Shown one piece after another: positions 1 through 64,000 of a stretch of 64,000 bases of DNA. Within the stretch, counting starts at the first letter, position 1; every line of letters begins with the position of its first letter. The stretch is from Phycisphaerales bacterium (GTDB lineage Bacteria > Planctomycetota > Phycisphaerae > Phycisphaerales > SM1A02), in the NCBI GenBank assembly GCA_029268515.1, contig JAQWNP010000006.1:310001-374000 (forward strand). Reading direction: 5' to 3'. Both the position numbers and the translations under genes were made by a program. The notes beneath the pieces are model-generated. The model saw only the letters and a program-made list of their open reading frames with translations, was not told the DNA's origin and searched no databases.

Positions 1-3000
1 TGGCAATCCGACTAAGTCGCTCAACAGCTCTTGGCGAGCCAACTACCACAAGACTATTTGATTCCTTGTCAACAGCAATTGAAAGCGGCGCACTGAAGTC
101 AGATTCATTTGTCTCGTCAGCATTGGTTCCAGACGCGCTGTCATCGCCAACCTGGGCAAGGGCCAGTAATACGATCGCTGTCATACCTGGAACGATTGGT
201 CTTTGTCGTTGCGAACTTGGCGCATCTGTTTTCGGGCGATCGCGATTTGATTGTTCTAATAGTTGCTCAAGTGTCATGACCTCAACCTGGTTATCCCGAT
301 TTTGATTCATCATGCGCTTGAGCAAATCTGCAACAGCCGTTGCCTCAGCTCGATTAGGATCAATGCTAATGGTACGCACCTGCCGAGCCGTCTCGAGCGC
401 AGCTTGATCAATTTCATTCACAACTTGTGAAATTATTTCGTACTGCACGTCGGTTGCGCGAATCAAGAGGCAGTTGTTCGGCGTATCAACACGAATTGTT
501 GGCGGCTCCACATCAAAATCATCCTCATCGAAGAGAAGACGAATATTCTCTGCGAGGCTACTGGCATCGGCATTATCGACAACCAGTACATGAACTGGTC
601 TTTTGGTGTTTTTGCCATTTGCCGTAGGCGCCACATCAAGCTGAGCAACAAGCTCTTCAGCCAATGGCAAGGCTACTGAAGCGCCTGAAAGGACAATTGC
701 GTTAAGTCGTTTATCAGCGACAACGCGAATCCCCGGATTATCCTCGGGCAATGTCCATCTTCTTCGAAGCGCTTCCATGCGAACATTTAAAGGAATGATC
801 TCGCCTGCTAACAACTGCTCGACTAACGGCGCAATTCGTTCTGCCTGCGCGTGCTTTAGGAAGACCGTCTTCACAAGTGGTTCATCTGGATCCTCTGCGC
901 TGTCAAGTGGGCTGATAAGCGATTCAAGAAATACCATCTGTTCGGCTGTAGCCGCAACAACAAGTACATTACTTGCCGGCTCTGGGGTAATAACTGGTGG
1001 CGGCTCTGACACATAATTTGGCTGTGAGGCCCTGACAGCGACGGCACGGGCTATTGCTCGAGCCACATCTTCAGCGCGTGCTTTGTCTAGCTTGAATAAC
1101 CTGACTTCAATGGAAGCTTGAGCAGATTCTTCTTGATCAAGCTGTTGAATGAGGGCTTCTACAATTGGCATGACTGACACGGGCGCTGAGACAATCACCG
1201 TGCTACTGTCGGGCTCCGACGTTACCGTAAACATACTCCCAAGATCAACAGACGAGCCAGAAACATTCTGCTTTATACGATCTGGAACAACCGCTTTCAG
1301 AGTCTCCGCAATGACTGCAGGCCTTGCATGCTTGATCGAGAATAAGCGCATTGAAGTTTCGGTTGTTGATGGAGGCAGATCAAGCTCTCCTAATACCCGC
1401 TCGACCGTTTTGAAAATCTCTGCTGGTCCTGAAATGACCAGTGTGCGGGTCGCCGGATCTGCTGTAATAGATACAGGGACCCTGCGATCCTGGCCAGTTG
1501 GACTCAGCGCTCCGGCATCCGCCAGTTTTGAAAGTGACTGCGCCATCGCATCAATATCTGCATGCTCGACCGGATAGGTACGCACCTCTATTGTTTTTTG
1601 TAGATCCAGCTTCTCAACAAGCGACTCGAATGACGCTCTTCGGTCACTTGGCGCTTCAATAATAAGTGTGTTCGTGGCAGCATCTGCACTGATATGAACT
1701 TCCTTCATTGGCCTTAGATGCGGCATCGGCTTTCCACGGCGATCCAATGGTATCGGTGGGTTGGGATAAAGCTTATTAAGTGCAATGGCAACATCTGTTG
1801 CACGTGCCTGCTGCAGTGGCAATATGATTGTGGTGCGCTCGGACTCATCTTCACCAGTAGCATTGACTTCGTCTACAAAAGACTTAATTTCACTAAATAC
1901 GGCTGGATGAGCAGATACGATGAGTGTATTGGTAGCCGTATCTGACGAAATCTCTACTGGCTGCTCACGGCGCATTTCGGCAGGCCGCGTGTCATAACGA
2001 CCTTGCAACATCCCCGCTATTTGTACCGCATCAGCAGCGCGCACTTGCAGAAGCTTCATTGGGGGCAACGATAAATGCTCAAAGTTATCTAGCTCACTTA
2101 TCAGTGCATGAATCATTTCATGCTGCTTCGATTCTGCAACGACGTATAGACTGTTGTTTGAATTAATGACCTGAATTTCAGGTACAGCAATTTGCCGTGA
2201 GCCTTCAGCGGGCTTTGCTTGAGTGAGAATCTCAAGCAATTGCTTTTGCACATCGCTCGCCTTTGCCTGGGTCAGTGAAATCATTCGGCCATCCCGAGGC
2301 GGTGGTTGCAGCTGACGAGCCTGCTCAATCGCCTTCGCAAAGCGAGCAACAGATTCAACCCAACCTGAAACCAGCAGCTGACCAGCGGTTGTATCGATCT
2401 CAATATCCGGCAACTCAGCATCTCGACTGTTGAGCCCAGTGCTGGCAAGTGCAAACAGTGCTTCTGCACGATCAACTAAGCCAATTGGATCACTGACATC
2501 ACCCAAAGCAATCGCCAGAAACTCGACATCATCAGCCGCAACTTGATCGAGCCGCTCAATCAACCCATCAATCAACTCAAACTGACTTGGCTCTGCAGTC
2601 ACCACAAGGAGATCAAGCTGATCGACAGCCTCAATTTCAATAGGCTTACCCAATTGACCATTCTTATTTTTTAACAGCGGCGATAGAAGCGATCGCAGTG
2701 GTCCAATCACTTCGGATGGCTTGGTCTCAAGCAATGTGATTTGCCTGGTCTCAACAGGTAATCCGCCATGCTTCTGAATCATGTCCAAGGTCTCAATGAA
2801 ACCTTCAACTGAAGAACTGTCTCCTATTAATGTGAGTGTACGAGTACGCTCATCTAGGGTTACTTCAAGTTGGTTTGAGGGTTTATCAGCAATCACACTT
2901 CGGTCAAACAGTGACTGCGCAGCTTCGACAACTGTAAGCGGGTCATCTGATGCAATCCTAACCAAACGCACAACCAAAGCATTCATCGATGGTTTATCGA

Positions 3001-4369
3001 TAAGTTCAATCATTGCTGCGATTGCTTGGAGATCAGTTTCTGGTCCTGCCAGTACTAGAGATTTCCCATCTGCACCAACAACTATTTTTGCTCGGGACTT
3101 TTGTCGCGGACTAAGTAGTTGATTTAAAGACGTTGTTGCTGCTTGGGTCGAAATATGTTCGAGTGGAACAATTGTCATGGAACTTGTTGAATTGCTTTGG
3201 TCTACCTGCGAATCAATTGCCGTCAGGAGCATGATCGCTTCTGCAATCGCTGCGTCCTGACCAGCAAGGACAATCTTGCCTTGCTCATCAAGCGCTAGAA
3301 TCACGGGTCGGTCTGCGGCCGGCCACGAAGAGAACAACTCATCAAGCCGACCCTTCGCAATGGCGGGTACGATCTCACTAAGCTGTATCGTCTTGACACT
3401 TCGACGACTATCCACAACTGGCACATCAAGTAATTCAAGCGCCTCTTTGAGTTTGTCTAGACGTTGTCGCATGCCCTTAGCGATGAGAGCATTCGTGCGT
3501 TTATCAAGGGTGATTTTGAGGCCGGGTAGCGAATCTTCTTCGAGTTTAACCTGCTTGCCATCTTGATTAATCACATACTTAATGATCCTTTCGCTGAGCA
3601 GTGCCTTAAGTGGCTGCATCAGATCCGAAGCTTTGCCATGCTTGACTGGAATAATTTCAATGACCCCTTCGGGGTCTTCACGATCAAGCTCTCCAATGAT
3701 CTGTTTCAGACGCCGAACCTGAGCAGCGGTCTCAGTAATCACCAATGCGTTTTGCTGCTCTAAAGGTTGTATTGATCCATAGGCTGCCACCATTGTGCCA
3801 AGCTTTTCTGCAATTGGCTTGGCAAGCGCTATCTTAAGTGGCAACACAAGTGTCACAATTTGATCATCTGTAACATCGCTTGTGAGCTCACTGATAAAGG
3901 TAGGAATATTCTCTCTTGCCATCTCCTTAAGGGCCTGCAAATACAAAATGTCATTTTCAACACGCAACATGACACCACGAGACTGCAGCAAAATATTCAA
4001 CACCTGCAGAGCCTCTGGCAGCGAATATGAAACTGGCGACAGGTAGTCGACCGTCCCATTTGGGACTGGAGATTCTCTTACCACCGGCATTCCAGTGGCA
4101 CGAGAAAAGTAGTCGAGCACCTGATCAAAAGTAGCACCCTTGAAATTGAAGCGAATGAGGTTGTCATTCGCGTCCGGTGCCTCAATTTTTTTGTTTGGAC
4201 CATCAATGGCCCCACTCTCTTGTGCATGCGCAGCGCACACCACAAAAAGAGCCAAGAACAATACAATGCCTTGCCCAAACCACCGGATTGCGCGCGGTGA
4301 ATTATCGAGGCAAAGATACTTTTTTATGTCGTTTTTTGGGCGGTCCCGATCCATACGACCAATCTCCAT
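1..4369 (-). CDS. Giant multi-N1-domain secretin-like protein (GspD-related), 3' end beyond window
   Basis: The frame is open from an ATG at 4369 to the left edge: 1,456 residues with no stop. A GGGAG lies about 8 bases before the ATG, 15 bases after the stop of the upstream platform gene. Residues ~30-49 form a signal peptide ending AHA|QE. An N0/secretin-TonB-like segment follows (TFDQVLDYFSRATGMPVV). Then come about 16 tandem Secretin_N (N1-type) repeats of ~75-85 residues, each with a core like ATNTLIVSA, ATNTLIIEA or ESNSLVVVG followed by a helix ending in LD. Ordinary GspD has only three or four N domains. Whether a C-terminal secretin barrel exists cannot be seen. The position at the end of a gsp operon makes an outer-membrane secretin or periplasmic ring protein most likely. 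Certain: a secretin N-domain protein. Uncertain: that it forms a pore. Confidence 0.85.
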   Translation of the reverse strand, partial: MEIGRMDRDRPKNDIKKYLCLDNSPRAIRWFGQGIVLFLALFVVCAAHAQESGAIDGPNKKIEAPDANDNLIRFNFKGATFDQVLDYFSRATGMPVVRESPVPNGTVDYLSPVSYSLPEALQVLNILLQSRGVMLRVENDILYLQALKEMARENIPTFISELTSDVTDDQIVTLVLPLKIALAKPIAEKLGTMVAAYGSIQPLEQQNALVITETAAQVRRLKQIIGELDREDPEGVIEIIPVKHGKASDLMQPLKALLSERIIKYVINQDGKQVKLEEDSLPGLKITLDKRTNALIAKGMRQRLDKLKEALELLDVPVVDSRRSVKTIQLSEIVPAIAKGRLDELFSSWPAADRPVILALDEQGKIVLAGQDAAIAEAIMLLTAIDSQVDQSNSTSSMTIVPLEHISTQAATTSLNQLLSPRQKSRAKIVVGADGKSLVLAGPETDLQAIAAMIELIDKPSMNALVVRLVRIASDDPLTVVEAAQSLFDRSVIADKPSNQLEVTLDERTRTLTLIGDSSSVEGFIETLDMIQKHGGLPVETRQITLLETKPSEVIGPLRSLLSPLLKNKNGQLGKPIEIEAVDQLDLLVVTAEPSQFELIDGLIERLDQVAADDVEFLAIALGDVSDPIGLVDRAEALFALASTGLNSRDAELPDIEIDTTAGQLLVSGWVESVARFAKAIEQARQLQPPPRDGRMISLTQAKASDVQKQLLEILTQAKPAEGSRQIAVPEIQVINSNNSLYVVAESKQHEMIHALISELDNFEHLSLPPMKLLQVRAADAVQIAGMLQGRYDTRPAEMRREQPVEISSDTATNTLIVSAHPAVFSEIKSFVDEVNATGEDESERTTIILPLQQARATDVAIALNKLYPNPPIPLDRRGKPMPHLRPMKEVHISADAATNTLIIEAPSDRRASFESLVEKLDLQKTIEVRTYPVEHADIDAMAQSLSKLADAGALSPTGQDRRVPVSITADPATRTLVISGPAEIFKTVERVLGELDLPPSTTETSMRLFSIKHARPAVIAETLKAVVPDRIKQNVSGSSVDLGSMFTVTSEPDSSTVIVSAPVSVMPIVEALIQQLDQEESAQASIEVRLFKLDKARAEDVARAIARAVAVRASQPNYVSEPPPVITPEPASNVLVVAATAEQMVFLESLISPLDSAEDPDEPLVKTVFLKHAQAERIAPLVEQLLAGEIIPLNVRMEALRRRWTLPEDNPGIRVVADKRLNAIVLSGASVALPLAEELVAQLDVAPTANGKNTKRPVHVLVVDNADASSLAENIRLLFDEDDFDVEPPTIRVDTPNNCLLIRATDVQYEIISQVVNEIDQAALETARQVRTISIDPNRAEATAVADLLKRMMNQNRDNQVEVMTLEQLLEQSNRDRPKTDAPSSQRQRPIVPGMTAIVLLALAQVGDDSASGTNADETNESDFSAPLSIAVDKESNSLVVVGSPRAVERLSRIA
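40..3765 (-). repeat. About 16 tandem Secretin_N-like domain repeats (protein level)
   Basis: Repeat cores on the minus strand lie near 3745, 3500, 3295, 3060, 2830, 2610, 2390, 2150, 1930, 1690, 1470, 1240, 980, 710, 460 and 65. The period is about 220-270 bases, with a longer spacer before the last core. Examples of the core are QNALVITET, TNALIAKGM, TRTLVISGP, SSTVIVSAP, SNVLVVAAT and NNCLLIRAT. The repeats have diverged at DNA level, so they are old domain duplications and not recent tandem copies. Domain identity is inferred from motif pattern. Confidence 0.75.
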
Positions 4370-4384
4370 CCTGAAGCTCCCGTT

Positions 4385-5347
4385 CTATTGTGCTGATCCA
4401 ATCCTCTCTGCCTCTGGTAGTACTTGACGGTCAACCATGGTTGCCCCAAGCTCTACAAACCAGAGCTCTCCCTCAAAATCAAACTCTGCAACGAGGCCAT
4501 TCACACCTACGAATTCCATTTTGTGGATCCGGTCGCCAACGGCTAGGACCCGTGACTTACCAGATGCAGAATTTCGTATATGGGCTTCGATCATTGGTGA
4601 CTCGATAACCCCGGTCAATGCCCAGTTCTGATAAGGAAACATGCGCGGTGCAGGTGCCGCGACAACGGCCACTGGTGACGGTGGTGGCAGTGGCAACCGG
4701 AATGGGTTGCCCTCAATGAGTGGCTCAACCCTTGCCAATCGATCTGCTGCCCAGTTCGTTTTCATAAGCGTCCCTGGCGGACGGCCTGGAACGAACAATG
4801 TTGTTAAGCGCACAACGACTTTGACTGTTTCCCCATCACCCTTAGGATCTAAGGACACCTGGTTAATTTGTTTTGGCCATGCTTCAGCATCAATCCGATC
4901 AATCATCTCTACAACTTCGGAAAGAGCTCCCTCCGCAGAGATTGACGCCTCTAACTCAACAAAGTCAATTTCATCACTCATTTTTCCGCTAAACAAACGT
5001 TTTGCGGGTGATTTCAGAGCAACATATCGGCCCGTATCAACACGAACTCCTGCAAGCTGAGACGACTGTCCTATCTGATTGAGTCGGGCTCGCAACTCAT
5101 GATCAACGGTCTCGATATCACCACCTAATGTCCGACTTCCGTAGTCACTCAGTGCTCGTTGTATTGCTGGATCCCGGTTCAATGCAGTGCGATATTTCTT
5201 AATGGAAGCCTGCTCGCCCTCAATCGCTGTGAGTAATTCCTGCTTTGGAGTGATAAACGAACGATCCAAGACATACCAGATAATTGCACCAGCAAAGATG
5301 ACTGCAATCACAACAACAAGAAGCTTCTTAGACCGAGCGCTGTTCAT
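4385..5347 (-). CDS. Fused GspM/PilO-type and GspC/PilP-type platform protein
   Basis: A 320-residue bitopic inner-membrane protein. One N-terminal membrane helix (residues ~8-27) is followed by a coiled-coil stretch, then a PilO/GspM-like periplasmic region around 90-190. After a Pro-rich linker (LPLPPPSPVAVVAAPAP) comes a C-terminal domain with WALTGVIESPMIEAHIRN and VLAVGDRI, the pattern of the GspC HR / PilP beta domain that binds secretin N0. Its ATG overlaps the upstream stop as ATGA, so the two are coupled. It would link the inner-membrane platform to the giant secretin-like protein encoded next. The domain calls rest on motif and position; the fusion itself is read directly. Confidence 0.65.
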   Translation of the reverse strand: MNSARSKKLLVVVIAVIFAGAIIWYVLDRSFITPKQELLTAIEGEQASIKKYRTALNRDPAIQRALSDYGSRTLGGDIETVDHELRARLNQIGQSSQLAGVRVDTGRYVALKSPAKRLFSGKMSDEIDFVELEASISAEGALSEVVEMIDRIDAEAWPKQINQVSLDPKGDGETVKVVVRLTTLFVPGRPPGTLMKTNWAADRLARVEPLIEGNPFRLPLPPPSPVAVVAAPAPRMFPYQNWALTGVIESPMIEAHIRNSASGKSRVLAVGDRIHKMEFVGVNGLVAEFDFEGELWFVELGATMVDRQVLPEAERIGSAQ

Positions 5348-6897
5348 GTCTCAGGCTCCGGCTCATCGACCTGCGTTTCTTGTGGTGATGCGGTACTCGA
5401 AGTCAGTCGATAGGTAAACGCATGACCAAGACGCGTCCCACCCTCAGCATCTGCGCCTGATGAACTTACGCTATACACTTCATTCTCGACGAGCGACTGT
5501 CGATAGGCATCGGCAGCGACGCGCTCTGGTGCCTCACCGTCGACTACGATCTTGATTGATTGCGGTGCAATCCACTCCTGCGTCGCTCGGTCATACTCGA
5601 CTCCTGAAAACTCAAGCAAGCCCATCCAACGATCAAGTACAAATGTTGTAGACGGAGGCGTAAGCTGCTGTGTGTAGAGCAGGTGGCCGAGTACATCTAT
5701 TTGTGCTGACTCCCAAAATTCGAGATGAGATAGCTGGTACTGATCCCGAAAGTGGCGAGCGTACTCTTGGTAAAGTGCGCTCCGTTGTTTAGACAGATCG
5801 TCAAAATTCGCCTGGAGTCCACCAAGGTTCATACTGAGAATTGTCCACGCAGCAAAAACAGTGGCCATGATGAGCGCTGCGGCAAGTCCAAAGCGGCGGC
5901 GTCTTAACACCACTTGATCAACTGCCTTTATGGGGTGCTCAAGATCAATTCGTCGTTGAGAAGATCGATACTGGAGCAGTAGACCAGCAGCAGGCCAAAG
6001 CTCTTCCATTTCATTTGACTGAACTTCAATTCGAAGATTGGTCTCAGGTTCTCGAACTGGTGCATCAACGGTTATGGCTATGTCAGCAATGATTCGAGAT
6101 CTAAGCTCGTCTGGTGCGAAGACAGCAACACTGGTAACTGGATGACCCTCATTAATGATTCCGAAGCTGGTCCAAGTACGTGTGGTTTCAGTTAACACAT
6201 TGTCTGCCACCTCATCAAGAACACTCGTTTCGTTCAGATGAGCTGCCCGCGAAAACTGTAGACTGCCCTGCTTTACAACACAGAACTCAATTCCACCACT
6301 GGTCACATCAATCGTAAGAGTCCCACTCGTTGGATCATGCTCACGAGGTAGGTCATGAGCAATAAGAGCCACTGATCCAAAAGCCCTGAGTGAAATACAA
6401 CGGATTTTGAAACCGGCTGCTCGGATTGTCTGACGAGCTAAGTCGAGCGTCTCTGTCGGAACGGCAACGGCAAGCACCGTACTGTTGACTCCATCAGAAT
6501 TAAGGAACTGGAAGTCGATGACCGCTTTCGAGGTATCGAATGTCAGCTCTCGCTGCATGGCCAAAAAGGTCATCTCAGGCAACTCTCTGACATCTGTTGT
6601 TGGAAGCGTGAGTCGCTTAACAACCACATCTTCACGGGGAAGTGAAACTGTTGCTGCGCCGGCCTTAAAACCCGAATCGCGCAATTCTTGCCGGATCCAA
6701 GCGCCAGTCTGCTGCGCATCTGTTCGTTTTATTTCGGGGGGAAGGTCTTGAGCCCATGTATGGGTGACTACGTAGCCACCACCAGCGCGTCGCGCCTCAA
6801 GAGCTCTGATTCTCGACCTTCCGAGATCGATGATTGTGGTATGTCGTTGAGGCAGCACGGTTGATCGATCCTTGATCGTCAACAATTGTACCGACAA
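5344..6897 (-). CDS. PilM/PilN-type assembly-platform protein (GspL-like)
   Basis: 517 residues. The N-terminal ~330 residues are a PilM/GspL actin-like cytoplasmic domain (TTIIDLGRSRIRALEARRAG, LTIDVTSGGIEFCVV). A single membrane helix at ~338-358 (RRRRFGLAAALIMATVFAAW) and a PilN/GspL-C-like periplasmic region follow. It would recruit the secretion ATPase and hold the pseudopilus platform. The start is TTG at 6897, with GAGG seven bases upstream; an in-frame TGA shortly before rules out extension. It overlaps the next gene by four bases and lies 56 bases after gspK. In type IV pili PilM and PilN are separate proteins; here they are one chain, as in GspL. Confidence 0.7.
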   Translation of the reverse strand: MSVQLLTIKDRSTVLPQRHTTIIDLGRSRIRALEARRAGGGYVVTHTWAQDLPPEIKRTDAQQTGAWIRQELRDSGFKAGAATVSLPREDVVVKRLTLPTTDVRELPEMTFLAMQRELTFDTSKAVIDFQFLNSDGVNSTVLAVAVPTETLDLARQTIRAAGFKIRCISLRAFGSVALIAHDLPREHDPTSGTLTIDVTSGGIEFCVVKQGSLQFSRAAHLNETSVLDEVADNVLTETTRTWTSFGIINEGHPVTSVAVFAPDELRSRIIADIAITVDAPVREPETNLRIEVQSNEMEELWPAAGLLLQYRSSQRRIDLEHPIKAVDQVVLRRRRFGLAAALIMATVFAAWTILSMNLGGLQANFDDLSKQRSALYQEYARHFRDQYQLSHLEFWESAQIDVLGHLLYTQQLTPPSTTFVLDRWMGLLEFSGVEYDRATQEWIAPQSIKIVVDGEAPERVAADAYRQSLVENEVYSVSSSGADAEGGTRLGHAFTYRLTSSTASPQETQVDEPEPET

Positions 6898-6953
6898 GAG
6901 GTTGCCTCACGCGAAGAGGCCACCAGAACCACTTTGATTGTGCATATCGTTGG

Positions 6954-8525
6954 TTATTTCACGACCCGCCAACGGCCGATTCGCCCATTGGATGCCGCCG
7001 GAAATGCGGGCTCTGAGAGCTCATCAGGAGCATCTTTTTCCAGCTGATCATCTGCGGAGGAGGCCACTAAATTGGACGCAGGGCGCCGGCTAAGTTCCGT
7101 AAGTCCATTATTCAAAGATGCTTCCGATTCAAGAGCCGGATCTTCTTGGTGAGTCGATAGAAAGAGCTCATCATGACCGCCAGGCTCCTGGAACAGTACT
7201 TCTGGGGCCTCAGAAGACTCTTTTAACGTAAGTCGTGCTGCTGTCTGAAGGAGGCTGATATCACGTAGATAAGCCACACGCGGACTCGAATCTACGAGAT
7301 CAATGACGATTTCGAAGATCTGTGGTTCAATCAATCGGTCCTCTTCATCGTCAGCCTCAACCTCGCCAGCAGCCAGGATGAAGCGATAGGCCAGACCACA
7401 TGTCGTCGCCATCTCGTAGAAATCTGCCACCTGATCCTGTCTGATCAATCCTTGGGTATGAGGCCATAACGGTGACTGCCTGGAGGTGACATCGATATCG
7501 CCCCGTCGATCGACTAATTGCTGGATCTGATCCGAATCGAGCCCACCGAGCGCGTTAAGAACGAATGGGCTGGCATGGTTTATATCGACTCGCCCCAGAC
7601 GCGTTGGCTCAGTAGAGCATGTCAGCGCCCCCATCACTTGGATCAATGTGTCTGGGCTCAATTGAGTGGCAAGCCGCTGCGCGAGTTGGCCATCGTGTTG
7701 AAGTGGGCCCCTCTTTGATACGCCCTTGATGATCGCCACTGTTGCAGCGTCGAAGCGTAAAGATAACTGCGCCTCGATCTGCTTCGACCAACCGGCAGCA
7801 ATGGTGATTGTTGGTTTCTCCAGGCTGGGCGAAACTGGCTCACAAGCATAAACAGTAACCACATCAGCTAAGCCACGTGGTGATGAAAAGCCCAGTCGGT
7901 CGAGTACGCGTTCTCCTAATCCGGGCGCCTCACCACTGACCTGTGATGTGTAGTTTATCTCAGCAATATCACCATAGAGTTGCGAAGGTGTCATGCCATC
8001 GACCGCTAGTAATTCCGTAATCGATCCGAAGGAGCCAACCAACTCACGCCGATCCACGATTGCCTGAACCAGCTCCGGTTGCAATAAGCCTGTTCTGAGC
8101 AGTTGCTCAGCAGTCACATGATTTATGTCTAAACATGTGGCTTCGTTCCGAACGATGTCGCCATTCGGTGTGACTGGTAGCAATCTCACAACTCCCTGAC
8201 GGGCGCCATCTCTATAAATGACATATTGCTCTTCCAGATTAACTTCCTCACCAGTAAGTATTCCCTCTCGTTGGCGGGCAAGAGCATGTGAGATAACATC
8301 AATACCAGATCGGAGAAGCGCCTGAGTACGAGCCTGTTGTTCAGCAACCGATGCTGATCCCGCTTGTACCTGAGCTGTTGAAACCAACACGCTGGCCGTC
8401 CAAATAGCAAAGAGCATGACGACCAGAACCAAGACCAGCATGAGTCCTCGGCGGGATGGAGCACCGCTGTGTGGATTTGCACTAGTCAAGTTGATGATGA
8501 TCCCTCCCCGTGGCAACCATTGCAT
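6954..8525 (-). CDS. gspK: GspK-like minor pseudopilin with helix-hairpin-helix domains
   Basis: 523 residues, longer than typical GspK (~300-350). After a basic N terminus, a prepilin-like hydrophobic helix begins after SRRG (residues ~25-50, LMLVLVLVVMLFA). Two helix-hairpin-helix stretches typical of the GspK/ComEA family follow: CLDINHVTAEQLL near 131 and RVDINHASPFVLNALGGL near 313. The last ~150 residues are acidic and low-complexity. GspK caps the pseudopilus tip with GspI and GspJ, which are encoded next to it. The ATG at 8525 overlaps gspJ by 44 bases. A TTG at 8489 with GGGGAGGG upstream is a realistic alternative start. Confidence 0.8.
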   Translation of the reverse strand: MQWLPRGGIIINLTSANPHSGAPSRRGLMLVLVLVVMLFAIWTASVLVSTAQVQAGSASVAEQQARTQALLRSGIDVISHALARQREGILTGEEVNLEEQYVIYRDGARQGVVRLLPVTPNGDIVRNEATCLDINHVTAEQLLRTGLLQPELVQAIVDRRELVGSFGSITELLAVDGMTPSQLYGDIAEINYTSQVSGEAPGLGERVLDRLGFSSPRGLADVVTVYACEPVSPSLEKPTITIAAGWSKQIEAQLSLRFDAATVAIIKGVSKRGPLQHDGQLAQRLATQLSPDTLIQVMGALTCSTEPTRLGRVDINHASPFVLNALGGLDSDQIQQLVDRRGDIDVTSRQSPLWPHTQGLIRQDQVADFYEMATTCGLAYRFILAAGEVEADDEEDRLIEPQIFEIVIDLVDSSPRVAYLRDISLLQTAARLTLKESSEAPEVLFQEPGGHDELFLSTHQEDPALESEASLNNGLTELSRRPASNLVASSADDQLEKDAPDELSEPAFPAASNGRIGRWRVVK

Positions 8526-9189
8526 CTGGAATACTGATAATTCGAATCCGGTCGGGATCTGACTCTTCTATGAGTGGCTCTTCAAGAAAGTCTGCAGGAG
8601 AATCGGACACCTGGTCTTCCATTGCACGTGGCGTGACATACCAAATCGCCACTTCGACTGCTGCAGGCAACCTTTGTTGTTGAGCACTGTCATAACTTGA
8701 ACGCCATCGCCCTTTGTCAAGATAGCGAAAACGAACCCATCCAAGCTTGTTACTAATTGTATTTAGGTAGCCTGTAGAATCCGACTGAACGCCAACCTCA
8801 ACAAGGCGCCGACCTCCCTCAAGCTTGCTCTCAGTCGGATCAAAATGAAACTTCAGTTCAGTAAGATCCCCAAGCATATCTTGGCCTGGAACCAATTGCT
8901 CGACCGAAACCGAACGACTCATGACTGCAATATTCTGCTCATCCCCGATCAAGCCAGATCCAATTTGTTCAATTCCAACAATGGCGCAAGTAAGTTCAAG
9001 AGAAAGATTTTCAATAAGAGCCTGCGCTGCCCGTTCTTGATCAAGGCGTTCGTTGATTTGGGTGCGATGCAGAATTAAATCTCGGAAGAAACCAAGAATT
9101 GCCACACTAAGAACCATTCCAAGTGCAAGCGCAAGCAACACCTCTATCAGTGTAAACGCACGTTTTCTAGGAACAACTTGGTTCTTCAT
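8482..9189 (-). CDS. gspJ: GspJ-like minor pseudopilin
   Basis: 235 residues with a class III prepilin leader: basic residues then KRAFTLIEVLLALALGMVLS at ~9-28, with glutamate at the +5 position after the cleavage site (here Ala replaces the usual Gly at -1). The remainder is a beta-rich periplasmic domain with no other family motif I recognise. The assignment to GspJ comes from operon order (after gspI, before gspK) and size. The ATG overlaps the stop of the preceding gspI-like gene by four bases. It would sit in the pseudopilus tip complex. Confidence 0.7.
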   Translation of the reverse strand: MKNQVVPRKRAFTLIEVLLALALGMVLSVAILGFFRDLILHRTQINERLDQERAAQALIENLSLELTCAIVGIEQIGSGLIGDEQNIAVMSRSVSVEQLVPGQDMLGDLTELKFHFDPTESKLEGGRRLVEVGVQSDSTGYLNTISNKLGWVRFRYLDKGRWRSSYDSAQQQRLPAAVEVAIWYVTPRAMEDQVSDSPADFLEEPLIEESDPDRIRIISIPDAMVATGRDHHQLD

Positions 9190-9632
9190 GCCTCTGGCTC
9201 CCTGTCTCCAGAAACAAACTCAGTTTGATTCCTATCAGATCGTATGAGCTGCCGAACCGTGACTGGTGCAAATGACTCAGTTGATGATTGGTCTTGTTCT
9301 ACACGCACCGTAACAACGACAAGGCTAAAATTCTCGAACGAAGATGGCTCAACTGAAACATCAACGATCCAAGGCGATTCAATTTCAACACCAAGTTGTG
9401 CATCGCGAATTGAAACTATTCCACTACTGAATTCCGCCAATCTTGACTGAGCTACATCGATAGCTCGTAAGCGTTGTCCAGAATCTGCAACACGACTGAC
9501 TGCCGTTCTCATTGAACGCATAATGAGTGCCGATGCGCCTAAGAAAAGTGAAATCGCCAATATCAACTCTAGAAGTGCTGCGCCTCGCCGTGTAAACGTC
9601 TGGAACACCAAGTGCTTTTTCTTTGTGATCAT
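9186..9632 (-). CDS. gspI: GspI-like minor pseudopilin with divergent prepilin motif
   Basis: 148 residues. The leader RRGAALLELILAISLFLGAS keeps the Gly cleavage residue and a glutamate at +5 (G|AALLE), but lacks the usual Phe-Thr at +1/+2. A short beta-rich domain follows. Length and order (between gspH-like and gspJ-like genes) fit GspI, which nucleates the tip complex. It overlaps both neighbours by four bases (ATGA), so translation is coupled through gspH-I-J. Confidence 0.65.
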   Translation of the reverse strand: MITKKKHLVFQTFTRRGAALLELILAISLFLGASALIMRSMRTAVSRVADSGQRLRAIDVAQSRLAEFSSGIVSIRDAQLGVEIESPWIVDVSVEPSSFENFSLVVVTVRVEQDQSSTESFAPVTVRQLIRSDRNQTEFVSGDREPEA

Positions 9633-10408
9633 GGATACACCAGATCAACATCCAGCCGTGGGCCTTGACTTTCCTGCGCAGCGGGGAGCTCGGGCAACCG
9701 TAGTTCGTCTGCACTGGCAATTTCAAGATCTGAATCTCTCGAATCATCAAACCCACTATCATCTGACACTGCCTGATCCAGGCGAGCCCAAGTCACATGA
9801 CCCGTGAGTGGTTCAATAGAGAGTTTTGCAAGCCGACCTTGATTATCTCTGAGATAGACAGGATCGAAGTGAGCACATCCTCCAGAGGGCAAAAAGACAA
9901 GGAGAGGCCACTTTCCATCAACCAACGGGTTCGCAATCATGTCTTGACCATCTAGAATCTCTTCGAATTCTATGAACGCCGATGGCTCAGCCAGAGACTT
10001 TGCCAGACTTAATCCAGTATTGAGTTGATTGTGTGCCCAACGCTTTTGCTGCAACCCTAAGTCGTCCTGGACGGCTGAATTTTCATCGGTGAGCTCTAGG
10101 ACATTGGCCACGATGCTATTGGTGCCTGGCTCATACACGACCTCAATCATCTTGGAAGTGCGCTTTGCGTGTAGCTGCGCGAGCTTGAGTTGCTCGCGAA
10201 TAGTATCCAGCGAAGAATCAAAGCTCTGCTGATTAAGTAGTGCTGTTGATGAAACAACACCAATTGATGCCACAATGAGTAGCAATCCAAGTGCAAGAAG
10301 CACTTCAATCAGAGAGATTCCATGATAAGAAGATGGCCCTCTTTTAGGCAGCTTGTTGCCATCAACTCTCTGTGGGCGATTCGGGAATGCTGAACTCCAT
10401 AGCTTCAT
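9629..10408 (-). CDS. gspH: GspH-like pseudopilin
   Basis: About 259 residues, with a prepilin helix near residue 31 (YHGISLIEVLLALGLLLIVA), then helix LDTIREQLKLAQLHAKRTSK and a beta-rich body as in the GspH/FimT family. The ATG at 10408 has AGGGTG six bases upstream; an ATG at 10423 is also possible. Either start overlaps the end of gspG, by 47 or 62 bases. The C terminus is long and acidic (DSGFDDSRDSDLE). GspH is the pseudopilin between the tip and the GspG shaft. Confidence 0.65.
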   Translation of the reverse strand: MKLWSSAFPNRPQRVDGNKLPKRGPSSYHGISLIEVLLALGLLLIVASIGVVSSTALLNQQSFDSSLDTIREQLKLAQLHAKRTSKMIEVVYEPGTNSIVANVLELTDENSAVQDDLGLQQKRWAHNQLNTGLSLAKSLAEPSAFIEFEEILDGQDMIANPLVDGKWPLLVFLPSGGCAHFDPVYLRDNQGRLAKLSIEPLTGHVTWARLDQAVSDDSGFDDSRDSDLEIASADELRLPELPAAQESQGPRLDVDLVYP

Positions 10409-10895
10409 CAATTTCACCCTCATTATTCATTGCACGGAGGTGATTATGAATGTCATCATCTGTGTCGATTTCTTTATCCGGTCCGACCGAGACAATGTCA
10501 TAGTAAGACTCACCTCGTATTTCACCGTCTCCAGGTGCACGATAGACCCAACTACTGCCCCAATCATCTGAAGGCATACCATCGCGGAGATATGGGCCTC
10601 GCCAACGAACTGTGTCATCTTCTTCCTCTAGAACCTCACTATTCCACAGAACAGCCAGTCCCTCTTCAGAGGTTGGAAGGCGGCCCATATCATTTTCAAA
10701 CATCTCTAATGCCGCTTCGAATCGATCGATGTGAGCCAGTGTCACATCGTTACTGGCTTGCTTTCGCACGCCTGAGTAATTGAGTGCCACAATGCCACCA
10801 AGAAGCAGCAGAATTGCAATGACGATCAGCAGCTCAATGAGTGAAAAAGCTCGCCTAGCTATGATTTGAGATGATCTTACTTCCATGTAGTTCAC
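10362..10895 (-). CDS. gspG: GspG-like major pseudopilin
   Basis: 177 residues. The prepilin motif is RRAFSLIELLIVIAILLLLG (Glu at +5). The GspG body is clear: ALEMFENDMGRLPTSEEGL, a WRGPYL element, DWGSSWVYR and YDIVSVGPDKEIDTDDD, the last being the calcium-binding loop region of major pseudopilins. GspG polymerises into the piston-like pseudopilus. The start is GTG at 10895 with GGAG about eight bases before it; an ATG at 10886 lies nine bases further in. It is separated from gspF by ~119 bases, the largest gap inside the operon. Confidence 0.85.
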   Translation of the reverse strand: MNYMEVRSSQIIARRAFSLIELLIVIAILLLLGGIVALNYSGVRKQASNDVTLAHIDRFEAALEMFENDMGRLPTSEEGLAVLWNSEVLEEEDDTVRWRGPYLRDGMPSDDWGSSWVYRAPGDGEIRGESYYDIVSVGPDKEIDTDDDIHNHLRAMNNEGEIDEAMEFSIPESPTES

Positions 10896-11014
10896 AATTT
10901 TTCTCCAATGCCTGGCATGTTTGGGTAAGAGGCTTCAGCACTTTCCAAACACACAATTCTTTACGCCACCCCCGCCATAAGCCATCGCCCACGACGTGGC
11001 TCATCCTCTGTTGA

Positions 11015-12199
11015 TTAAAGAGCCGAGTTCATCCTCATCATCGGCACAACCAAGGCAATAAATATGAAAAGCACGACTCCAGCCATGCACAATAGCAATA
11101 GAGGCTCTGTGAGCCGGATCATTAAAGCCATCTGGCGGTCAATCCGACGCTCAATTGTCTCCGCCGCGGTCAAAAGGACGCAGGAGAGATTATTTGCTGA
11201 CTCACCCACTGCGATCATCTCAATGACATCCTCCTCGAAAAAACCCGAAGCAACCAATGGTGAAGTTAATGATCCACCATCTTGGACAGACTCTTGAGCT
11301 TCTTCGACGGCCTTCATGAGCACTGGATTACCCACTGCATCACGAGAGATCTTTAGAGCCGACAGCATAGGAATACTGTTATCTAATAATGTGCCAAGCA
11401 TGCGGCAGAATCTTGCAGTCCCTGAACTGCGTACTAACTGACCCCAAAGCGGCACTTTCAACTGAACAACTGATAACCACTCTCGAACTGAAGGCAATCG
11501 CAAAGACCATGCAATACCCGCACTCAGTGCGAAGAACATCAGAAGTACCACACCCCAGTAATTCACCAGGAAGTCACTTGATCCCAGCAGTATCTGTGTG
11601 GGCACCGGCAATTCAATATCGGTGTATAGATCTCTGAACTGTGGCACGAATGAAATCAGAGCCGCTACTACAACACCCACACCCACTACGAGTAGTAGCA
11701 ATGGGTAAATCAGACTGCCAACTAACCTTGCTCTTAGCTCGGCCTGCCGCTCAAGAAAAGCCGCTAAGCGAGACAATACTTGATCAAGGAATCCACCATG
11801 CTCACCGGCTCGAACCATCGCAACCTGGACATCAGGAAATACTGATGGATGGGATCCCATTGCATCAGCCAGACGCGAACCCTGGGCAACTGCATCACGC
11901 ACCTTGCCCATCACCGTTGCTAATCGTGGATGGGCACGCCGCTGCGACAGTATGGAGAGACTACGGAGTAGCGGAACACCAGCCCTAATCAGGTCTGATA
12001 GTTGACGGTACGTTGTTGCGAGTTGCTTGACACCGATACGACGCTGAAACATCGGTTCGTCACGAAGTGGGCGAACTCTCACCGGCGCCAGATGTCGAGC
12101 CTGTAGTTCCGACAGCACCGCCTCAAGAGAGTGGCCCGAGAGCCTGCCCTCAACGGCTTGACCATCCTGGTCACGAGCGATGTATCCGTACGTCGCCAT
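11015..12199 (-). CDS. gspF: GspF-type inner-membrane assembly platform protein
   Basis: 394 residues from the ATG at 12199. It begins MATYGYIARDQDGQAVEG as GspF/PilC proteins do, and carries the two T2SSF repeats (YRQLSDLIRAGVPLLRSLSI and ARFCRMLGTLLDNSIPMLSA), the repeat motif AMVRAGEHGGFLDQVL / MIAVGESANNLSCVL, and three hydrophobic segments ending in VVLFIFIALVVPMM. It is the polytopic platform protein that contacts the assembly ATPase. It is the first gene of the minus-strand gsp run; no gspE precedes it, where acs lies instead. There is no Shine-Dalgarno sequence, and a TACAAT hexamer ends six bases before the ATG. Confidence 0.9.
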   Translation of the reverse strand: MATYGYIARDQDGQAVEGRLSGHSLEAVLSELQARHLAPVRVRPLRDEPMFQRRIGVKQLATTYRQLSDLIRAGVPLLRSLSILSQRRAHPRLATVMGKVRDAVAQGSRLADAMGSHPSVFPDVQVAMVRAGEHGGFLDQVLSRLAAFLERQAELRARLVGSLIYPLLLLVVGVGVVVAALISFVPQFRDLYTDIELPVPTQILLGSSDFLVNYWGVVLLMFFALSAGIAWSLRLPSVREWLSVVQLKVPLWGQLVRSSGTARFCRMLGTLLDNSIPMLSALKISRDAVGNPVLMKAVEEAQESVQDGGSLTSPLVASGFFEEDVIEMIAVGESANNLSCVLLTAAETIERRIDRQMALMIRLTEPLLLLCMAGVVLFIFIALVVPMMRMNSAL

Positions 12200-12205
12200 G
12201 GCCAG

Positions 12206-12236
12206 ATTGTAGGGCAAAAAAATGACGAGGTGTCAG
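12206..12236 (-). promoter_or_regulatory. Candidate promoter of gspF (leaderless geometry)
   Basis: On the minus strand CTGACA (12236-12231) and TACAAT (12211-12206) match the -35 and -10 consensus at five of six bases each, separated by 19 bases. The -10 ends six bases before the gspF ATG, so a transcript would begin at or near the start codon. The spacer is longer than the usual 17 bases. Inferred from sequence only. Confidence 0.4.
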
Positions 12237-12291
12237 GGGTAATAGAAGTTAAACAACTCCTGAACACATCTCGCAAGCGCCAACGCGGTCG

Positions 12292-14289
12292 CTAGTTTTC
12301 GTCGTCACTCCTCAATTTCGCTAGCACGCTGTAATCCTCGAGCGTTGTCACATCCTGGCTAGATTCCTCGCCTGCAGCGACATCTCGCAGTAATCGCCGC
12401 ATGATCTTCCCGGAGCGGGTCTTCGGCAGCACATCCGTAAAGTGAATTTTGTCGGGCTTAGCGATTGGGCCAATCTCATTGCCAACGTGATTTCGAAGTT
12501 GCAAAATTAGTGCTTCGCCAGGCTGGAATCCAGGATCTAGCGTACAAAATGCGGTAATACCAGTGCCCTTGATCTCACAAGGCATACCCACCACAGCCGC
12601 TTCGACAATCGCCTCATGACTGACCAGAGCTGATTCAACCTCCATCGTGCCTAATCGATGACCAGATACATTGATGACATCATCAATGCGACCCATAATC
12701 CAGAAATACCCGCGATCATCCCGCCGAGCACTATCTCCGACCAGATACGCACCTTCAATGCGAGAAAAATAGGTCTCGATAAACCGTTTTCTGTCCCCAT
12801 AAATGCCTCGTAACATTGATGGCCAGGGCTTTCGAATAACCAGCAAACCACCCGTGTTCGTAGCCTGCTCCTCCCCCTGCTCATTTACGACAGCAGCATC
12901 AACACCAAAAAATGGCAAGGTACACGAACCAGGAACGGTGGGCGTCGCCGCTGGTAGCGGCGTAATCATGTGTCCACCGGTTTCCGTCTGCCACCATGTG
13001 TCGACAATTGGGCAACGCTCTTGCCCAATCATGCTGCGATACCACATCCATGTCTCTGGATTAATCGGCTCACCAACTGTTCCCAACAATCGAAGACTGG
13101 AGAGATCATGTTTCATGGGGTGCTCATTACCCCATTTCATGAACGATCGAATTGCCGTTGGAGCTGTATAGAACTGGGTCACCTTATGACGCTCAACAAT
13201 ATCCCAGAAGCGATCAGGCTCCGGATAGTTTGGTGCACCTTCATACATTAACGTCGGCACGCGATTAGGTAGCAGCCCGTAAACAATGTAGCTATGTCCA
13301 GTAATCCAACCAATGTCTGCCGTACACCAATAAATCTGTTCACTGTCCGGGCGCAGATTAAAGACATACTTGCTGGTCAAGTACGTGTAAACCATATATC
13401 CGCCCGTGCTATGCACGATGCCTTTGGGCTTACCTGTAGAACCTGAGGTGTACAACAAGAAGAGCATGTCTTCAGCGTCCATCTGCTCACATGGACAATC
13501 GTCGGATATATTTTCTTGGGCATCATGCCACCAGACATCTCGCTCTTCATTAAAGGCACACTCATTTTTGCAGTGCTTAAGAACGACAACTGTTTTAATT
13601 TGATCTGTAAGCTCACACGCAGAATCAACATGGTCTTTCAGTTCAACCACCTTGCCCCGCCGCCATGCACCATCGCATGTGATGACCACAGAGCTCTTCG
13701 CATCATCCACACGATCTGCAATAGCCCTCGATGAAAACCCACCGAAGACAATGGAGTGTGGGGCACCGATCCGAGCACATGCGAGCATCGCTATCGAAAG
13801 TTCTGGAACCATTCCCATGTAGATTGTGACAATCTGGCCTCGCTTAACGCCGAGTTTCTTCAACATGTTGGCGCAGCGGCAAACTTCCGAATGCAATTGC
13901 TTGTAGGTAAAGCGGCGGACCTCTGGGCCATCGCCGTCAACTGGCTCACCTTCCCAGATCAGGGCAGTCTCGGCACCGTGCCCATTATTAATCTGCCGAT
14001 CAATACAATTGTGCGATATATTTGTCTTGCCGCCGACAAACCACTCGGCGTCAGGCAAGTTCCAGTTCAGCACCTTGTCCCAAGGCTTAAACCAATCAAG
14101 CTCCAGCGCAATCTCTGACCAAAATCCTTCGGGATCTTTGACTGATCGTTCATGGAGCGATCGATACTCATCGATAGAGCTAACATAAGCGCCACTGAGA
14201 CGTGCATCAATATCTTTTGGCGGATCAAATATGCGATCTTCAACAAGCGTTGAGTGTAGTTCGCCTGAGTTATCTACTGTTTCAGTCAT
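12292..14289 (-). CDS. acs: Acetyl-CoA synthetase (AMP-forming)
   Basis: 665 residues, the full length of Acs. It converts acetate, ATP and CoA to acetyl-CoA in the cytoplasm. The adenylation P-loop FLLYTSGSTGKPKGIVHSTG, IYWCTADIGWITGHSYIVYG, VDTWWQTETGGHMI, and the C-terminal PKTRSGKIMRRLLR with the lysine acetylated in regulated Acs are all present. The start ATG has GGGAGA seven bases upstream. It lies between rnr and the gsp operon on the same strand, with no functional link apparent. The identification is firm. Confidence 0.97.
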   Translation of the reverse strand: MTETVDNSGELHSTLVEDRIFDPPKDIDARLSGAYVSSIDEYRSLHERSVKDPEGFWSEIALELDWFKPWDKVLNWNLPDAEWFVGGKTNISHNCIDRQINNGHGAETALIWEGEPVDGDGPEVRRFTYKQLHSEVCRCANMLKKLGVKRGQIVTIYMGMVPELSIAMLACARIGAPHSIVFGGFSSRAIADRVDDAKSSVVITCDGAWRRGKVVELKDHVDSACELTDQIKTVVVLKHCKNECAFNEERDVWWHDAQENISDDCPCEQMDAEDMLFLLYTSGSTGKPKGIVHSTGGYMVYTYLTSKYVFNLRPDSEQIYWCTADIGWITGHSYIVYGLLPNRVPTLMYEGAPNYPEPDRFWDIVERHKVTQFYTAPTAIRSFMKWGNEHPMKHDLSSLRLLGTVGEPINPETWMWYRSMIGQERCPIVDTWWQTETGGHMITPLPAATPTVPGSCTLPFFGVDAAVVNEQGEEQATNTGGLLVIRKPWPSMLRGIYGDRKRFIETYFSRIEGAYLVGDSARRDDRGYFWIMGRIDDVINVSGHRLGTMEVESALVSHEAIVEAAVVGMPCEIKGTGITAFCTLDPGFQPGEALILQLRNHVGNEIGPIAKPDKIHFTDVLPKTRSGKIMRRLLRDVAAGEESSQDVTTLEDYSVLAKLRSDDEN

Positions 14290-14304
14290 AACGGATTCTC
14301 CCGA

Positions 14305-14310
14305 ATTATA
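14305..14310 (-). promoter_or_regulatory. Candidate -10 box of acs
   Basis: A perfect TATAAT on the minus strand lies 15 bases before the acs ATG in the short rnr-independent gap. No convincing -35 hexamer is found at 16-18 bases upstream, so this is a weak call. Confidence 0.3.
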
Positions 14311-14361
14311 AACATAAACACTACTGTACTCGACGAAGGAACGATCTGAAAGATGGGTTTT

Positions 14362-16740
14362 CTATCTACCTCTTTTGGCTCGTTTTCGACGGCTCTTGTT
14401 TTTGCCGGTTTTCTTTTTCTTTGCTTCTGGTTCCCCACGATCATATCTTGGTTCACCCTCTGGCAAACTTAAGACACGCAATGACATTGACCGAGACGCT
14501 GGATCAACTTTTTCAATCTGAACAGTGAGCTGATCACCTCTCACAAGGCAACGATTTGTACGACCTCCAACAACACGCATGCCTCTCGCGGCACTGCGCC
14601 AAAACTCTTTTCGACCATCATCTCCAGGCATGTCGGTGAGATCAGCCATGCCTTCAACTAGAAATTCATCTAGGGAAATGTAAATAGCGCCTTTTGAAAA
14701 ACCGGTGATCACGCCTTGAAAGTGATCACCAAGATGCTCTCGTGCCAAGAAATCTAATACAAGAAACTGACGTAACTCACGTTCCGCCGCTTCTGCTTCG
14801 ACTTCGGTACTAGAACATTGACGACCAAATTCTATCAGTGCGCTCTCATTGAGCACACGCTTATCAGCACTCAGTCGACTGGCAAAGGCTCGCTCCTCAC
14901 GCTTACGCGGTGGCTTTTTCCCATTCTCTGTCGCATCAAGATAGGCTGACATGACCTGATGAAGAAGAAGATCTGCATACCTTCTAATCGGACTTGTGAA
15001 GTGACTGTAGTGCCCAGACGCAAGCGCGTAATGACCAATGATGGCTGGCGAATAGCTTGCTTTTGTCATGGTGCGAAGAACCGATATGTGAATTGCACGT
15101 GCCGCCGGCGTACCTGCTGAAGCTTTAAGAAGTCTTTGCAGATCCTTCCTGTCCGGCTCCTCTGGCATACGCAAGCCGATCATACGAGCGAATTCCTGAA
15201 GCTCTGTCATATCTCCGCCACTCGGATCTGGGTGTATGCGCCGCATCACGGGCAACCCAAGCGAATAGAAAGTACGAGCCAGCGCCTCATTGGCCTCGAC
15301 CATAAACATCTCAATGATGGTGTGCGTAAATGCACCATCTTCTGGCTGGGCTCCAATAACTTGACCACCGTCATTAAAAATAAGCTCGACTTCTGGTAGA
15401 TCAAGCACGATCATTCCATCATGAAGGCGCCTTTTTCTTATGCTTTTTGCGAGTCGATTCGCATTCACTAATGCGTTAACTAACTCTTTCGAATACTCGG
15501 TGTTTGCTGTCGTATGCGTAAGAGCCTCGTCGGTCTTTCCCTCAATAAGCGCTTGTGCCTCAAGGTACGTCAATCTTTTGTGAGAGCGAATAACAGACGC
15601 GCACAACCGCTGTTTCAGCACGCGCCCTTTCTCATCAAATGTAATAAACGCTGATCTTGTCAAGCGATCAGTATCTGCCTGAAGTGAACATATACCGTTT
15701 GATAAAATTTCCGGCAGCATCGGAATGACATGTCTAGGCAAGTACACACTATTACCACGCTGCGCGGCTTCTTGATCTAATGCTGAACCTGGCACAACAA
15801 ACTCTGAAACATCAGCAATATGAACCCCAAGCTCCCAGGTACCCTGTGCTTCGTCATGCACGATTGAGATGGCATCGTCAAAGTCACGTGCGTCAGGTGG
15901 ATCGATTGTGAAAGTCAGAAGCTCTCTTAAGTCTTCTCGACCTGCTCTGTCAGTCGAACCGTCTTTTACGAATTCTTCAAACGCTGTGGTTGCCCGCCTT
16001 GCCTCCTCAATTGCTGACCGTGGAAATTCCGTGCGCAAGCCATGGGCCGCAATCACCGCTTGAGTTTCAACGTCGGGGCGACCAGCTTTGCCGAGAACCT
16101 CAACAATGACTCCCTCGCCGGGGTAGTCATCTTCAGGGCGAAGGACAAATTCGAAAACAACTTTAGATCCCTCTTTGGCACCCTTTGCCTGACCATCACG
16201 CACAAGAACTGGAGCGACAACGCCACGACTGTCGGCCTTTACATACCAACTACCACGACGATTAAAGAGTATTCCCGCAAACTTACTCTTGGCCTGCTCT
16301 AAGACCTCAGTGATTTGCCCAATGCAGCTTCTACGCTCGCCCTTGCTTTGAGCAGAGCCACTATTTCTTCCCCTATTTCCGCGCGGGTCACGCATCACAC
16401 TCGCTCGAACCCGATCGCCTGTCATCGCATCACTGGTATTTCCGCGAGGGATGAAAAGATCGCCTTCACGGTGGGGATGATCTGGTATGACAAATCCAAA
16501 GCCGCGCGCAGTCATACGAAAAGAGCCACTGACCTCATCACGAAACCGAGGCAATCGAAGACGACTGTCGTCATCCTTGAGTAGATAACCCTCTTTCGTG
16601 AGTAACTCCAGTGCCTGATCGAAAAGATCTTTATCCGCATCATCAATGCGCAAGGCCTCAGAAAGTGCATCGGGCTTGGGCGCCAGGTGAAACTCATCAC
16701 TAAGGTAGTCGAGGATGCGCTGTTTAAATCGAAGTGGCAT
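14362..16740 (-). CDS. rnr: Ribonuclease R
   Basis: 792 residues. Order: N-terminal helical region, cold-shock domains (RGFGFVIPDHPHREGDLFIP near 76), the RNB catalytic domain with DPPDARDFDDAISIVHDEAQ (metal-binding Asp cluster) and HYSHFTSPIRRYADLLLHQV, an S1 domain (FQGVITGFSKGAIYISL), and a Lys/Arg-rich tail. It is a processive 3'-5' exoribonuclease that degrades structured RNA. It is located just after the chaperone block, which could tie it to stress expression (inference). No clear ribosome-binding site precedes the ATG. Confidence 0.95.
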   Translation of the reverse strand: MPLRFKQRILDYLSDEFHLAPKPDALSEALRIDDADKDLFDQALELLTKEGYLLKDDDSRLRLPRFRDEVSGSFRMTARGFGFVIPDHPHREGDLFIPRGNTSDAMTGDRVRASVMRDPRGNRGRNSGSAQSKGERRSCIGQITEVLEQAKSKFAGILFNRRGSWYVKADSRGVVAPVLVRDGQAKGAKEGSKVVFEFVLRPEDDYPGEGVIVEVLGKAGRPDVETQAVIAAHGLRTEFPRSAIEEARRATTAFEEFVKDGSTDRAGREDLRELLTFTIDPPDARDFDDAISIVHDEAQGTWELGVHIADVSEFVVPGSALDQEAAQRGNSVYLPRHVIPMLPEILSNGICSLQADTDRLTRSAFITFDEKGRVLKQRLCASVIRSHKRLTYLEAQALIEGKTDEALTHTTANTEYSKELVNALVNANRLAKSIRKRRLHDGMIVLDLPEVELIFNDGGQVIGAQPEDGAFTHTIIEMFMVEANEALARTFYSLGLPVMRRIHPDPSGGDMTELQEFARMIGLRMPEEPDRKDLQRLLKASAGTPAARAIHISVLRTMTKASYSPAIIGHYALASGHYSHFTSPIRRYADLLLHQVMSAYLDATENGKKPPRKREERAFASRLSADKRVLNESALIEFGRQCSSTEVEAEAAERELRQFLVLDFLAREHLGDHFQGVITGFSKGAIYISLDEFLVEGMADLTDMPGDDGRKEFWRSAARGMRVVGGRTNRCLVRGDQLTVQIEKVDPASRSMSLRVLSLPEGEPRYDRGEPEAKKKKTGKNKSRRKRAKRGR

Positions 16741-16832
16741 GAGACCGAGAACCTAAACCAATATGGGCTGACCGTACCGTACTCGATCAAGCTCCTGAAC
16801 GCGCCTGGAACCAGTAACAGTAAGACCAATAA

Positions 16833-17156
16833 TCAGTCTGAAGCTTTGGATGACTCGCCACTGGAACCGCTCTTCTTCGTCTTTGATGTATCTTTCTTCT
16901 TCGAAGAATCAGTTTTATCTGAAGAAGTTTCACGGGCTTTTTTATCTGCTTCAGCACCCTTCTGATAAGACTTACTACGGTAATCCGTCTCGTAAAAGCC
17001 GCTCCCCTTGAAGATAACGGCGCCACCAGTGCCGACCAGCCGTTTAAGCTTGAGCTTTTTGCACTCTGGACACTTCCGCTTAACAGAGTCGCTCATCTGT
17101 TGAAAAAGCTCAAACTCGTGGCCGCATGCATCGCATTGATATTCGTACGTTGGCAT
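16833..17156 (-). CDS. FmdB-family zinc ribbon protein
   Basis: 107 residues. The N-terminal ~45 residues form the FmdB/CxxC_CxxC_SSSS regulatory zinc ribbon: MPTYEYQCDACGHEFELFQ, then KRKCPECKKLKLKRLVGTGG with a second CxxC pair, ending GSGFYETDYR. The rest is a Ser/Lys/Asp-rich disordered tail. Members are common next to groEL or heat-shock genes, as here (12 bases after grpE). The function is not established; a small metal-binding or regulatory protein is the safe description. Confidence 0.9.
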   Translation of the reverse strand: MPTYEYQCDACGHEFELFQQMSDSVKRKCPECKKLKLKRLVGTGGAVIFKGSGFYETDYRSKSYQKGAEADKKARETSSDKTDSSKKKDTSKTKKSGSSGESSKASD

Positions 17157-17168
17157 AGCTGATAACGC

Positions 17169-18948
<1,780 letters not shown>

Positions 18949-18969
18949 TCACAAGTTCGTCGAAAAGTC

Positions 18970-20583
18970 CTAGAAGGATGCGCCCTCAACCGGCTTCTCT
19001 TCATCCTTTAGCTCTGTAACGATGACATCTGTCGTTAGCATCAAACCCGCAACTGAAGCCGCATTTTGAATACATGTTCTCACCACGAGGGCTGGATCGA
19101 TCACGCCTGCTTTGACAAGGTCTTCGAACTTGCCCGCGAGAGCGTTGTAACCAAATGGACCTTTGCCTTCCTTGATCTTTTCAACGATCAAATCACCATC
19201 AGCACCAGCATTGGTAGCAATCCGATGAGCAGGTGCTTCGAGTGCAGTGACAAGAATATCGAAACCGAGTCGTTCATCACCCTTGGCTTTACTACGTGAT
19301 TGCTCGATAGCTTCCACAGCACGAAGACATGCGACTCCACCGCCAGGAACATACCCTTCTTTAGCAGCTGCTCGGGTTGCATTAAGCGCGTCATCAACAC
19401 GATCTTTGGCTTCCTTCATAGCTACTTCAGTAACAGCACCAACACTGACAATTGCAACGCCACTCGTCAGTCGTGCAAGCCGCTCTTGCAGCTTCTCACT
19501 ATCGTAATCACTGGTCGATCGCTCGATCTGCTTGCGAATCTGGTTGGCACGGGCATCGATATCTTTCTTTTTGCCACCACCGCGAATAATTGTGGTCGAG
19601 TCCTTCGTAATCACCACACGCTTGGCCGTGCCTAATTCGCTCGTCTCAATATCTTCAAGATTGCGACCAAGGTCTTCAGATAAAAACTCGCCGGCAGTCA
19701 ATGCTGCTATATCGCCAAGCATGGCCTTACGGCGTTCACCAAACCCAGGCGCCTTTACAGCTGCAACTTGTAATACCCCACGAAGCCGGTTTACGACCAA
19801 TGCCGCTAAGGCTTCATTTTCAACATCTTCGGCGATGATGAGCAGTGGCCTACTTGTCGCAGCAGCCTTATTTAGGAGTGGCAAAAGCTCAGCCAGATTT
19901 GAGATCTTCTTTTCGTGGATCAAGATGATGGGGTCTTCAAGAATGCACTCCGCAGTCTTGGGATCGGTCATGAAGTAAGGGCTAAGAAATCCCTTATCAA
20001 ATGACATGCCCTCAACATAGTCCAAGGTCGTGTGCGCCGTCTTCCCCTCTTCAACCTCGATAACGCCATCAGCGCCAACCCGATCGAGCGCTTCAGAGAT
20101 CATCTTTCCAATTTCACTGTCTTGGTTCGCAGAAATAGTAGCGATCTTGGCAAGATCACCTTTACCCGTACACTTGCTTGCGAGTTTTTCAACTGCATCA
20201 CAGGCAACCGCGGCTGCTTTATTCACACCACGTTGGATAGCTACAGGATTAGCGCCAGCAGTCACGTGACGAAGACCATCTGTATAAAGCGCTTGTGCAA
20301 GCACTGTTGCGGTGGTTGTGCCATCTCCAGCAATATCTGCTGTCTTCTTGGCAACCTGATTGATCATCTTGGCGCCCATGTTCTCAAAGGGAGCAGGTAA
20401 ATCCACTTCTTTGGCAACCGTAACACCATCGCGCGTTACAGAAGGACCACCAAAGGACTTTTCTAGAACAACATGACGACCGTTTGGCCCCATTGTGGTG
20501 GCAACCGCACGAGCGATGTGATCGACGCCACGCTTGAATTCTTGGCGGGCATCAGAATCGAATCTCATTTGCTTAGTAGACAT
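18970..20583 (-). CDS. groL: Chaperonin GroEL, tail-less paralog
   Basis: 537 residues with all core chaperonin motifs: VATTMGPNGRHVVLEKSFGG, the ATP-site signature [33 protein letters not shown] and YVPGGGVACLRAVEAIEQ. The C terminus ends EEKPVEGASF and lacks the Gly-Gly-Met repeat tail of canonical GroEL. It follows groES by 65 bases. The second groEL on the other side of groES is clearly divergent from it, so this is an old duplication and not a recent copy. It folds proteins in the cytoplasm, possibly with a distinct client set (inference). Confidence 0.96.
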   Translation of the reverse strand: MSTKQMRFDSDARQEFKRGVDHIARAVATTMGPNGRHVVLEKSFGGPSVTRDGVTVAKEVDLPAPFENMGAKMINQVAKKTADIAGDGTTTATVLAQALYTDGLRHVTAGANPVAIQRGVNKAAAVACDAVEKLASKCTGKGDLAKIATISANQDSEIGKMISEALDRVGADGVIEVEEGKTAHTTLDYVEGMSFDKGFLSPYFMTDPKTAECILEDPIILIHEKKISNLAELLPLLNKAAATSRPLLIIAEDVENEALAALVVNRLRGVLQVAAVKAPGFGERRKAMLGDIAALTAGEFLSEDLGRNLEDIETSELGTAKRVVITKDSTTIIRGGGKKKDIDARANQIRKQIERSTSDYDSEKLQERLARLTSGVAIVSVGAVTEVAMKEAKDRVDDALNATRAAAKEGYVPGGGVACLRAVEAIEQSRSKAKGDERLGFDILVTALEAPAHRIATNAGADGDLIVEKIKEGKGPFGYNALAGKFEDLVKAGVIDPALVVRTCIQNAASVAGLMLTTDVIVTELKDEEKPVEGASF

Positions 20584-20648
20584 AACTTAGGCTTTCAGTT
20601 CTTTTTCTTGATATCACTTAAACTCAGTTCGTTTAGCAACAAATGCTA

Positions 20649-20939
20649 TTAAGAGTCAACGACACCGAGCAGATCACCCGCACGCATAATTAGGTGCGTG
20701 GCATTTTTGATTTCAACTTCTGTTCCGGCGTACTTGCTGAACACAACAACATCGCCCTTCTTGATGGAGAGCTTGGCACGCTCACCTCCCTCAAGCAACT
20801 TTCCTGGGCCTGCCGCAACAATCTTGCCTTGTATGGGCTTTTCTTTGGCTGACTCAGGCAAATAAATCCCAGACGCTGTCTTGGACTCTGCTTCTAGGGG
20901 ACGAATCAGAACACGATCTTCGAGAGGCTTGACGGCCAT
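20649..20939 (-). CDS. groS: Co-chaperonin GroES
   Basis: 96 residues from the ATG at 20939, which has GGAG about eight bases upstream. An upstream in-frame ATG at 20981 would add 14 residues with no family match. Typical features: MAVKPLEDRVLIRPLEAES at the N terminus, the mobile loop region KTASGIYLPESAKEKPIQGK, the roof and barrel segment KKGDVVVFSKYAGTEVEI, and a C-terminal GDLLGVVDS. It caps the GroEL ring. One groES lies between two groEL genes and probably serves both. Confidence 0.95.
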   Translation of the reverse strand: MAVKPLEDRVLIRPLEAESKTASGIYLPESAKEKPIQGKIVAAGPGKLLEGGERAKLSIKKGDVVVFSKYAGTEVEIKNATHLIMRAGDLLGVVDS

Positions 20940-20955
20940 TTTCTTCACTCCGTAA

Positions 20956-20979
20956 GCCCGGTCTTTGGTATTGCCGGGC
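20956..20979 (-). promoter_or_regulatory. GC-rich stem-loop just upstream of the groES ribosome-binding site
   Basis: A six-base-pair perfect GC stem (GCCCGG / CCGGGC) with a 12-base loop lies in the groEL-groES gap, five bases before the GGAG of groES. It has no following U run, so it is not a standard terminator. It could protect or process the mRNA end between groEL and groES, or modulate groES initiation. Confidence 0.4.
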
Positions 20980-21048
20980 ATGCTCAGACTTCTTCGTTAT
21001 TACCACACTTCATCAAACTGCGGCATTGATACACAGTGGTGTTATGGC

Positions 21049-22776
<1,728 letters not shown>

Positions 22777-23145
22777 TAGGGATATCTCCTCCCAAGCAAT
22801 GGACTGGCCGTCAGCCAATCCCGTCATCTCAACCCAATACACCGGCCAGGCATCTGCCTGAACTCAGAGAAGCAAGTGCCAAGGCACACATCTGTCCCGT
22901 TGGGAACACAGGGAGGGCTCTGTGGGCATGATGCTTGCTGTGAATGCTCCCACCGAGCCTTCATAGCGCACAGAGACAACTCCTCACTTATTAGATATCA
23001 AAGCACGCGCCAAGCAGATTGAGATGGCATAACTGCCCTAACACATCTAAAACACAGGGTTTATGGATAAATCGACAGAGCCAATAATACCACTGGGCCT
23101 GTCAGTGCAGGTGAGCGCGGTCACAGCTACTGCCATCATGGCAGC
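22777..23145. other. Gap of about 370 bases upstream of groEL
   Basis: No gene is seen. The region is the likely promoter and leader of the chaperone block. It contains several short inverted repeats (22876-22887, GTGCC/GGCAC; around 22892-22912, CTGT-CCC/GGG-ACAG; a CTGCC/GGCAG pair at 23130-23144) but no CIRCE element (TTAGCACTC-N9-GAGTGCTAA) and no clear sigma-70 promoter. Confidence 0.6.
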
Positions 23146-24105
23146 CTATGACCCACGATCAGGCTGATCCTGAGTGGACTCCTCGGCGCTGGCAGTTCCT
23201 GGATCAGCTTCGGATCGAGGCTGGAAGAGCTGCTCGAGGCTTGGTCTGGGTCGCAGATCCTGGAAGATCCAAAGCGTATTGACGATCAAGAACGCGAGCC
23301 CAATAAGAATGACGAGGTTCGCGATAATGGTCACGACTACGCCAATCAGGTGGAGTGCCTGACTATGCATGACGATAGCAAGCACCATGCCAAGACCAGC
23401 AATCACAATTGCAATACCGATTTCACGAAGTCTCTGACGACCGCCTCGCGCACTACGGTACTTGCGACTTCGTCTACCAACTTCGCTGAGAATGCCATTC
23501 AAGCCCCAAAGGAAAATGAGAGTGAAGATAAGCATGCCGAGCTTTGTAGAAATCCACACCCACATATATTGACTGGGTATGTCGGCCATTTCCACGCCGC
23601 GATATTGAGCTAAGTCATCAATCTGAAACCACTGATACATACCAAGCACACACCAACCGATCACTCCAATAATGAGTACGCCGATAGATCGCAAAACAGC
23701 AGTGTTTGCAAGTGATACACGAGCAGGCCACAACATCCAGATACCTGGCACCATGAGTAGCGAAATCACGCCACTCAAAGGCAACGAATACCACCATCGA
23801 ATAAAACTAATCTGGCTGATCTTCACCTCTAGAATAAAGAACCAGTTGACAATAATCAGAACGAGAGCCGCAAAGAACATGCAAATCGAGATCCAGACTA
23901 AACCACCGCCGACACTGATCGGATTATGAATGGCTGGTAGTCGATCCCGAATCGGGTCTACAGACTCCCGTACGGTCTCCCAAATATTGGCTCCGCACTC
24001 GGGGCACTCTCCCATCAATTCGAGCCCATGAAGGTCATAGCCACAGCCCCCACAGCGAATGCTCTGGTTAATTCGTAGATCAATTGATTCAATAGGATCT
24101 GTCAA
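23146..24105 (-). CDS. Zinc-ribbon polytopic membrane protein, unknown function
   Basis: 319 residues. The N terminus has a zinc ribbon (IRCGGCGYDLHGLELMGECPECGANI, two CxxC pairs, residues ~17-43). About seven hydrophobic segments follow between ~65 and 290. The C terminus is Asp/Glu/Ser-rich. The start appears to be TTG at 24105, divergent from the MoxR gene. This CxxCGYdL...CPECG plus membrane layout is frequent in planctomycetes, but no function is known. Two other proteins here (50548 and 52119) have similar layouts without obvious sequence identity. Confidence 0.75.
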   Translation of the reverse strand: MTDPIESIDLRINQSIRCGGCGYDLHGLELMGECPECGANIWETVRESVDPIRDRLPAIHNPISVGGGLVWISICMFFAALVLIIVNWFFILEVKISQISFIRWWYSLPLSGVISLLMVPGIWMLWPARVSLANTAVLRSIGVLIIGVIGWCVLGMYQWFQIDDLAQYRGVEMADIPSQYMWVWISTKLGMLIFTLIFLWGLNGILSEVGRRSRKYRSARGGRQRLREIGIAIVIAGLGMVLAIVMHSQALHLIGVVVTIIANLVILIGLAFLIVNTLWIFQDLRPRPSLEQLFQPRSEADPGTASAEESTQDQPDRGS

Positions 24106-24193
24106 AGCGGGTTCCCAGCTTGCAGTTCGGGATCAATGGGTTGTGGTGGTATACTTCGGCCCCGATATCGCGCAAAGGAGAATGAGAATATCT

Positions 24194-25126
24194 ATGGATC
24201 ATACGCTGATCGATCGACTACGCCAGAACATTACTTCAGTCTATATGGGTAACCAAACCGCTGTAGACCGAGTGCTTGTTGCGCTACTAGCTCGCGGGCA
24301 CCTACTTATCGAAGATGTCCCAGGCGTTGGCAAGACCGTTTTAGCGATGGCTCTAGCTCGCTCGATAGACTCTTCGTTTGCTCGAATCCAGTGTACGCCC
24401 GACTTACTCCCCAGTGATATCACCGGTGTCACTATCTATAACCGGCAAGATTCCTCATTTGAGTTCCGGCCCGGACCGATCTTTCACAACATCATTGTGG
24501 CAGATGAGATCAACCGAACAACACCACGCACTCAGTCGGCCTTACTTGAGGCGATGAGCGAAACAAGCATTACTGTTGATGGCCAAACTCATCCGTTGCC
24601 AGATCCTTTTATGGTTATTGCCACTCAGAATCCCTATGAATTTGAAGGCACTTTCTTCTTACCGGAAAACCAGCTTGACCGTTTTCTCATAAGGATCAAT
24701 CTCGGCTATCCGTCACCAGATGATGAATCGAGAGTTATTCGAAGGCAGCCCGCTCGTACTTCACTGACTGAACTTGAGCCAGTAATGAAAACTCATGAAG
24801 TCCGAGAGCTCCAGAATGCTGTTGATGAGGTTCGGCTTGAAGATTCTTTGGTTGACTACATTATTGCCCTCGCCACTGCCACACGCGCCCACAATGATTT
24901 ACAGGTGGGCGTCAGCCCTCGTGGGGCGCTGGCTTTATCTCAGACTGCAAAAGCAACGGCACTGCTGCATGGGCGAGATTACTGCATACCTGAAGACGTT
25001 GTTTCAAATGTACTTCCCACTTGTGCGCACCGCGTTATAAGTAGAACTTACAAGCATGATGGCGACACCAAAACGACGCACCGAATCATTCAGCAAGTAC
25101 TGGAAACGGTGCCCAGCCCTGCCTAA
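24194..25126 (+). CDS. MoxR-family AAA ATPase
   Basis: 310 residues from ATG 24194 (an ATG at 24182 sits directly against AGGAG and is less likely). Walker A is LIEDVPGVGKTVLAMALARS; Walker B and the following segment are IIVADEINRTTPRTQSALLE; sensor 1 is MVIATQNPYEFEGTFFLPE; the lid domain has VGVSPRGALALSQTAKA. MoxR proteins act as chaperone-like ATPases that insert cofactors or activate vWA-domain partners. The usual DUF58 and vWA genes do not follow; the next gene is convergent. The partner is therefore elsewhere or lost. Confidence 0.92.
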   Translation: MDHTLIDRLRQNITSVYMGNQTAVDRVLVALLARGHLLIEDVPGVGKTVLAMALARSIDSSFARIQCTPDLLPSDITGVTIYNRQDSSFEFRPGPIFHNIIVADEINRTTPRTQSALLEAMSETSITVDGQTHPLPDPFMVIATQNPYEFEGTFFLPENQLDRFLIRINLGYPSPDDESRVIRRQPARTSLTELEPVMKTHEVRELQNAVDEVRLEDSLVDYIIALATATRAHNDLQVGVSPRGALALSQTAKATALLHGRDYCIPEDVVSNVLPTCAHRVISRTYKHDGDTKTTHRIIQQVLETVPSPA

Positions 25127-25135
25127 CTGGTTGGT

Positions 25136-25672
25136 TCAAGTAAGCCCATCGCCTGGCAGAGTACTACTTACAAGCCGATGCACATGATGGGGCTTTCTCA
25201 CCATGACCCAAAATGCGTCGTATCCATCACTACCAGCCGTCGCAAAAGCAATTGTCCCAATCCTGCAAACGCGTTCCAGAAATGATGCGTCCATCTGTGT
25301 CTGCTGCAGTCGTGTGCGAGAGGCCTCAAAAACAGAAACACTAAGCACGCCGACCCGACGCAACACTCGACCGTTTGTAAGTATGTAAATATGTGTCCAC
25401 CACATGAGTGCCTGCCACAAGAGGCGAATCAGAAACAAGAGGCCGCCCACAACCCAAACCACCCACGCAGCGCCAGCTGTAATTGGCGTAAGCATCACAA
25501 GCAATGCAATGATCACGGTAACAAGGGCAATGGTGATCAGTGAACCAAGGCCTCCCAACAAGATATACCAGGGGCTTGGACGACTGACGTAGAGAAGCTG
25601 CTCTTCAGGTTTTATTAAATCCGAGGGCAAGAGTCGACCGAATCTTTGAAGCTGTTGCGATGGCTGACTCAC
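25136..25672 (-). CDS. Bacterial PH-domain (YdbS-like) membrane protein
   Basis: 178 residues. An N-terminal EEQLLYVSRPSPWYILLG leads into two membrane helices (~35-62 and ~68-88), then a bPH2-like domain: YILTNGRVLRRVGVLSVSVF, RTRLQQTQMDASFLERVCRI and GTIAFATAGSDG. The function of this family is unclear; it probably acts at the inner membrane. The start is GTG overlapping the hpt stop as GTGA, so the two are co-translated. Confidence 0.75.
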   Translation of the reverse strand: MSQPSQQLQRFGRLLPSDLIKPEEQLLYVSRPSPWYILLGGLGSLITIALVTVIIALLVMLTPITAGAAWVVWVVGGLLFLIRLLWQALMWWTHIYILTNGRVLRRVGVLSVSVFEASRTRLQQTQMDASFLERVCRIGTIAFATAGSDGYDAFWVMVRKPHHVHRLVSSTLPGDGLT

Positions 25673-26232
25673 TGGATATCAGCCTTGAGAACACAAATAT
25701 CAGGAAGATTTCGATAGTAACCGTTGTAGTCAAGACCATATCCAACAACAAATTCATCCGGTATGTCGAAGCCCACATACTCACAAGGCGTTTCCATCGC
25801 TGATGGAATTGTCTTTCGTAGCAACATACATGAACGAATAGAACGAACACCAATGCGCTCTACTTCAGATCGAATTAGACGTATGGTTGACCCAGAGTCA
25901 AGAATGTCATCGACAACAAGGACGTGTTGCCCACGAATAGACTCAGGAATTTTATCGCGAAGCATGGCGCCCTGAGATGTCTTAGACATTCCGGGGTAAC
26001 TACTCACTGTCACCACATCGATACGAAGCCTCATTGGCAACTGTCGCATTAGATCTGCAACAAAGATCACGCTTCCAGTCATAATTGGAAGCAATACGAT
26101 CTCTGAGTCACCTTCAATATTCATGAGCTCTGATGAGAGTTCCTCTGCCATCTCAGAAACACGATCAGCGATCTGCTTTTTTGTCACCAACACACGATCA
26201 ATATCCTGGTGCATACTTCTTGCTGTCTGCAT
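25669..26232 (-). CDS. hpt: Hypoxanthine-guanine phosphoribosyltransferase
   Basis: 187 residues from the ATG at 26232, with GGGAG nine bases upstream. PRTase features: VLLPIMTGSVIFVADLMRQL, the PRPP-binding motif VLVVDDILDSGSTIRLIRSE, and the C-terminal VGFDIPDEFVVGYGLDYNGY. It salvages hypoxanthine and guanine with PRPP to IMP and GMP. It overlaps the PH-domain gene by four bases; no functional link between the two is known. Confidence 0.95.
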   Translation of the reverse strand: MQTARSMHQDIDRVLVTKKQIADRVSEMAEELSSELMNIEGDSEIVLLPIMTGSVIFVADLMRQLPMRLRIDVVTVSSYPGMSKTSQGAMLRDKIPESIRGQHVLVVDDILDSGSTIRLIRSEVERIGVRSIRSCMLLRKTIPSAMETPCEYVGFDIPDEFVVGYGLDYNGYYRNLPDICVLKADIQ

Positions 26233-26275
26233 GAAGTCCAACTCCCATTTTATCTTTCAGAAACACACGCTGCTT

Positions 26276-27766
26276 CTATTGGCTTGTGTAACCGAGTAAC
26301 CATACATGAAGGGCAAATGAAATACCTAGAAGAGAGAGGAATGCAACTGCATCCGTAATCATGATCAATATAATTGCTGACGCTTGAGCCGGATCAGCAC
26401 CCACTTTCTTCATCACCAGCGGAATACTTGTGCCTGCTAGCGTACCAACAGACATCGAAAGCGTCATGGCACAAAGAACAACAATTCCCAATTGCCAGCT
26501 AGCACCTTGCACAACACTAGAAAGCCCCCAGACAAAGAGCCCCACAAGTGTGCCGAGTCCAAGACCCGTAAATAAGCCCACAATCAGTTCCCGACGAAGT
26601 AGTGGCCAAACTCTACCGCGTCGAACTTCGTCAAGAACCAGCCCACGAAGCGTCACCGCCAGTGCCTGGTGGCCTGCATTACCCGCTAACGCTGCCGCAA
26701 CCGGCATAAGTACTGCTAGCAAAGCAAGGTCTTTGATCATGCCTTCGAACTGCAGAACGACATAGGCCGCTGGAATCATAAAGATAAGACTAGCGATTAA
26801 CCAAGGCGATCGGCCTCGCATCTTCTGCATAACAGAAGAGTAAACTGCTTCTTCTCTACCAGCTCCAACAAGCTTTTGGACATCTTCAGTCTGTTCATCT
26901 CGAAGGGTTTCGAGCACATCATCAACAGTGATCACCCCGAGCAGTCGGTCTTGTCCATCCACAACTGGCAACATCGAATAGTCATAACGGCTAAATTGCC
27001 TGGCCACTTCTTCTCGATCTGTCTGGGATCGGACAGCATGCACCGTGTTGTTCATAGCATCTTCAATAATGCTACTTGGATCATTGAATAAGAGATCTCG
27101 AATGCGGATGATTCCAACAAGTCGATTACCTTTATCTACCACTGGCAATATTCGTTGGTCTTCTGGCATTTGCTGTTGACGCAAATGCTCTACTGCTTGC
27201 GCCAGCGTTGAGTGGTCAGAGAGCGTGCGATAGTCCGTGGTCATCACGCCACCAGCTGTTTCGGCGTCGTATCCGAGGAGCTTCCGAATGCTATTGGCTT
27301 CATGCAACGGAATAAAACTAAGAATCTGCTCCCTTGGCGATGAGTCCAGTATGCGCATGAGTTCAGCCGCATCGTCCGGTGCCATCATTCCGACAATAAG
27401 GGAAATACTCTCGGCCTTATCTTCCTCAAGTAGATCTTCGACCACAATCCGCGCCAACGGCGTTGCCATTTCAGCCAAGGCCGCAGCGGCGGATTTATCA
27501 TCCATGAGCTCCAGAAGCTCAGCTGCAGATTCGCTGTCAAGGTCTTCAAGAATGTCAGCGGCATCAGCTGCTGCCTGCTGCTGGACGGCTGTGGCAAGAG
27601 CTGGCACATCAATCGTGTGGGCCATTAACTCCGCAACACGCTCATCCTGCGCATTGAGCTCATCAGTGAGATCAATCCGTAATGAGCTCGCAACCCGCTC
27701 TGAAGAAGAGGCGCCTTCATTCTGATTGGACTCATGCGACGAGTCGGATGAATGGTTCATCATCAT
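26276..27766 (-). CDS. mgtE: MgtE-family magnesium transporter
   Basis: 496 residues. Order: acidic N domain of MgtE superhelical repeats (DILEDLDSESAAELLELMDD, MMAPDDAAELMRIL), a CBS pair (~190-310; LVGIIRIRDLLF, LLGVITVDDVLE), and a C-terminal membrane domain with five helices (~330-490) including AALAGNAGHQALAVTLRGL, the ion-pathway signature. It is a Mg2+-gated channel in the inner membrane. No ribosome-binding site is visible; TTGACG lies upstream and TACACT ends seven bases before the ATG. Confidence 0.95.
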   Translation of the reverse strand: MMMNHSSDSSHESNQNEGASSSERVASSLRIDLTDELNAQDERVAELMAHTIDVPALATAVQQQAAADAADILEDLDSESAAELLELMDDKSAAAALAEMATPLARIVVEDLLEEDKAESISLIVGMMAPDDAAELMRILDSSPREQILSFIPLHEANSIRKLLGYDAETAGGVMTTDYRTLSDHSTLAQAVEHLRQQQMPEDQRILPVVDKGNRLVGIIRIRDLLFNDPSSIIEDAMNNTVHAVRSQTDREEVARQFSRYDYSMLPVVDGQDRLLGVITVDDVLETLRDEQTEDVQKLVGAGREEAVYSSVMQKMRGRSPWLIASLIFMIPAAYVVLQFEGMIKDLALLAVLMPVAAALAGNAGHQALAVTLRGLVLDEVRRGRVWPLLRRELIVGLFTGLGLGTLVGLFVWGLSSVVQGASWQLGIVVLCAMTLSMSVGTLAGTSIPLVMKKVGADPAQASAIILIMITDAVAFLSLLGISFALHVWLLGYTSQ

Positions 27767-27838
27767 CGCCCGAAGTGTACCTAAGAAGAACGTTTTAGGA
27801 CGTCAACAGACTCTGTGGTGAATACACAGAGAACGAGA

Positions 27839-29107
27839 TCACCCAACAAATATGGCGCTGAGGATCCAGTAGAAGATGATCGCCAAGCCTGCGCCTATTG
27901 GGAGTGTGATAATCCAGCTCACAACAATATCTCTGACAATACGTAGGTTGAGTGCCGAAATACCACGTGCCAAACCGACTCCAAGCACTGCTCCCACTAA
28001 AGTGTGGGTCGTCGAAATGGGCAGTCCCAATCTTGAGGCAACGACAATCGTGACGGCGGCACCAAACTCTGCTGAGAAACCACGCGTTGGCGTCAACTCA
28101 GTAATCTTTTTGCCTACAGTCTCAATGACACGCCAACCCCAGGTTGCCAGGCCAATCACGATACCAGTACCACCAAGCAGAAGTGCCCAGATGGGCACGC
28201 CTGATTTAACCTCAACAATGCCTTCTCTCACCGCCTGCACAGCCGCAGACAGTGGCCCAATTGAATTGGCAACATCATTCGCACCGTGCGCAAATGCAAC
28301 GAAGCAAGCGCTGAGAATTTGCAAGTAACCGAACATGTGTTCGATAACGCCGTAGTTATACTCTCGCTTTTTGCGGCCTGACTTAAACCGAGGATCATTC
28401 TTTTGCGGCTTTTCGGAAATCCTCCGCGCCAAGAACCATGTCACCAACGCAGCAATCAGCCCTACGCCACTAGCAATCAGACAAGCTGGACCTAGATCTA
28501 AGTCAAGATTAAGGTTTTTAAGACCCTTGAATACCGTCACAAGGCTCAGAATGAAAAATACACAGAAGACGAGTATTGGAGCCAGCCTTTTGGCAGCGCG
28601 CACCTGTCGGCGCTGTTTAAAGACCAACAACGTAATCATCTTAAATAAGAAGAAGCCAAAGAAACCAGCAATCAAAGGCGACACCACCCAACTCGCGGCA
28701 ATCGTGCCTACTTTTCCCCAATCAATTGGAGTGACGCCCGCATAGATAATGCCGAAACCAATGATGGCGCCAACAATGCTGTGGGTTGTTGAAACAGGCC
28801 ATCCAAAATAAGTGGCGATCATCAACCATGTACCTGCCGCCAGGAGCGCCGCAACCATCCCACATGCAAATACATCGGGCACATCAGCAAATATGTTGGG
28901 ATCAATAATGCCCTTGCGCACTGTATCGGCGACGTCGGAGCCCACCAGGAACGCACCAGCAAACTCTAGCACCGCCGCAAAAATGACTGCTCGCTTCAGC
29001 GTGAGTGCCCCGGAGCCAACACTGGTTGCCATGGCATTAGCGACGTCGTTAGCACCAATATTCCATGCCATATAGAAGCCAGCAAGTCCGGCTACGATAA
29101 TTAGAAT
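27839..29107 (-). CDS. pit: PiT-family inorganic phosphate transporter (probable ATT start)
   Basis: The first ATG (29071) gives 410 residues beginning MAWNIGANDVANAMATSVGS, which cuts off the first membrane helix of the family. The frame extends 12 codons upstream to an ATT at 29107 preceded by GAGGG; the added residues ILIIVAGLAGFY match a usual PiT N terminus, and a TAA stops the frame a few codons earlier. I therefore set the start at ATT, a rare but known initiator. Both inverted signature repeats are present (GANDVANAM and HGANDVANSIGPL), with about ten membrane helices. It follows the DUF47 gene by ~60 bases. Confidence 0.88.
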   Translation of the reverse strand: MLIIVAGLAGFYMAWNIGANDVANAMATSVGSGALTLKRAVIFAAVLEFAGAFLVGSDVADTVRKGIIDPNIFADVPDVFACGMVAALLAAGTWLMIATYFGWPVSTTHSIVGAIIGFGIIYAGVTPIDWGKVGTIAASWVVSPLIAGFFGFFLFKMITLLVFKQRRQVRAAKRLAPILVFCVFFILSLVTVFKGLKNLNLDLDLGPACLIASGVGLIAALVTWFLARRISEKPQKNDPRFKSGRKKREYNYGVIEHMFGYLQILSACFVAFAHGANDVANSIGPLSAAVQAVREGIVEVKSGVPIWALLLGGTGIVIGLATWGWRVIETVGKKITELTPTRGFSAEFGAAVTIVVASRLGLPISTTHTLVGAVLGVGLARGISALNLRIVRDIVVSWIITLPIGAGLAIIFYWILSAIFVG

Positions 29108-29165
29108 TGTGCCCTCAGCTCCGATAGCTTATCTGCCCTTGTATCCATGCCAAGTAAATGACGAA

Positions 29166-29840
29166 CTACATCTGTTCTAACATCAAGCGAATACGATTAG
29201 CTAGATTCTCAGAGAGATTACTTATCTCAGCAATCTCTTCCGTGAGACGAGCCCAGAGATAAAAATCTGGAGTGCTTAGATCTGCTGAGTTTTTGAATAG
29301 CTCTTTGAGCAACTTCCTTTGAATAAGGTCGACTTCATGTTCCTTGGACGCGACCTGGTCAACCAATGCCTGAATTCGCTCAGACTCAGCCCCCTTAAAT
29401 CCTGACTCTGCTAAATTCGGAAGCTCTTTGACAATTTTTACCACAATCCTAAAAGCGTCCATGTTGGCATCAATAAATTCACGCAAGACTTTCGATAACT
29501 TGGGGATCGTTGGTAAATGCTTAAGGGTGAGTAGTACCGCAACGTCTTCTGCTTTATCCGCAATGGAATCCTGCATTGAAACTACTGAAAGCAATGTTGA
29601 TCGATCAACACTAAACATAATCCAACGGGGCATACCGTTGCGGATCTCATTCTTAACCTGATCTGCTTTGTATTCGAGTTTTGATACCCGCTTAGCAAGT
29701 CGGCTTGTTTCGCCACGTTCACCTGACTGAAACAAGATCAAGAGCTCATGCGCGCCTTCAATACACTGCACCACACAATCCATATGCGCAGTGAGAGCGC
29801 CAAATGGTGACTTTCTAAATAACCTTGCAAATGTTCTCAT
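29166..29840 (-). CDS. DUF47 / PhoU-like regulator of PiT
   Basis: 224 residues from the ATG at 29840 (a TTG five codons earlier is possible). It is all-helical, with the DUF47 (PhoU_div) pattern: FARLFRKSPFGALTAHMDCV, EYKADQVKNEIRNGMPRWIM, DSIADKAEDVAVLLTL and EEIAEISNLSENLANRIRLM. The conserved acidic residues of PhoU metal-binding bundles are present. DUF47 genes sit directly before pit genes in many bacteria and are thought to modulate phosphate uptake, as the order here suggests. Confidence 0.9.
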   Translation of the reverse strand: MRTFARLFRKSPFGALTAHMDCVVQCIEGAHELLILFQSGERGETSRLAKRVSKLEYKADQVKNEIRNGMPRWIMFSVDRSTLLSVVSMQDSIADKAEDVAVLLTLKHLPTIPKLSKVLREFIDANMDAFRIVVKIVKELPNLAESGFKGAESERIQALVDQVASKEHEVDLIQRKLLKELFKNSADLSTPDFYLWARLTEEIAEISNLSENLANRIRLMLEQM

Positions 29841-29939
29841 AGATGGGTGACTCAAATCTGATCAAGCGATCGACATCAAGAATTTAAGGGCGATTAGAAC
29901 CGCTCAGCTGCAAAAGATAACAGCGATAGCCATCGCGAC

Positions 29940-29956
29940 TGTTAAGAGAATGTAAA
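29940..29956 (-). promoter_or_regulatory. PhoP-box-like direct repeat upstream of DUF47-pit
   Basis: On the minus strand TTTACA and TTAACA occur as direct repeats separated by exactly five bases, an 11-base period, about 100 bases before the DUF47 start. This matches the geometry and sequence of PhoP/PhoB-type boxes (TT[ATC]ACA-N5-TT[ATC]ACA in Bacillus). AT-rich hexamers can occur by chance. The downstream phosphate genes give it meaning. Confidence 0.35.
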
Positions 29957-30021
29957 CTTCGTGTTAGAAGGACACTGCATTTCTGTAAATTCAATAATCA
30001 CAGTTGTTTATAGTTATTCAT

Positions 30022-30050
30022 TTGCCAAAAAATGGCTTTTTTGCTATGCT
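30022..30050 (+). promoter_or_regulatory. Promoter of folC with leaderless geometry
   Basis: TTGCCA (30022-30027) and TATGCT (30045-30050) are separated by 17 bases, with an extended -10 TG at 30042-30043. The -10 ends nine bases before the folC ATG, and no ribosome-binding site exists between, so the transcript should start within a few bases of the ATG. Confidence 0.55.
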
Positions 30051-30059
30051 ATGTAAATC

Positions 30060-31472
30060 ATGTCAAAACAAAGTAGACCCGCGAAAAAAGCCCCCCCTAC
30101 AGGGGTGGCTCCAGAAATCACATCCTATTCAACTGCGATCCGCTATCTAACGAAGCAGACCAACTATGAGCGAATGCGGGTTACCCGTATCGATCAAAGT
30201 GGCTTCAACCTAGATGGGCTTCGCAAAGTACTCACCGCCCTTGGGCAGCCACAAGAGCAAGTTCGAGCGGTCCATGTTGCCGGCACCGTTGGCAAGGGCT
30301 CTACAGCAGGCATGATCAGCTCAATGCTCCAAGGCTGTGGCTATGCAGTCGGACTCTTTACATCACCACATCTGAATGATGCTCGCGAACGAATCTCTAT
30401 TAATGGGCAGGACATTGATCGACCCTCCTTTGCCCAAAGAATGAGAGAAGCAACGACTGCTGCTACTGAAGTCGGTGTTGAACTCACCTACTTTGAGTTG
30501 CTGACAACCATGGCATTCCTGCATTTTGCAGAAGAGGCTGTCGATCTGGCTGTGCTTGAGGTTGGTTTAGGCGGTCGCCTAGACTCGACCAATGTGGTCA
30601 CACCCGAGGTCTCAGTGATTACGCGTATTGATATTGACCACACTCAACTCCTCGGGAGCACCCTTGAAGAAATTGCGGCGGAAAAAGCGGGCATCTTCAA
30701 ACGCGGTGTACCAGCTCTGACCTGTGTTCAAGATCCTGCTGTAGAAGCAGTTCTGGCGGCGAAAGCAGAAGAAATTGGATCGCCGCTACGCGTCCTCGGT
30801 CGCGACATCGAGTTCAGCTCTCGCTTTGGTTCCAACGATGAGCTAGGCCCACATACACGAGTCTGTGTTCTGGCTGGTGGAACACCTTTCATGCATGTAC
30901 CCGTCCCTCTTCCAGGGGAGCATCAGGCCATCAACTGTGGTCTGGCACTCTCTGTTGTTGATTCCCTAAAGGGGCTTGGTTTTAACTTTGCTGAGCCAGA
31001 ACTCTACGATGGGCTGGGTGCAACAAAACTACCCGGCCGTATGGAGGTTGTTTGGGATCAGCCTCGTGTCTTAATTGATGGCGCTCACAATGCTGCCTCA
31101 CTTGATGCACTCATGCGATCAGTCGGTGCCCAGATCCCTTATGACTCAATGGTCTGCATCTTTGGCTGTTGTGAAGATAAGGATATTCCTGCAATGCTCT
31201 CACGTTTGGTACTTGGCGGAGATAAAATCATCTTCACCAGAGCCAAGAGTAACGCGAGATCGGCTTTTCCAGAAGATCTGCAACGTATGTTTACGGAGCA
31301 ATGTGGCAAGATGAGCCAAACCGCTGATACACTTCAGGATGCCCTTCGGTTGGCAACCAGGGCTGTTGGGCGAGATGATCTCATCTGTGTGACAGGCAGT
31401 TTCTACCTCGCTGGGGAAGCTCGCAAGCTGCTGGCGGATCAAAAGACAAAAAAACTCGCCGCAGCAAAGTAA
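30060..31472 (+). CDS. folC: Bifunctional folylpolyglutamate/dihydrofolate synthase
   Basis: 470 residues. Mur-ligase-fold enzyme: the ATP loop VAGTVGKGSTAGMISSMLQ, the folate site GLFTSPHLNDARERISING, LAVLEVGLGGRLDSTNVV, ITRIDIDHTQLLGSTLEEIA, and the C-terminal VLIDGAHNAASLDAL. It adds glutamate to dihydropteroate and tetrahydrofolate. It has a Lys/Ala-rich C terminus. The upstream region shows a promoter with almost no leader. leuS follows after 80 bases on the same strand. Confidence 0.95.
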   Translation: MSKQSRPAKKAPPTGVAPEITSYSTAIRYLTKQTNYERMRVTRIDQSGFNLDGLRKVLTALGQPQEQVRAVHVAGTVGKGSTAGMISSMLQGCGYAVGLFTSPHLNDARERISINGQDIDRPSFAQRMREATTAATEVGVELTYFELLTTMAFLHFAEEAVDLAVLEVGLGGRLDSTNVVTPEVSVITRIDIDHTQLLGSTLEEIAAEKAGIFKRGVPALTCVQDPAVEAVLAAKAEEIGSPLRVLGRDIEFSSRFGSNDELGPHTRVCVLAGGTPFMHVPVPLPGEHQAINCGLALSVVDSLKGLGFNFAEPELYDGLGATKLPGRMEVVWDQPRVLIDGAHNAASLDALMRSVGAQIPYDSMVCIFGCCEDKDIPAMLSRLVLGGDKIIFTRAKSNARSAFPEDLQRMFTEQCGKMSQTADTLQDALRLATRAVGRDDLICVTGSFYLAGEARKLLADQKTKKLAAAK

Positions 31473-31552
31473 TTTACTCCCAATGTTGATGCACGCGTTA
31501 AGCACCTATCACTGAGTCACGAACTGCCTGCTAGGGATACCTTGCATTTTTT

Positions 31553-34390
31553 ATGAGCACTGACGCACACCAATCGTCAACACCCGCCCAGCGCTATACT
31601 GCTGAACTGGCATCCCAGATCGAAGCACGGTGGCAAAAGCACTGGGTTGAAAATGAGTCATTCCAAACACTCAACCCAGGCGATGAAGGATTCGATGCTT
31701 CAAAGCCAAAGTTCTACTGCCTTGACATGTTCCCATATCCATCGGGAAAGGGACTGCATGTTGGGCATCCATTGGGTTACATTGCAACCGACATCATCTC
31801 GCGTTACAGACGCATGTGTGGTTACAACGTTCTTCACCCAATGGGCTGGGATGCCTTCGGACTACCTGCAGAACAATATGCGATTCAGACAGGTGTACAT
31901 CCTGCAATCACGACCAAAAATGCAATTGATACTTATCGAATGCAGCTATCTAGCTTTGGCATGAGCTATGACTGGTCAAGAGAAATCGCCACAATTGATG
32001 CCGACTACTACCGCTGGACACAGTGGATCTGGCTCAAGGCTTATGAGTCTTTCTTTGATCCAAAACAACAGAAAGCTCGGCCTATCACAGAGCTCCGAGA
32101 TGAACTTGCGGCAGGCCATTGGGCGATCGATGACAGCGGTGATTTGGTTGCGCCGGAAACCAACAATTGCATCCGCTGGGATACGCTCGATGACGAACAG
32201 CAGCGACACACCATTGATCTCCTTAGACTTGCGTATCTCGATGAGCAAGTGGTGAATTGGTGCCCTGCCTTGGGCACTGTATTGGCCAACGAGGAAGTGA
32301 TTGATGGAAAATCAGAGCGAGGGCATCATCCTGTCACGCGTCGTCCACTCAGGCAGTGGATGTTCCGTATTACAGCCTATGCCGATCGCCTCTTGAATGA
32401 TCTTGAAAGCGTTGATTGGCCAAATTCAACCAAGACCATGCAACGAGAATGGATTGGACGAAGCGAAGGTGCTGATATTGATTTTGAGCTTTTGCAACCA
32501 ATGGAAGGCTCGCTCCGTGTTTACACCACCAGAGCAGACACACTTTTCGGAGCAACTTTTATGGTGGTTGCTCCAGAGCATCCGCTGATCGACCGCTTAT
32601 TAGAGCAACCAACTTCTGAGTGCAACTCGCGAGAGCTGGATCTCTATGTACAAGCTGCTCGTAATCGTTCTGAAGTTGATCGTATGGCCGATACGAAGGA
32701 TAAGACTGGTGTGTTTACAGGCGCTTATGCTGTGAACCCTGCCACTGGAAAACCGATACCTATCTGGGTCGCGGACTATGTGCTTATGGGATATGGGCAT
32801 GGCTCTGTCATGGCGGTCCCTGGCCACGATCAGCGCGATAACCAGTTCGCTAAAAAGTTCAACCTCCCAATTGTCGAAGTTGTTCGTCCAGCAGAAGACG
32901 TTGTCGCTGATGAATGCTTCTCAGGAGAAGGACTCGCCGCCGATTCTTCTAATGACGAAGTGAGCTTGGATGGCCTTGAAACGACTCAAGCAAAAAAGTG
33001 CATCCTTGACTGGCTTGAATCAAAAGGATACGGCCGACGAAAAGTAAACTACAAACTGCGAGATTGGCTCTTCTCCCGGCAACGATATTGGGGCGAACCC
33101 TTCCCAATCGTCTACGACAGTAAGGGCGACCACTATGGCATTAAGGCCGACGCACTACCTGTTGAATTGCCTGAACTTGAAGACTATAAACCGGTGGAGT
33201 CATCAGAGCCTCAACCAATGCTTGCCAAGGCCACCCAATGGCATCAGACCACTGCCGGTGAAGCTGGCGTTGACTCCAGCTTCTTGCCTGCAGAAGCAAA
33301 AGTGACTCGCGAACTATTAACGATGCCTGGTTGGGCCGGTTCTTGTTGGTACTACCTTCGTTACTGTGATCCAAAAAATAATGCTGATCTGATTGGTAAA
33401 GATATTGAGTCTTACTGGGTTGGCCCACAAACTGACTCGATTGGCGGGGTCGACCTTTATGTGGGTGGTACCGAGCATGCGGTGCTTCACCTCCTGTACG
33501 CTAGATTTTGGCACAAACTGCTCCATGACTTTGGCAAAGTAACCAGCCCTGAGCCTTTTGGAAAAATGTTTCACCAAGGGTTGTTAACTTCCTTTGCATA
33601 TCAGCGCACAGATGGTTCGCTGGTAGCTGTTGATGAAGTCGATGAAACTGAAGATAAGTTTATTGAACGAGCCACTGGCGATGAGGTCATTCAAGTCACC
33701 GCAAAAATGAGTAAGTCGCTTCGCAATGTCATTAATCCAGATGATGTTATTGCTGAATATGGCGCCGATACACTTAGGCTCTATGAAATGTATATGGGAC
33801 CACTTGAAGCGAGTAAGTCATGGAATCCCCGTGATATCATCGGCGTCTTCCGTTTTCTACAGCGCGTTTGGCGACTGGTTATTGATGAAGACTCAGGAAA
33901 AATAAAGAACGTGAACAGCACTGATCCAGATGTTGACCGTGCGCTCGCCAAAACCATTCAAAAAGTCTCGAACGATATTGAGCGACTGTCATTCAATACC
34001 GCAATCGCTTCCATTATCGAATTCACGAATCTAGCTACTGCAAAGGGTGGCTTAACACACAAACAAACATTTGAACTGGCATGTCTGCTCTCGCCATTTG
34101 CGCCCCATATGGGCGAGGAAATGAATGCTCGTCTCGGCGAGCCCCATGACTTGGCGAATGGCCCCTGGCCTGTCCCAAATGCGGCACTCCTCAAAGATGA
34201 CCATGTTGAACTACCTGTACAGATTATGGGTAAGGTCCGAGGTAAAATCAGTGTGGCAGCAGATGCTTCCGCTGAGGAGATAGAAAAGATCGCCCTGAAG
34301 GATGAGACAATCGCTCAGCAGCTCGCAGATAAACAGATACGAAAAGTTGTTGTTGTACCTGGAAAAATCATAAACATCGTGGCTCAATAG
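31553..34390 (+). CDS. leuS: Leucyl-tRNA synthetase with insertion
   Basis: 945 residues, longer than the usual ~860. The HIGH-type motif is FPYPSGKGLHVGHPLGYIA; KMSKS is TAKMSKSLRNVINPDDVIA; the editing domain includes VYTTRADTLFGATFMVVAPE; the C-terminal anticodon-binding region ends QIMGKVRGKISVAADASAEE. Roughly 55-60 extra residues lie at ~168-225, between the start of the first catalytic half and VVNWCPALGTVLANEEV. It charges tRNA-Leu in the cytoplasm. The start ATG has no strong ribosome-binding site. Confidence 0.96.
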   Translation: MSTDAHQSSTPAQRYTAELASQIEARWQKHWVENESFQTLNPGDEGFDASKPKFYCLDMFPYPSGKGLHVGHPLGYIATDIISRYRRMCGYNVLHPMGWDAFGLPAEQYAIQTGVHPAITTKNAIDTYRMQLSSFGMSYDWSREIATIDADYYRWTQWIWLKAYESFFDPKQQKARPITELRDELAAGHWAIDDSGDLVAPETNNCIRWDTLDDEQQRHTIDLLRLAYLDEQVVNWCPALGTVLANEEVIDGKSERGHHPVTRRPLRQWMFRITAYADRLLNDLESVDWPNSTKTMQREWIGRSEGADIDFELLQPMEGSLRVYTTRADTLFGATFMVVAPEHPLIDRLLEQPTSECNSRELDLYVQAARNRSEVDRMADTKDKTGVFTGAYAVNPATGKPIPIWVADYVLMGYGHGSVMAVPGHDQRDNQFAKKFNLPIVEVVRPAEDVVADECFSGEGLAADSSNDEVSLDGLETTQAKKCILDWLESKGYGRRKVNYKLRDWLFSRQRYWGEPFPIVYDSKGDHYGIKADALPVELPELEDYKPVESSEPQPMLAKATQWHQTTAGEAGVDSSFLPAEAKVTRELLTMPGWAGSCWYYLRYCDPKNNADLIGKDIESYWVGPQTDSIGGVDLYVGGTEHAVLHLLYARFWHKLLHDFGKVTSPEPFGKMFHQGLLTSFAYQRTDGSLVAVDEVDETEDKFIERATGDEVIQVTAKMSKSLRNVINPDDVIAEYGADTLRLYEMYMGPLEASKSWNPRDIIGVFRFLQRVWRLVIDEDSGKIKNVNSTDPDVDRALAKTIQKVSNDIERLSFNTAIASIIEFTNLATAKGGLTHKQTFELACLLSPFAPHMGEEMNARLGEPHDLANGPWPVPNAALLKDDHVELPVQIMGKVRGKISVAADASAEEIEKIALKDETIAQQLADKQIRKVVVVPGKIINIVAQ

Positions 34391-34418
34391 CCAAATCAAA
34401 CCGTAAAGAGCATTGGTA

Positions 34419-35684
34419 ATGAATAACCAAGCCGACATTATGCGCATGGCTGAATCTGACCCCGACGTCGGTCTTATTCACAAGGACCAAACATTATCCG
34501 GCATGATTGCCATGTTCCCTGAAAAAGAAAAGCCGGCAATGAACGATGTCGTCGGCGCTATGGCGGTTTATGTTGGCGAAGCAATTGAAGTTCAAAAAGA
34601 AGCACTACCCTCTGAGCCGCCTGTTGAATGGGCTTATCGAATTCGGGTACCCGGCCATAATCACGATATGGTCCTGTGGTGCGCACAAGCAACCGATCAA
34701 CCACCGTTGGAAATATTCGAAGGCAACAAGCCCGACTTCCAATGGGTCGTGGGTGTTGATGCACTTTTAGATTACACCGATCCACTTAGCAGCCTTGCAG
34801 ATTTGATTCGAATGCTGGTCACAGCAACCTCACGTAGTACAGCCATATTGGATCTTGAAACAAATCGCTGGCATGGCCCCGGAGCCCTTGCGTCATACTT
34901 CCTCAATACGCAACTGGAACCGCCCTCCGAAATGCTCTGGCTCGTGCAATCCAGCGTGAATCAAGATGATTCACTCTTTACCTTGTATACGAAGGGCCTT
35001 GCGCGATGCGGTAGGCGTGATCTAAAAATCCAGGGGCTTCATCAATCACAGCTTGAGTCGGCGGTACAACTCTTAAATGCTATTGCTGCACAGAGCGTAG
35101 AGTCTCCACTCTCTCAACCACCAACGACCGTTGAAATTGGCCATCATGCCGAAGTCCGGTTGCGAGAGCCCGACACCGAATCCGAGCCCAAAACAGATAA
35201 CGCTGTTCCTCAAGAACAACGAGCCGCTCTGCTGGTGCTAGACGCAGTAGAGGAAACGTTGCCGACCAACCTACTCTTACAGCTCACCAAAGGTGCCGCA
35301 GCCCTTTGGTTACCCAGCCGCGACCAAGCAAGGCGCGGCCAACTCGCCCGACTGACACTTCCTCACTTCACAGAAATCTTGATGGACGAACAGTCCTATC
35401 AAGACGCAACTTATCTCGTGCAAACATCGCTCACAGATGGGCAAGCGAGAGAGTATGTATGGACCAATGTCACAACCCAAAATGAGCAGGGCTTTGTCGG
35501 CGAACTGATTGAAGATCCAATTCTTGAATGTGGGCCCAAAGGCGGCGACCGCATGATTATTTCGGTGGAGGCCGCTGAAGACTGGCGCATCGAAGCTGGA
35601 ACGACAATCATCGCGCCTGAGAATATTGACCTCAAGCTCATCGCGGATTCGACACCACCGGATCTAGAGGGCGAGTCACAATGA
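34419..35684 (+). CDS. DUF2314-like domain protein of unknown function
   Basis: 421 residues from the ATG at 34419. No signal peptide or membrane helix. The C-terminal ~100 residues resemble DUF2314: YVWTNVTTQNEQGFVGELIE, then a Gly-Gly-Asp stretch and AAEDWRI. The N-terminal ~220 residues (VYVGEAIEVQKEALPSEPPV and a DUF4026-like feel) and the central part are not recognised. It follows leuS by 28 bases, and its stop overlaps the ATG of the next gene, so the pair is coupled. Cytoplasmic location is expected; no reaction is proposed. Confidence 0.8.
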   Translation: MNNQADIMRMAESDPDVGLIHKDQTLSGMIAMFPEKEKPAMNDVVGAMAVYVGEAIEVQKEALPSEPPVEWAYRIRVPGHNHDMVLWCAQATDQPPLEIFEGNKPDFQWVVGVDALLDYTDPLSSLADLIRMLVTATSRSTAILDLETNRWHGPGALASYFLNTQLEPPSEMLWLVQSSVNQDDSLFTLYTKGLARCGRRDLKIQGLHQSQLESAVQLLNAIAAQSVESPLSQPPTTVEIGHHAEVRLREPDTESEPKTDNAVPQEQRAALLVLDAVEETLPTNLLLQLTKGAAALWLPSRDQARRGQLARLTLPHFTEILMDEQSYQDATYLVQTSLTDGQAREYVWTNVTTQNEQGFVGELIEDPILECGPKGGDRMIISVEAAEDWRIEAGTTIIAPENIDLKLIADSTPPDLEGESQ

Positions 35685-36160
35685 ACCAGGACCTGCCTGA
35701 TGATCTTGTGGTGCTGTTACAGACACCATCAGCTTTCCAAGCCAATGCACTTGTTGCTCTACTTGAAGATTCGGAGATCAATGCGCTGGCAATGGAGGAA
35801 ACGCTCATGGGTGCGCTCAATCCAAGCACAGCGAAGACAGTCGTTTTGGTTCGTGAGGCCGATCTCACAAAAGCCCAGTTCACCATCGATCATGCACGTC
35901 GTACAGCTCGAGATATCAATTGGGAAGAGGTTGATGTTGGAGACGAAGTCGCGATCAAGGGGCGCCATCGCAGAACTGAAAACCAAAAATCATCTGGTTC
36001 TTTACCACCGGTGATTTTCCTATTAGCGATTCTTGGCATCTTGCTGGTCGTCGTTGGCATTCTGGCGGGTGTGATTTCACTCTTTCTGCCAGTACCAGAT
36101 CCCCAGGCCAACCTGGGATCAACCTTTATGGTTGCTTTTTCGCACGCTGTGATTTTATAA
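35681..36160 (+). CDS. DUF2007-like small membrane protein
   Basis: 159 residues. The first ~75 residues fit the DUF2007 putative signal-transducing fold: VVLLQTPSAFQANALVALLE, SEINALAMEE, VVLVREADLTKAQFTIDHAR. A charged linker and one membrane helix follow (~112-137, PPVIFLLAILGILLVVVGIL). The ATG overlaps the stop of the DUF2314-like gene. The last 35 bases overlap the convergent PDZ gene. Function unknown. Confidence 0.75.
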   Translation: MNQDLPDDLVVLLQTPSAFQANALVALLEDSEINALAMEETLMGALNPSTAKTVVLVREADLTKAQFTIDHARRTARDINWEEVDVGDEVAIKGRHRRTENQKSSGSLPPVIFLLAILGILLVVVGILAGVISLFLPVPDPQANLGSTFMVAFSHAVIL

Positions 36161-36917
36161 CAACTCCATCAAGTGGAATCACTTGCAAAGGCACAGAGCT
36201 CTGCCGCACCCGCTCTTCGATTCGAGCAAGCAGCGAAACATCAATCACGTTGATTGCTCTTGTTTGTGATGGCAGTCGATTACTGTCATCTAAAAGATCC
36301 GCAGAACCAAGTATGACATCAACCTCAAAGTTCTCGATCTGCGGCACGTTCGCTTCATCAAGAATCTGCCGACCTTGCTCGTCAACAACTGGGCGTTCGA
36401 TCTCAAGCCGGACCTTATCGCCAGGCCGCTTTGCTTGAACATGCAAGATCAAATCACTTGTAGAAGTCGGGCGAATGCCGTCTAGTCGAATGATTGCATC
36501 GCCTAAAACAAGAACCTCTCGGGCAGGAAGATCGTCGAGCAAGTCCGTAACAAGAACACGCCCTCCACGTCCATTGGCATTACCACGAAAACTCATCCGA
36601 ATACCGAGCGCTCCACGAGGCGCATTGAAGAGTCGAAATCGGAAGGCTGACATCAGTCGCTGCCGCTGCTCTTCTTTAAGTGTTTCGGTATCGAGTCGAG
36701 ATTGAATTTCATCATCAGTAATATCAGACTCAATGAGTGCTCGCGTCGCAAATTCACGCACTGAGAAATTCTCTGAACCCATTTGTTCAATGATGAGATC
36801 CAATGGCATCGCTATTGAGGATTCTTGATCGCCCACACTGGACGCGCCGTTTGCCTCGGCCACCTGACCCAACGTCAACGGCGTTACTAAAAAAAGTATG
36901 ACAGCAATGTTAATCAT
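36126..36917 (-). CDS. Exported PDZ-domain protein
   Basis: 263 residues from the ATG at 36917, which overlaps the stop of the phosphotransferase gene as ATGA; an upstream start at 36965 would bury the signal peptide. The N terminus MINIAVILFLVTPLTLGQVA is a signal peptide. A helical region follows (SVREFATRALIESDITDDEI), then a PDZ-like domain (GALGIRMSFRGNANGRGGRV, LVLGDAIIRLDGIRPTSTSD). There is no protease catalytic domain, so it is a binding or scaffold protein in the periplasm. Its role is unknown. Confidence 0.75.
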   Translation of the reverse strand: MINIAVILFLVTPLTLGQVAEANGASSVGDQESSIAMPLDLIIEQMGSENFSVREFATRALIESDITDDEIQSRLDTETLKEEQRQRLMSAFRFRLFNAPRGALGIRMSFRGNANGRGGRVLVTDLLDDLPAREVLVLGDAIIRLDGIRPTSTSDLILHVQAKRPGDKVRLEIERPVVDEQGRQILDEANVPQIENFEVDVILGSADLLDDSNRLPSQTRAINVIDVSLLARIEERVRQSSVPLQVIPLDGVVIKSQRAKKQP

Positions 36918-38032
36918 GAGGTTTCCAGAAGTTCTACCAGACTTGTGGCCCGTCGCCGTATCCATCGTACCTTCTCTGTGACCACACTCAAGAAGTCACT
37001 GCCACGAAGGCGGCCAAATGTACCAGCGGCCGCGATTGGGTAAACACTTTCAGCAATAATTGCCTCGATCATGAGCCATGGAATCGCGTGGCACTCCGCT
37101 GGTGACAAGGCCTTTCCAGAGGCCGCCTGATAGCCGGTCGCTATTGCCTCTATGAACGAAACGTTTAGACCCTTTGGCCAGCTTTGTAGTGATTGAGTTG
37201 AGCCCATACACATTGAAAACTGGAGAATTGCATTGGCAAACTCAACAATTCTAGGTTCACGGCGTGCACAATCGAAGTCAAGAACAGAAGAAATTACATT
37301 ACCACTGAAAAGTAGGTTTCCTGGATGCCAATCACCATGGAGATAAGTACTTTCCCAGTCGCTAAATCCCAGTTTCTCTGTCTTGTTTGTGGCATCACGA
37401 TAGGCGCGCCGCAGAAACGTACAACACTCTTCCAGACTCTCTTTGTTTTCTGTTTTCTCAACAACTTCGACCACGCTTGGTATTTGCTTGATTTTATTGT
37501 TGATCCCTTTCACCGCATGGAAGGAAGAGAGAGGCGGGCAGTATTTGATCTTTACAGAATTGAGTATGTGGTGAAGTTGGCCTAAGACAGCCCCTGCCTC
37601 CCACGCATCGTTTTTAGTATTGTCAAAACGTCTTCCTGGCACAAATTCAAACAGCTCATACACTCGACCATCTAACTCAAGCGTGGTCGTTTTTGATCGC
37701 CGAGTTGATATCAGTGGCGCTACAGGGAAGCCTTTTGCTGCCAAATGAGCCTGTAATTTATGAGCAAAACGCACGCGCTGAGGATCATCTTGACCGACCG
37801 CTCGCCTCTTGAGCAGGTAATTGCCTGATTCACTGACGATGCGCGCCTTGGGCGCCCGGCGAGATCCCCGAGAAAACGATTTGGCTGACTTCAGCACGCC
37901 AACGTCATAATGACTGAGCACGATTGCTAACTCGTTACGATCAAATTTTGCTTGCTGTTGTTGGGCCTCAGCCCCTGGGCCAAGATGGGGCAGCTGATAA
38001 TCAATGCCAGTTAATGGTGTCTTACCATTCAT
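36914..38032 (-). CDS. APH/homoserine-kinase-II-type phosphotransferase
   Basis: 372 residues with a protein-kinase-like fold: N lobe ESGNYLLKRRAVGQDDPQRV and ELFEFVPGRRFDNTKN, catalytic loop STYLHGDWHPGNLLFSGNVI (Brenner motif HGDWHPGN), and metal-binding VLDFDCARREPRIVEFANAI. It probably phosphorylates a small molecule. The family spans homoserine kinase, CotS and aminoglycoside kinases, and substrate cannot be read. Its context with a PDZ protein and yicC gives no sign of an antibiotic-resistance role. Confidence 0.8.
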   Translation of the reverse strand: MNGKTPLTGIDYQLPHLGPGAEAQQQQAKFDRNELAIVLSHYDVGVLKSAKSFSRGSRRAPKARIVSESGNYLLKRRAVGQDDPQRVRFAHKLQAHLAAKGFPVAPLISTRRSKTTTLELDGRVYELFEFVPGRRFDNTKNDAWEAGAVLGQLHHILNSVKIKYCPPLSSFHAVKGINNKIKQIPSVVEVVEKTENKESLEECCTFLRRAYRDATNKTEKLGFSDWESTYLHGDWHPGNLLFSGNVISSVLDFDCARREPRIVEFANAILQFSMCMGSTQSLQSWPKGLNVSFIEAIATGYQAASGKALSPAECHAIPWLMIEAIIAESVYPIAAAGTFGRLRGSDFLSVVTEKVRWIRRRATSLVELLETS

Positions 38033-38060
38033 AAATCAGCGTTCATACTGGGCAGAATTC

Positions 38061-38948
38061 CTACTCGACATTCTGCACCTGCTCTTTGATCCGATCAATA
38101 AGTCCCTTGATCAGTACAACATGTCGACTCACCGTAGCGTCTAGGCACTTACTTGCGATCGTATTTGCCTCCCGTAGCATTTCCTGTGAAAGAAAGTCGA
38201 GTGTTCTTCCCACAGGTGCTTCATTCTTCTCATTGAGAATGGAATGAAGCTGATCAATATGACTACGCAAGCGTGTCAACTCTTCATTGATATCTGATCG
38301 TTCAGCAAAAATCGCAACCTCACGAATCAAGTCTTGATCCGAGAGACTAGCGCCCGCTTCATTGGCAAGTAATTCAACGCGCTGCTGCAGTCGCGATTGG
38401 TACTGACGGACAACTTCTGGTGCTCTTTTATCAACTTCAGAAAGCAACTCAGCAATTTTGCCACAGTGATCCTCAAGATCGCGTTGAATTGAGTCGCCTT
38501 CTCGGTGACGCATTTCCTGTAAATCGGTTGTCGCTTTCTCAACCAGCTTCATAATCGCTGGTTTGGCTCGGGAGGAGATATCGGTCCGACTGGCTTCCGA
38601 ATAGGCGCCGGGAAGCATCAAAAGTGCCGCTAGATCGGTTTGTAGCTGAACCCCAGCTGCCTCTGCGATTCCCCTGAGCTCTGACAAGTACCGCTCAACT
38701 ACGACACGGTTAATGGCAGCGCCAGCCTCTGGTGAATGATCCACATACCGCACTGTGAGAACAACGCTACCACGAACAATGCTACCCGAGACGAAACGCT
38801 CAATATCGACTTCTAGTTCCTGTAGCGAATCGGGCACCCGAACCTGGCACTTAAAAAAGCGGTTGTTCACCGAACGAATCTCAACCCCATACTCGACGCC
38901 GTCGAGACTCTGTGCGGCACTACCAAATCCTGTCATCGATCGGATCAT
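38061..38948 (-). CDS. yicC: YicC-family endoribonuclease
   Basis: 295 residues, full length. N terminus MIRSMTGFGSAAQSLDGVEY, EIRSVNNRFFKCQVRVPDSL, and the C-terminal DUF1732 with AERSDINEELTRLRSHIDQL, GRTLDFLSQEMLREANTIAS and VLIKGLIDRIKEQVQNVE are nearly invariant in the family. YicC in E. coli is a stress-related endoribonuclease that acts on RyhB. It begins five bases after secG, so they are probably one transcript. Confidence 0.95.
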   Translation of the reverse strand: MIRSMTGFGSAAQSLDGVEYGVEIRSVNNRFFKCQVRVPDSLQELEVDIERFVSGSIVRGSVVLTVRYVDHSPEAGAAINRVVVERYLSELRGIAEAAGVQLQTDLAALLMLPGAYSEASRTDISSRAKPAIMKLVEKATTDLQEMRHREGDSIQRDLEDHCGKIAELLSEVDKRAPEVVRQYQSRLQQRVELLANEAGASLSDQDLIREVAIFAERSDINEELTRLRSHIDQLHSILNEKNEAPVGRTLDFLSQEMLREANTIASKCLDATVSRHVVLIKGLIDRIKEQVQNVE

Positions 38949-38953
38949 GTGTG

Positions 38954-39406
38954 TTAACCATCCGATGATCCGCTCGCTGGCGGAACTGTTGTTGGAGTTA
39001 TTGCTGTAGGTGCGGGAGTCACTGGCCCGGCGGGTGTTGGAGTCGCTGTTGAGGGCACTGGACTCAGGCCACCTGGTAACGGTGGTGTGGTTGAAGGTGC
39101 TCCAAGTGGCTGCTGAAATGTGCTCGTTGCAGCCTCAGGTGGACTAGCTACAGCATCGGGATCGATGTTATCGAGCAAGTTGAGCGCAATGGCCAAACCG
39201 AGATAACAGACAAATGCAATCACCGTCATATAGGTCAACGCATCACCTACTCGACCACCAAAGATCGTCTCAGTGCCTGAGCCACCAGCACCACCGAAGG
39301 CGCCAGCTAGACCACCGCCTTGAGGGCGCTGAACCAAGATGATCAGTACCATTGCCAGTGATACGACGACAAATACAATCATCAGGACAATAAACCAATT
39401 ACTCAT
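38954..39406 (-). CDS. secG: SecG preprotein translocase subunit
   Basis: 150 residues. Two membrane helices with the conserved loop ILVQRPQGGGLAGAFGGAGG, and FGGRVGDALTYMTVIAFVCY in the second. The C-terminal ~65 residues are Pro/Thr/Ser-rich, longer than in E. coli SecG (110 residues), and presumably periplasmic and disordered. SecG aids SecYE during export. The tpiA-secG order is common in bacteria. Confidence 0.93.
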   Translation of the reverse strand: MSNWFIVLMIVFVVVSLAMVLIILVQRPQGGGLAGAFGGAGGSGTETIFGGRVGDALTYMTVIAFVCYLGLAIALNLLDNIDPDAVASPPEAATSTFQQPLGAPSTTPPLPGGLSPVPSTATPTPAGPVTPAPTAITPTTVPPASGSSDG

Positions 39407-39429
39407 AACTACTCCAGTGAAGACTCCCT

Positions 39430-40251
39430 TTATGGAGTCTGAATTGACTGCTCTGACGATGTGTTCCCGCAGCAGAGAGTCGCCGCATTAACGATCTTGC
39501 TAAATGAATCCGAATTAAGCGAAGCGCCCCCGATGAGCCCTCCATCAATGTCGGGTTTACTAAAAAGGGTGGTCGCATTATCACTATTAACTGATCCACC
39601 GTACTGGATCGGAACGGTTGCTGCAGACTCCGTATCGTAGGCACTTGCAAGCGTCGAGCGAAGAAGCTCATGAACGGCCTGGGCGTCCTCGGGAGTTGCT
39701 GTTTTTCCAGTACCGATCGCCCAAACAGGTTCATAGGCAATCACAAGCTGATCAAGTCTCCCCTTGTCGATACCAGCAAGGCCTAACACCAGCTGATCTC
39801 GGTTGATTGCCTCAGTTTGCCCATATTGCCGCTGTTCACCAGTTTCTCCAACACAAAGCACGCCTTGAAAACCTGCTTCAAGCACTGCTATCAGCTTTTC
39901 ATGAATCAATACTTCAGGCTCATTAAGAATATGGCGCCGCTCAGAGTGGCCGACCAGTACATAGGTGACCCCTAGATCCTGCAGCATGGCCGTCGATATT
40001 TCACCCGTAAATGCACCATCAGCACCAGGATAGACATCTTGTGCTCCAAGCTGAATACCAGTGCCCTGGATCACCTGACTCACCTGATGTAAGTAGCAAA
40101 ACGGCGGAAATACGACCACGTCCACCTGCTGGCAGTCGTCACCACAATGCTCAACAACCTCTGTAGCCAAAGCCACTGCCCCTTGGCTATCGGTGTTCAT
40201 CTTCCAATTTCCACCGACAACGGTTCGTCGAGTGGGTTTGAGAGAAGTCAT
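39430..40251 (-). CDS. tpiA: Triosephosphate isomerase
   Basis: 273 residues from the ATG at 40251 (GGAG ten bases upstream). The frame is open 62 codons further, but that stretch has no family match and overlaps alaS leader sequence. Catalytic features: RTVVGGNWKMNTDS, YVLVGHSERRHIL (electrophilic His), VIAYEPVWAIGTGKTATPED (catalytic Glu), and the phosphate loop IQYGGSVNSDNATTLF. It interconverts DHAP and glyceraldehyde-3-phosphate. secG follows 23 bases later. Confidence 0.96.
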   Translation of the reverse strand: MTSLKPTRRTVVGGNWKMNTDSQGAVALATEVVEHCGDDCQQVDVVVFPPFCYLHQVSQVIQGTGIQLGAQDVYPGADGAFTGEISTAMLQDLGVTYVLVGHSERRHILNEPEVLIHEKLIAVLEAGFQGVLCVGETGEQRQYGQTEAINRDQLVLGLAGIDKGRLDQLVIAYEPVWAIGTGKTATPEDAQAVHELLRSTLASAYDTESAATVPIQYGGSVNSDNATTLFSKPDIDGGLIGGASLNSDSFSKIVNAATLCCGNTSSEQSIQTP

Positions 40252-40477
40252 AAGAGGAGCACTCCAAGGGCTAGCTGAGCCAAAAGGGGGATCGAGCAGG
40301 ATATCCGCCGTGCCCGGTGGCCGCAAAATTGAGCCACTGCATCCCAAAAAGGAAGGCCTAGAGCGAGGTTGCTGGGCCCAAACAGACCGAGATAGCTGCC
40401 TTTCATCCTCCACTGGGGCGTCCGCTGGCTTTACCATGGCGGACTATTGCTTGAAACTTCATTGCTACGGGAGCACC

Positions 40478-43300
40478 ATGAGCCAATCTGCCAATGACAT
40501 CCGCCAGGACTTCATCGACTTCTTCGCTGATAAACATCGCCACCAATTCGTGCCCTCATCATCTGTCGTTCCTCATGACGATCCGACCCTGCTGTTTACC
40601 AACGCTGGAATGAATCAATTTAAAGATGTCTTCCTTGGACGAGGAACTCGGCCATATACGCGCGCTGTCAATTCGCAAAAGTGTATCCGTGCCGGTGGCA
40701 AACATAACGATCTTGAAGATGTTGGTACTGACACCTATCACCACACGTTCTTTGAAATGCTCGGCAACTGGTCTTTTGGAGACTACTTCAAGGCTGAAGC
40801 AATTCAATGGGCTTGGACGCTGCTTACTGAAGTTTGGCAACTTAATCCTGATCGACTTTACGTAACTGTTTTTGCTGGTGATGACAACGATGGTCTGTCA
40901 CCAGACAAAGAAGCTGAAGAACTGTGGCGTGACTTAACAAATGTCAATCCGAAACACATCACCCGCTGGGGTCGCAAAGATAATTTCTGGGAAATGGGCG
41001 AGACAGGTCCATGCGGACCTTGCAGTGAAATTCACTATGACTCGACATCAGATGGATCTGGTGGACCACTCGTCAACATGGATGACCCCATGGTGATTGA
41101 GATTTGGAATCTCGTCTTTATTGAATTCAATCGAGGACAAGACGGAAAGCTGGTTAAATTACCACAGCAACATGTTGATACAGGCATGGGCCTTGAGCGT
41201 ATTGTTCGCGTCCTACAAGGTGCCGACAGTAATTATGACACCGATCTATGGACACCTTTATTTACAGCGATCTGCGATAAGACCGGTGCTCAGCCATATG
41301 CTGGCTCAGTGGCTGACCCGCTCGACATCGCCTACCGAATCATCGCCGATCACATTCGATGCCTGACCGTTGCACTGAGCGATGGAGCTCGTTGCGGAAA
41401 TGAAGGCCGCGATTATGTATTGCGGCGGATCTTACGACGAGCAGCCCGTCACGCGCGACAGACCATGGGGGTTGATTGCCCGCTCCTGTGTCAGCTAGTT
41501 CCTACTGTTGTCGAGTCGCTTAGTGCCGCGTTTCCTGATCTTAAGGAATCCGCTCCCAAAGTCTCTCAACTCATTGAAGACGAGGAGGTCAGCTTTTTAA
41601 GGACTTTAGATCGTGGCCTTGCACTGTTTGATCATGCTGCCGCCGGTTCTACAAAAGGGGTCTCTGCAAAGAGTGCCTTTGAACTACATGATACCTATGG
41701 ATTTCCGATCGACTTGACTGAAGTGATGGCAAAAGAAAGAGGCCTACCTGTTGATCGTGATGGCTACGAGCAACTCATGGATGAAGCTCGAAAGCGAAGC
41801 CGAAAGACAGGTGATGCCGCGCAGGATCTTGGACTCACGCCAGATGCAATCGCTGACCTCGAGTCAAAAAAGACGAAGCCTACCAACGATGTCGCCAAGT
41901 TTGAAGGCCATGATATTGACACAGCCATTGAAGCAATTTGGAATGGCGCGAGTTTTATCAAAGAGTTATTGCCTGGAGAACATGGATGCCTCGTTACCAC
42001 GGAAACCAACCACTACGCTGAACAAGGCGGGCAGACTGGAGACTCCGGAACAGTCGAAGCCATGATCATGGGTGATGACAGCTCCGCCGCAGGCGTCGCC
42101 GCTTTTGTCGTCGAGGACACCATTCGATCTGGTCCATACGTTTTACATGTCGGCCGCTGTACCGAACGTCCACTGCGCCCAGAGCAACCATGCAAGCTCA
42201 TCATCGAAGAAGCAAGACGTCAAAAGATTATGGCAAACCATACTTGCACCCACCTTCTCAATCTCGCACTACGAAAGGTGCTAGGTGAAGAGGCAGATCA
42301 ACGCGGTTCCCTTGTTGCCGATGATCGTCTTCGATTTGACGTTGCTTGTGGCTCTGCAATGACACCAGATCAACTGGCTGCATGTGAGTCTCAGGTCATC
42401 GCCAATATTGAGCAAAATCTCGGTGTGCACACACAAGAAATGCCTCTTGAAAAGGCCCGATCGATTAATGGCTTACGCGCCGTCTTTGGAGAGCGCTACC
42501 CCGAACGAGTCAGAGTGGTGAGTATCGGCCCAAATTTTGATGATGTATTTGCTGATCCATCTGCATCTGATCTTGCTTCTTTTTCATTCGAACTTTGTGG
42601 CGGAACACATGTCTCTTCGACTTCAGATATTGGCACCTGCGTCATTGTGCAAGAACAAGCCCTTGCAGCTGGCATACGCCGCATCACCGCTTTAACAGGC
42701 GAAAGTGCTCGGCAAGTACAGGCGACGGGCGAGGCCATGTTGGCTCAGCTCAAGGACATGACAAATCTTACAGATGATGCCTTTTTACAAGCACTGTCGC
42801 AACTCTCACAACAACGCAGCGAGACTACTTTAGGTGTTATTCACAAACACGAAATTGATGGCCAGCTAGAGTTGTTACGTAAGCGAGCCAAAGAAGCAAA
42901 ACGCCAAGCCAATACTGCTTCTACAGATGATGTACTTGCGCAAGCAAGAGAATTAGCTGATAAAAGTGATGGCCAAGTCGTTATAGAACAGATCGCCGGT
43001 GCTTCAAAGGACACATTGCTTCCAGCGCTTGATGTGCTTCGAGCAAAGTGTCCGGATAGCGCCATCATGCTGCTCTCGCCTGATACCGATGAAGGGCGCG
43101 TTGCAATTGCCGCTGCGGTACCAAAGCCACTGATCACCAGCGGCCTAAAAGCTGGCGACTGGGTTCGCGCTGCGGCCCAGGCTTGTGGCGGCGGAGGCGG
43201 CGGCCGACCTGATATGGCTCAGGCTGGTGGCAAAGACCCAAGTCTTATTGATAAGGCAATAAACACAGCAAACGACTTTGCCAAGGAGGCACTTTCATGA
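40478..43300 (+). CDS. alaS: Alanyl-tRNA synthetase
   Basis: 940 residues from ATG 40478, preceded by GGGAG. The open frame extends upstream to 40193 but that is antisense to tpiA and without match. Class II core: MNQFKDVFLGRGTRPYTRAV, FFEMLGNWSFGDYFKAEAIQ, and MGETGPCGPCSEIHYDS. Editing site: HTCTHLLNLALRKVLG with the HxxxH pattern and ELCGGTHVSSTSDIG. The C-Ala end has GGGGGGRPDMAQAGGKDPS. It charges tRNA-Ala and edits Ser/Gly. It is divergent from tpiA and coupled to the next gene. Confidence 0.96.
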   Translation: MSQSANDIRQDFIDFFADKHRHQFVPSSSVVPHDDPTLLFTNAGMNQFKDVFLGRGTRPYTRAVNSQKCIRAGGKHNDLEDVGTDTYHHTFFEMLGNWSFGDYFKAEAIQWAWTLLTEVWQLNPDRLYVTVFAGDDNDGLSPDKEAEELWRDLTNVNPKHITRWGRKDNFWEMGETGPCGPCSEIHYDSTSDGSGGPLVNMDDPMVIEIWNLVFIEFNRGQDGKLVKLPQQHVDTGMGLERIVRVLQGADSNYDTDLWTPLFTAICDKTGAQPYAGSVADPLDIAYRIIADHIRCLTVALSDGARCGNEGRDYVLRRILRRAARHARQTMGVDCPLLCQLVPTVVESLSAAFPDLKESAPKVSQLIEDEEVSFLRTLDRGLALFDHAAAGSTKGVSAKSAFELHDTYGFPIDLTEVMAKERGLPVDRDGYEQLMDEARKRSRKTGDAAQDLGLTPDAIADLESKKTKPTNDVAKFEGHDIDTAIEAIWNGASFIKELLPGEHGCLVTTETNHYAEQGGQTGDSGTVEAMIMGDDSSAAGVAAFVVEDTIRSGPYVLHVGRCTERPLRPEQPCKLIIEEARRQKIMANHTCTHLLNLALRKVLGEEADQRGSLVADDRLRFDVACGSAMTPDQLAACESQVIANIEQNLGVHTQEMPLEKARSINGLRAVFGERYPERVRVVSIGPNFDDVFADPSASDLASFSFELCGGTHVSSTSDIGTCVIVQEQALAAGIRRITALTGESARQVQATGEAMLAQLKDMTNLTDDAFLQALSQLSQQRSETTLGVIHKHEIDGQLELLRKRAKEAKRQANTASTDDVLAQARELADKSDGQVVIEQIAGASKDTLLPALDVLRAKCPDSAIMLLSPDTDEGRVAIAAAVPKPLITSGLKAGDWVRAAAQACGGGGGGRPDMAQAGGKDPSLIDKAINTANDFAKEALS

Positions 43301-43623
43301 CGTCCAATGATCCCAAGCACTACATCACCAATCTACATTCTGTAGAACGGCAAATAGGCGAGCATGTTCTGGCACTACTCGCCGCGCCAGAGCACGTTGC
43401 CACACTCACAACCGTTATACCGGGTGTTGGTACTGATCGCGTTGCATCCATACCGCTCACCCGCGATGAACTTGGTGACGTACAGCAGATTCTTCAGAAG
43501 GTCGAGGCCGGCGAGCCAACGCGTGTTCCATGCGTTGGCTTTCATTGTCGAATCGACGAAGCAGTTGAAGAAGAAAGCCATCGAGATGATCGACGATCAG
43601 AAGAATCACTAGGAAATGACTAG
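43297..43623 (+). CDS. Small conserved-looking protein coupled to alaS, unknown
   Basis: 108 residues. The ATG overlaps the alaS stop (ATGA) and has a strong AAGGAGG. No motif is recognised. It is soluble, with an Asp/Glu/Arg-rich C terminus and HYITNLHSVERQIGEHVLAL at the N terminus. Stop and start of the next gene are two bases apart, so it lies inside an alaS-centred operon. It looks like a real gene because of the strong ribosome-binding site and tight packing. Confidence 0.7.
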   Translation: MTSNDPKHYITNLHSVERQIGEHVLALLAAPEHVATLTTVIPGVGTDRVASIPLTRDELGDVQQILQKVEAGEPTRVPCVGFHCRIDEAVEEESHRDDRRSEESLGND

Positions 43624-43625
43624 CG

Positions 43626-44465
43626 ATGGATCTCTTTCATATTTCACTGGCACAGTGGTCACTTCACCGAAAGATTCAAGAGGGTGATCTCGCACCAATT
43701 GACTTTCCCGCCTATACCCGTGATGAATTCAATATTAAAGCTGTTGAATACGTCAACGGCTTCTTCCCTGATCGAGAACCAGACATTCGATTTGCCGAAG
43801 AATTGAAACAACGAGCGGAAGATGCTGGCGTCCTTAGCCTGTTGATCATGATTGACCGCGCTGGTGATTTAGGCGATCCAGACACACAAGCAAGAGCGCT
43901 TGCTGTTGAAAACCATATGCAATGGGCTGAAGTCGCAACACATTTGGGCTGTCACTCTATTCGGGTCAATGCACATTCGAAGGGCACGCCTCACGAGCAA
44001 GCATCTCTTGTGAGTGATGGTTTGTCGCGTCTCACCGAAGCTGTTGCCCCAACCGGGCTCAATGTTTTGGTTGAGAATCATGGAGGCCTCTCCTCCAATG
44101 CAGATTGGTTGGTTGATGTCATCCAGCGTGTCAACCAACCTACATGCGGAACACTACCCGACTTCGGAAACTTCTTTCTCAATAGTGAGATGACCGAGTG
44201 GTATGACCGGTATAACGGTGTGTCTCAGATGATGCCATATGCAAAAGCAGTCAGCGCTAAAAGCAACGATTTTGACGACGAAGGAAATGAGATACATACC
44301 GATTACGACAAGATGATCGGAATCGTGCTGGATACTGGCTACAACGGTTATATTGGCATTGAATATGAGGGCCAAGAACAATCAGAAGATCAAGGCATCA
44401 AGCTGACACAATCGCTGCTCGCACGTGTTGCAGAGCGTCGCCTTCAATCAATGAGCCAACCGTAG
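43626..44465 (+). CDS. Sugar phosphate isomerase/epimerase-type TIM barrel
   Basis: 279 residues of the AP-endonuclease-2 (xylose-isomerase-like) TIM barrel superfamily. Metal-site pattern: AVEYVNGFFPD, IRVNAHSKG, LNVLVENHGGLSSNADWLVD (metal-binding Glu/His), TLPDFGNFFL and YIGIEYEGQEQSEDQGIKLT. The substrate cannot be read; hydroxypyruvate isomerase or inositol-type epimerases are relatives. It has no signal peptide. It follows the small unknown gene by two bases. Confidence 0.82.
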   Translation: MDLFHISLAQWSLHRKIQEGDLAPIDFPAYTRDEFNIKAVEYVNGFFPDREPDIRFAEELKQRAEDAGVLSLLIMIDRAGDLGDPDTQARALAVENHMQWAEVATHLGCHSIRVNAHSKGTPHEQASLVSDGLSRLTEAVAPTGLNVLVENHGGLSSNADWLVDVIQRVNQPTCGTLPDFGNFFLNSEMTEWYDRYNGVSQMMPYAKAVSAKSNDFDDEGNEIHTDYDKMIGIVLDTGYNGYIGIEYEGQEQSEDQGIKLTQSLLARVAERRLQSMSQP

Positions 44466-44560
44466 TTGCGAAAACCTTCTTTAGATTAAAGAAAGAGTAT
44501 TGTTTGGCATCTTGATACCTGGAAGAACGCTACCAAGATGAAACCAAACCGGAGATACTG

Positions 44561-45604
44561 ATGGCGGCAACAATCAAAGCAATTACAGTCACGAAACAAT
44601 GTGCCATTGTCGCGCCTCATGTTGCTGTTGTTGATGATTGGCCAACTCCAGAAGTCGGACCAGGCGAAGTACTGATAGAGACTGAAGCCTCTGCTATGAA
44701 CCACTTGGATCTCTGGGTTGGAATAGGACTCCCAGGCATCGAACTCACTTATCCACGCGTTGGAGGTTCAGATGGTGCTGGCCGCATTATCCAAGTTGGG
44801 CAAGGCGTGGATGAATCATGGCTTGATACACGTGTTGTTATTAACGCCGCCAAACTCAAACCATCAGCGTTATTACCAAATGTGACGCCAGCGCCGCCTG
44901 AAATCTTGATGATTGGTGAGCATATCAATGGAACACATGCCAGCGCCTTTGTTGCTCCAGTGACGAATGTCTTTCCAATTGGAGATGCAGATGCGGTTGC
45001 GGCTGCTGCCTATAGCCTAAGTTTTCTGACTGCGTGGCGCATGTTGTCTACAAAAGCAAACATCAGGCCAGGACAATCTGTACTGATCACTGGTATTGGT
45101 GGCGGCGTTGCATTGTCAGCGTTTTGCTTAGCAAAACACTTTGGTTGCCACACCATTGTAACCAGTCGGCACCAACACAAGCTGGATCATGCCCTTGCTC
45201 TTGGCGCCGATGATGCCATCCTTGATAGTGGCGAAGATTTTTCCCGTCCGGTTCGTGCAGCCACAAACAAACGTGGCGTTGATGTTTGTATTGATTCTGT
45301 GGGCAAAGCGATCCATCTTGGTTGTATTAAGTCACTCGCCAGAGGGGGGAAATACGTCACTTGCGGTTGCACGACTGGGCCAGATGCCAAAACAGATCTC
45401 GCTCGCATCTTTTGGAATCAGCAGAGTATTTTGGGCTCAACAATGGGAAGCATGGAGGAGTTCAGAGAAGTGATGAACTTGTTCCTTCGTGATCAAATTC
45501 AACCCGTGATTGACTCAGTGCACCCTCCAAGCGAAGCCACAGAAGCATATGAACGACTCGAGACTGGACATCAGTTCGGTAAGATCGTTTTCGATTGGCA
45601 ATAG
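44561..45604 (+). CDS. MDR-family NAD(P)-dependent oxidoreductase, zinc ligands missing
   Basis: 347 residues. GroES-like N domain (VLIETEASAMNHLDLWVGIG) and Rossmann domain (SVLITGIGGGVALSAFCLAK, IVTSRHQHKLDHALALGADD). Asn replaces the catalytic zinc Cys, and the structural four-Cys loop is absent; EHINGTHASAFVAPVTNVF takes its place. It is therefore probably a zinc-independent quinone-oxidoreductase-type enzyme. GGAG lies before the ATG. A strong hairpin follows the gene. Confidence 0.82.
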   Translation: MAATIKAITVTKQCAIVAPHVAVVDDWPTPEVGPGEVLIETEASAMNHLDLWVGIGLPGIELTYPRVGGSDGAGRIIQVGQGVDESWLDTRVVINAAKLKPSALLPNVTPAPPEILMIGEHINGTHASAFVAPVTNVFPIGDADAVAAAAYSLSFLTAWRMLSTKANIRPGQSVLITGIGGGVALSAFCLAKHFGCHTIVTSRHQHKLDHALALGADDAILDSGEDFSRPVRAATNKRGVDVCIDSVGKAIHLGCIKSLARGGKYVTCGCTTGPDAKTDLARIFWNQQSILGSTMGSMEEFREVMNLFLRDQIQPVIDSVHPPSEATEAYERLETGHQFGKIVFDWQ

Positions 45605-45621
45605 TATTTCGATTGTCTTGA

Positions 45622-45660
45622 TAAATAAAAAGAGCGGGCACCCAGAAGGCACCCGCTCTT
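45622..45660 (-). terminator. Intrinsic terminator between convergent genes
   Basis: AAGAGCGGG (45630-45638) pairs with CCCGCTCTT (45652-45660): a nine-base-pair GC-rich stem with a 13-base loop. On the minus strand it is followed by TTTTATTTAT, a good U tract, so it ends transcription of the 45683-46120 gene. The plus side has a weaker tail but may also stop the MDR gene. Confidence 0.8.
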
Positions 45661-45682
45661 GTCAATTCTATTCAACTGCACA

Positions 45683-46120
45683 TCAATCTATCTTGACTTC
45701 ATTAATGTCACCATCGAACGCTCGTTCCCACGCAGGCGTACTCATGACAACAATGAGCACAACTGGGTAGATGATGTCCTCGACAAAGTAAGCCAAGTAG
45801 AGTTCGCCCATGATCGCTTCAACGACCGTGAAAGCGATCACAAAAACTGCCCACATCAGAGACATTGCTCGTGCCCAAGGTGCAACTTGGAACAGTCCAA
45901 AGCCAGATACGATCAGCATGATGGCCAGGATGAGCTCGATCAGACCATACCACCACAGTTCAGAACCAATCACAGTTTCCGCAGTAACCGGCCAAACAGA
46001 ATTCCAGGGCACCCAGCCGTCACCCCCAATAAGGATGATTGCAAACAGGGCCATAATAATGCCATAAATAATATTGATGACACCGATCGCAATCATGCCA
46101 CCGTCGGGCTGCCTATTCAT
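45683..46120 (-). CDS. Small four-helix membrane protein, paralog A
   Basis: 145 residues, four predicted membrane helices. It starts MNRQPDGGMIAIGVINIIYG and shares layout and residues with the upstream gene (IAIGVxNII, VSGF, WAV), so the pair arose by duplication. No function or named family is recognised. The last residues (FDGDINEVKID) are acidic. It is followed by an intrinsic terminator. Confidence 0.7.
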   Translation of the reverse strand: MNRQPDGGMIAIGVINIIYGIIMALFAIILIGGDGWVPWNSVWPVTAETVIGSELWWYGLIELILAIMLIVSGFGLFQVAPWARAMSLMWAVFVIAFTVVEAIMGELYLAYFVEDIIYPVVLIVVMSTPAWERAFDGDINEVKID

Positions 46121-46144
46121 TGATACACCTCATGTCTATGTAAT

Positions 46145-46162
46145 TTGTTTTCTCGAAAACAA
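46145..46162. repeat. Perfect inverted repeat between the paralogous membrane genes
   Basis: TTGTTTTC and GAAAACAA are perfect eight-base arms around a two-base centre in the 71-base gap. It is too tight for a good RNA hairpin, so a dimeric operator for the second gene is possible. No regulator is known. Confidence 0.35.
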
Positions 46163-46191
46163 TTCCAAGTACTAACTTTCTTTTCACCAGA

Positions 46192-46614
46192 TTAGTTCTG
46201 GGAAGGTTGATTGAACACATCTTCACCATCGACTGAATTGACCGCGATCAGCAGGATGATTGGCCAGACTAACCCGCAGACAATGAACCACGGCCAATGG
46301 ATAACCCCAAAAATAATGAGGATGATTTCCCAAATGATCCAGCAAACCGCCCATACATTGGCGAGCAAACTTCCATATTGAAAACCGCTAAGCAAGAAGA
46401 AGCCGCTTACAAATAGGCCAATAGTTAGAATAAGGCCAACCCATCCGCGCCACTCAAGTTCAGTTGTTGTATTCGTTATTGCAGTAATGTCACCTGCTGG
46501 CTCAAACCCCGCAATGATGACAAGTATGTAAAAGATGATGCCCAAAGCGCCTAAGATAATGTTGAGCACACCGATCGCTATCAGAGCTGCGGATTGATTT
46601 TGATCTTCTGCCAT
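46192..46614 (-). CDS. Small four-helix membrane protein, paralog B
   Basis: 140 residues, four predicted membrane helices, beginning MAEDQNQSAALIAIGVLNII. The helices SLLANVWAVCWIIWEIILII and FIVCGLVWPIILLIAVNSVD align with those of the downstream paralog. Both proteins end in a short acidic tail. It is probably an inner-membrane protein of unknown role. Confidence 0.7.
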   Translation of the reverse strand: MAEDQNQSAALIAIGVLNIILGALGIIFYILVIIAGFEPAGDITAITNTTTELEWRGWVGLILTIGLFVSGFFLLSGFQYGSLLANVWAVCWIIWEIILIIFGVIHWPWFIVCGLVWPIILLIAVNSVDGEDVFNQPSQN

Positions 46615-46973
46615 GTTTGATTCCTCTTAATCAATTCGTGTCTATTGACCTGCTCTCATCCATGCTTGGCCAATTGAAGCAGCCCATTTTGACTCATTTT
46701 TGATGACGCCTCTGCTGCTCCAGGAGGCAATGGGCCCATAAATCAATAACTCGACTATTTACGGTGCAGGTAGGGATATCGGCCGAGCCATAGGCATTTC
46801 GAGAACGAATGCGGCAATGGTTCTCGGGCCTAGTTTCTAACTACTTGTAAAGTATGTGCTTATATGTCTGCCCTGGATGATTGATTCGCCCGGTTTATTC
46901 GGTACGCTGAGTGGTTAGAAAGGCCCGAAAATGCGGTCCTTTAGAGAGTCCTCCTTGTGATATAGGCCTAACA
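46615..46973. other. Gap of about 360 bases between divergent genes
   Basis: No gene, tRNA or riboswitch is seen. A seven-base perfect inverted repeat (CGAGAAC/GTTCTCG, 46800-46826, loop of 13) lies in the middle and is not followed by a U tract. The region should hold the promoters of the membrane-protein pair and the amidohydrolase. Confidence 0.6.
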
Positions 46974-48224
46974 ATGCTCACTGCCGATACGCTCGAAGAT
47001 CAGATTGATGATGAACAATGGTGGACACCACTACAAGCATCGATCGAGGGTCTGCAACCGCGACTTATCAGACTTCGCCGCCGTCTACACGCCATACCAG
47101 AAGCCTCGGGCTGTGAACAACAGACCACCTTGCTCTTGGCAGAAATTCTGCGCGACGCTGGGATCACGCCAACGCTCATGGAAAATGGCTGCGGGTTGAT
47201 TGCAGACATCCATCTTGGTGCGCCATCTAACACATTTGTTGCACTTCGATCAGAGCTGGACGCCGTCAACGTTCATGACAACAAAAGTGTTCCCTATGCA
47301 TCGACGCAACCCGATCTTTGTCATGCCTGTGGACATGATGCTCATACCTCTATTCTGATGGCTACGGCGCTCACGATAAATAAGCACTTACAAGATCTTT
47401 CTACTATTAAATTTCGTCACAACCTTCGCGTCATTTTTCAACCTGCTGAAGAAACTGCAGTAGGCGCACGCTCCATGATCAAACAAGGTGCACTTAATGG
47501 TGTCTCTGCAATTGTTGCACTTCATGCTGATCCGTTCTTAGAAACAGGGACGATTGGACTTCGTAATGGCGCCATCACTGGTGCGTGCAAAACCTTTAAG
47601 ATTGCTATTAAAGGACGAAGTGGACATACTGCTCGCCCACATGAAGCTGTTGACCCAATTCCTGCGGCAACGAGTGTTATCGACATGTTTTATCAATTGG
47701 GGCCGCGCTCCATGGATAGTCGCTATCCACTAGCGCTCACCGTCTCATCGATTATGGCTGGACAAGCAGTGAATGCTATTCCTTCTCAAGCCACTATTGC
47801 AGGCACGCTACGCACAGCGCGACTAGAGGATCTAGAAGCTGTACAGCAGCAGATGATCCGAGTTGTTGAATCAGTGGGCCATGCAACTTCCTGCCAAATT
47901 GATATTGAATTTGTTGGTTTTACGCCGCCAACGAATAATGACTCTCTACTGACAGAGATTGTTGGCCGAGCAGCGAGTGACGTCATACAACCAAAATCTA
48001 TTCAGTGGCTGGATGTACCGAGTTTGGGTGGGGAAGATTTTGCTTTTTACCAGGAGCTTATCCCAGGCACGATGTTCCGGCTTGGTACGGCCTTAGCGAA
48101 TCCCAGGCAGCGGATGCCGCTACATTCAAGTCATTTTGATATTGATGAGCGAGCTTTGGGTATCGGTGCCCTTGTGATGACCCGTGCCATCCTTTTGGCC
48201 GCCCAAGAGCAACCTGCCTCATGA
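46974..48224 (+). CDS. M20-family amidohydrolase (IAA-amino acid hydrolase/HipO type)
   Basis: 416 residues from ATG 46974; the frame extends to a GTG at 46911 but those residues do not match. M20D motifs: RLRRRLHAIPEASG, metal site LCHACGHDAHTSILMATAL, RVIFQPAEETAVGARSMI, GRSGHTARPHEAVDPIPAAT (dimerisation domain) and PSLGGEDFAFYQELIPG. It hydrolyses an N-acyl or N-carbamoyl amino acid or similar amide in the cytoplasm; the exact substrate is unknown. Confidence 0.9.
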   Translation: MLTADTLEDQIDDEQWWTPLQASIEGLQPRLIRLRRRLHAIPEASGCEQQTTLLLAEILRDAGITPTLMENGCGLIADIHLGAPSNTFVALRSELDAVNVHDNKSVPYASTQPDLCHACGHDAHTSILMATALTINKHLQDLSTIKFRHNLRVIFQPAEETAVGARSMIKQGALNGVSAIVALHADPFLETGTIGLRNGAITGACKTFKIAIKGRSGHTARPHEAVDPIPAATSVIDMFYQLGPRSMDSRYPLALTVSSIMAGQAVNAIPSQATIAGTLRTARLEDLEAVQQQMIRVVESVGHATSCQIDIEFVGFTPPTNNDSLLTEIVGRAASDVIQPKSIQWLDVPSLGGEDFAFYQELIPGTMFRLGTALANPRQRMPLHSSHFDIDERALGIGALVMTRAILLAAQEQPAS

Positions 48225-48327
48225 CCCCCTGCCAGAGTTACCATGGAGTATCCTTTTCATATGCCTTAGGATGAGGCCATTAAAGGAACGTCTTACAGTC
48301 TTATTTGGAAACATATGAGGAATCGTG

Positions 48328-49467
48328 ATGAACTTTGATTTCAATGGCAGCCCAGAACCAACTGTCGGGGTCGAGATTGAACTCGGCTTAGTTGATCAGA
48401 AAACTGGAGCCCTAAGTAACTCGATTCATCCGCTACTAGAAAAAGTACCGGAGCCACTTCACGCATTTGTTAAACCTGAATTCAAGCAATCATACTGCGA
48501 GATTATCACTGACGTCTGCAATGATGTTGCCGGCATTGAGGCAGATCTCGAAGGCAAGCTTGAGCAAGTTGAGCATGCTGCTAACCAGTGCGATCTAGGT
48601 CTTCTTTGGTCAGCAACACATCCGTTTAGCTTATGGAGCGATCAGAAGCTAACGAAGGAAGCTCGTTATGAATGGCTGATGGATACGATGCAGTTCGTGG
48701 CAGAGCGTTTAACAGTCTTTGGTATGCATATCCATGTAGGCGTTGATTCAGGTGATAAAGCAATCCAGATGTGTGATCGCTTACTCCGACATTTACCCAC
48801 AATGCTGGCGCTCTCCGCAAATAGTCCACACTGGTGTGCACGCGACACTGGATTGCAGTCATACCGGTCTAAGGTCATGGAGTCTCTGCCAACTGCAGGC
48901 ATGCCTTTCCCATTGCGCAACTGGTCAGAATATGTTTGGATGATCAAGAACCTTATCTCGACTGGTTTTATTCACTCGATCCGTGAGATTTGGTGGGATG
49001 TAAGGCCCCATGCAAAATTCGGCACGGTTGAGATTCGGGTTATGGATCAACCTATGTGCATGCGGCATCTCTTGGGACTCACGGCGCTGACACAGTCTCT
49101 GGTTGCTGGCATATCAGAAGATATAGACCGCGGAGCCTATCAATTCGACTCCCACCCAATGATTGCGAAACAGAATAAATGGCATGCGGCCCGTTATGGA
49201 ATGGATGCTTCTTTCGTTGACTTCGACACGATGCTGGCCATACCAGCTCGCCAAATGGCCAGACGCCTCATTGACCAAGTCACGCCCTTCGCTGAACGCC
49301 TTGGTTGCCTGAAGCAACTGGGATACCTTGAGGATATCATTGACGACGGCTCAGGTGCCGAACAACAACGTCGTGCTTACAATGAAAATGGCCAGATGAC
49401 TGATGTTGTTGATTACCTACTGGCTCAACGAGCAAAAGAAACAGATGCTCGCGTATCGAAAGCCTAG
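48328..49467 (+). CDS. YbdK-type carboxylate-amine ligase (GCS2 family)
   Basis: 379 residues from ATG 48328, with GAGG upstream. Glutamate-cysteine-ligase-2 fold: TVGVEIELGLVDQKTG (metal-binding Glu), FKQSYCEIITDVCND, VFGMHIHVGVDSGDKAIQMC, LRNWSEYVWMIKNLIST, IWWDVRPHAKFGTVEIRVMD. Enzymes of this group have weak gamma-glutamylcysteine synthetase activity and an uncertain true role. No glutathione synthetase gene follows. Confidence 0.9.
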   Translation: MNFDFNGSPEPTVGVEIELGLVDQKTGALSNSIHPLLEKVPEPLHAFVKPEFKQSYCEIITDVCNDVAGIEADLEGKLEQVEHAANQCDLGLLWSATHPFSLWSDQKLTKEARYEWLMDTMQFVAERLTVFGMHIHVGVDSGDKAIQMCDRLLRHLPTMLALSANSPHWCARDTGLQSYRSKVMESLPTAGMPFPLRNWSEYVWMIKNLISTGFIHSIREIWWDVRPHAKFGTVEIRVMDQPMCMRHLLGLTALTQSLVAGISEDIDRGAYQFDSHPMIAKQNKWHAARYGMDASFVDFDTMLAIPARQMARRLIDQVTPFAERLGCLKQLGYLEDIIDDGSGAEQQRRAYNENGQMTDVVDYLLAQRAKETDARVSKA

Positions 49468-49484
49468 TTGCACGCGCATATAAT
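49456..49484 (+). promoter_or_regulatory. Promoter of clpS
   Basis: TCGAAA (49456-49461, four of six to the -35) and a perfect TATAAT (49479-49484) are 17 bases apart. The -10 ends 33 bases before the clpS ATG, which has GGAAGGAG. The -35 lies inside the end of the preceding gene. Confidence 0.5.
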
Positions 49485-49517
49485 GGCTATGTCATTTGTG
49501 GGAAGGAGATCGCTACC

Positions 49518-49814
49518 ATGGCTCTTGAAACTCTAACAAGCAACACGCCAGAGACAAACTGCCGTCCACCAAAATTGGATCGCTTGCCAACTTGGCGATT
49601 AGTACTTCACAATGATGATCGTCATACGATGGACTATGTGGTGGAGACGATTGTTGAGCTTACACCACTCAACCCTCATGTAGCCGTTCTGCGTATGCTT
49701 GAGGCACATCAGACTGGTGCTGCTTCACTCATCTCAACACATCGAGAACATATTGAGCTGCTACACGAACAATTCGGCAGCAAGAAGCTCCTCACAACCA
49801 TTGAACCTGAGTAG
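49518..49814 (+). CDS. clpS: ClpS adaptor of the Clp protease
   Basis: 98 residues. WRLVLHNDDRHTMDYVVETI and TPLNPHVAVLRMLEAHQTGA align with the ClpS core, including the Asn-Asp-Asp and His contacts of the N-degron pocket. ClpS passes N-end-rule substrates to ClpA(C)P. The N-terminal ~24 residues are flexible. No clpA or clpC lies nearby. A ribosome-binding site (GGAAGGAG) is ten bases before the ATG. Confidence 0.88.
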   Translation: MALETLTSNTPETNCRPPKLDRLPTWRLVLHNDDRHTMDYVVETIVELTPLNPHVAVLRMLEAHQTGAASLISTHREHIELLHEQFGSKKLLTTIEPE

Positions 49815-49835
49815 CCTCGGGCCACAGAACCAGGC

Positions 49836-50486
49836 TCAGCGCACGGTTGCATGTGAAAGCCAATGCTCCAATGCGTTATCAACATTATTTGAAACTGTTG
49901 CCAGATCATTGCGAGCATCTATCACAACACAGCGACTGGGATCCTGACTCGCTTGTTCCAAAAAACCATTCCGTACACGCTGGTGATATGCCTTATCGCG
50001 CTGTTCGATGCGATCCAATGAACTCGACATTCGCTCATGAGCCGTCTTTTGGTCAACATCAAAAATGAGTGTCAAGTCCGGCCACCCATCACCGACAGCC
50101 ACCTTGCCAACTGTTGCAATCGTATCCATCCCCAGTCCGCCACCGGCGCCCTGATAAGCAATAGTTGCACTCAAGAATCGATCTGCAAGGACGAATTGTC
50201 CGTCATTAAGTGCTGGTAGGATCAGTTGTTCAACGAGCTGGGCACGACTTGCCATGTAGAGCAGCATCTCACAACGGAGCGTCATCTCATCAAAAACTGG
50301 GTCCAGAAGAATTGCTCGAATTCGCTCACCAACCTCGGTGCCCCCTGGCTCTCGCACCTCGCACACTGCCAGCCCATTACTGCGGGCCATCGCTGCAACT
50401 CGCTGTAATTGTGTGGTCTTACCAGACCCATCCGGGCCATCGAAAACCACGAAACGGCCCGAAAGTTGTTTAATCCACTGCTCCAC
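49836..50486 (-). CDS. tmk: Thymidylate kinase
   Basis: 216 residues. P-loop FVVFDGPDGSGKTTQLQRVA, the DR(E/P) loop VREPGGTEVGERIRAILLDP, SRAQLVEQLILPAL, LADRFLSATIAYQGAGGGLG and DLTLIFDVDQKTAHERM. It phosphorylates dTMP to dTDP. The start is GTG with GGAG ten bases upstream. It is convergent with clpS and divergent from the next gene. Confidence 0.95.
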   Translation of the reverse strand: MEQWIKQLSGRFVVFDGPDGSGKTTQLQRVAAMARSNGLAVCEVREPGGTEVGERIRAILLDPVFDEMTLRCEMLLYMASRAQLVEQLILPALNDGQFVLADRFLSATIAYQGAGGGLGMDTIATVGKVAVGDGWPDLTLIFDVDQKTAHERMSSSLDRIEQRDKAYHQRVRNGFLEQASQDPSRCVVIDARNDLATVSNNVDNALEHWLSHATVR

Positions 50487-50547
50487 GACGCTAATACTCC
50501 AAAAGTGGGAATGTTAATTCCGTCTGAGTAGGTACCATACCCGACCT

Positions 50548-51015
50548 ATGGATATCGAGTTGCACGACCCCCAGGGACGACGACTCGGCCAGGTCGAGGT
50601 TGATGTCGATGCCCGCCCAGCGCGAGTTCGATCACCTCAAGATGACCGTGTCCTGTTTCTCGCATGGGAAGCAGCCACTGATGACGGTGGGCACTTGCGA
50701 AAGTGTGTTGTGTGTGGTTCTGCTGATCTGTACCGAGAGAAGCGTTTTCCACATGTCACTGGTCTGGCCATCGTCTTGGCTTTCGCTGGCATTGTTGTCA
50801 GCATATTAGGCTATGCAACGACCTGGTTGGTACTCATATTAATGTTCATCGTTTTGCTGCTTGACGTCACAATTCTCCTGGTTCCGCGAACCCGACTTGT
50901 CTGTTATCACTGTAGATCGGTCTACACCAAGACACCCATCGCTCGATACCATCGCACATGGGACGCCGGAATTGCAGAAAGACATGCGCAAGATAAGAAG
51001 GTCGAGACATATTAA
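50548..51015 (+). CDS. Zinc-ribbon membrane protein, unknown function
   Basis: 155 residues. After ~48 residues a zinc-binding pair CVVCGSADLYREKRF is followed by two membrane helices (~72-110, GLAIVLAFAGIVVSIL and ATTWLVLILMFIVLLLDVTI), then a second pair LVCYHCRSVYTKTPIARYH. The two Cys pairs flank the membrane hairpin and could share a zinc on the cytoplasmic side. The stop overlaps the ATG of the acyltransferase gene (TAATG). Function unknown. Confidence 0.72.
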   Translation: MDIELHDPQGRRLGQVEVDVDARPARVRSPQDDRVLFLAWEAATDDGGHLRKCVVCGSADLYREKRFPHVTGLAIVLAFAGIVVSILGYATTWLVLILMFIVLLLDVTILLVPRTRLVCYHCRSVYTKTPIARYHRTWDAGIAERHAQDKKVETY

Positions 51016-51650
51016 TGAAGCAAAGACGTTTCTTATTATTGGGCGGAGGAGGTCATGCGTCAGTCGTCGCTGACGCGATGCGCGCCAGTGGCCATGTTGT
51101 TGTGGGGTTTGTCGATGATGGCCCAGCAACACCGACTGCCTCAGAACGTATTGGCGCACCCTTTTTAGGGGGCACCACTCAGTTATTGGATTTGATTGAA
51201 ACACTTGACCAACCTGTAGAGGTCTTCCCTGCTGTCGGTAGCAACTCCGATCGAATGCAACTCATACAAATACTGGAAAGAAATAGACAACTTGAGGCAC
51301 CGGCAGTAGCCCATCCATCTGCTTACATCGCTCATACTTCTCGACTGGAACCGTTTGTCTTCGTCGGGCCAGGCGCCATCATCAACGCAGGCGCTTGCAT
51401 TGGTCGCGGAGCAATGATTAACTCTGGTGCCATTGTGGAGCATGACAGTGTGGTTGGTGAGTTGGCCCATATTGCACCAGGCGCCATTTTGTGTGGCGCT
51501 GCCAAAGTGGGCGAGCGTGCTTTGATCGGGGCAGGTGCTGTGGTACTGCCCGGGGTCACAATTGGTGACCAGGCCACGCTTGGGGCAGGTGCTGTGGCCA
51601 ATAAGGACGTTGATGCAGGGCAGGTTTCCGTGGGTGTGCCGGCACGCTAA
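51015..51650 (+). CDS. NeuD/PglD-type sugar O-/N-acyltransferase
   Basis: 211 residues. The N-terminal Rossmann-like domain begins RFLLLGGGGHASVVADAMRA, and the C-terminal half is a left-handed beta helix of hexapeptide repeats (FVGPGAIINAGACIGRGAMI, AHIAPGAILCGAAKVGERAL) ending in VSVGVPAR. Such enzymes acylate sugar nucleotides for surface polysaccharides. No other polysaccharide gene is adjacent, so substrate and pathway are open. Confidence 0.88.
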   Translation: MKQRRFLLLGGGGHASVVADAMRASGHVVVGFVDDGPATPTASERIGAPFLGGTTQLLDLIETLDQPVEVFPAVGSNSDRMQLIQILERNRQLEAPAVAHPSAYIAHTSRLEPFVFVGPGAIINAGACIGRGAMINSGAIVEHDSVVGELAHIAPGAILCGAAKVGERALIGAGAVVLPGVTIGDQATLGAGAVANKDVDAGQVSVGVPAR

Positions 51651-51677
51651 ACCTCTGGCTTTAGCAGGGCTTATCGA

Positions 51678-52091
51678 ATGACCGATAGACCCATGATGCT
51701 TCGATTATTTTTTCTACCCATCTTATGTTTCATGCTCATGCCAGGCTGTGACCAACGCCCTATTCGTATCGTCGAGTCAGGCGTCGAGATTATCACGGAG
51801 CAACGTGGGCAAGGAGCCCCTGCCAATGCTGGTGACGTTGTCACGATTGCTTATGAAGTTCGTTTACCCGATGGGCAGCCGATCCTAAACAACGATCGTT
51901 TTTCATTTCAACTTGGACGCGGCGCTGTCATCGAAGGAATCGATCACACTGTGGTAGGAATGCGTGTTGGAGGGCATCGTATAGTTCTATGTCCACCTAA
52001 TAAGCACTGGGGACAGTCTGGTTATGGTGAAGACGCCATACCACCAGATACAATCCTGACGCTAGACGTTCGGCTTACTGCATTAGATTAG
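51678..52091 (+). CDS. FKBP-type peptidyl-prolyl isomerase lipoprotein
   Basis: 137 residues. A lipoprotein signal ending in LMPGC (Cys ~24) is followed by one FKBP domain: AGDVVTIAYEVRLPDGQPIL, RFSFQLGRGAVIEGIDHTVV, GMRVGGHRIVLCPP, AIPPDTILTLDVRLTALD. It would assist folding in the periplasm while tethered to a membrane. It is single-domain, with no N-terminal dimerisation part as in FkpA. Confidence 0.88.
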   Translation: MTDRPMMLRLFFLPILCFMLMPGCDQRPIRIVESGVEIITEQRGQGAPANAGDVVTIAYEVRLPDGQPILNNDRFSFQLGRGAVIEGIDHTVVGMRVGGHRIVLCPPNKHWGQSGYGEDAIPPDTILTLDVRLTALD

Positions 52092-52118
52092 ATAGATTTT
52101 CGTAATCGCGGTGCGCTT

Positions 52119-53021
52119 CTAACCCATCATCACCCAGATGACGAAGTACGCAGTAATCCAAATCAGAAAAACACAAAGCACGCTCATGCCTAAAAATAGG
52201 CACGCCTCTTGAATCTTGATTCTGAAGTACACGATCATCAAGAGCAATACAATTGCAATTCCAGTAAGCAACTCTACGAGTGACTCTAGAAATGTCGTTG
52301 CAATTGAGATAAATGCGACGAGTCGCATCGCAGCAACACATGAAAACATACGAATCGTTGCGAGAGATAGATCTCCAAATTCGACTCTGAGGAGCACTGT
52401 CACAAGCGCAAGAGATACCAAGCCGCATCCAACTAGGAAAACAACGAGCGCCAGGTAACGAAGCAATCCTAGGAATCGCCAACCAACACTGATCGTTAAT
52501 TCAGGATCATCAACACCCGGAAATAGTGCGTGGGCGCCAACAAAATAACCACCGAGCGTGATCGCTATACAGAAGAGTGCCAACGCCGCCGGAAGAAGAT
52601 AGCCACCTCGGCCAGGCCCCGAAATTGGTATGTCCCGATCATCCTCAGCCCGCTCAAATGCACCAACCGCATCACCCACGGCTGAAGTGGCAGAACTGCC
52701 TTTCCGGTAGAACTCACCAACATCTTCTCCAGCAAGCGGCTCAGCTACTTCCTTGCCACACCGCATACAGGGACCGTTCGGTCTCTGTGCGGCCGCATTG
52801 CAGTGGGGACAGACTGATCCAAGATCGAGTTTGGGAGCGGGCTCATCGTCCAGTGGCTCTAGATCATGTGGACTGCGCTCGGCACCGGCTGTTTCACCAT
52901 CGGGAGCATCCGGATTGTCCTGTGAGAGCTTGGAGTGGTCATCTTCAGGATGTACTCCTTGATCGTCTCCATGATCTGGAGCACCCGTCGACTCAACATC
53001 GTAACCGTCTTCGTTATTCAT
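52119..53021 (-). CDS. Zinc-ribbon polytopic membrane protein with acidic N terminus
   Basis: 300 residues. The first ~65 are strongly acidic and disordered. A zinc ribbon follows (SVCPHCNAAAQRPNGPCMRC, residues ~69-90), a linker, then five hydrophobic segments (~145-298). No named family is recognised. It has the same general plan as the proteins at 23146 and 50548. The ATG is divergent from the DUF481 gene across 115 bases. Confidence 0.72.
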   Translation of the reverse strand: MNNEDGYDVESTGAPDHGDDQGVHPEDDHSKLSQDNPDAPDGETAGAERSPHDLEPLDDEPAPKLDLGSVCPHCNAAAQRPNGPCMRCGKEVAEPLAGEDVGEFYRKGSSATSAVGDAVGAFERAEDDRDIPISGPGRGGYLLPAALALFCIAITLGGYFVGAHALFPGVDDPELTISVGWRFLGLLRYLALVVFLVGCGLVSLALVTVLLRVEFGDLSLATIRMFSCVAAMRLVAFISIATTFLESLVELLTGIAIVLLLMIVYFRIKIQEACLFLGMSVLCVFLIWITAYFVIWVMMG

Positions 53022-53136
53022 GCTAACTCGTTTACTCGGTGATATTCCAGGCTCGCTTCCAATATGAGGCCTGACTAATTAAGTCTCCGCACATAATACA
53101 CTTGACGAATCAGCTGCCGTACGCGATTCTCTCCCG

Positions 53137-54252
53137 ATGCGCAATATATCTCTCCAGCTAAGATCTCGTCTGCTTATCCCCTTCATATTCACACTGCTTC
53201 TGCTTTGCACTCATACCCCGCTGCAAGCAGACACGGTGGTGTTGACCTCTGGCGATACACTCCATGGGACAATTGTCAAAGAAACCGATGACACCGTAGA
53301 ACTAGAACATCCACTTTTAGGAACTATTACGCTGCCGCGTGACCAGATTGCTTCAATCGAACATACGCCAAAAGAAGCAAAAGATTCAGATGCACAACCT
53401 GATTCCTCAGATGAAAAAGCTGCCAATACCACCGATGATAGTACACCTGCGAACACTCAAACGGCGCCACCGGCTGCCGTATCAGAAATCGCTACAGCTG
53501 GAACACCTGCTGGACTTGCTGCCGCTCAATCAAATCTGACCGATGACGAAGCTGGCGACGCCCAGGCGATCTGGAAGTCACAGCTCCAGCTTGGCTACGG
53601 ACTGACTCAAGCCGGAAATGACACGGCGAATTTCAATATTGGTATCAACACCACTATGACAAAAGGTATTCAGACGCTGACTGCTTCGGCGAATTATCAA
53701 TACCAGTCAGTTAATGATGAGGTTAAGCAAAATAGATTAGAGACGAAAATCCAGTCAAAGTGGCAAGCAACTGACTCTCCATGGATTACAAGTGTGCAAG
53801 GTTTTTATGATCATGCAGAGTTCCAGGAGTGGGATGATCGTGTGATTGCAAATGCTGATGTCGGGTACGAGTTTATTCACGAAAATCGGACCGCCAAAGA
53901 TGGAAGCGAACTGAACTTTCTGAACGCTGTATTCAGACTTGGTGGCGGCTTCAGACGCGAGTTTGGAAATGCTGATTCTGACGAGTTCGTGCCGGAAGGC
54001 CTTTTAGGACTTCGAGCAGCTTGGAAGCCAACCGACAATCAAACCTTCAGTGTCGAGCTGACTTACTTCCCAGACATTCTAGAAATCGAACAGTACCGCT
54101 TTATTGCATCTGGCAACTATGAAATTGGCCTGAAGGACTTCGAGAACCTGAGCCTCATCGTTGGCATTCACTACGAATATGACTCTCATATCGATGCATC
54201 TGGTGTCCCAACATATCTGCGTATCAACGTCGGGCTAGGTCTTGATTTCTAA
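53137..54252 (+). CDS. DUF481 outer-membrane beta-barrel protein
   Basis: 371 residues. Signal peptide at 1-31 (LLIPFIFTLLLLCTHTPLQA). A small exported beta domain follows (TVVLTSGDTLHGTIVKETDD, LGTITLPRDQIASIEH), then a Ser/Thr/Ala linker, then a C-terminal DUF481 barrel from ~148 (SQLQLGYGLTQAGNDTANFN) ending in alternating residues with terminal Phe (NVGLGLDF), as outer-membrane proteins do. The role is unknown; a porin-like or structural barrel is likely. Confidence 0.85.
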   Translation: MRNISLQLRSRLLIPFIFTLLLLCTHTPLQADTVVLTSGDTLHGTIVKETDDTVELEHPLLGTITLPRDQIASIEHTPKEAKDSDAQPDSSDEKAANTTDDSTPANTQTAPPAAVSEIATAGTPAGLAAAQSNLTDDEAGDAQAIWKSQLQLGYGLTQAGNDTANFNIGINTTMTKGIQTLTASANYQYQSVNDEVKQNRLETKIQSKWQATDSPWITSVQGFYDHAEFQEWDDRVIANADVGYEFIHENRTAKDGSELNFLNAVFRLGGGFRREFGNADSDEFVPEGLLGLRAAWKPTDNQTFSVELTYFPDILEIEQYRFIASGNYEIGLKDFENLSLIVGIHYEYDSHIDASGVPTYLRINVGLGLDF

Positions 54253-54291
54253 ATCACCTCTGATTCAAGAATATAAAAACCTTGCCACGAA

Positions 54292-55989
54292 CTATTGATG
54301 CTTCCCTTTGTCCTTGGAATGCCGAAGTACCGCTCGGATATTGTTGAATAACAACATGACGGCGCAGAACCCTGCAATAAAGAAACCACAGATACCCAAA
54401 ATGAATACGCCAGTCACGCTCTCAGCTGCTCGCTGCGTATGGACAAGAATCGAAGACCCAACTAATAGTCCCGCAATAATCAGCGCCATCAGGATATTAC
54501 GACTGGCGTGCTCAATAGAGCGCGTCAGATGTTCTAACCCCTCATGCTGAAGCGATATGCTCATATTGTTGCTGCGTATCTTGGCCAATATCTTGGAGAC
54601 TTCGGTGGGGAATGTCTCAATGAGCTTTGTCCATTTATGAACGTCCTCGGTAATCCGCTGCTTAATTCCAGCAATGCTATAACGACGTTTCACTAAGGCT
54701 GTCACAAAAGGCTGTGAGGTTGCAACGAGATCAAAGGTGGGATCAAGCTCTTCTGCCATCCCTTCAAGGGTTGAAAGAGCCTTGATCAACATGACAATAT
54801 CTGGCGGTGTTGATAAATGATGCCGCCTCATGCCGTCTAAGAATTGGCGGAGCATGCCGCCAAGACTAATTTGTTGTAGTCCAACATTTGTATAGGCGTC
54901 AACAAACTCCTGAATGTCTTGTCGCATTGCTCGTTCATCGACACTAGAAATATCGACGTTGCCAAGTGACATAAATGCTTGTGTCACACGATCAATATCA
55001 GACTTCGCGACACCATATAAGAGATCTGCTAAATCTCTAGCTGTGTGTGAATCAAGATGTCCAGTCATGCCGCAATCAAGAAAACAAATCTTCTCGTCCG
55101 GCAGCACCATAATGTTGCCCGGGTGTGGATCCGCATGAAAGAAACCGACATCGAGGCACTGCTTAAAAACAGCGTCGGCGACGTTTTCTACAATCTTCTT
55201 GCGTTGATCCGACGTGAGATTTGCTGATCTCCAATGCGATAATTCCAGACCTGTGATTTCTTCGAGGCCAAGTATGCGCCTTGTGGTGACGTTCCAATAC
55301 ACCTTGGCAAAGTTCACGCGATCATTGTCTTGAAACATCGAGCGGAAGCGATCAGTGTTTTTTGCTTCGTTGTATAAGTCCAACTCTCTTCGTAAAGAAC
55401 GCCCAAAATTTTCTACTACTAACACAGGGCTAAAGCCGAGATCTGGATTGTGTTCCTCGATCACGTGGGCGAGCGATTTAAGAATCTCAATATCTGCGTC
55501 GATTGTCTTTTCAATATTTGGACGGAGGATCTTCAGAACAATCTTGCTGCCATCAGCCAATATCGCTCGATGAACTTGACCAACAGATGCAGCGGCGATC
55601 GCAACCGGGTCAATCTCCTTGAACTCTGTCTCAAGACGATCACCAAACTCCTCACGCAGCTCCTTTTCTATCTCTTCAAAAGGAACCTGCTTCACATTGT
55701 CCTGAAGTTTCTTAAGTGCTTCACAATACTCAGTAGGTAGCAGATCTGACCTGGTACTCAGCACCTGCCCCAGTTTGACGAAGGTCGGACCTAACTCCTC
55801 AAAAGCCCTTCGCATCCGTTCAGGGCGATCGAGTCGCTTAACCGAGTCCTCGGCCTTGTGGTGCATAATCTTGTCAAAGATGAGCGTAATCTTGGTGTCA
55901 TCAAAGATCTCAGCAAATCCATAGCGCACAAGTACGCTCAGAATCTCTCGATACCTACCAAAGTTCCGCATTGTCCCAATGAAGCTCAT
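54292..55989 (-). CDS. ubiB: UbiB/ABC1-family atypical kinase
   Basis: 565 residues from the ATG at 55989, with AGGGG about nine bases upstream; the frame is open to 56109 but without match. Order: N-terminal helices, the KxGQ motif LGPTFVKLGQVLSTRSDLLP, the Ala-rich loop AIAAASVGQVHRA, catalytic FFHADPHPGNIMVLPDEKIC and FLDCGMTGHLD, and two C-terminal membrane helices (~500-555). UbiB-type kinase/ATPases support quinone synthesis. NDH-2 is encoded about 2 kb away, but no ubi or men genes are nearby. Confidence 0.9.
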   Translation of the reverse strand: MSFIGTMRNFGRYREILSVLVRYGFAEIFDDTKITLIFDKIMHHKAEDSVKRLDRPERMRRAFEELGPTFVKLGQVLSTRSDLLPTEYCEALKKLQDNVKQVPFEEIEKELREEFGDRLETEFKEIDPVAIAAASVGQVHRAILADGSKIVLKILRPNIEKTIDADIEILKSLAHVIEEHNPDLGFSPVLVVENFGRSLRRELDLYNEAKNTDRFRSMFQDNDRVNFAKVYWNVTTRRILGLEEITGLELSHWRSANLTSDQRKKIVENVADAVFKQCLDVGFFHADPHPGNIMVLPDEKICFLDCGMTGHLDSHTARDLADLLYGVAKSDIDRVTQAFMSLGNVDISSVDERAMRQDIQEFVDAYTNVGLQQISLGGMLRQFLDGMRRHHLSTPPDIVMLIKALSTLEGMAEELDPTFDLVATSQPFVTALVKRRYSIAGIKQRITEDVHKWTKLIETFPTEVSKILAKIRSNNMSISLQHEGLEHLTRSIEHASRNILMALIIAGLLVGSSILVHTQRAAESVTGVFILGICGFFIAGFCAVMLLFNNIRAVLRHSKDKGKHQ

Positions 55990-56348
55990 AGGGAAGACCC
56001 CTTTCTGGGCGATTTTTCTAGTGCTTATTCGCCGATTGAGACGCACTATAGAGGTTGAGAGGACCATCTGCGATAGAAGCACGATCGTGGCACGATCTCG
56101 AGAACCCAAAGGACCTCTGAGACGTAGAGGAAGGCACCAATTTGTTTAGGCCCTGAGTGGGGTCTTAACAGGCGTTCAAAGCAAAGCGACGGTTGAAAAC
56201 ATTTCTCTTCGCGTTTTAAAGGGCTTTTTCTGTTCTTCAGACCATCACTTTGCCAAAACGGTTGCCCCACAAACAAATTGGTACCGAAACATCGCTGACT
56301 GTCAGCGGCACCAAAACACGGAATTACGCTCCAACGAAAGTCCGATCC
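55990..56348. other. Gap of about 360 bases between divergent genes
   Basis: No gene is supported. Two flanking frames extend into it (upstream of ubiB and of the 56349 gene) but lack ribosome-binding sites and matches. It should contain two divergent promoters; only a weak TTGAAA-N17-TTAAAG pair on the plus strand near 56190-56222 is visible. Confidence 0.5.
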
Positions 56349-57158
56349 ATGCGTCCGACTATCTCTAATGCCTTCAAAATTCCTGATCAGGGCAATAAGA
56401 CGCCTCTGGCAGGGACCCCCAAACAATCTGGGAAGATGCCCAGCTCACTGCTTCCATTGCATGCTGTATTAACGAGCCGCCCTTATGGATGGAACTTGGC
56501 GCTGTCGCCCATGCGAGCTGTCGATACCATCACCGCACTCCATCGGACCTCTCGCAGATGCATGGTGGCCATCATGTTGAGCGATGAGCCAAGTACAGAA
56601 CCTCATTTAACGGAGGTTGCTGAACGACTTGGTATTCCCGTTCATCATCATCTTGGTCGTGGGTCGCTTGCTCTCTCATATGACTCCGCTCTTGATCTAG
56701 CAGCATTTCTTGAAGCACGCTCTTATTACGCAGTGATTGTGGACGGCCCGATTGAAGCAAGTGACCTACGAGCTCTGCGCCGAGCAGTTGATGTGGGCAC
56801 ATCACCATTATCAGCCGAAGTACGAGCGATTGCTGTTATTGCTGTACAACCAAAGCATTCCATTCAAGTACAAACACGCTGGAAAGTCCACGCCATGGCT
56901 GTGTTAGCAGAAGATTTTCGTCAGTATATTGCTGCTACTCGAGGGCAAACAGCTGAGGGAATTGGGCGACCTGAACAGCGGCATCTCGAATCACTGATGT
57001 CTCGTAGTGGATCCGTTGGAATCCTCCCGCAAGAAACACGGTGCTACTCAACTTTTATTGACGTCGGACTGAGAACCCTCTTTAGTCATCAGACTGACCC
57101 AGCCGATCTGTCCTTGGTGTATGACCTGATCGGGGGAGTCTGGCACAGTCCTGAATAG
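56349..57158 (+). CDS. Unrecognised protein
   Basis: 269 residues from ATG 56349 (TTG 56250 and ATG 56436 are alternatives). The first ~30 residues look disordered. The body is an alternating alpha/beta protein: LTSRPYGWNLALSPMRAVDT, RRCMVAIMLSD, RLGIPVHHHLGRGSLALSYD, SYYAVIVDGPIEASDLRALR, AEVRAIAVIAVQP. It slightly recalls nucleotidyltransferase folds but shows no catalytic motif I know. The C-terminal part has CYSTFIDVGLRTLF. It has no membrane segment. Confidence 0.65.
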   Translation: MRPTISNAFKIPDQGNKTPLAGTPKQSGKMPSSLLPLHAVLTSRPYGWNLALSPMRAVDTITALHRTSRRCMVAIMLSDEPSTEPHLTEVAERLGIPVHHHLGRGSLALSYDSALDLAAFLEARSYYAVIVDGPIEASDLRALRRAVDVGTSPLSAEVRAIAVIAVQPKHSIQVQTRWKVHAMAVLAEDFRQYIAATRGQTAEGIGRPEQRHLESLMSRSGSVGILPQETRCYSTFIDVGLRTLFSHQTDPADLSLVYDLIGGVWHSPE

Positions 57159-57223
57159 GTAGCAGATAGCCACTGAGCCTGACTGGCATGTTTCCTGTAC
57201 ATCGAGATAATCGTATTTAGGAC

Positions 57224-57976
57224 ATGGCCGAAACACCAACCATTCTCAATATCAACAAGAATGTTGCCACGATCACATTGAATGATCCGGCACATCGAAA
57301 TGCGCTTTCTCGTTCTATGTTTGATGGGCTTGAAGATGCCATAAGCAAGATTGAAGCAACGCCTTCTGTTTCGGTACTCCTACTCAATGGCGCAGGGACT
57401 ATATTTTGTAGTGGCTTTGACCTTGGTGCGGCGGTTAAACAACCACCAGTCATGGTTGAATTTTTAAATCGGCTTGGTTCTGTTCTAACGCGTGTGCGAT
57501 CCTTGCCGGCCATATGTGTTGTTGCTGTACAAGGGGCTGCCATTGCCGGAGGCTGTGCCCTGGCCTGCAGTGCTGATCTTGTTATCACTCACCCCGAAGC
57601 TCGCTTTGGCTATCCAGTTTTGCGGCTTGGAATATCACCTGCGGTAAGCCTACCGATGTTGCAAAATAAAGTAGGCGCTGGCATGGCTCGTAGCATGATG
57701 ATTGGTGGGAAGAGCATCAATGGCACCATCGCACTGCAAGCTGGTCTCGCTTCACATCTGGCTGCTGATTCTGATGGTGTTGCAAACGAAGCAGCTAAAC
57801 GCGTCAGTGAGCTAGCGGCAAAGCCACCCCATGCACTTGCCATTACAAAACAGTGGCTCAATGAGCTTGATGGTTCTGCTGATGACAAACCGCTCCGCTC
57901 AATTGTTGAACATACCGCTCCACTCGCAGAAGATCCTGAAGCAATCGAGATGATGCGGATCGTCTGGAATCGCTAA
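57224..57976 (+). CDS. Crotonase-fold (enoyl-CoA hydratase family) protein lacking both catalytic Glu
   Basis: 250 residues with the crotonase fold: ITLNDPAHRNALSRSMFDGL, the oxyanion hole segments FCSGFDLGAAV and VQGAAIAGGCALACSADLVI. The two hydratase glutamates (Glu144 in GGGCE, Glu164 in GQPE of rat enzyme) are replaced by Ala (GGCALA) and Val (FGYPVLRLG). It probably binds an acyl-CoA but is not a classical hydratase. Possible roles include another crotonase reaction. There is no fatty-acid gene next to it. Confidence 0.88.
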   Translation: MAETPTILNINKNVATITLNDPAHRNALSRSMFDGLEDAISKIEATPSVSVLLLNGAGTIFCSGFDLGAAVKQPPVMVEFLNRLGSVLTRVRSLPAICVVAVQGAAIAGGCALACSADLVITHPEARFGYPVLRLGISPAVSLPMLQNKVGAGMARSMMIGGKSINGTIALQAGLASHLAADSDGVANEAAKRVSELAAKPPHALAITKQWLNELDGSADDKPLRSIVEHTAPLAEDPEAIEMMRIVWNR

Positions 57977-57982
57977 TGCCTT

Positions 57983-58011
57983 GCCAAAGGGTCGCTATGA
58001 ACCCTCTTGGC
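57983..58011. terminator. Hairpin between convergent crotonase and NDH-2 genes
   Basis: GCCAAAGGGT (57983-57992) pairs with ACCCTCTTGGC (58001-58011), apart from a small internal mismatch. The loop includes the end of ndh. No U tract follows, so it is a weak terminator or mRNA-end structure. Confidence 0.35.
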
Positions 58012-59311
58012 CATCTTTGGATTCGTCGTTGTGGAAGTGCAAGGTTCGATTCGCCCATAACTGCGAAACATCATGCCGTGTAAACGAATCGATAAACCAA
58101 TCTAGCGCTACGCGGACTCGCCGACCAAAACGTGGCATCTTCATTAAGTAAATCATCCGCCACATCACCCAGGCACCAAATCCTTCTACTTTCATGCCTA
58201 GGATCTTGGCAACACCCTGGTGTCTTCCCATAGCAACCAATGAACCAAGGATATTGAAGACAAATGGCTTGGTTGCCTTCCCTCTTGATTTAGCTGCAAT
58301 GTTTTTCCCTAAGTGTTTGCCCATTCGCATCGCGTGCTGTGCTAATGGTGGGTAAGGCTTCCCGTCTGGATCTGGGTTAAACGCGGTGTCACCCAGCGCC
58401 CAAACATTATCAAAGCCCTTGACCCGCATATCCGCTTCACACTCAATATACCCTCGCTCATTCAGAGGAAGCCCAAGTTCCTTGTTCATCGGATGCGGTG
58501 CAATACCAGCACACCAGATGGTTGTGCAGGATTCCAGTCTTTCGCCTGAGTCCAGAACGATATGGTCATCAGCAATGTGTTTAACAGATGTGCTTAATCG
58601 AACATCAATATCTCTTTTGAGCAGCGCTTCTTCAGTGAACTTAGAAAGCTTGTCACCCATAACACTCAAGAGTTGCGGCGCCATCTCAACAAGTACAAAG
58701 CGGCAATCAGATGGCTCAACTGCTCCATAGAGTCGGGCGGCCTTGCGCATAAATACTTCAAGTTCACCGAGCGCCTCGACGCCCGTAAAACTTCCGCCAA
58801 TAACAACTGTTGTTAACAGACGTTTGCGTTCTGTCGGATCCTCTATGGCATTGGCTAGCTCTAGTAGCTGTATGGCACGATCACGAAGCGCAACCGCATC
58901 ACTCAAACTCTTAAGCTGCATGGCATTCTCTCGAACGCCTGTCACAAACTTCTCAGGCGGAATCATGGTGACACTGCCGAGCGCAATAACCAGTTCGTCG
59001 TATTGAATAGTCTGTGTTTTTGTGTCACCAACAAGTTCATAACTGACAGTCTTACTGCCAACATCAACTTTATTGACTGATGCCATAATGAATCTTGTGT
59101 CAGAGATAAAATCTCGAATCGGGATCACGGCATGACGGGGCTCAACACTTCCCGTACCCGCCTCTACTAAAAGAGGATAGAAAATGAAATAGTTATGGTG
59201 GTCGATGAGAACAATCTCAACATCTTGGCCGCGCATCGTCTTTTCGAGACTCTGTGCTGTATAGGCACCACCAAACCCACCACCCACTATGACAATTGTC
59301 TTCGAAGCCAT
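57995..59311 (-). CDS. ndh: Type II NADH dehydrogenase (NDH-2)
   Basis: 438 residues. FAD-binding IVIVGGGFGGAYTAQSLEKT, NAD-binding TVVIGGSFTGVEALGELEVF, the second flavin site VWALGDTAFNPDPDGKPYPP and AQHAMRMGKHLGKNIAA. The amphipathic C terminus (WVMWRMIYLMKMPRFGRRVR) would anchor it to the inner membrane. It passes electrons from NADH to quinone without pumping protons. Confidence 0.93.
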   Translation of the reverse strand: MASKTIVIVGGGFGGAYTAQSLEKTMRGQDVEIVLIDHHNYFIFYPLLVEAGTGSVEPRHAVIPIRDFISDTRFIMASVNKVDVGSKTVSYELVGDTKTQTIQYDELVIALGSVTMIPPEKFVTGVRENAMQLKSLSDAVALRDRAIQLLELANAIEDPTERKRLLTTVVIGGSFTGVEALGELEVFMRKAARLYGAVEPSDCRFVLVEMAPQLLSVMGDKLSKFTEEALLKRDIDVRLSTSVKHIADDHIVLDSGERLESCTTIWCAGIAPHPMNKELGLPLNERGYIECEADMRVKGFDNVWALGDTAFNPDPDGKPYPPLAQHAMRMGKHLGKNIAAKSRGKATKPFVFNILGSLVAMGRHQGVAKILGMKVEGFGAWVMWRMIYLMKMPRFGRRVRVALDWFIDSFTRHDVSQLWANRTLHFHNDESKDGQEGS

Positions 59312-59347
59312 CTAATACACTCCCTACTAAGATCTAAGTGGGCGATG

Positions 59348-59824
59348 TTACCCCATCCCGGGATCGGCTGCGTCCCTCATCAACGAGTGACCGCCCACGA
59401 CTGACTCAATAACTCGTGTTCTTGCTTCTGGATTGGGTTGATCCACTGGTAATGGATCATGAGTCAGTAGTAATACAAAGGCCCAGGCACCCGGCATCGC
59501 GGAGACCACAACACCAAAAATACTCAAACGCTTGCCAGTTCGATATTTGTGACGACCAATAATCTCACACAAGATGATGACGAGCGCAATGATTACAAAT
59601 TTAAAGACAATAAGCCCCCAGAGGCCACCACCCTCGATAGCAAGAAGAGCGATAGGGTTGACCTCACTGCCTCCGAAGGCAAGGACGATTCGCGTCATAA
59701 TGATGTCCATTGCTGAAACAAAGACCAGCCAAACATAAGTGTTTGGATAAAGAACCTGAGATCGAAGGCCCCCTTTACCCTTTGGCTTATCGTCCGAACC
59801 AGATTCTTTCTTTGCATCACTCAT
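59348..59824 (-). CDS. DUF5658-like small membrane protein
   Basis: 158 residues from ATG 59824 (a GTG two codons earlier is possible). The first ~22 residues are charged. Membrane segments at ~28-50, ~65-85 and ~100-120 follow; VSAMDIIMTRIVLAFGGSEV then NPIALLAIEGGG fits the D...T...GxEvNP signature of DUF5658. Function unknown. Confidence 0.7.
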   Translation of the reverse strand: MSDAKKESGSDDKPKGKGGLRSQVLYPNTYVWLVFVSAMDIIMTRIVLAFGGSEVNPIALLAIEGGGLWGLIVFKFVIIALVIILCEIIGRHKYRTGKRLSIFGVVVSAMPGAWAFVLLLTHDPLPVDQPNPEARTRVIESVVGGHSLMRDAADPGMG

Positions 59825-59855
59825 TGGCACTGTCTAAGCGCTGCCCCAGCAGCTA

Positions 59856-61757
59856 TCAGATAATTGGATCGTGCTTTGGAAGATTATTCACTTCACTTGT
59901 ATCCAACGTAACCAGCTGCTCTTGGTGACGACGAGCATCGGTCTCATCGACATAATCACTATGGCAAGCTGCTTTTTGACCTTCACCAGCTTCTGCTTTT
60001 TTGCCAACCTTACTCGCTAATCGGTGCACCTCATCTGGTGAAAGCACCCCGCGTTGCTCCAGGATCTGACGCTGCTCATCTGAAAGCGCCTCAGTGCGCT
60101 GGGGCTTGTCCCAAGCATAGCTGTCGTCTTTTCCAGAAGCGAACTCCTGAATCTCCTTTGAGATCCGAACACTACACCAATCATGCCCACACATTGCACA
60201 GAAGTCTGTGTCTACATCAAGATCCTCATCATGTAAGGCACGAGCTGTATCTGGATCAAAGCTCAGTTCAAAGTGCTTCTCCCAATTGAGCGCTGCTCTC
60301 GCTTTGGTAAGTTCATCATCCTGATCCCGTGAGCCAGGAATACCAAGCGCCACGTCCGCTGCATGCGCAGAAATCTTGTAAGCAATACAACCTTGTTTCA
60401 CATCATCTTGTTTGGGCAATCCCAAATGTTCCTTTGGTGTTACGTAGCACAACATCGATGCGCCATGGTAGGCGGCATTACATGCACCAATACATGAAGT
60501 GATATGGTCGTACCCCGGAAAAATATCAGTCACCAAAGGACCTAACACATAAAATGGTGCGCCATGACAACGTCGGCGCTGAAGTTTCATATTGAACTCA
60601 ATCTGATCGAGAGGAACGTGGCCTGGCCCTTCAACCATCACTTGCACACCGTGTGCCCACGCTCGTTCTGTTAGCTCACCAAGTGTTTCTAGCTCAGCAA
60701 GCTGTGCGTGATCCGTAGCGTCTGCTAAACCACCTGGCCGCAGTCCATCACCAATAGAAAATGAGACATCGTACTGCCGCATTATTTTGCAGATGTCATC
60801 CCATAGTTCATACATGAGATTTTCACTGTCTTTGTGAAGCATCCACTTCGCAAGCAATGAACCTCCGCGAGAAACAATGCCGATCAGTCGATTCTTGACA
60901 TAGCGAAGATGGCCGCGCCGAACACCAGCATGAATCGTAAAGTAATCAACACCTTGTTTAGCCTGATGCATCAAGGTCTCAAGAACACAAGTTGCATCCA
61001 GATCCTCTAATTTTCGCCCAATAATCATTGAATAGATCGGAACGGTTCCAACTGGAAGCGTGCTATGTTTTATGATCGCCTCACGGCACTCATCGAGATT
61101 CCCGCCAGTCGAAAGATCCATAGCGGTGTCTGCGCCCCAGCGCGCTGCCCAATCGAGTTTCTCAACTTCTTCATGCGTGCCAGATGACACTGGTGAAGCA
61201 CCCATATTGGCGTTGATTTTTGTTCGCGAGGCCCGGCCGATTGCCATTGGGTCTAAGCGCTGAGCTAAGTGAACCCGATTTGCTGGGATGATCATGCGAC
61301 CTGCAGCAATCTCATCTCGAATCTGCTGTGGTGTTAGGTGCGTTTCGCGTTCCGCCACCCGATCCATCTCAGGTGTCACTGTTCCGAGCCGTGCGTGCTC
61401 TAACTGCGTGATAGGGACGAAGCCCTCTGGGGCCACTGCTCTCAATGGTCGATCATGTTGACCATGCCCAAGGCATCCCTCAGGGTGCTCTTCGATCGAC
61501 CAACCAGCAGGCAAGAAATCCCAGGCCGTCTTTTCAGAAGCTGGTGGCATGCCAGGCGTGTCGGGCGATGAATACGCCAATGGGCCACCGATGTCGGGGC
61601 GATTCGCAAAGCTCCCTGGTGTGGTTCCTTGCACTTGAGTTGACGGACTTGAGGCCCCGTGCATGGGAAGACTTTCTACAAATACCTCGTTGTCACAACT
61701 TTGTAAATCAACATCACTGGGATCGTTTGTTGGTACGTGAGACTTTGTCTTAATCAT
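59856..61757 (-). CDS. thiC: Phosphomethylpyrimidine synthase ThiC
   Basis: 633 residues, full length. It is a radical-SAM enzyme that converts aminoimidazole ribotide to HMP phosphate for thiamine synthesis. Features: [80 protein letters not shown], and the C-terminal cluster motif [18 protein letters not shown] that binds 4Fe-4S. The ATG has GAGG eight bases before it. No TPP riboswitch is visible upstream, unusual for thiC. Confidence 0.97.
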
Positions 61758-61991
61758 TTAACTTTCCTCTTCGTCCTGACACGTCACGGCTTACTACAAC
61801 TACCCGATACTTTATTGAACGAGTAATCAGTGACTCTTTTATGCGTTAGTACTCTCAACATCTGCCGAAGTGTTCACTATTTCTCGACCAGTACACACCG
61901 GCAAAGATCCACGGGCCTTTCTGAGTCAAATATGACAAAGTCATGTTGACGACCTGAGGAAACAACTGACATTGTACCCCCATAGCCGGAC

Positions 61992-63548
61992 TTATGGGTT
62001 CGATGTGGATGAGTGGTTGGGAAGCAGTTTGGACTGCTTTAGATGCTGATGTATCTCGGTCCGGATCCGACGTGCGCTCAGCCCAGCGGCCTGACCATGA
62101 TCAGCACCTGGCAGCATCACAATGTACCCCGTACCGCTTGATTCTGGAGCCTTCGATTGAACCATCTCTGAAAACCGTTCGACGGCGCGCTCCAGATAAA
62201 ATGAATCTTTATCTCCACAGATCAGATGGACACGATTTAACACCACTGGCTGGAGAGCAGGCCACTGCTTCTCAACAAGGCGTGTGATGTCATAGTTCGA
62301 CCAGTTTGCCACAACCTCGTGGTCAATCTTGCCTGTGGATTGATCAAAAAGTGGAAGCGGCTTTTGCGTTGTCGGATCAAGCGGAGAGAACATCGACTCC
62401 CACGTATCCCATTGCTGGCCCGAACCACCACTTGGATCCATGGCCCACTCCATATCTGTTTCTTGCTTGATCGTCATGGCAACTTCATCTGAATCAGTGC
62501 GATAAACAGGGCGAGCTTTACCTGTCTTGTCTACAAAGATGTTGTCTTCTTGATAAAGATCAACCATGCCAAAAGCTGAGAAGTCAATCGGATCTGGCGC
62601 CGTTGACCATGTCCCACCAAAAACATCGGGGTGATTAAGTTGTAGCCATAGTGCGGCCCAACCTCCGGAAGAATGTCCCGTCAGCAGTCGCCCCTCCGGC
62701 TTATCCGCCAATCGAAAGTTGGCTTCTAAATGTGGAATCAGTTCTTGAACCAATGCGGTTGCACGTGGTCCATTGGCCGGACTATCAGCAAATCCGTGAT
62801 GAGATAATGGCGCATCTGGATCAAGCAAGACATAAACAACTGGTAACGAGTTTTCCGTCCGCGACTGCTGCCTCGCCAGTCGCCTTACACCTTCAAGACG
62901 TCCACCAAAGCCTGGAATCATATAAACAGCACCCCACTTGTGCTGCTCATTTTCAGACGCCTCATAGCCGACTGGCAATACAACTGCGGCACGATGGTTC
63001 ACTGGGAAACCTGCATGTGCTGACAGGAGCGGGCTTGGCAATTCTATATATCTGACATTTGGGAATTGAGGTGCCTCTGAAACCTCAACAACTTGATCTA
63101 AGACGATGTTGATCTTGTCATCAGCTGACCTTGAAACAGTCCATTTCTGTGGTCTGCTATATACATTCCCTTCACCCTCCGAATGCGAACGCACGCGATG
63201 ATCAACATCAAGTACCGCTTGAACCCGAAGTACACCGTCAAGTTGATCGAGTGGCACAGGCACAGACACGACGTTATGAGAGAGCTCTATCTGGTCGCCT
63301 GGCTTAAAGTCACGAACCGCCATTGAAGCAATCGGCTGCGGGTCTTCATAAAAAGGACCGTCCATTGGATCAGTTCGATCCCACCGCCACCCCTGCTTGT
63401 TGACCACAAACAGTATCAATCTGCCTGTGCGTGGCGTGCCGCCAAGATCTTCGGAAAGCGTGACTACATAAGAATCTGCTGACGAATATGTGCTACAGAA
63501 CAAACTAAAGAATACGAACAAGCAACTCATCTGCAGCCAATTAATCAT
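61992..63548 (-). CDS. Secreted alpha/beta-hydrolase, esterase family
   Basis: 518 residues. Signal peptide ~1-25 (LFVFFSLFCSTYSSADS). An N-terminal beta domain (~26-180) precedes an esterase-D-like catalytic domain with VYMIPGFGGRLEGVRRLARQ, the nucleophile elbow LLTGHSSGGWAALWLQLNHP, and a His near the end (MLPGADHGQAAGLSARRI). It probably acts on an ester outside the cytoplasm. The ATG overlaps the stop of the MFS transporter gene (ATGA), suggesting that the two handle the same compound (inference). Confidence 0.82.
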   Translation of the reverse strand: MINWLQMSCLFVFFSLFCSTYSSADSYVVTLSEDLGGTPRTGRLILFVVNKQGWRWDRTDPMDGPFYEDPQPIASMAVRDFKPGDQIELSHNVVSVPVPLDQLDGVLRVQAVLDVDHRVRSHSEGEGNVYSRPQKWTVSRSADDKINIVLDQVVEVSEAPQFPNVRYIELPSPLLSAHAGFPVNHRAAVVLPVGYEASENEQHKWGAVYMIPGFGGRLEGVRRLARQQSRTENSLPVVYVLLDPDAPLSHHGFADSPANGPRATALVQELIPHLEANFRLADKPEGRLLTGHSSGGWAALWLQLNHPDVFGGTWSTAPDPIDFSAFGMVDLYQEDNIFVDKTGKARPVYRTDSDEVAMTIKQETDMEWAMDPSGGSGQQWDTWESMFSPLDPTTQKPLPLFDQSTGKIDHEVVANWSNYDITRLVEKQWPALQPVVLNRVHLICGDKDSFYLERAVERFSEMVQSKAPESSGTGYIVMLPGADHGQAAGLSARRIRTEIHQHLKQSKLLPNHSSTSNP

Positions 63549-64000
63549 GTTGTATCTGCTTCCAGTGTGACAGTTTTATAGCCACCTCTCATTCGAAAGC
63601 CAATAATCATCGCTATGTATGAAACAAACATGATGGCAGGAAGTATGGCGACGTAACGGAGTGCTGCACTTTTTCCCTCACGCTGTGCTGTTGCTATCAG
63701 TTCTCTATGTTCATTAGCAGGCACATTGGCGCCCTTGTTTAATGATTGGTACTGACCAAAGAGGCTGTCTTTAGGTTCGCTTATATACTCAGCAGCCATC
63801 GTAGGCGCATTTGCTTGCAGTGTTGCCACAACTGTTCGATCCTGAACATTACCAAGCCACGGATTTCCCAGAATTCCTACGCCAAGCATGCCAACACCAG
63901 CAATCACATTAATGGTCATCGCCCCGCCACGAGGGAAACGTTCTGCCACAACACCCAGTGTTGTAGGCCAGAAGAATGTTTGCCCAATCGCATAAATTGT
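63545..64000 (-). CDS. MFS transporter, C-terminal part; start beyond the right edge
   Basis: 151 residues are visible, in an open frame from the right edge (IYAIGQTFFWPTTLGVVAER). The segment FPRGGAMTINVIAGVGMLGV and a last membrane helix (RYVAILPAIMFVSYIAMIIG) fit the last helices of a major facilitator; a soluble loop of ~60 residues lies between. The substrate is unknown. It is coupled to the esterase gene. An internal GTG at 63949 is not the true start, because the family signature runs through it. Confidence 0.8.
   Translation of the reverse strand, partial: TIYAIGQTFFWPTTLGVVAERFPRGGAMTINVIAGVGMLGVGILGNPWLGNVQDRTVVATLQANAPTMAAEYISEPKDSLFGQYQSLNKGANVPANEHRELIATAQREGKSAALRYVAILPAIMFVSYIAMIIGFRMRGGYKTVTLEADTT

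Follow-up and report, generated by a model that had tools for sequence, protein, structure and literature searches.

A giant GspD-type secretin with 40 N1 units in a planctomycete type II secretion operon

How far can the periplasmic part of a secretin grow, and what might a bacterium do with it? The question is raised by the left end of the window, by which we mean the whole stretch of 64,000 nucleotides that was analysed (G000:C6:310001-374000, in a planctomycete genome of 3.2 Mb). Textbook secretins have three to six ring domains. Here, a minus-strand frame that starts with ATG fills positions 2..4369 and is still open at the window edge. A sequence-only reading had described it as 1,456 residues with about 16 repeats of N1 type and no barrel in view, and had left two ways of understanding it: a secretin with an unusually long periplasmic stack, or a soluble ring protein that works with a separate secretin. 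The frame is real. When the adjacent DNA is fetched, it runs for 7.1 kb more beyond the window, and the full open reading frame encodes 3,828 aa (C6:302883-314369), of which the window holds residues 1-1456.

A secretin from signal peptide to barrel

The gene encodes a GspD-type secretin that consists of a signal peptide, an N0 domain, 40 N1 units and a C-terminal barrel. The signal peptide (4223..4369, minus strand; residues 1-49) was recognised by reading the sequence and from its hydrophobicity, with the hydrophobic core IVLFLALFVVCA and AHA-Q. The N0 domain (3908..4156, minus strand; residues 72-154) was identified by an N0 profile (120.6 bits), by alignment to GspD structures and by AlphaFold2 with Foldseek; the same profile matches 33 of the 33 giant secretins tested, and PF21305 was matched in one relative (L109, E 6.2e-6). 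Then follow the N1 units (Secretin_N, PF03958). Units 1-15 (386..3835, minus strand; residues 179-1328) are assigned by HMM, Pfam, structure and positional orthology, and unit 16 (2..379, minus strand; residues 1331-1467) is cut by the window edge and interrupted between its helix 1 and strand 2. When an HMM is trained on the repeats of the protein itself, residues 179 to 3516 resolve into 40 units arranged head to tail, of which two are weak; the linkers between units are mostly of 2-4 residues. Pfam gives PF03958 a score of 1,039.8 bits in 35 separate stretches of the giant. In the part inside the window, the self-built HMM counts 16 units including the one at the edge, as had been estimated from the letters, and 14 of these 16 score strongly, the weak ones being residues 325-392 and 630-686. 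The ranking of the repeats is also reproduced: the units near 1930, 1690 and 1470 come out on top (58-59 bits) among those lying wholly inside the window, and the weakest fall between about 2390 and 3300, where the most diverged copies had been seen. PF03958 covers 13 separate stretches of the window part (E 6.6e-115), not only three or four. Could such repeats arise from a chance or low-complexity match? Among 200 shuffled copies of the full protein there were zero units of 8 bits or more (maximum 4.9), and the shuffles together with the fold rule this out.

The extension to the left, which had been suggested as a check, ends in a barrel. PF00263 (Secretin) is matched at residues 3581-3746, about 6.4 kb outside the window, with E 3.3e-45 and a score of 160.6 bits in the genome and 154.2 in the protein (cut-off 27.5), and a missing barrel is thereby ruled out. 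Thus, the idea of a soluble ring protein with a separate secretin fails for this gene, which has its own barrel, and holds for relatives with a split array: in several lineages, the array is divided over two adjacent exported proteins, only one of which carries the barrel.

Structures agree with this layout. At the sequence level, residues 66-318 match crystallised GspD N0-N1-N2, and residues 3378-3754 match GspD structures solved by cryo-EM (best 6hcg, E 3.5e-43). AlphaFold2, given residues 62-770 with nine related rows, returned a model (pLDDT 76.9) with N0 at the front and, after it, a row of eight beta-alpha-beta-beta-alpha units that includes both weak ones; the placement of the domains relative to each other is of low confidence (pTM 0.35). 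Foldseek placed the N012 domains of PulD and XcpQ on top (E 1e-11 to 1e-9). The repeats therefore have the Secretin_N fold, and the reservation that they might belong to another fold is not borne out; matches of PF14611 and PF24471, which are KH families, reflect the KH-like fold of N1 and not a different protein. The GspD family model TIGR02517 gives 1,021.8 bits for the whole giant (cut-off 351.35), a value inflated by the repeats, while the C-terminal 559 aa alone score 279.3 bits, which is below that cut-off and the best of the secretin families (PilQ 170).

The operon and its partner proteins

Which machine does the giant serve? Read from downstream to upstream, the genes on the same strand are those of a lipoprotein, the giant gspD, a 320-aa protein, a gspL/pilM-like gene, and gspK, J, I, H, G and F. 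At the upstream end, the inner-membrane platform protein GspF (11015..12217, minus strand, as are all the following) matches PF00482 (E 4e-53) and, below its cutoff, TIGR02120 (E 9e-101), and the major pseudopilin GspG (10362..10895) matches PF08334 (E 6.3e-20) and, just below cutoff, TIGR01710 (E 3.4e-25). The minor pseudopilins H, I, J and K are weakly matched by Pfam: GspH-like (9629..10423) by an N_methyl match just below cutoff and synteny, GspI-like (9186..9632) by position and synteny only, with no Pfam match, GspJ-like (8482..9189) by N_methyl above cutoff, a weak PF11612 and synteny, and GspK (6954..8525) by PF03934 below cutoff (E 1.6e-4), HHH_3, a weak NCBIfam GspK match and synteny. 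A GspL/PilM-like assembly-platform protein (5344..6897) is supported by PF11104 (E 1.9e-8) and synteny. Platform, major and minor pseudopilins and a GspC region are all linked to the giant, and because this operon from gspF to the 320-aa gene is closed by the giant gspD, the giant is assigned to a type II secretion system. The gene order F-G-H-I-J-K-L-(M+C)-D-lipoprotein is found again in about 20 genomes, which come from two phyla and include metagenome-assembled genomes (MAGs) of Verrucomicrobiota. In two genomes (G020 and G024, with loci L129 and L123) the giant is retained and the operon is broken up, the M-C gene lying 16 kb off or on another contig. The giant's operon contains no gene for a GspE ATPase; seven strong PF00437 matches of GspE/PilB type lie elsewhere in the same genome (G000), unlinked to the operon.

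The 320-aa protein (4385..5347) has no Pfam match on the protein itself. Its two halves correspond to two neighbouring genes in lineages with ordinary secretins of 687-941 aa (L064, L066, L069, L071-L073, L077 and L079), and since the separate genes of L064 match PilO (PF04350, E 4e-5) and T2SSC (PF11356, E 3.1e-5), it is read as a fusion of a GspM/PilO-like protein with a GspC homology region. The HR domain of GspC binds GspD N0 in type II secretion systems (PMC3169554; PMC6882859), and the fused protein is the predicted partner of the N0 ring.

On the other side of the giant, a conserved lipoprotein (L005:6309-6884, that is C6:302308-302883, minus strand) lies directly downstream, without a Pfam match. 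The lipobox cysteine is nearly invariant in its family, members of which are found beside long secretins and were not detected beside ordinary ones. Its AlphaFold2 model is a beta-sandwich (pLDDT 90.4), for which Foldseek found nothing below E 0.018 among known folds; a beta-sandwich without a confident PDB match is not one of the known pilotins of type II secretion, whether GspS/AspS or the TPR type. We call the lipoprotein a candidate outer-membrane assembly factor and not a pilotin, although its role may be pilotin-like.

History of the array and its interrupted unit

The survey of Planctomycetota that the sequence-only reading had called for, having guessed the phylum correctly, brought out giants of comparable length across the class Phycisphaerae. 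Most of 60 relatives pair a secretin of 2,400-5,086 aa with others of ordinary size (600-1,100 aa). Across the class, 298 genomes were sampled, and in at least 79 of them the open frame around the matching barrel extends over 2,000 aa or more. The source genome likewise encodes three secretins of ordinary length (L006, 984 aa; L007, 778 aa; L008, 968 aa), of which L007 lies near a PilM-like gene and L008 has an N-terminal TPR-like region. Altogether, giants range from 2,400 to 6,169 aa with 24-62 N1 domains, and they occur in Phycisphaerae and in several Verrucomicrobiota MAGs; the longest secretin seen (L140, G099:C18:4900-24800) is an open frame of 6,169 aa with 62 units. Several small-genome members of the same family have neither the giant nor the M-C protein. 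Single-contig genomes (G010, G033, G046) contain giants, as do many assemblies made independently of each other, so an assembly artefact is ruled out. The versions in Verrucomicrobiota MAGs measure 3,766-4,311 aa (3,959-4,311 aa in L109, L110, L137, L138 and L139, most of these loci showing the same operon genes). A quick gene tree places them among the planctomycete giants, which suggests lateral transfer or else misassigned MAGs. One Verrucomicrobiota giant is split by a single in-frame stop (L051:3938-3940) without a new signal peptide, which would be a sequencing error or a sign of a decaying gene.

Planctomycetes sampled outside the class Phycisphaerae have matching secretins of at most about 1,400 aa, and proteins in this size range contain 5-9 N1 units. 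GspD proteins of Planctomycetia and Pirellulales (1,077-1,516 aa, 5-8 N1) share with the giant the same downstream lipoprotein; their M-C protein, wherever its gene could be located, is fused as well. They differ from the giant in their intermediate length and suggest a stepwise expansion of the array.

How old is the array? In closer relatives, 34-40 of the 40 units have reciprocal best matches that lie above any similarity within the protein, and they are collinear. Orthologous units in close relatives score 154-204 on average, while units within the protein score 46.8 on average and 105 at most. Differences in length are block insertions or deletions of five, four or three units (+5, +4, +3) common to several species. 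Compared with a congener over 2,466 codons, pN is 0.109 and pS 0.722 (pN/pS 0.15), and purifying selection is seen in every N1 unit measured. Because the units are positionally orthologous between species and under purifying selection, the array is ancient, and each ring position is individually maintained; recent tandem duplication is ruled out for the same units, which are old and orthologous by position.

One N1 domain is interrupted. Unit 16 carries an insert of about 55 residues between helix 1 and strand 2 (89..253, minus strand; residues 1373-1427) with a signal-peptide-like core, IVPGMTAIVLLALAQVGDD, and with few exceptions it is in this unit that giants of the order have their longest and most hydrophobic insert. 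The same place is the point at which genes are split in relatives. These fall in two groups, one being genus g29 of the same family (L035, L036), in which the break maps to unit 16 by sequence, and the other belonging to other families (L113, L062, L108, and probably L120 and L088), in which the cut lies at the same place inside an N1 domain, the unit-to-unit match being too weak to establish identity with unit 16. In split genes, the beta-alpha half of an N1 domain closes the first reading frame, and the second opens with a signal peptide, to which the beta-beta-alpha half is joined; these relatives retain both parts of the gene. From the break in unit 16 to the barrel, the number of rings is nearly constant (25.1, sd 2.2), whereas before the break it is variable (17.9, sd 6.0; range 9-28). 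Because ring number is constant after the break and variable before it, and because the gene is split there in relatives, the protein is modular, and a two-chain version of which both chains are exported exists in nature.

A possible tube across the envelope

What would 40 such domains build? The giant is probably the GspD of a complete type II secretion system, its expanded N1 array stacked as a tube that would link the inner-membrane platform with the outer membrane. By analogy with other secretins, about 12-15 copies would assemble, each N1 position would form one ring, and the short linkers would hold the rings as a tight continuous stack, while at the inner end the M-C fusion would receive N0 on its homology-region domain, and at the C-terminal end the barrel would gate the outer membrane. 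With a rise of about 2.5-4 nm per ring, of which 4 nm is obtained by dividing the length of PilQ and 2.5 nm is the lower value, 40 rings would make a tube of about 100-160 nm. Inside it, a long GspG pseudopilus would push folded cargo outward from the platform, through a periplasm that is enlarged or widened in places; we know of no type II secretion system with a pseudopilus longer than 100 nm. Two modules would be joined at one split ring, an outer one of about 25 rings and an inner one of 9-28.

Could the rings instead be divided between two proteins even here? If the internal signal peptide in unit 16 were still cleaved, the cell would make an inner ring protein, with N0 and about 15 rings, and an outer secretin, with about 24 rings and the barrel, which share a split N1. 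The insert's exceptional length and hydrophobicity, seen in almost every giant of the order, the split-gene lineages that break at the same place with a signal peptide on the second frame, and the nearly constant ring number after the insert as opposed to the variable one before it would all fit. However, the insert has a KD12 of 1.1-2.4 where the true signal peptide reaches 3.35, L021, most other orders and Verrucomicrobiota lack it or have a version that is not hydrophobic, and it may be a fossil of gene fusion, so that we regard present-day cleavage as rather unlikely. It is also to be asked whether the repeats form rings at all. Single N1 domains strung together flexibly or as a superhelix, mostly without rings, could tether the pore to the inner membrane and would tolerate a variable distance between membranes, as in these cells; N1 has a KH-like fold that need not oligomerise alone, and the AlphaFold2 model of the isolated protein is silent on rings. 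A tether, however, would not need position-specific repeats, and here every position is separately conserved and the linkers are mostly of 2-4 residues; moreover, the same domain family stacks as rings in solved secretins (PMC5745081; PMC6882859). A mere tether therefore seems unlikely.

It is hard to believe that the array has no function and is the product of neutral or unstable tandem expansion. The number of repeats does vary by species, from 24 to 62, but the changes are block indels common to several species, recent duplication is absent, orthologous units are far more alike than units within a protein, each unit measured is under purifying selection (pN/pS 0.15), and the array is kept across the class with fixed operon neighbours. 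As for the machine, a type IV pilus or a system for uptake of macromolecules could be imagined in place of protein secretion, since the GspL-like protein matches PilM and pili-like fibres of planctomycetes are thought to take up polymers (PMC5394234). Such an assignment is improbable in view of the GspG major pseudopilin, the GspK-like protein with HHH/T2SSK matches and the partner with a GspC HR; in addition, the C-terminal 559 residues prefer GspD (TIGR02517, 279 bits) to PilQ (170), and the genome has a separate locus of PilQ/PilM type.

The proposed stacked secretin has one main weakness. Because the genome has three ordinary-length secretins, the envelope is not uniformly wider than 100 nm, and it follows that the giant would act where the membranes are far apart, or that its stack is not straight. 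The planctomycete periplasm can be greatly enlarged, as documented for planctomycetes other than the source organism (PMC5394234), and described Phycisphaeraceae are without crateriform structures (PMC8882080). TamB, which might have served as an independent ruler of envelope width, has no gene in this genome. In its fullest form, the proposal is of a rigid continuous N1 tube of more than 100 nm (perhaps more than 200 nm with 62 rings), serving as the type II secretion channel across a widened periplasm and made of two stackable modules joined at a ring shared by two chains or halves, with the number of repeats setting its reach; this we put forward tentatively, with the balance tipped slightly to doubt.

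By its barrel, N1 and N0 domains, the giant is a member of the secretin/GspD family, and an extreme variant of it in ring number, partner fusion and split ring. GspD, PulD and XcpQ have the N0, N1-type domains and barrel in the same order, lie in the same gene neighbourhood, and are its best match in sequence and fold, but they have three N1-type domains (N1-N3) where the giant has 40 and its relatives up to 62; their mean length is 555 aa (sd 151; PMC4827864) against 3,828 aa. The giant's system further differs in that the M and C partners are fused, a conserved lipoprotein is added, and one ring domain is interrupted or split. PilQ of Thermus thermophilus resembles the giant in its extra N-domains and in the wide periplasm (~70 nm) of its host, in which its six rings and barrel measure 35 nm, and its authors tie ring number to the width of the periplasm (PMC4463427; PMC5745081). 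It is, however, a type IV pilus protein of 757 aa with about seven times fewer rings, and even so has been called one of the largest characterised secretins (PMC5745081). Very long planctomycete genes were noted by size only as 'giant genes' (Reva and Tummler, 2008, as cited in PMC6461901), and the searchable text has no mention of a secretin among them; the count of giant genes in Phycisphaeraceae used a cut of >15 kb, which most giant secretins escape (PMC8882080). Among open-licence PMC papers, nothing relevant was found on giant secretins or N1 repeats. Long-secretin reading frames are presumably already annotated automatically, and what is new here is the interpretation and the extent, the fold being known.

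With 40-62 ring domains, a conserved secretin of type II secretion would rank with the longest channels across the envelope that sequences have so far revealed. How is a greatly enlarged periplasm crossed? How could a pseudopilus do its work over more than 100 nm? Can the number of domains in a protein serve as a ruler of envelope width? In the relatives with split genes, and in the ring interrupted at that very position, nature has set up an experiment on how stacks of rings can be cut and rejoined.
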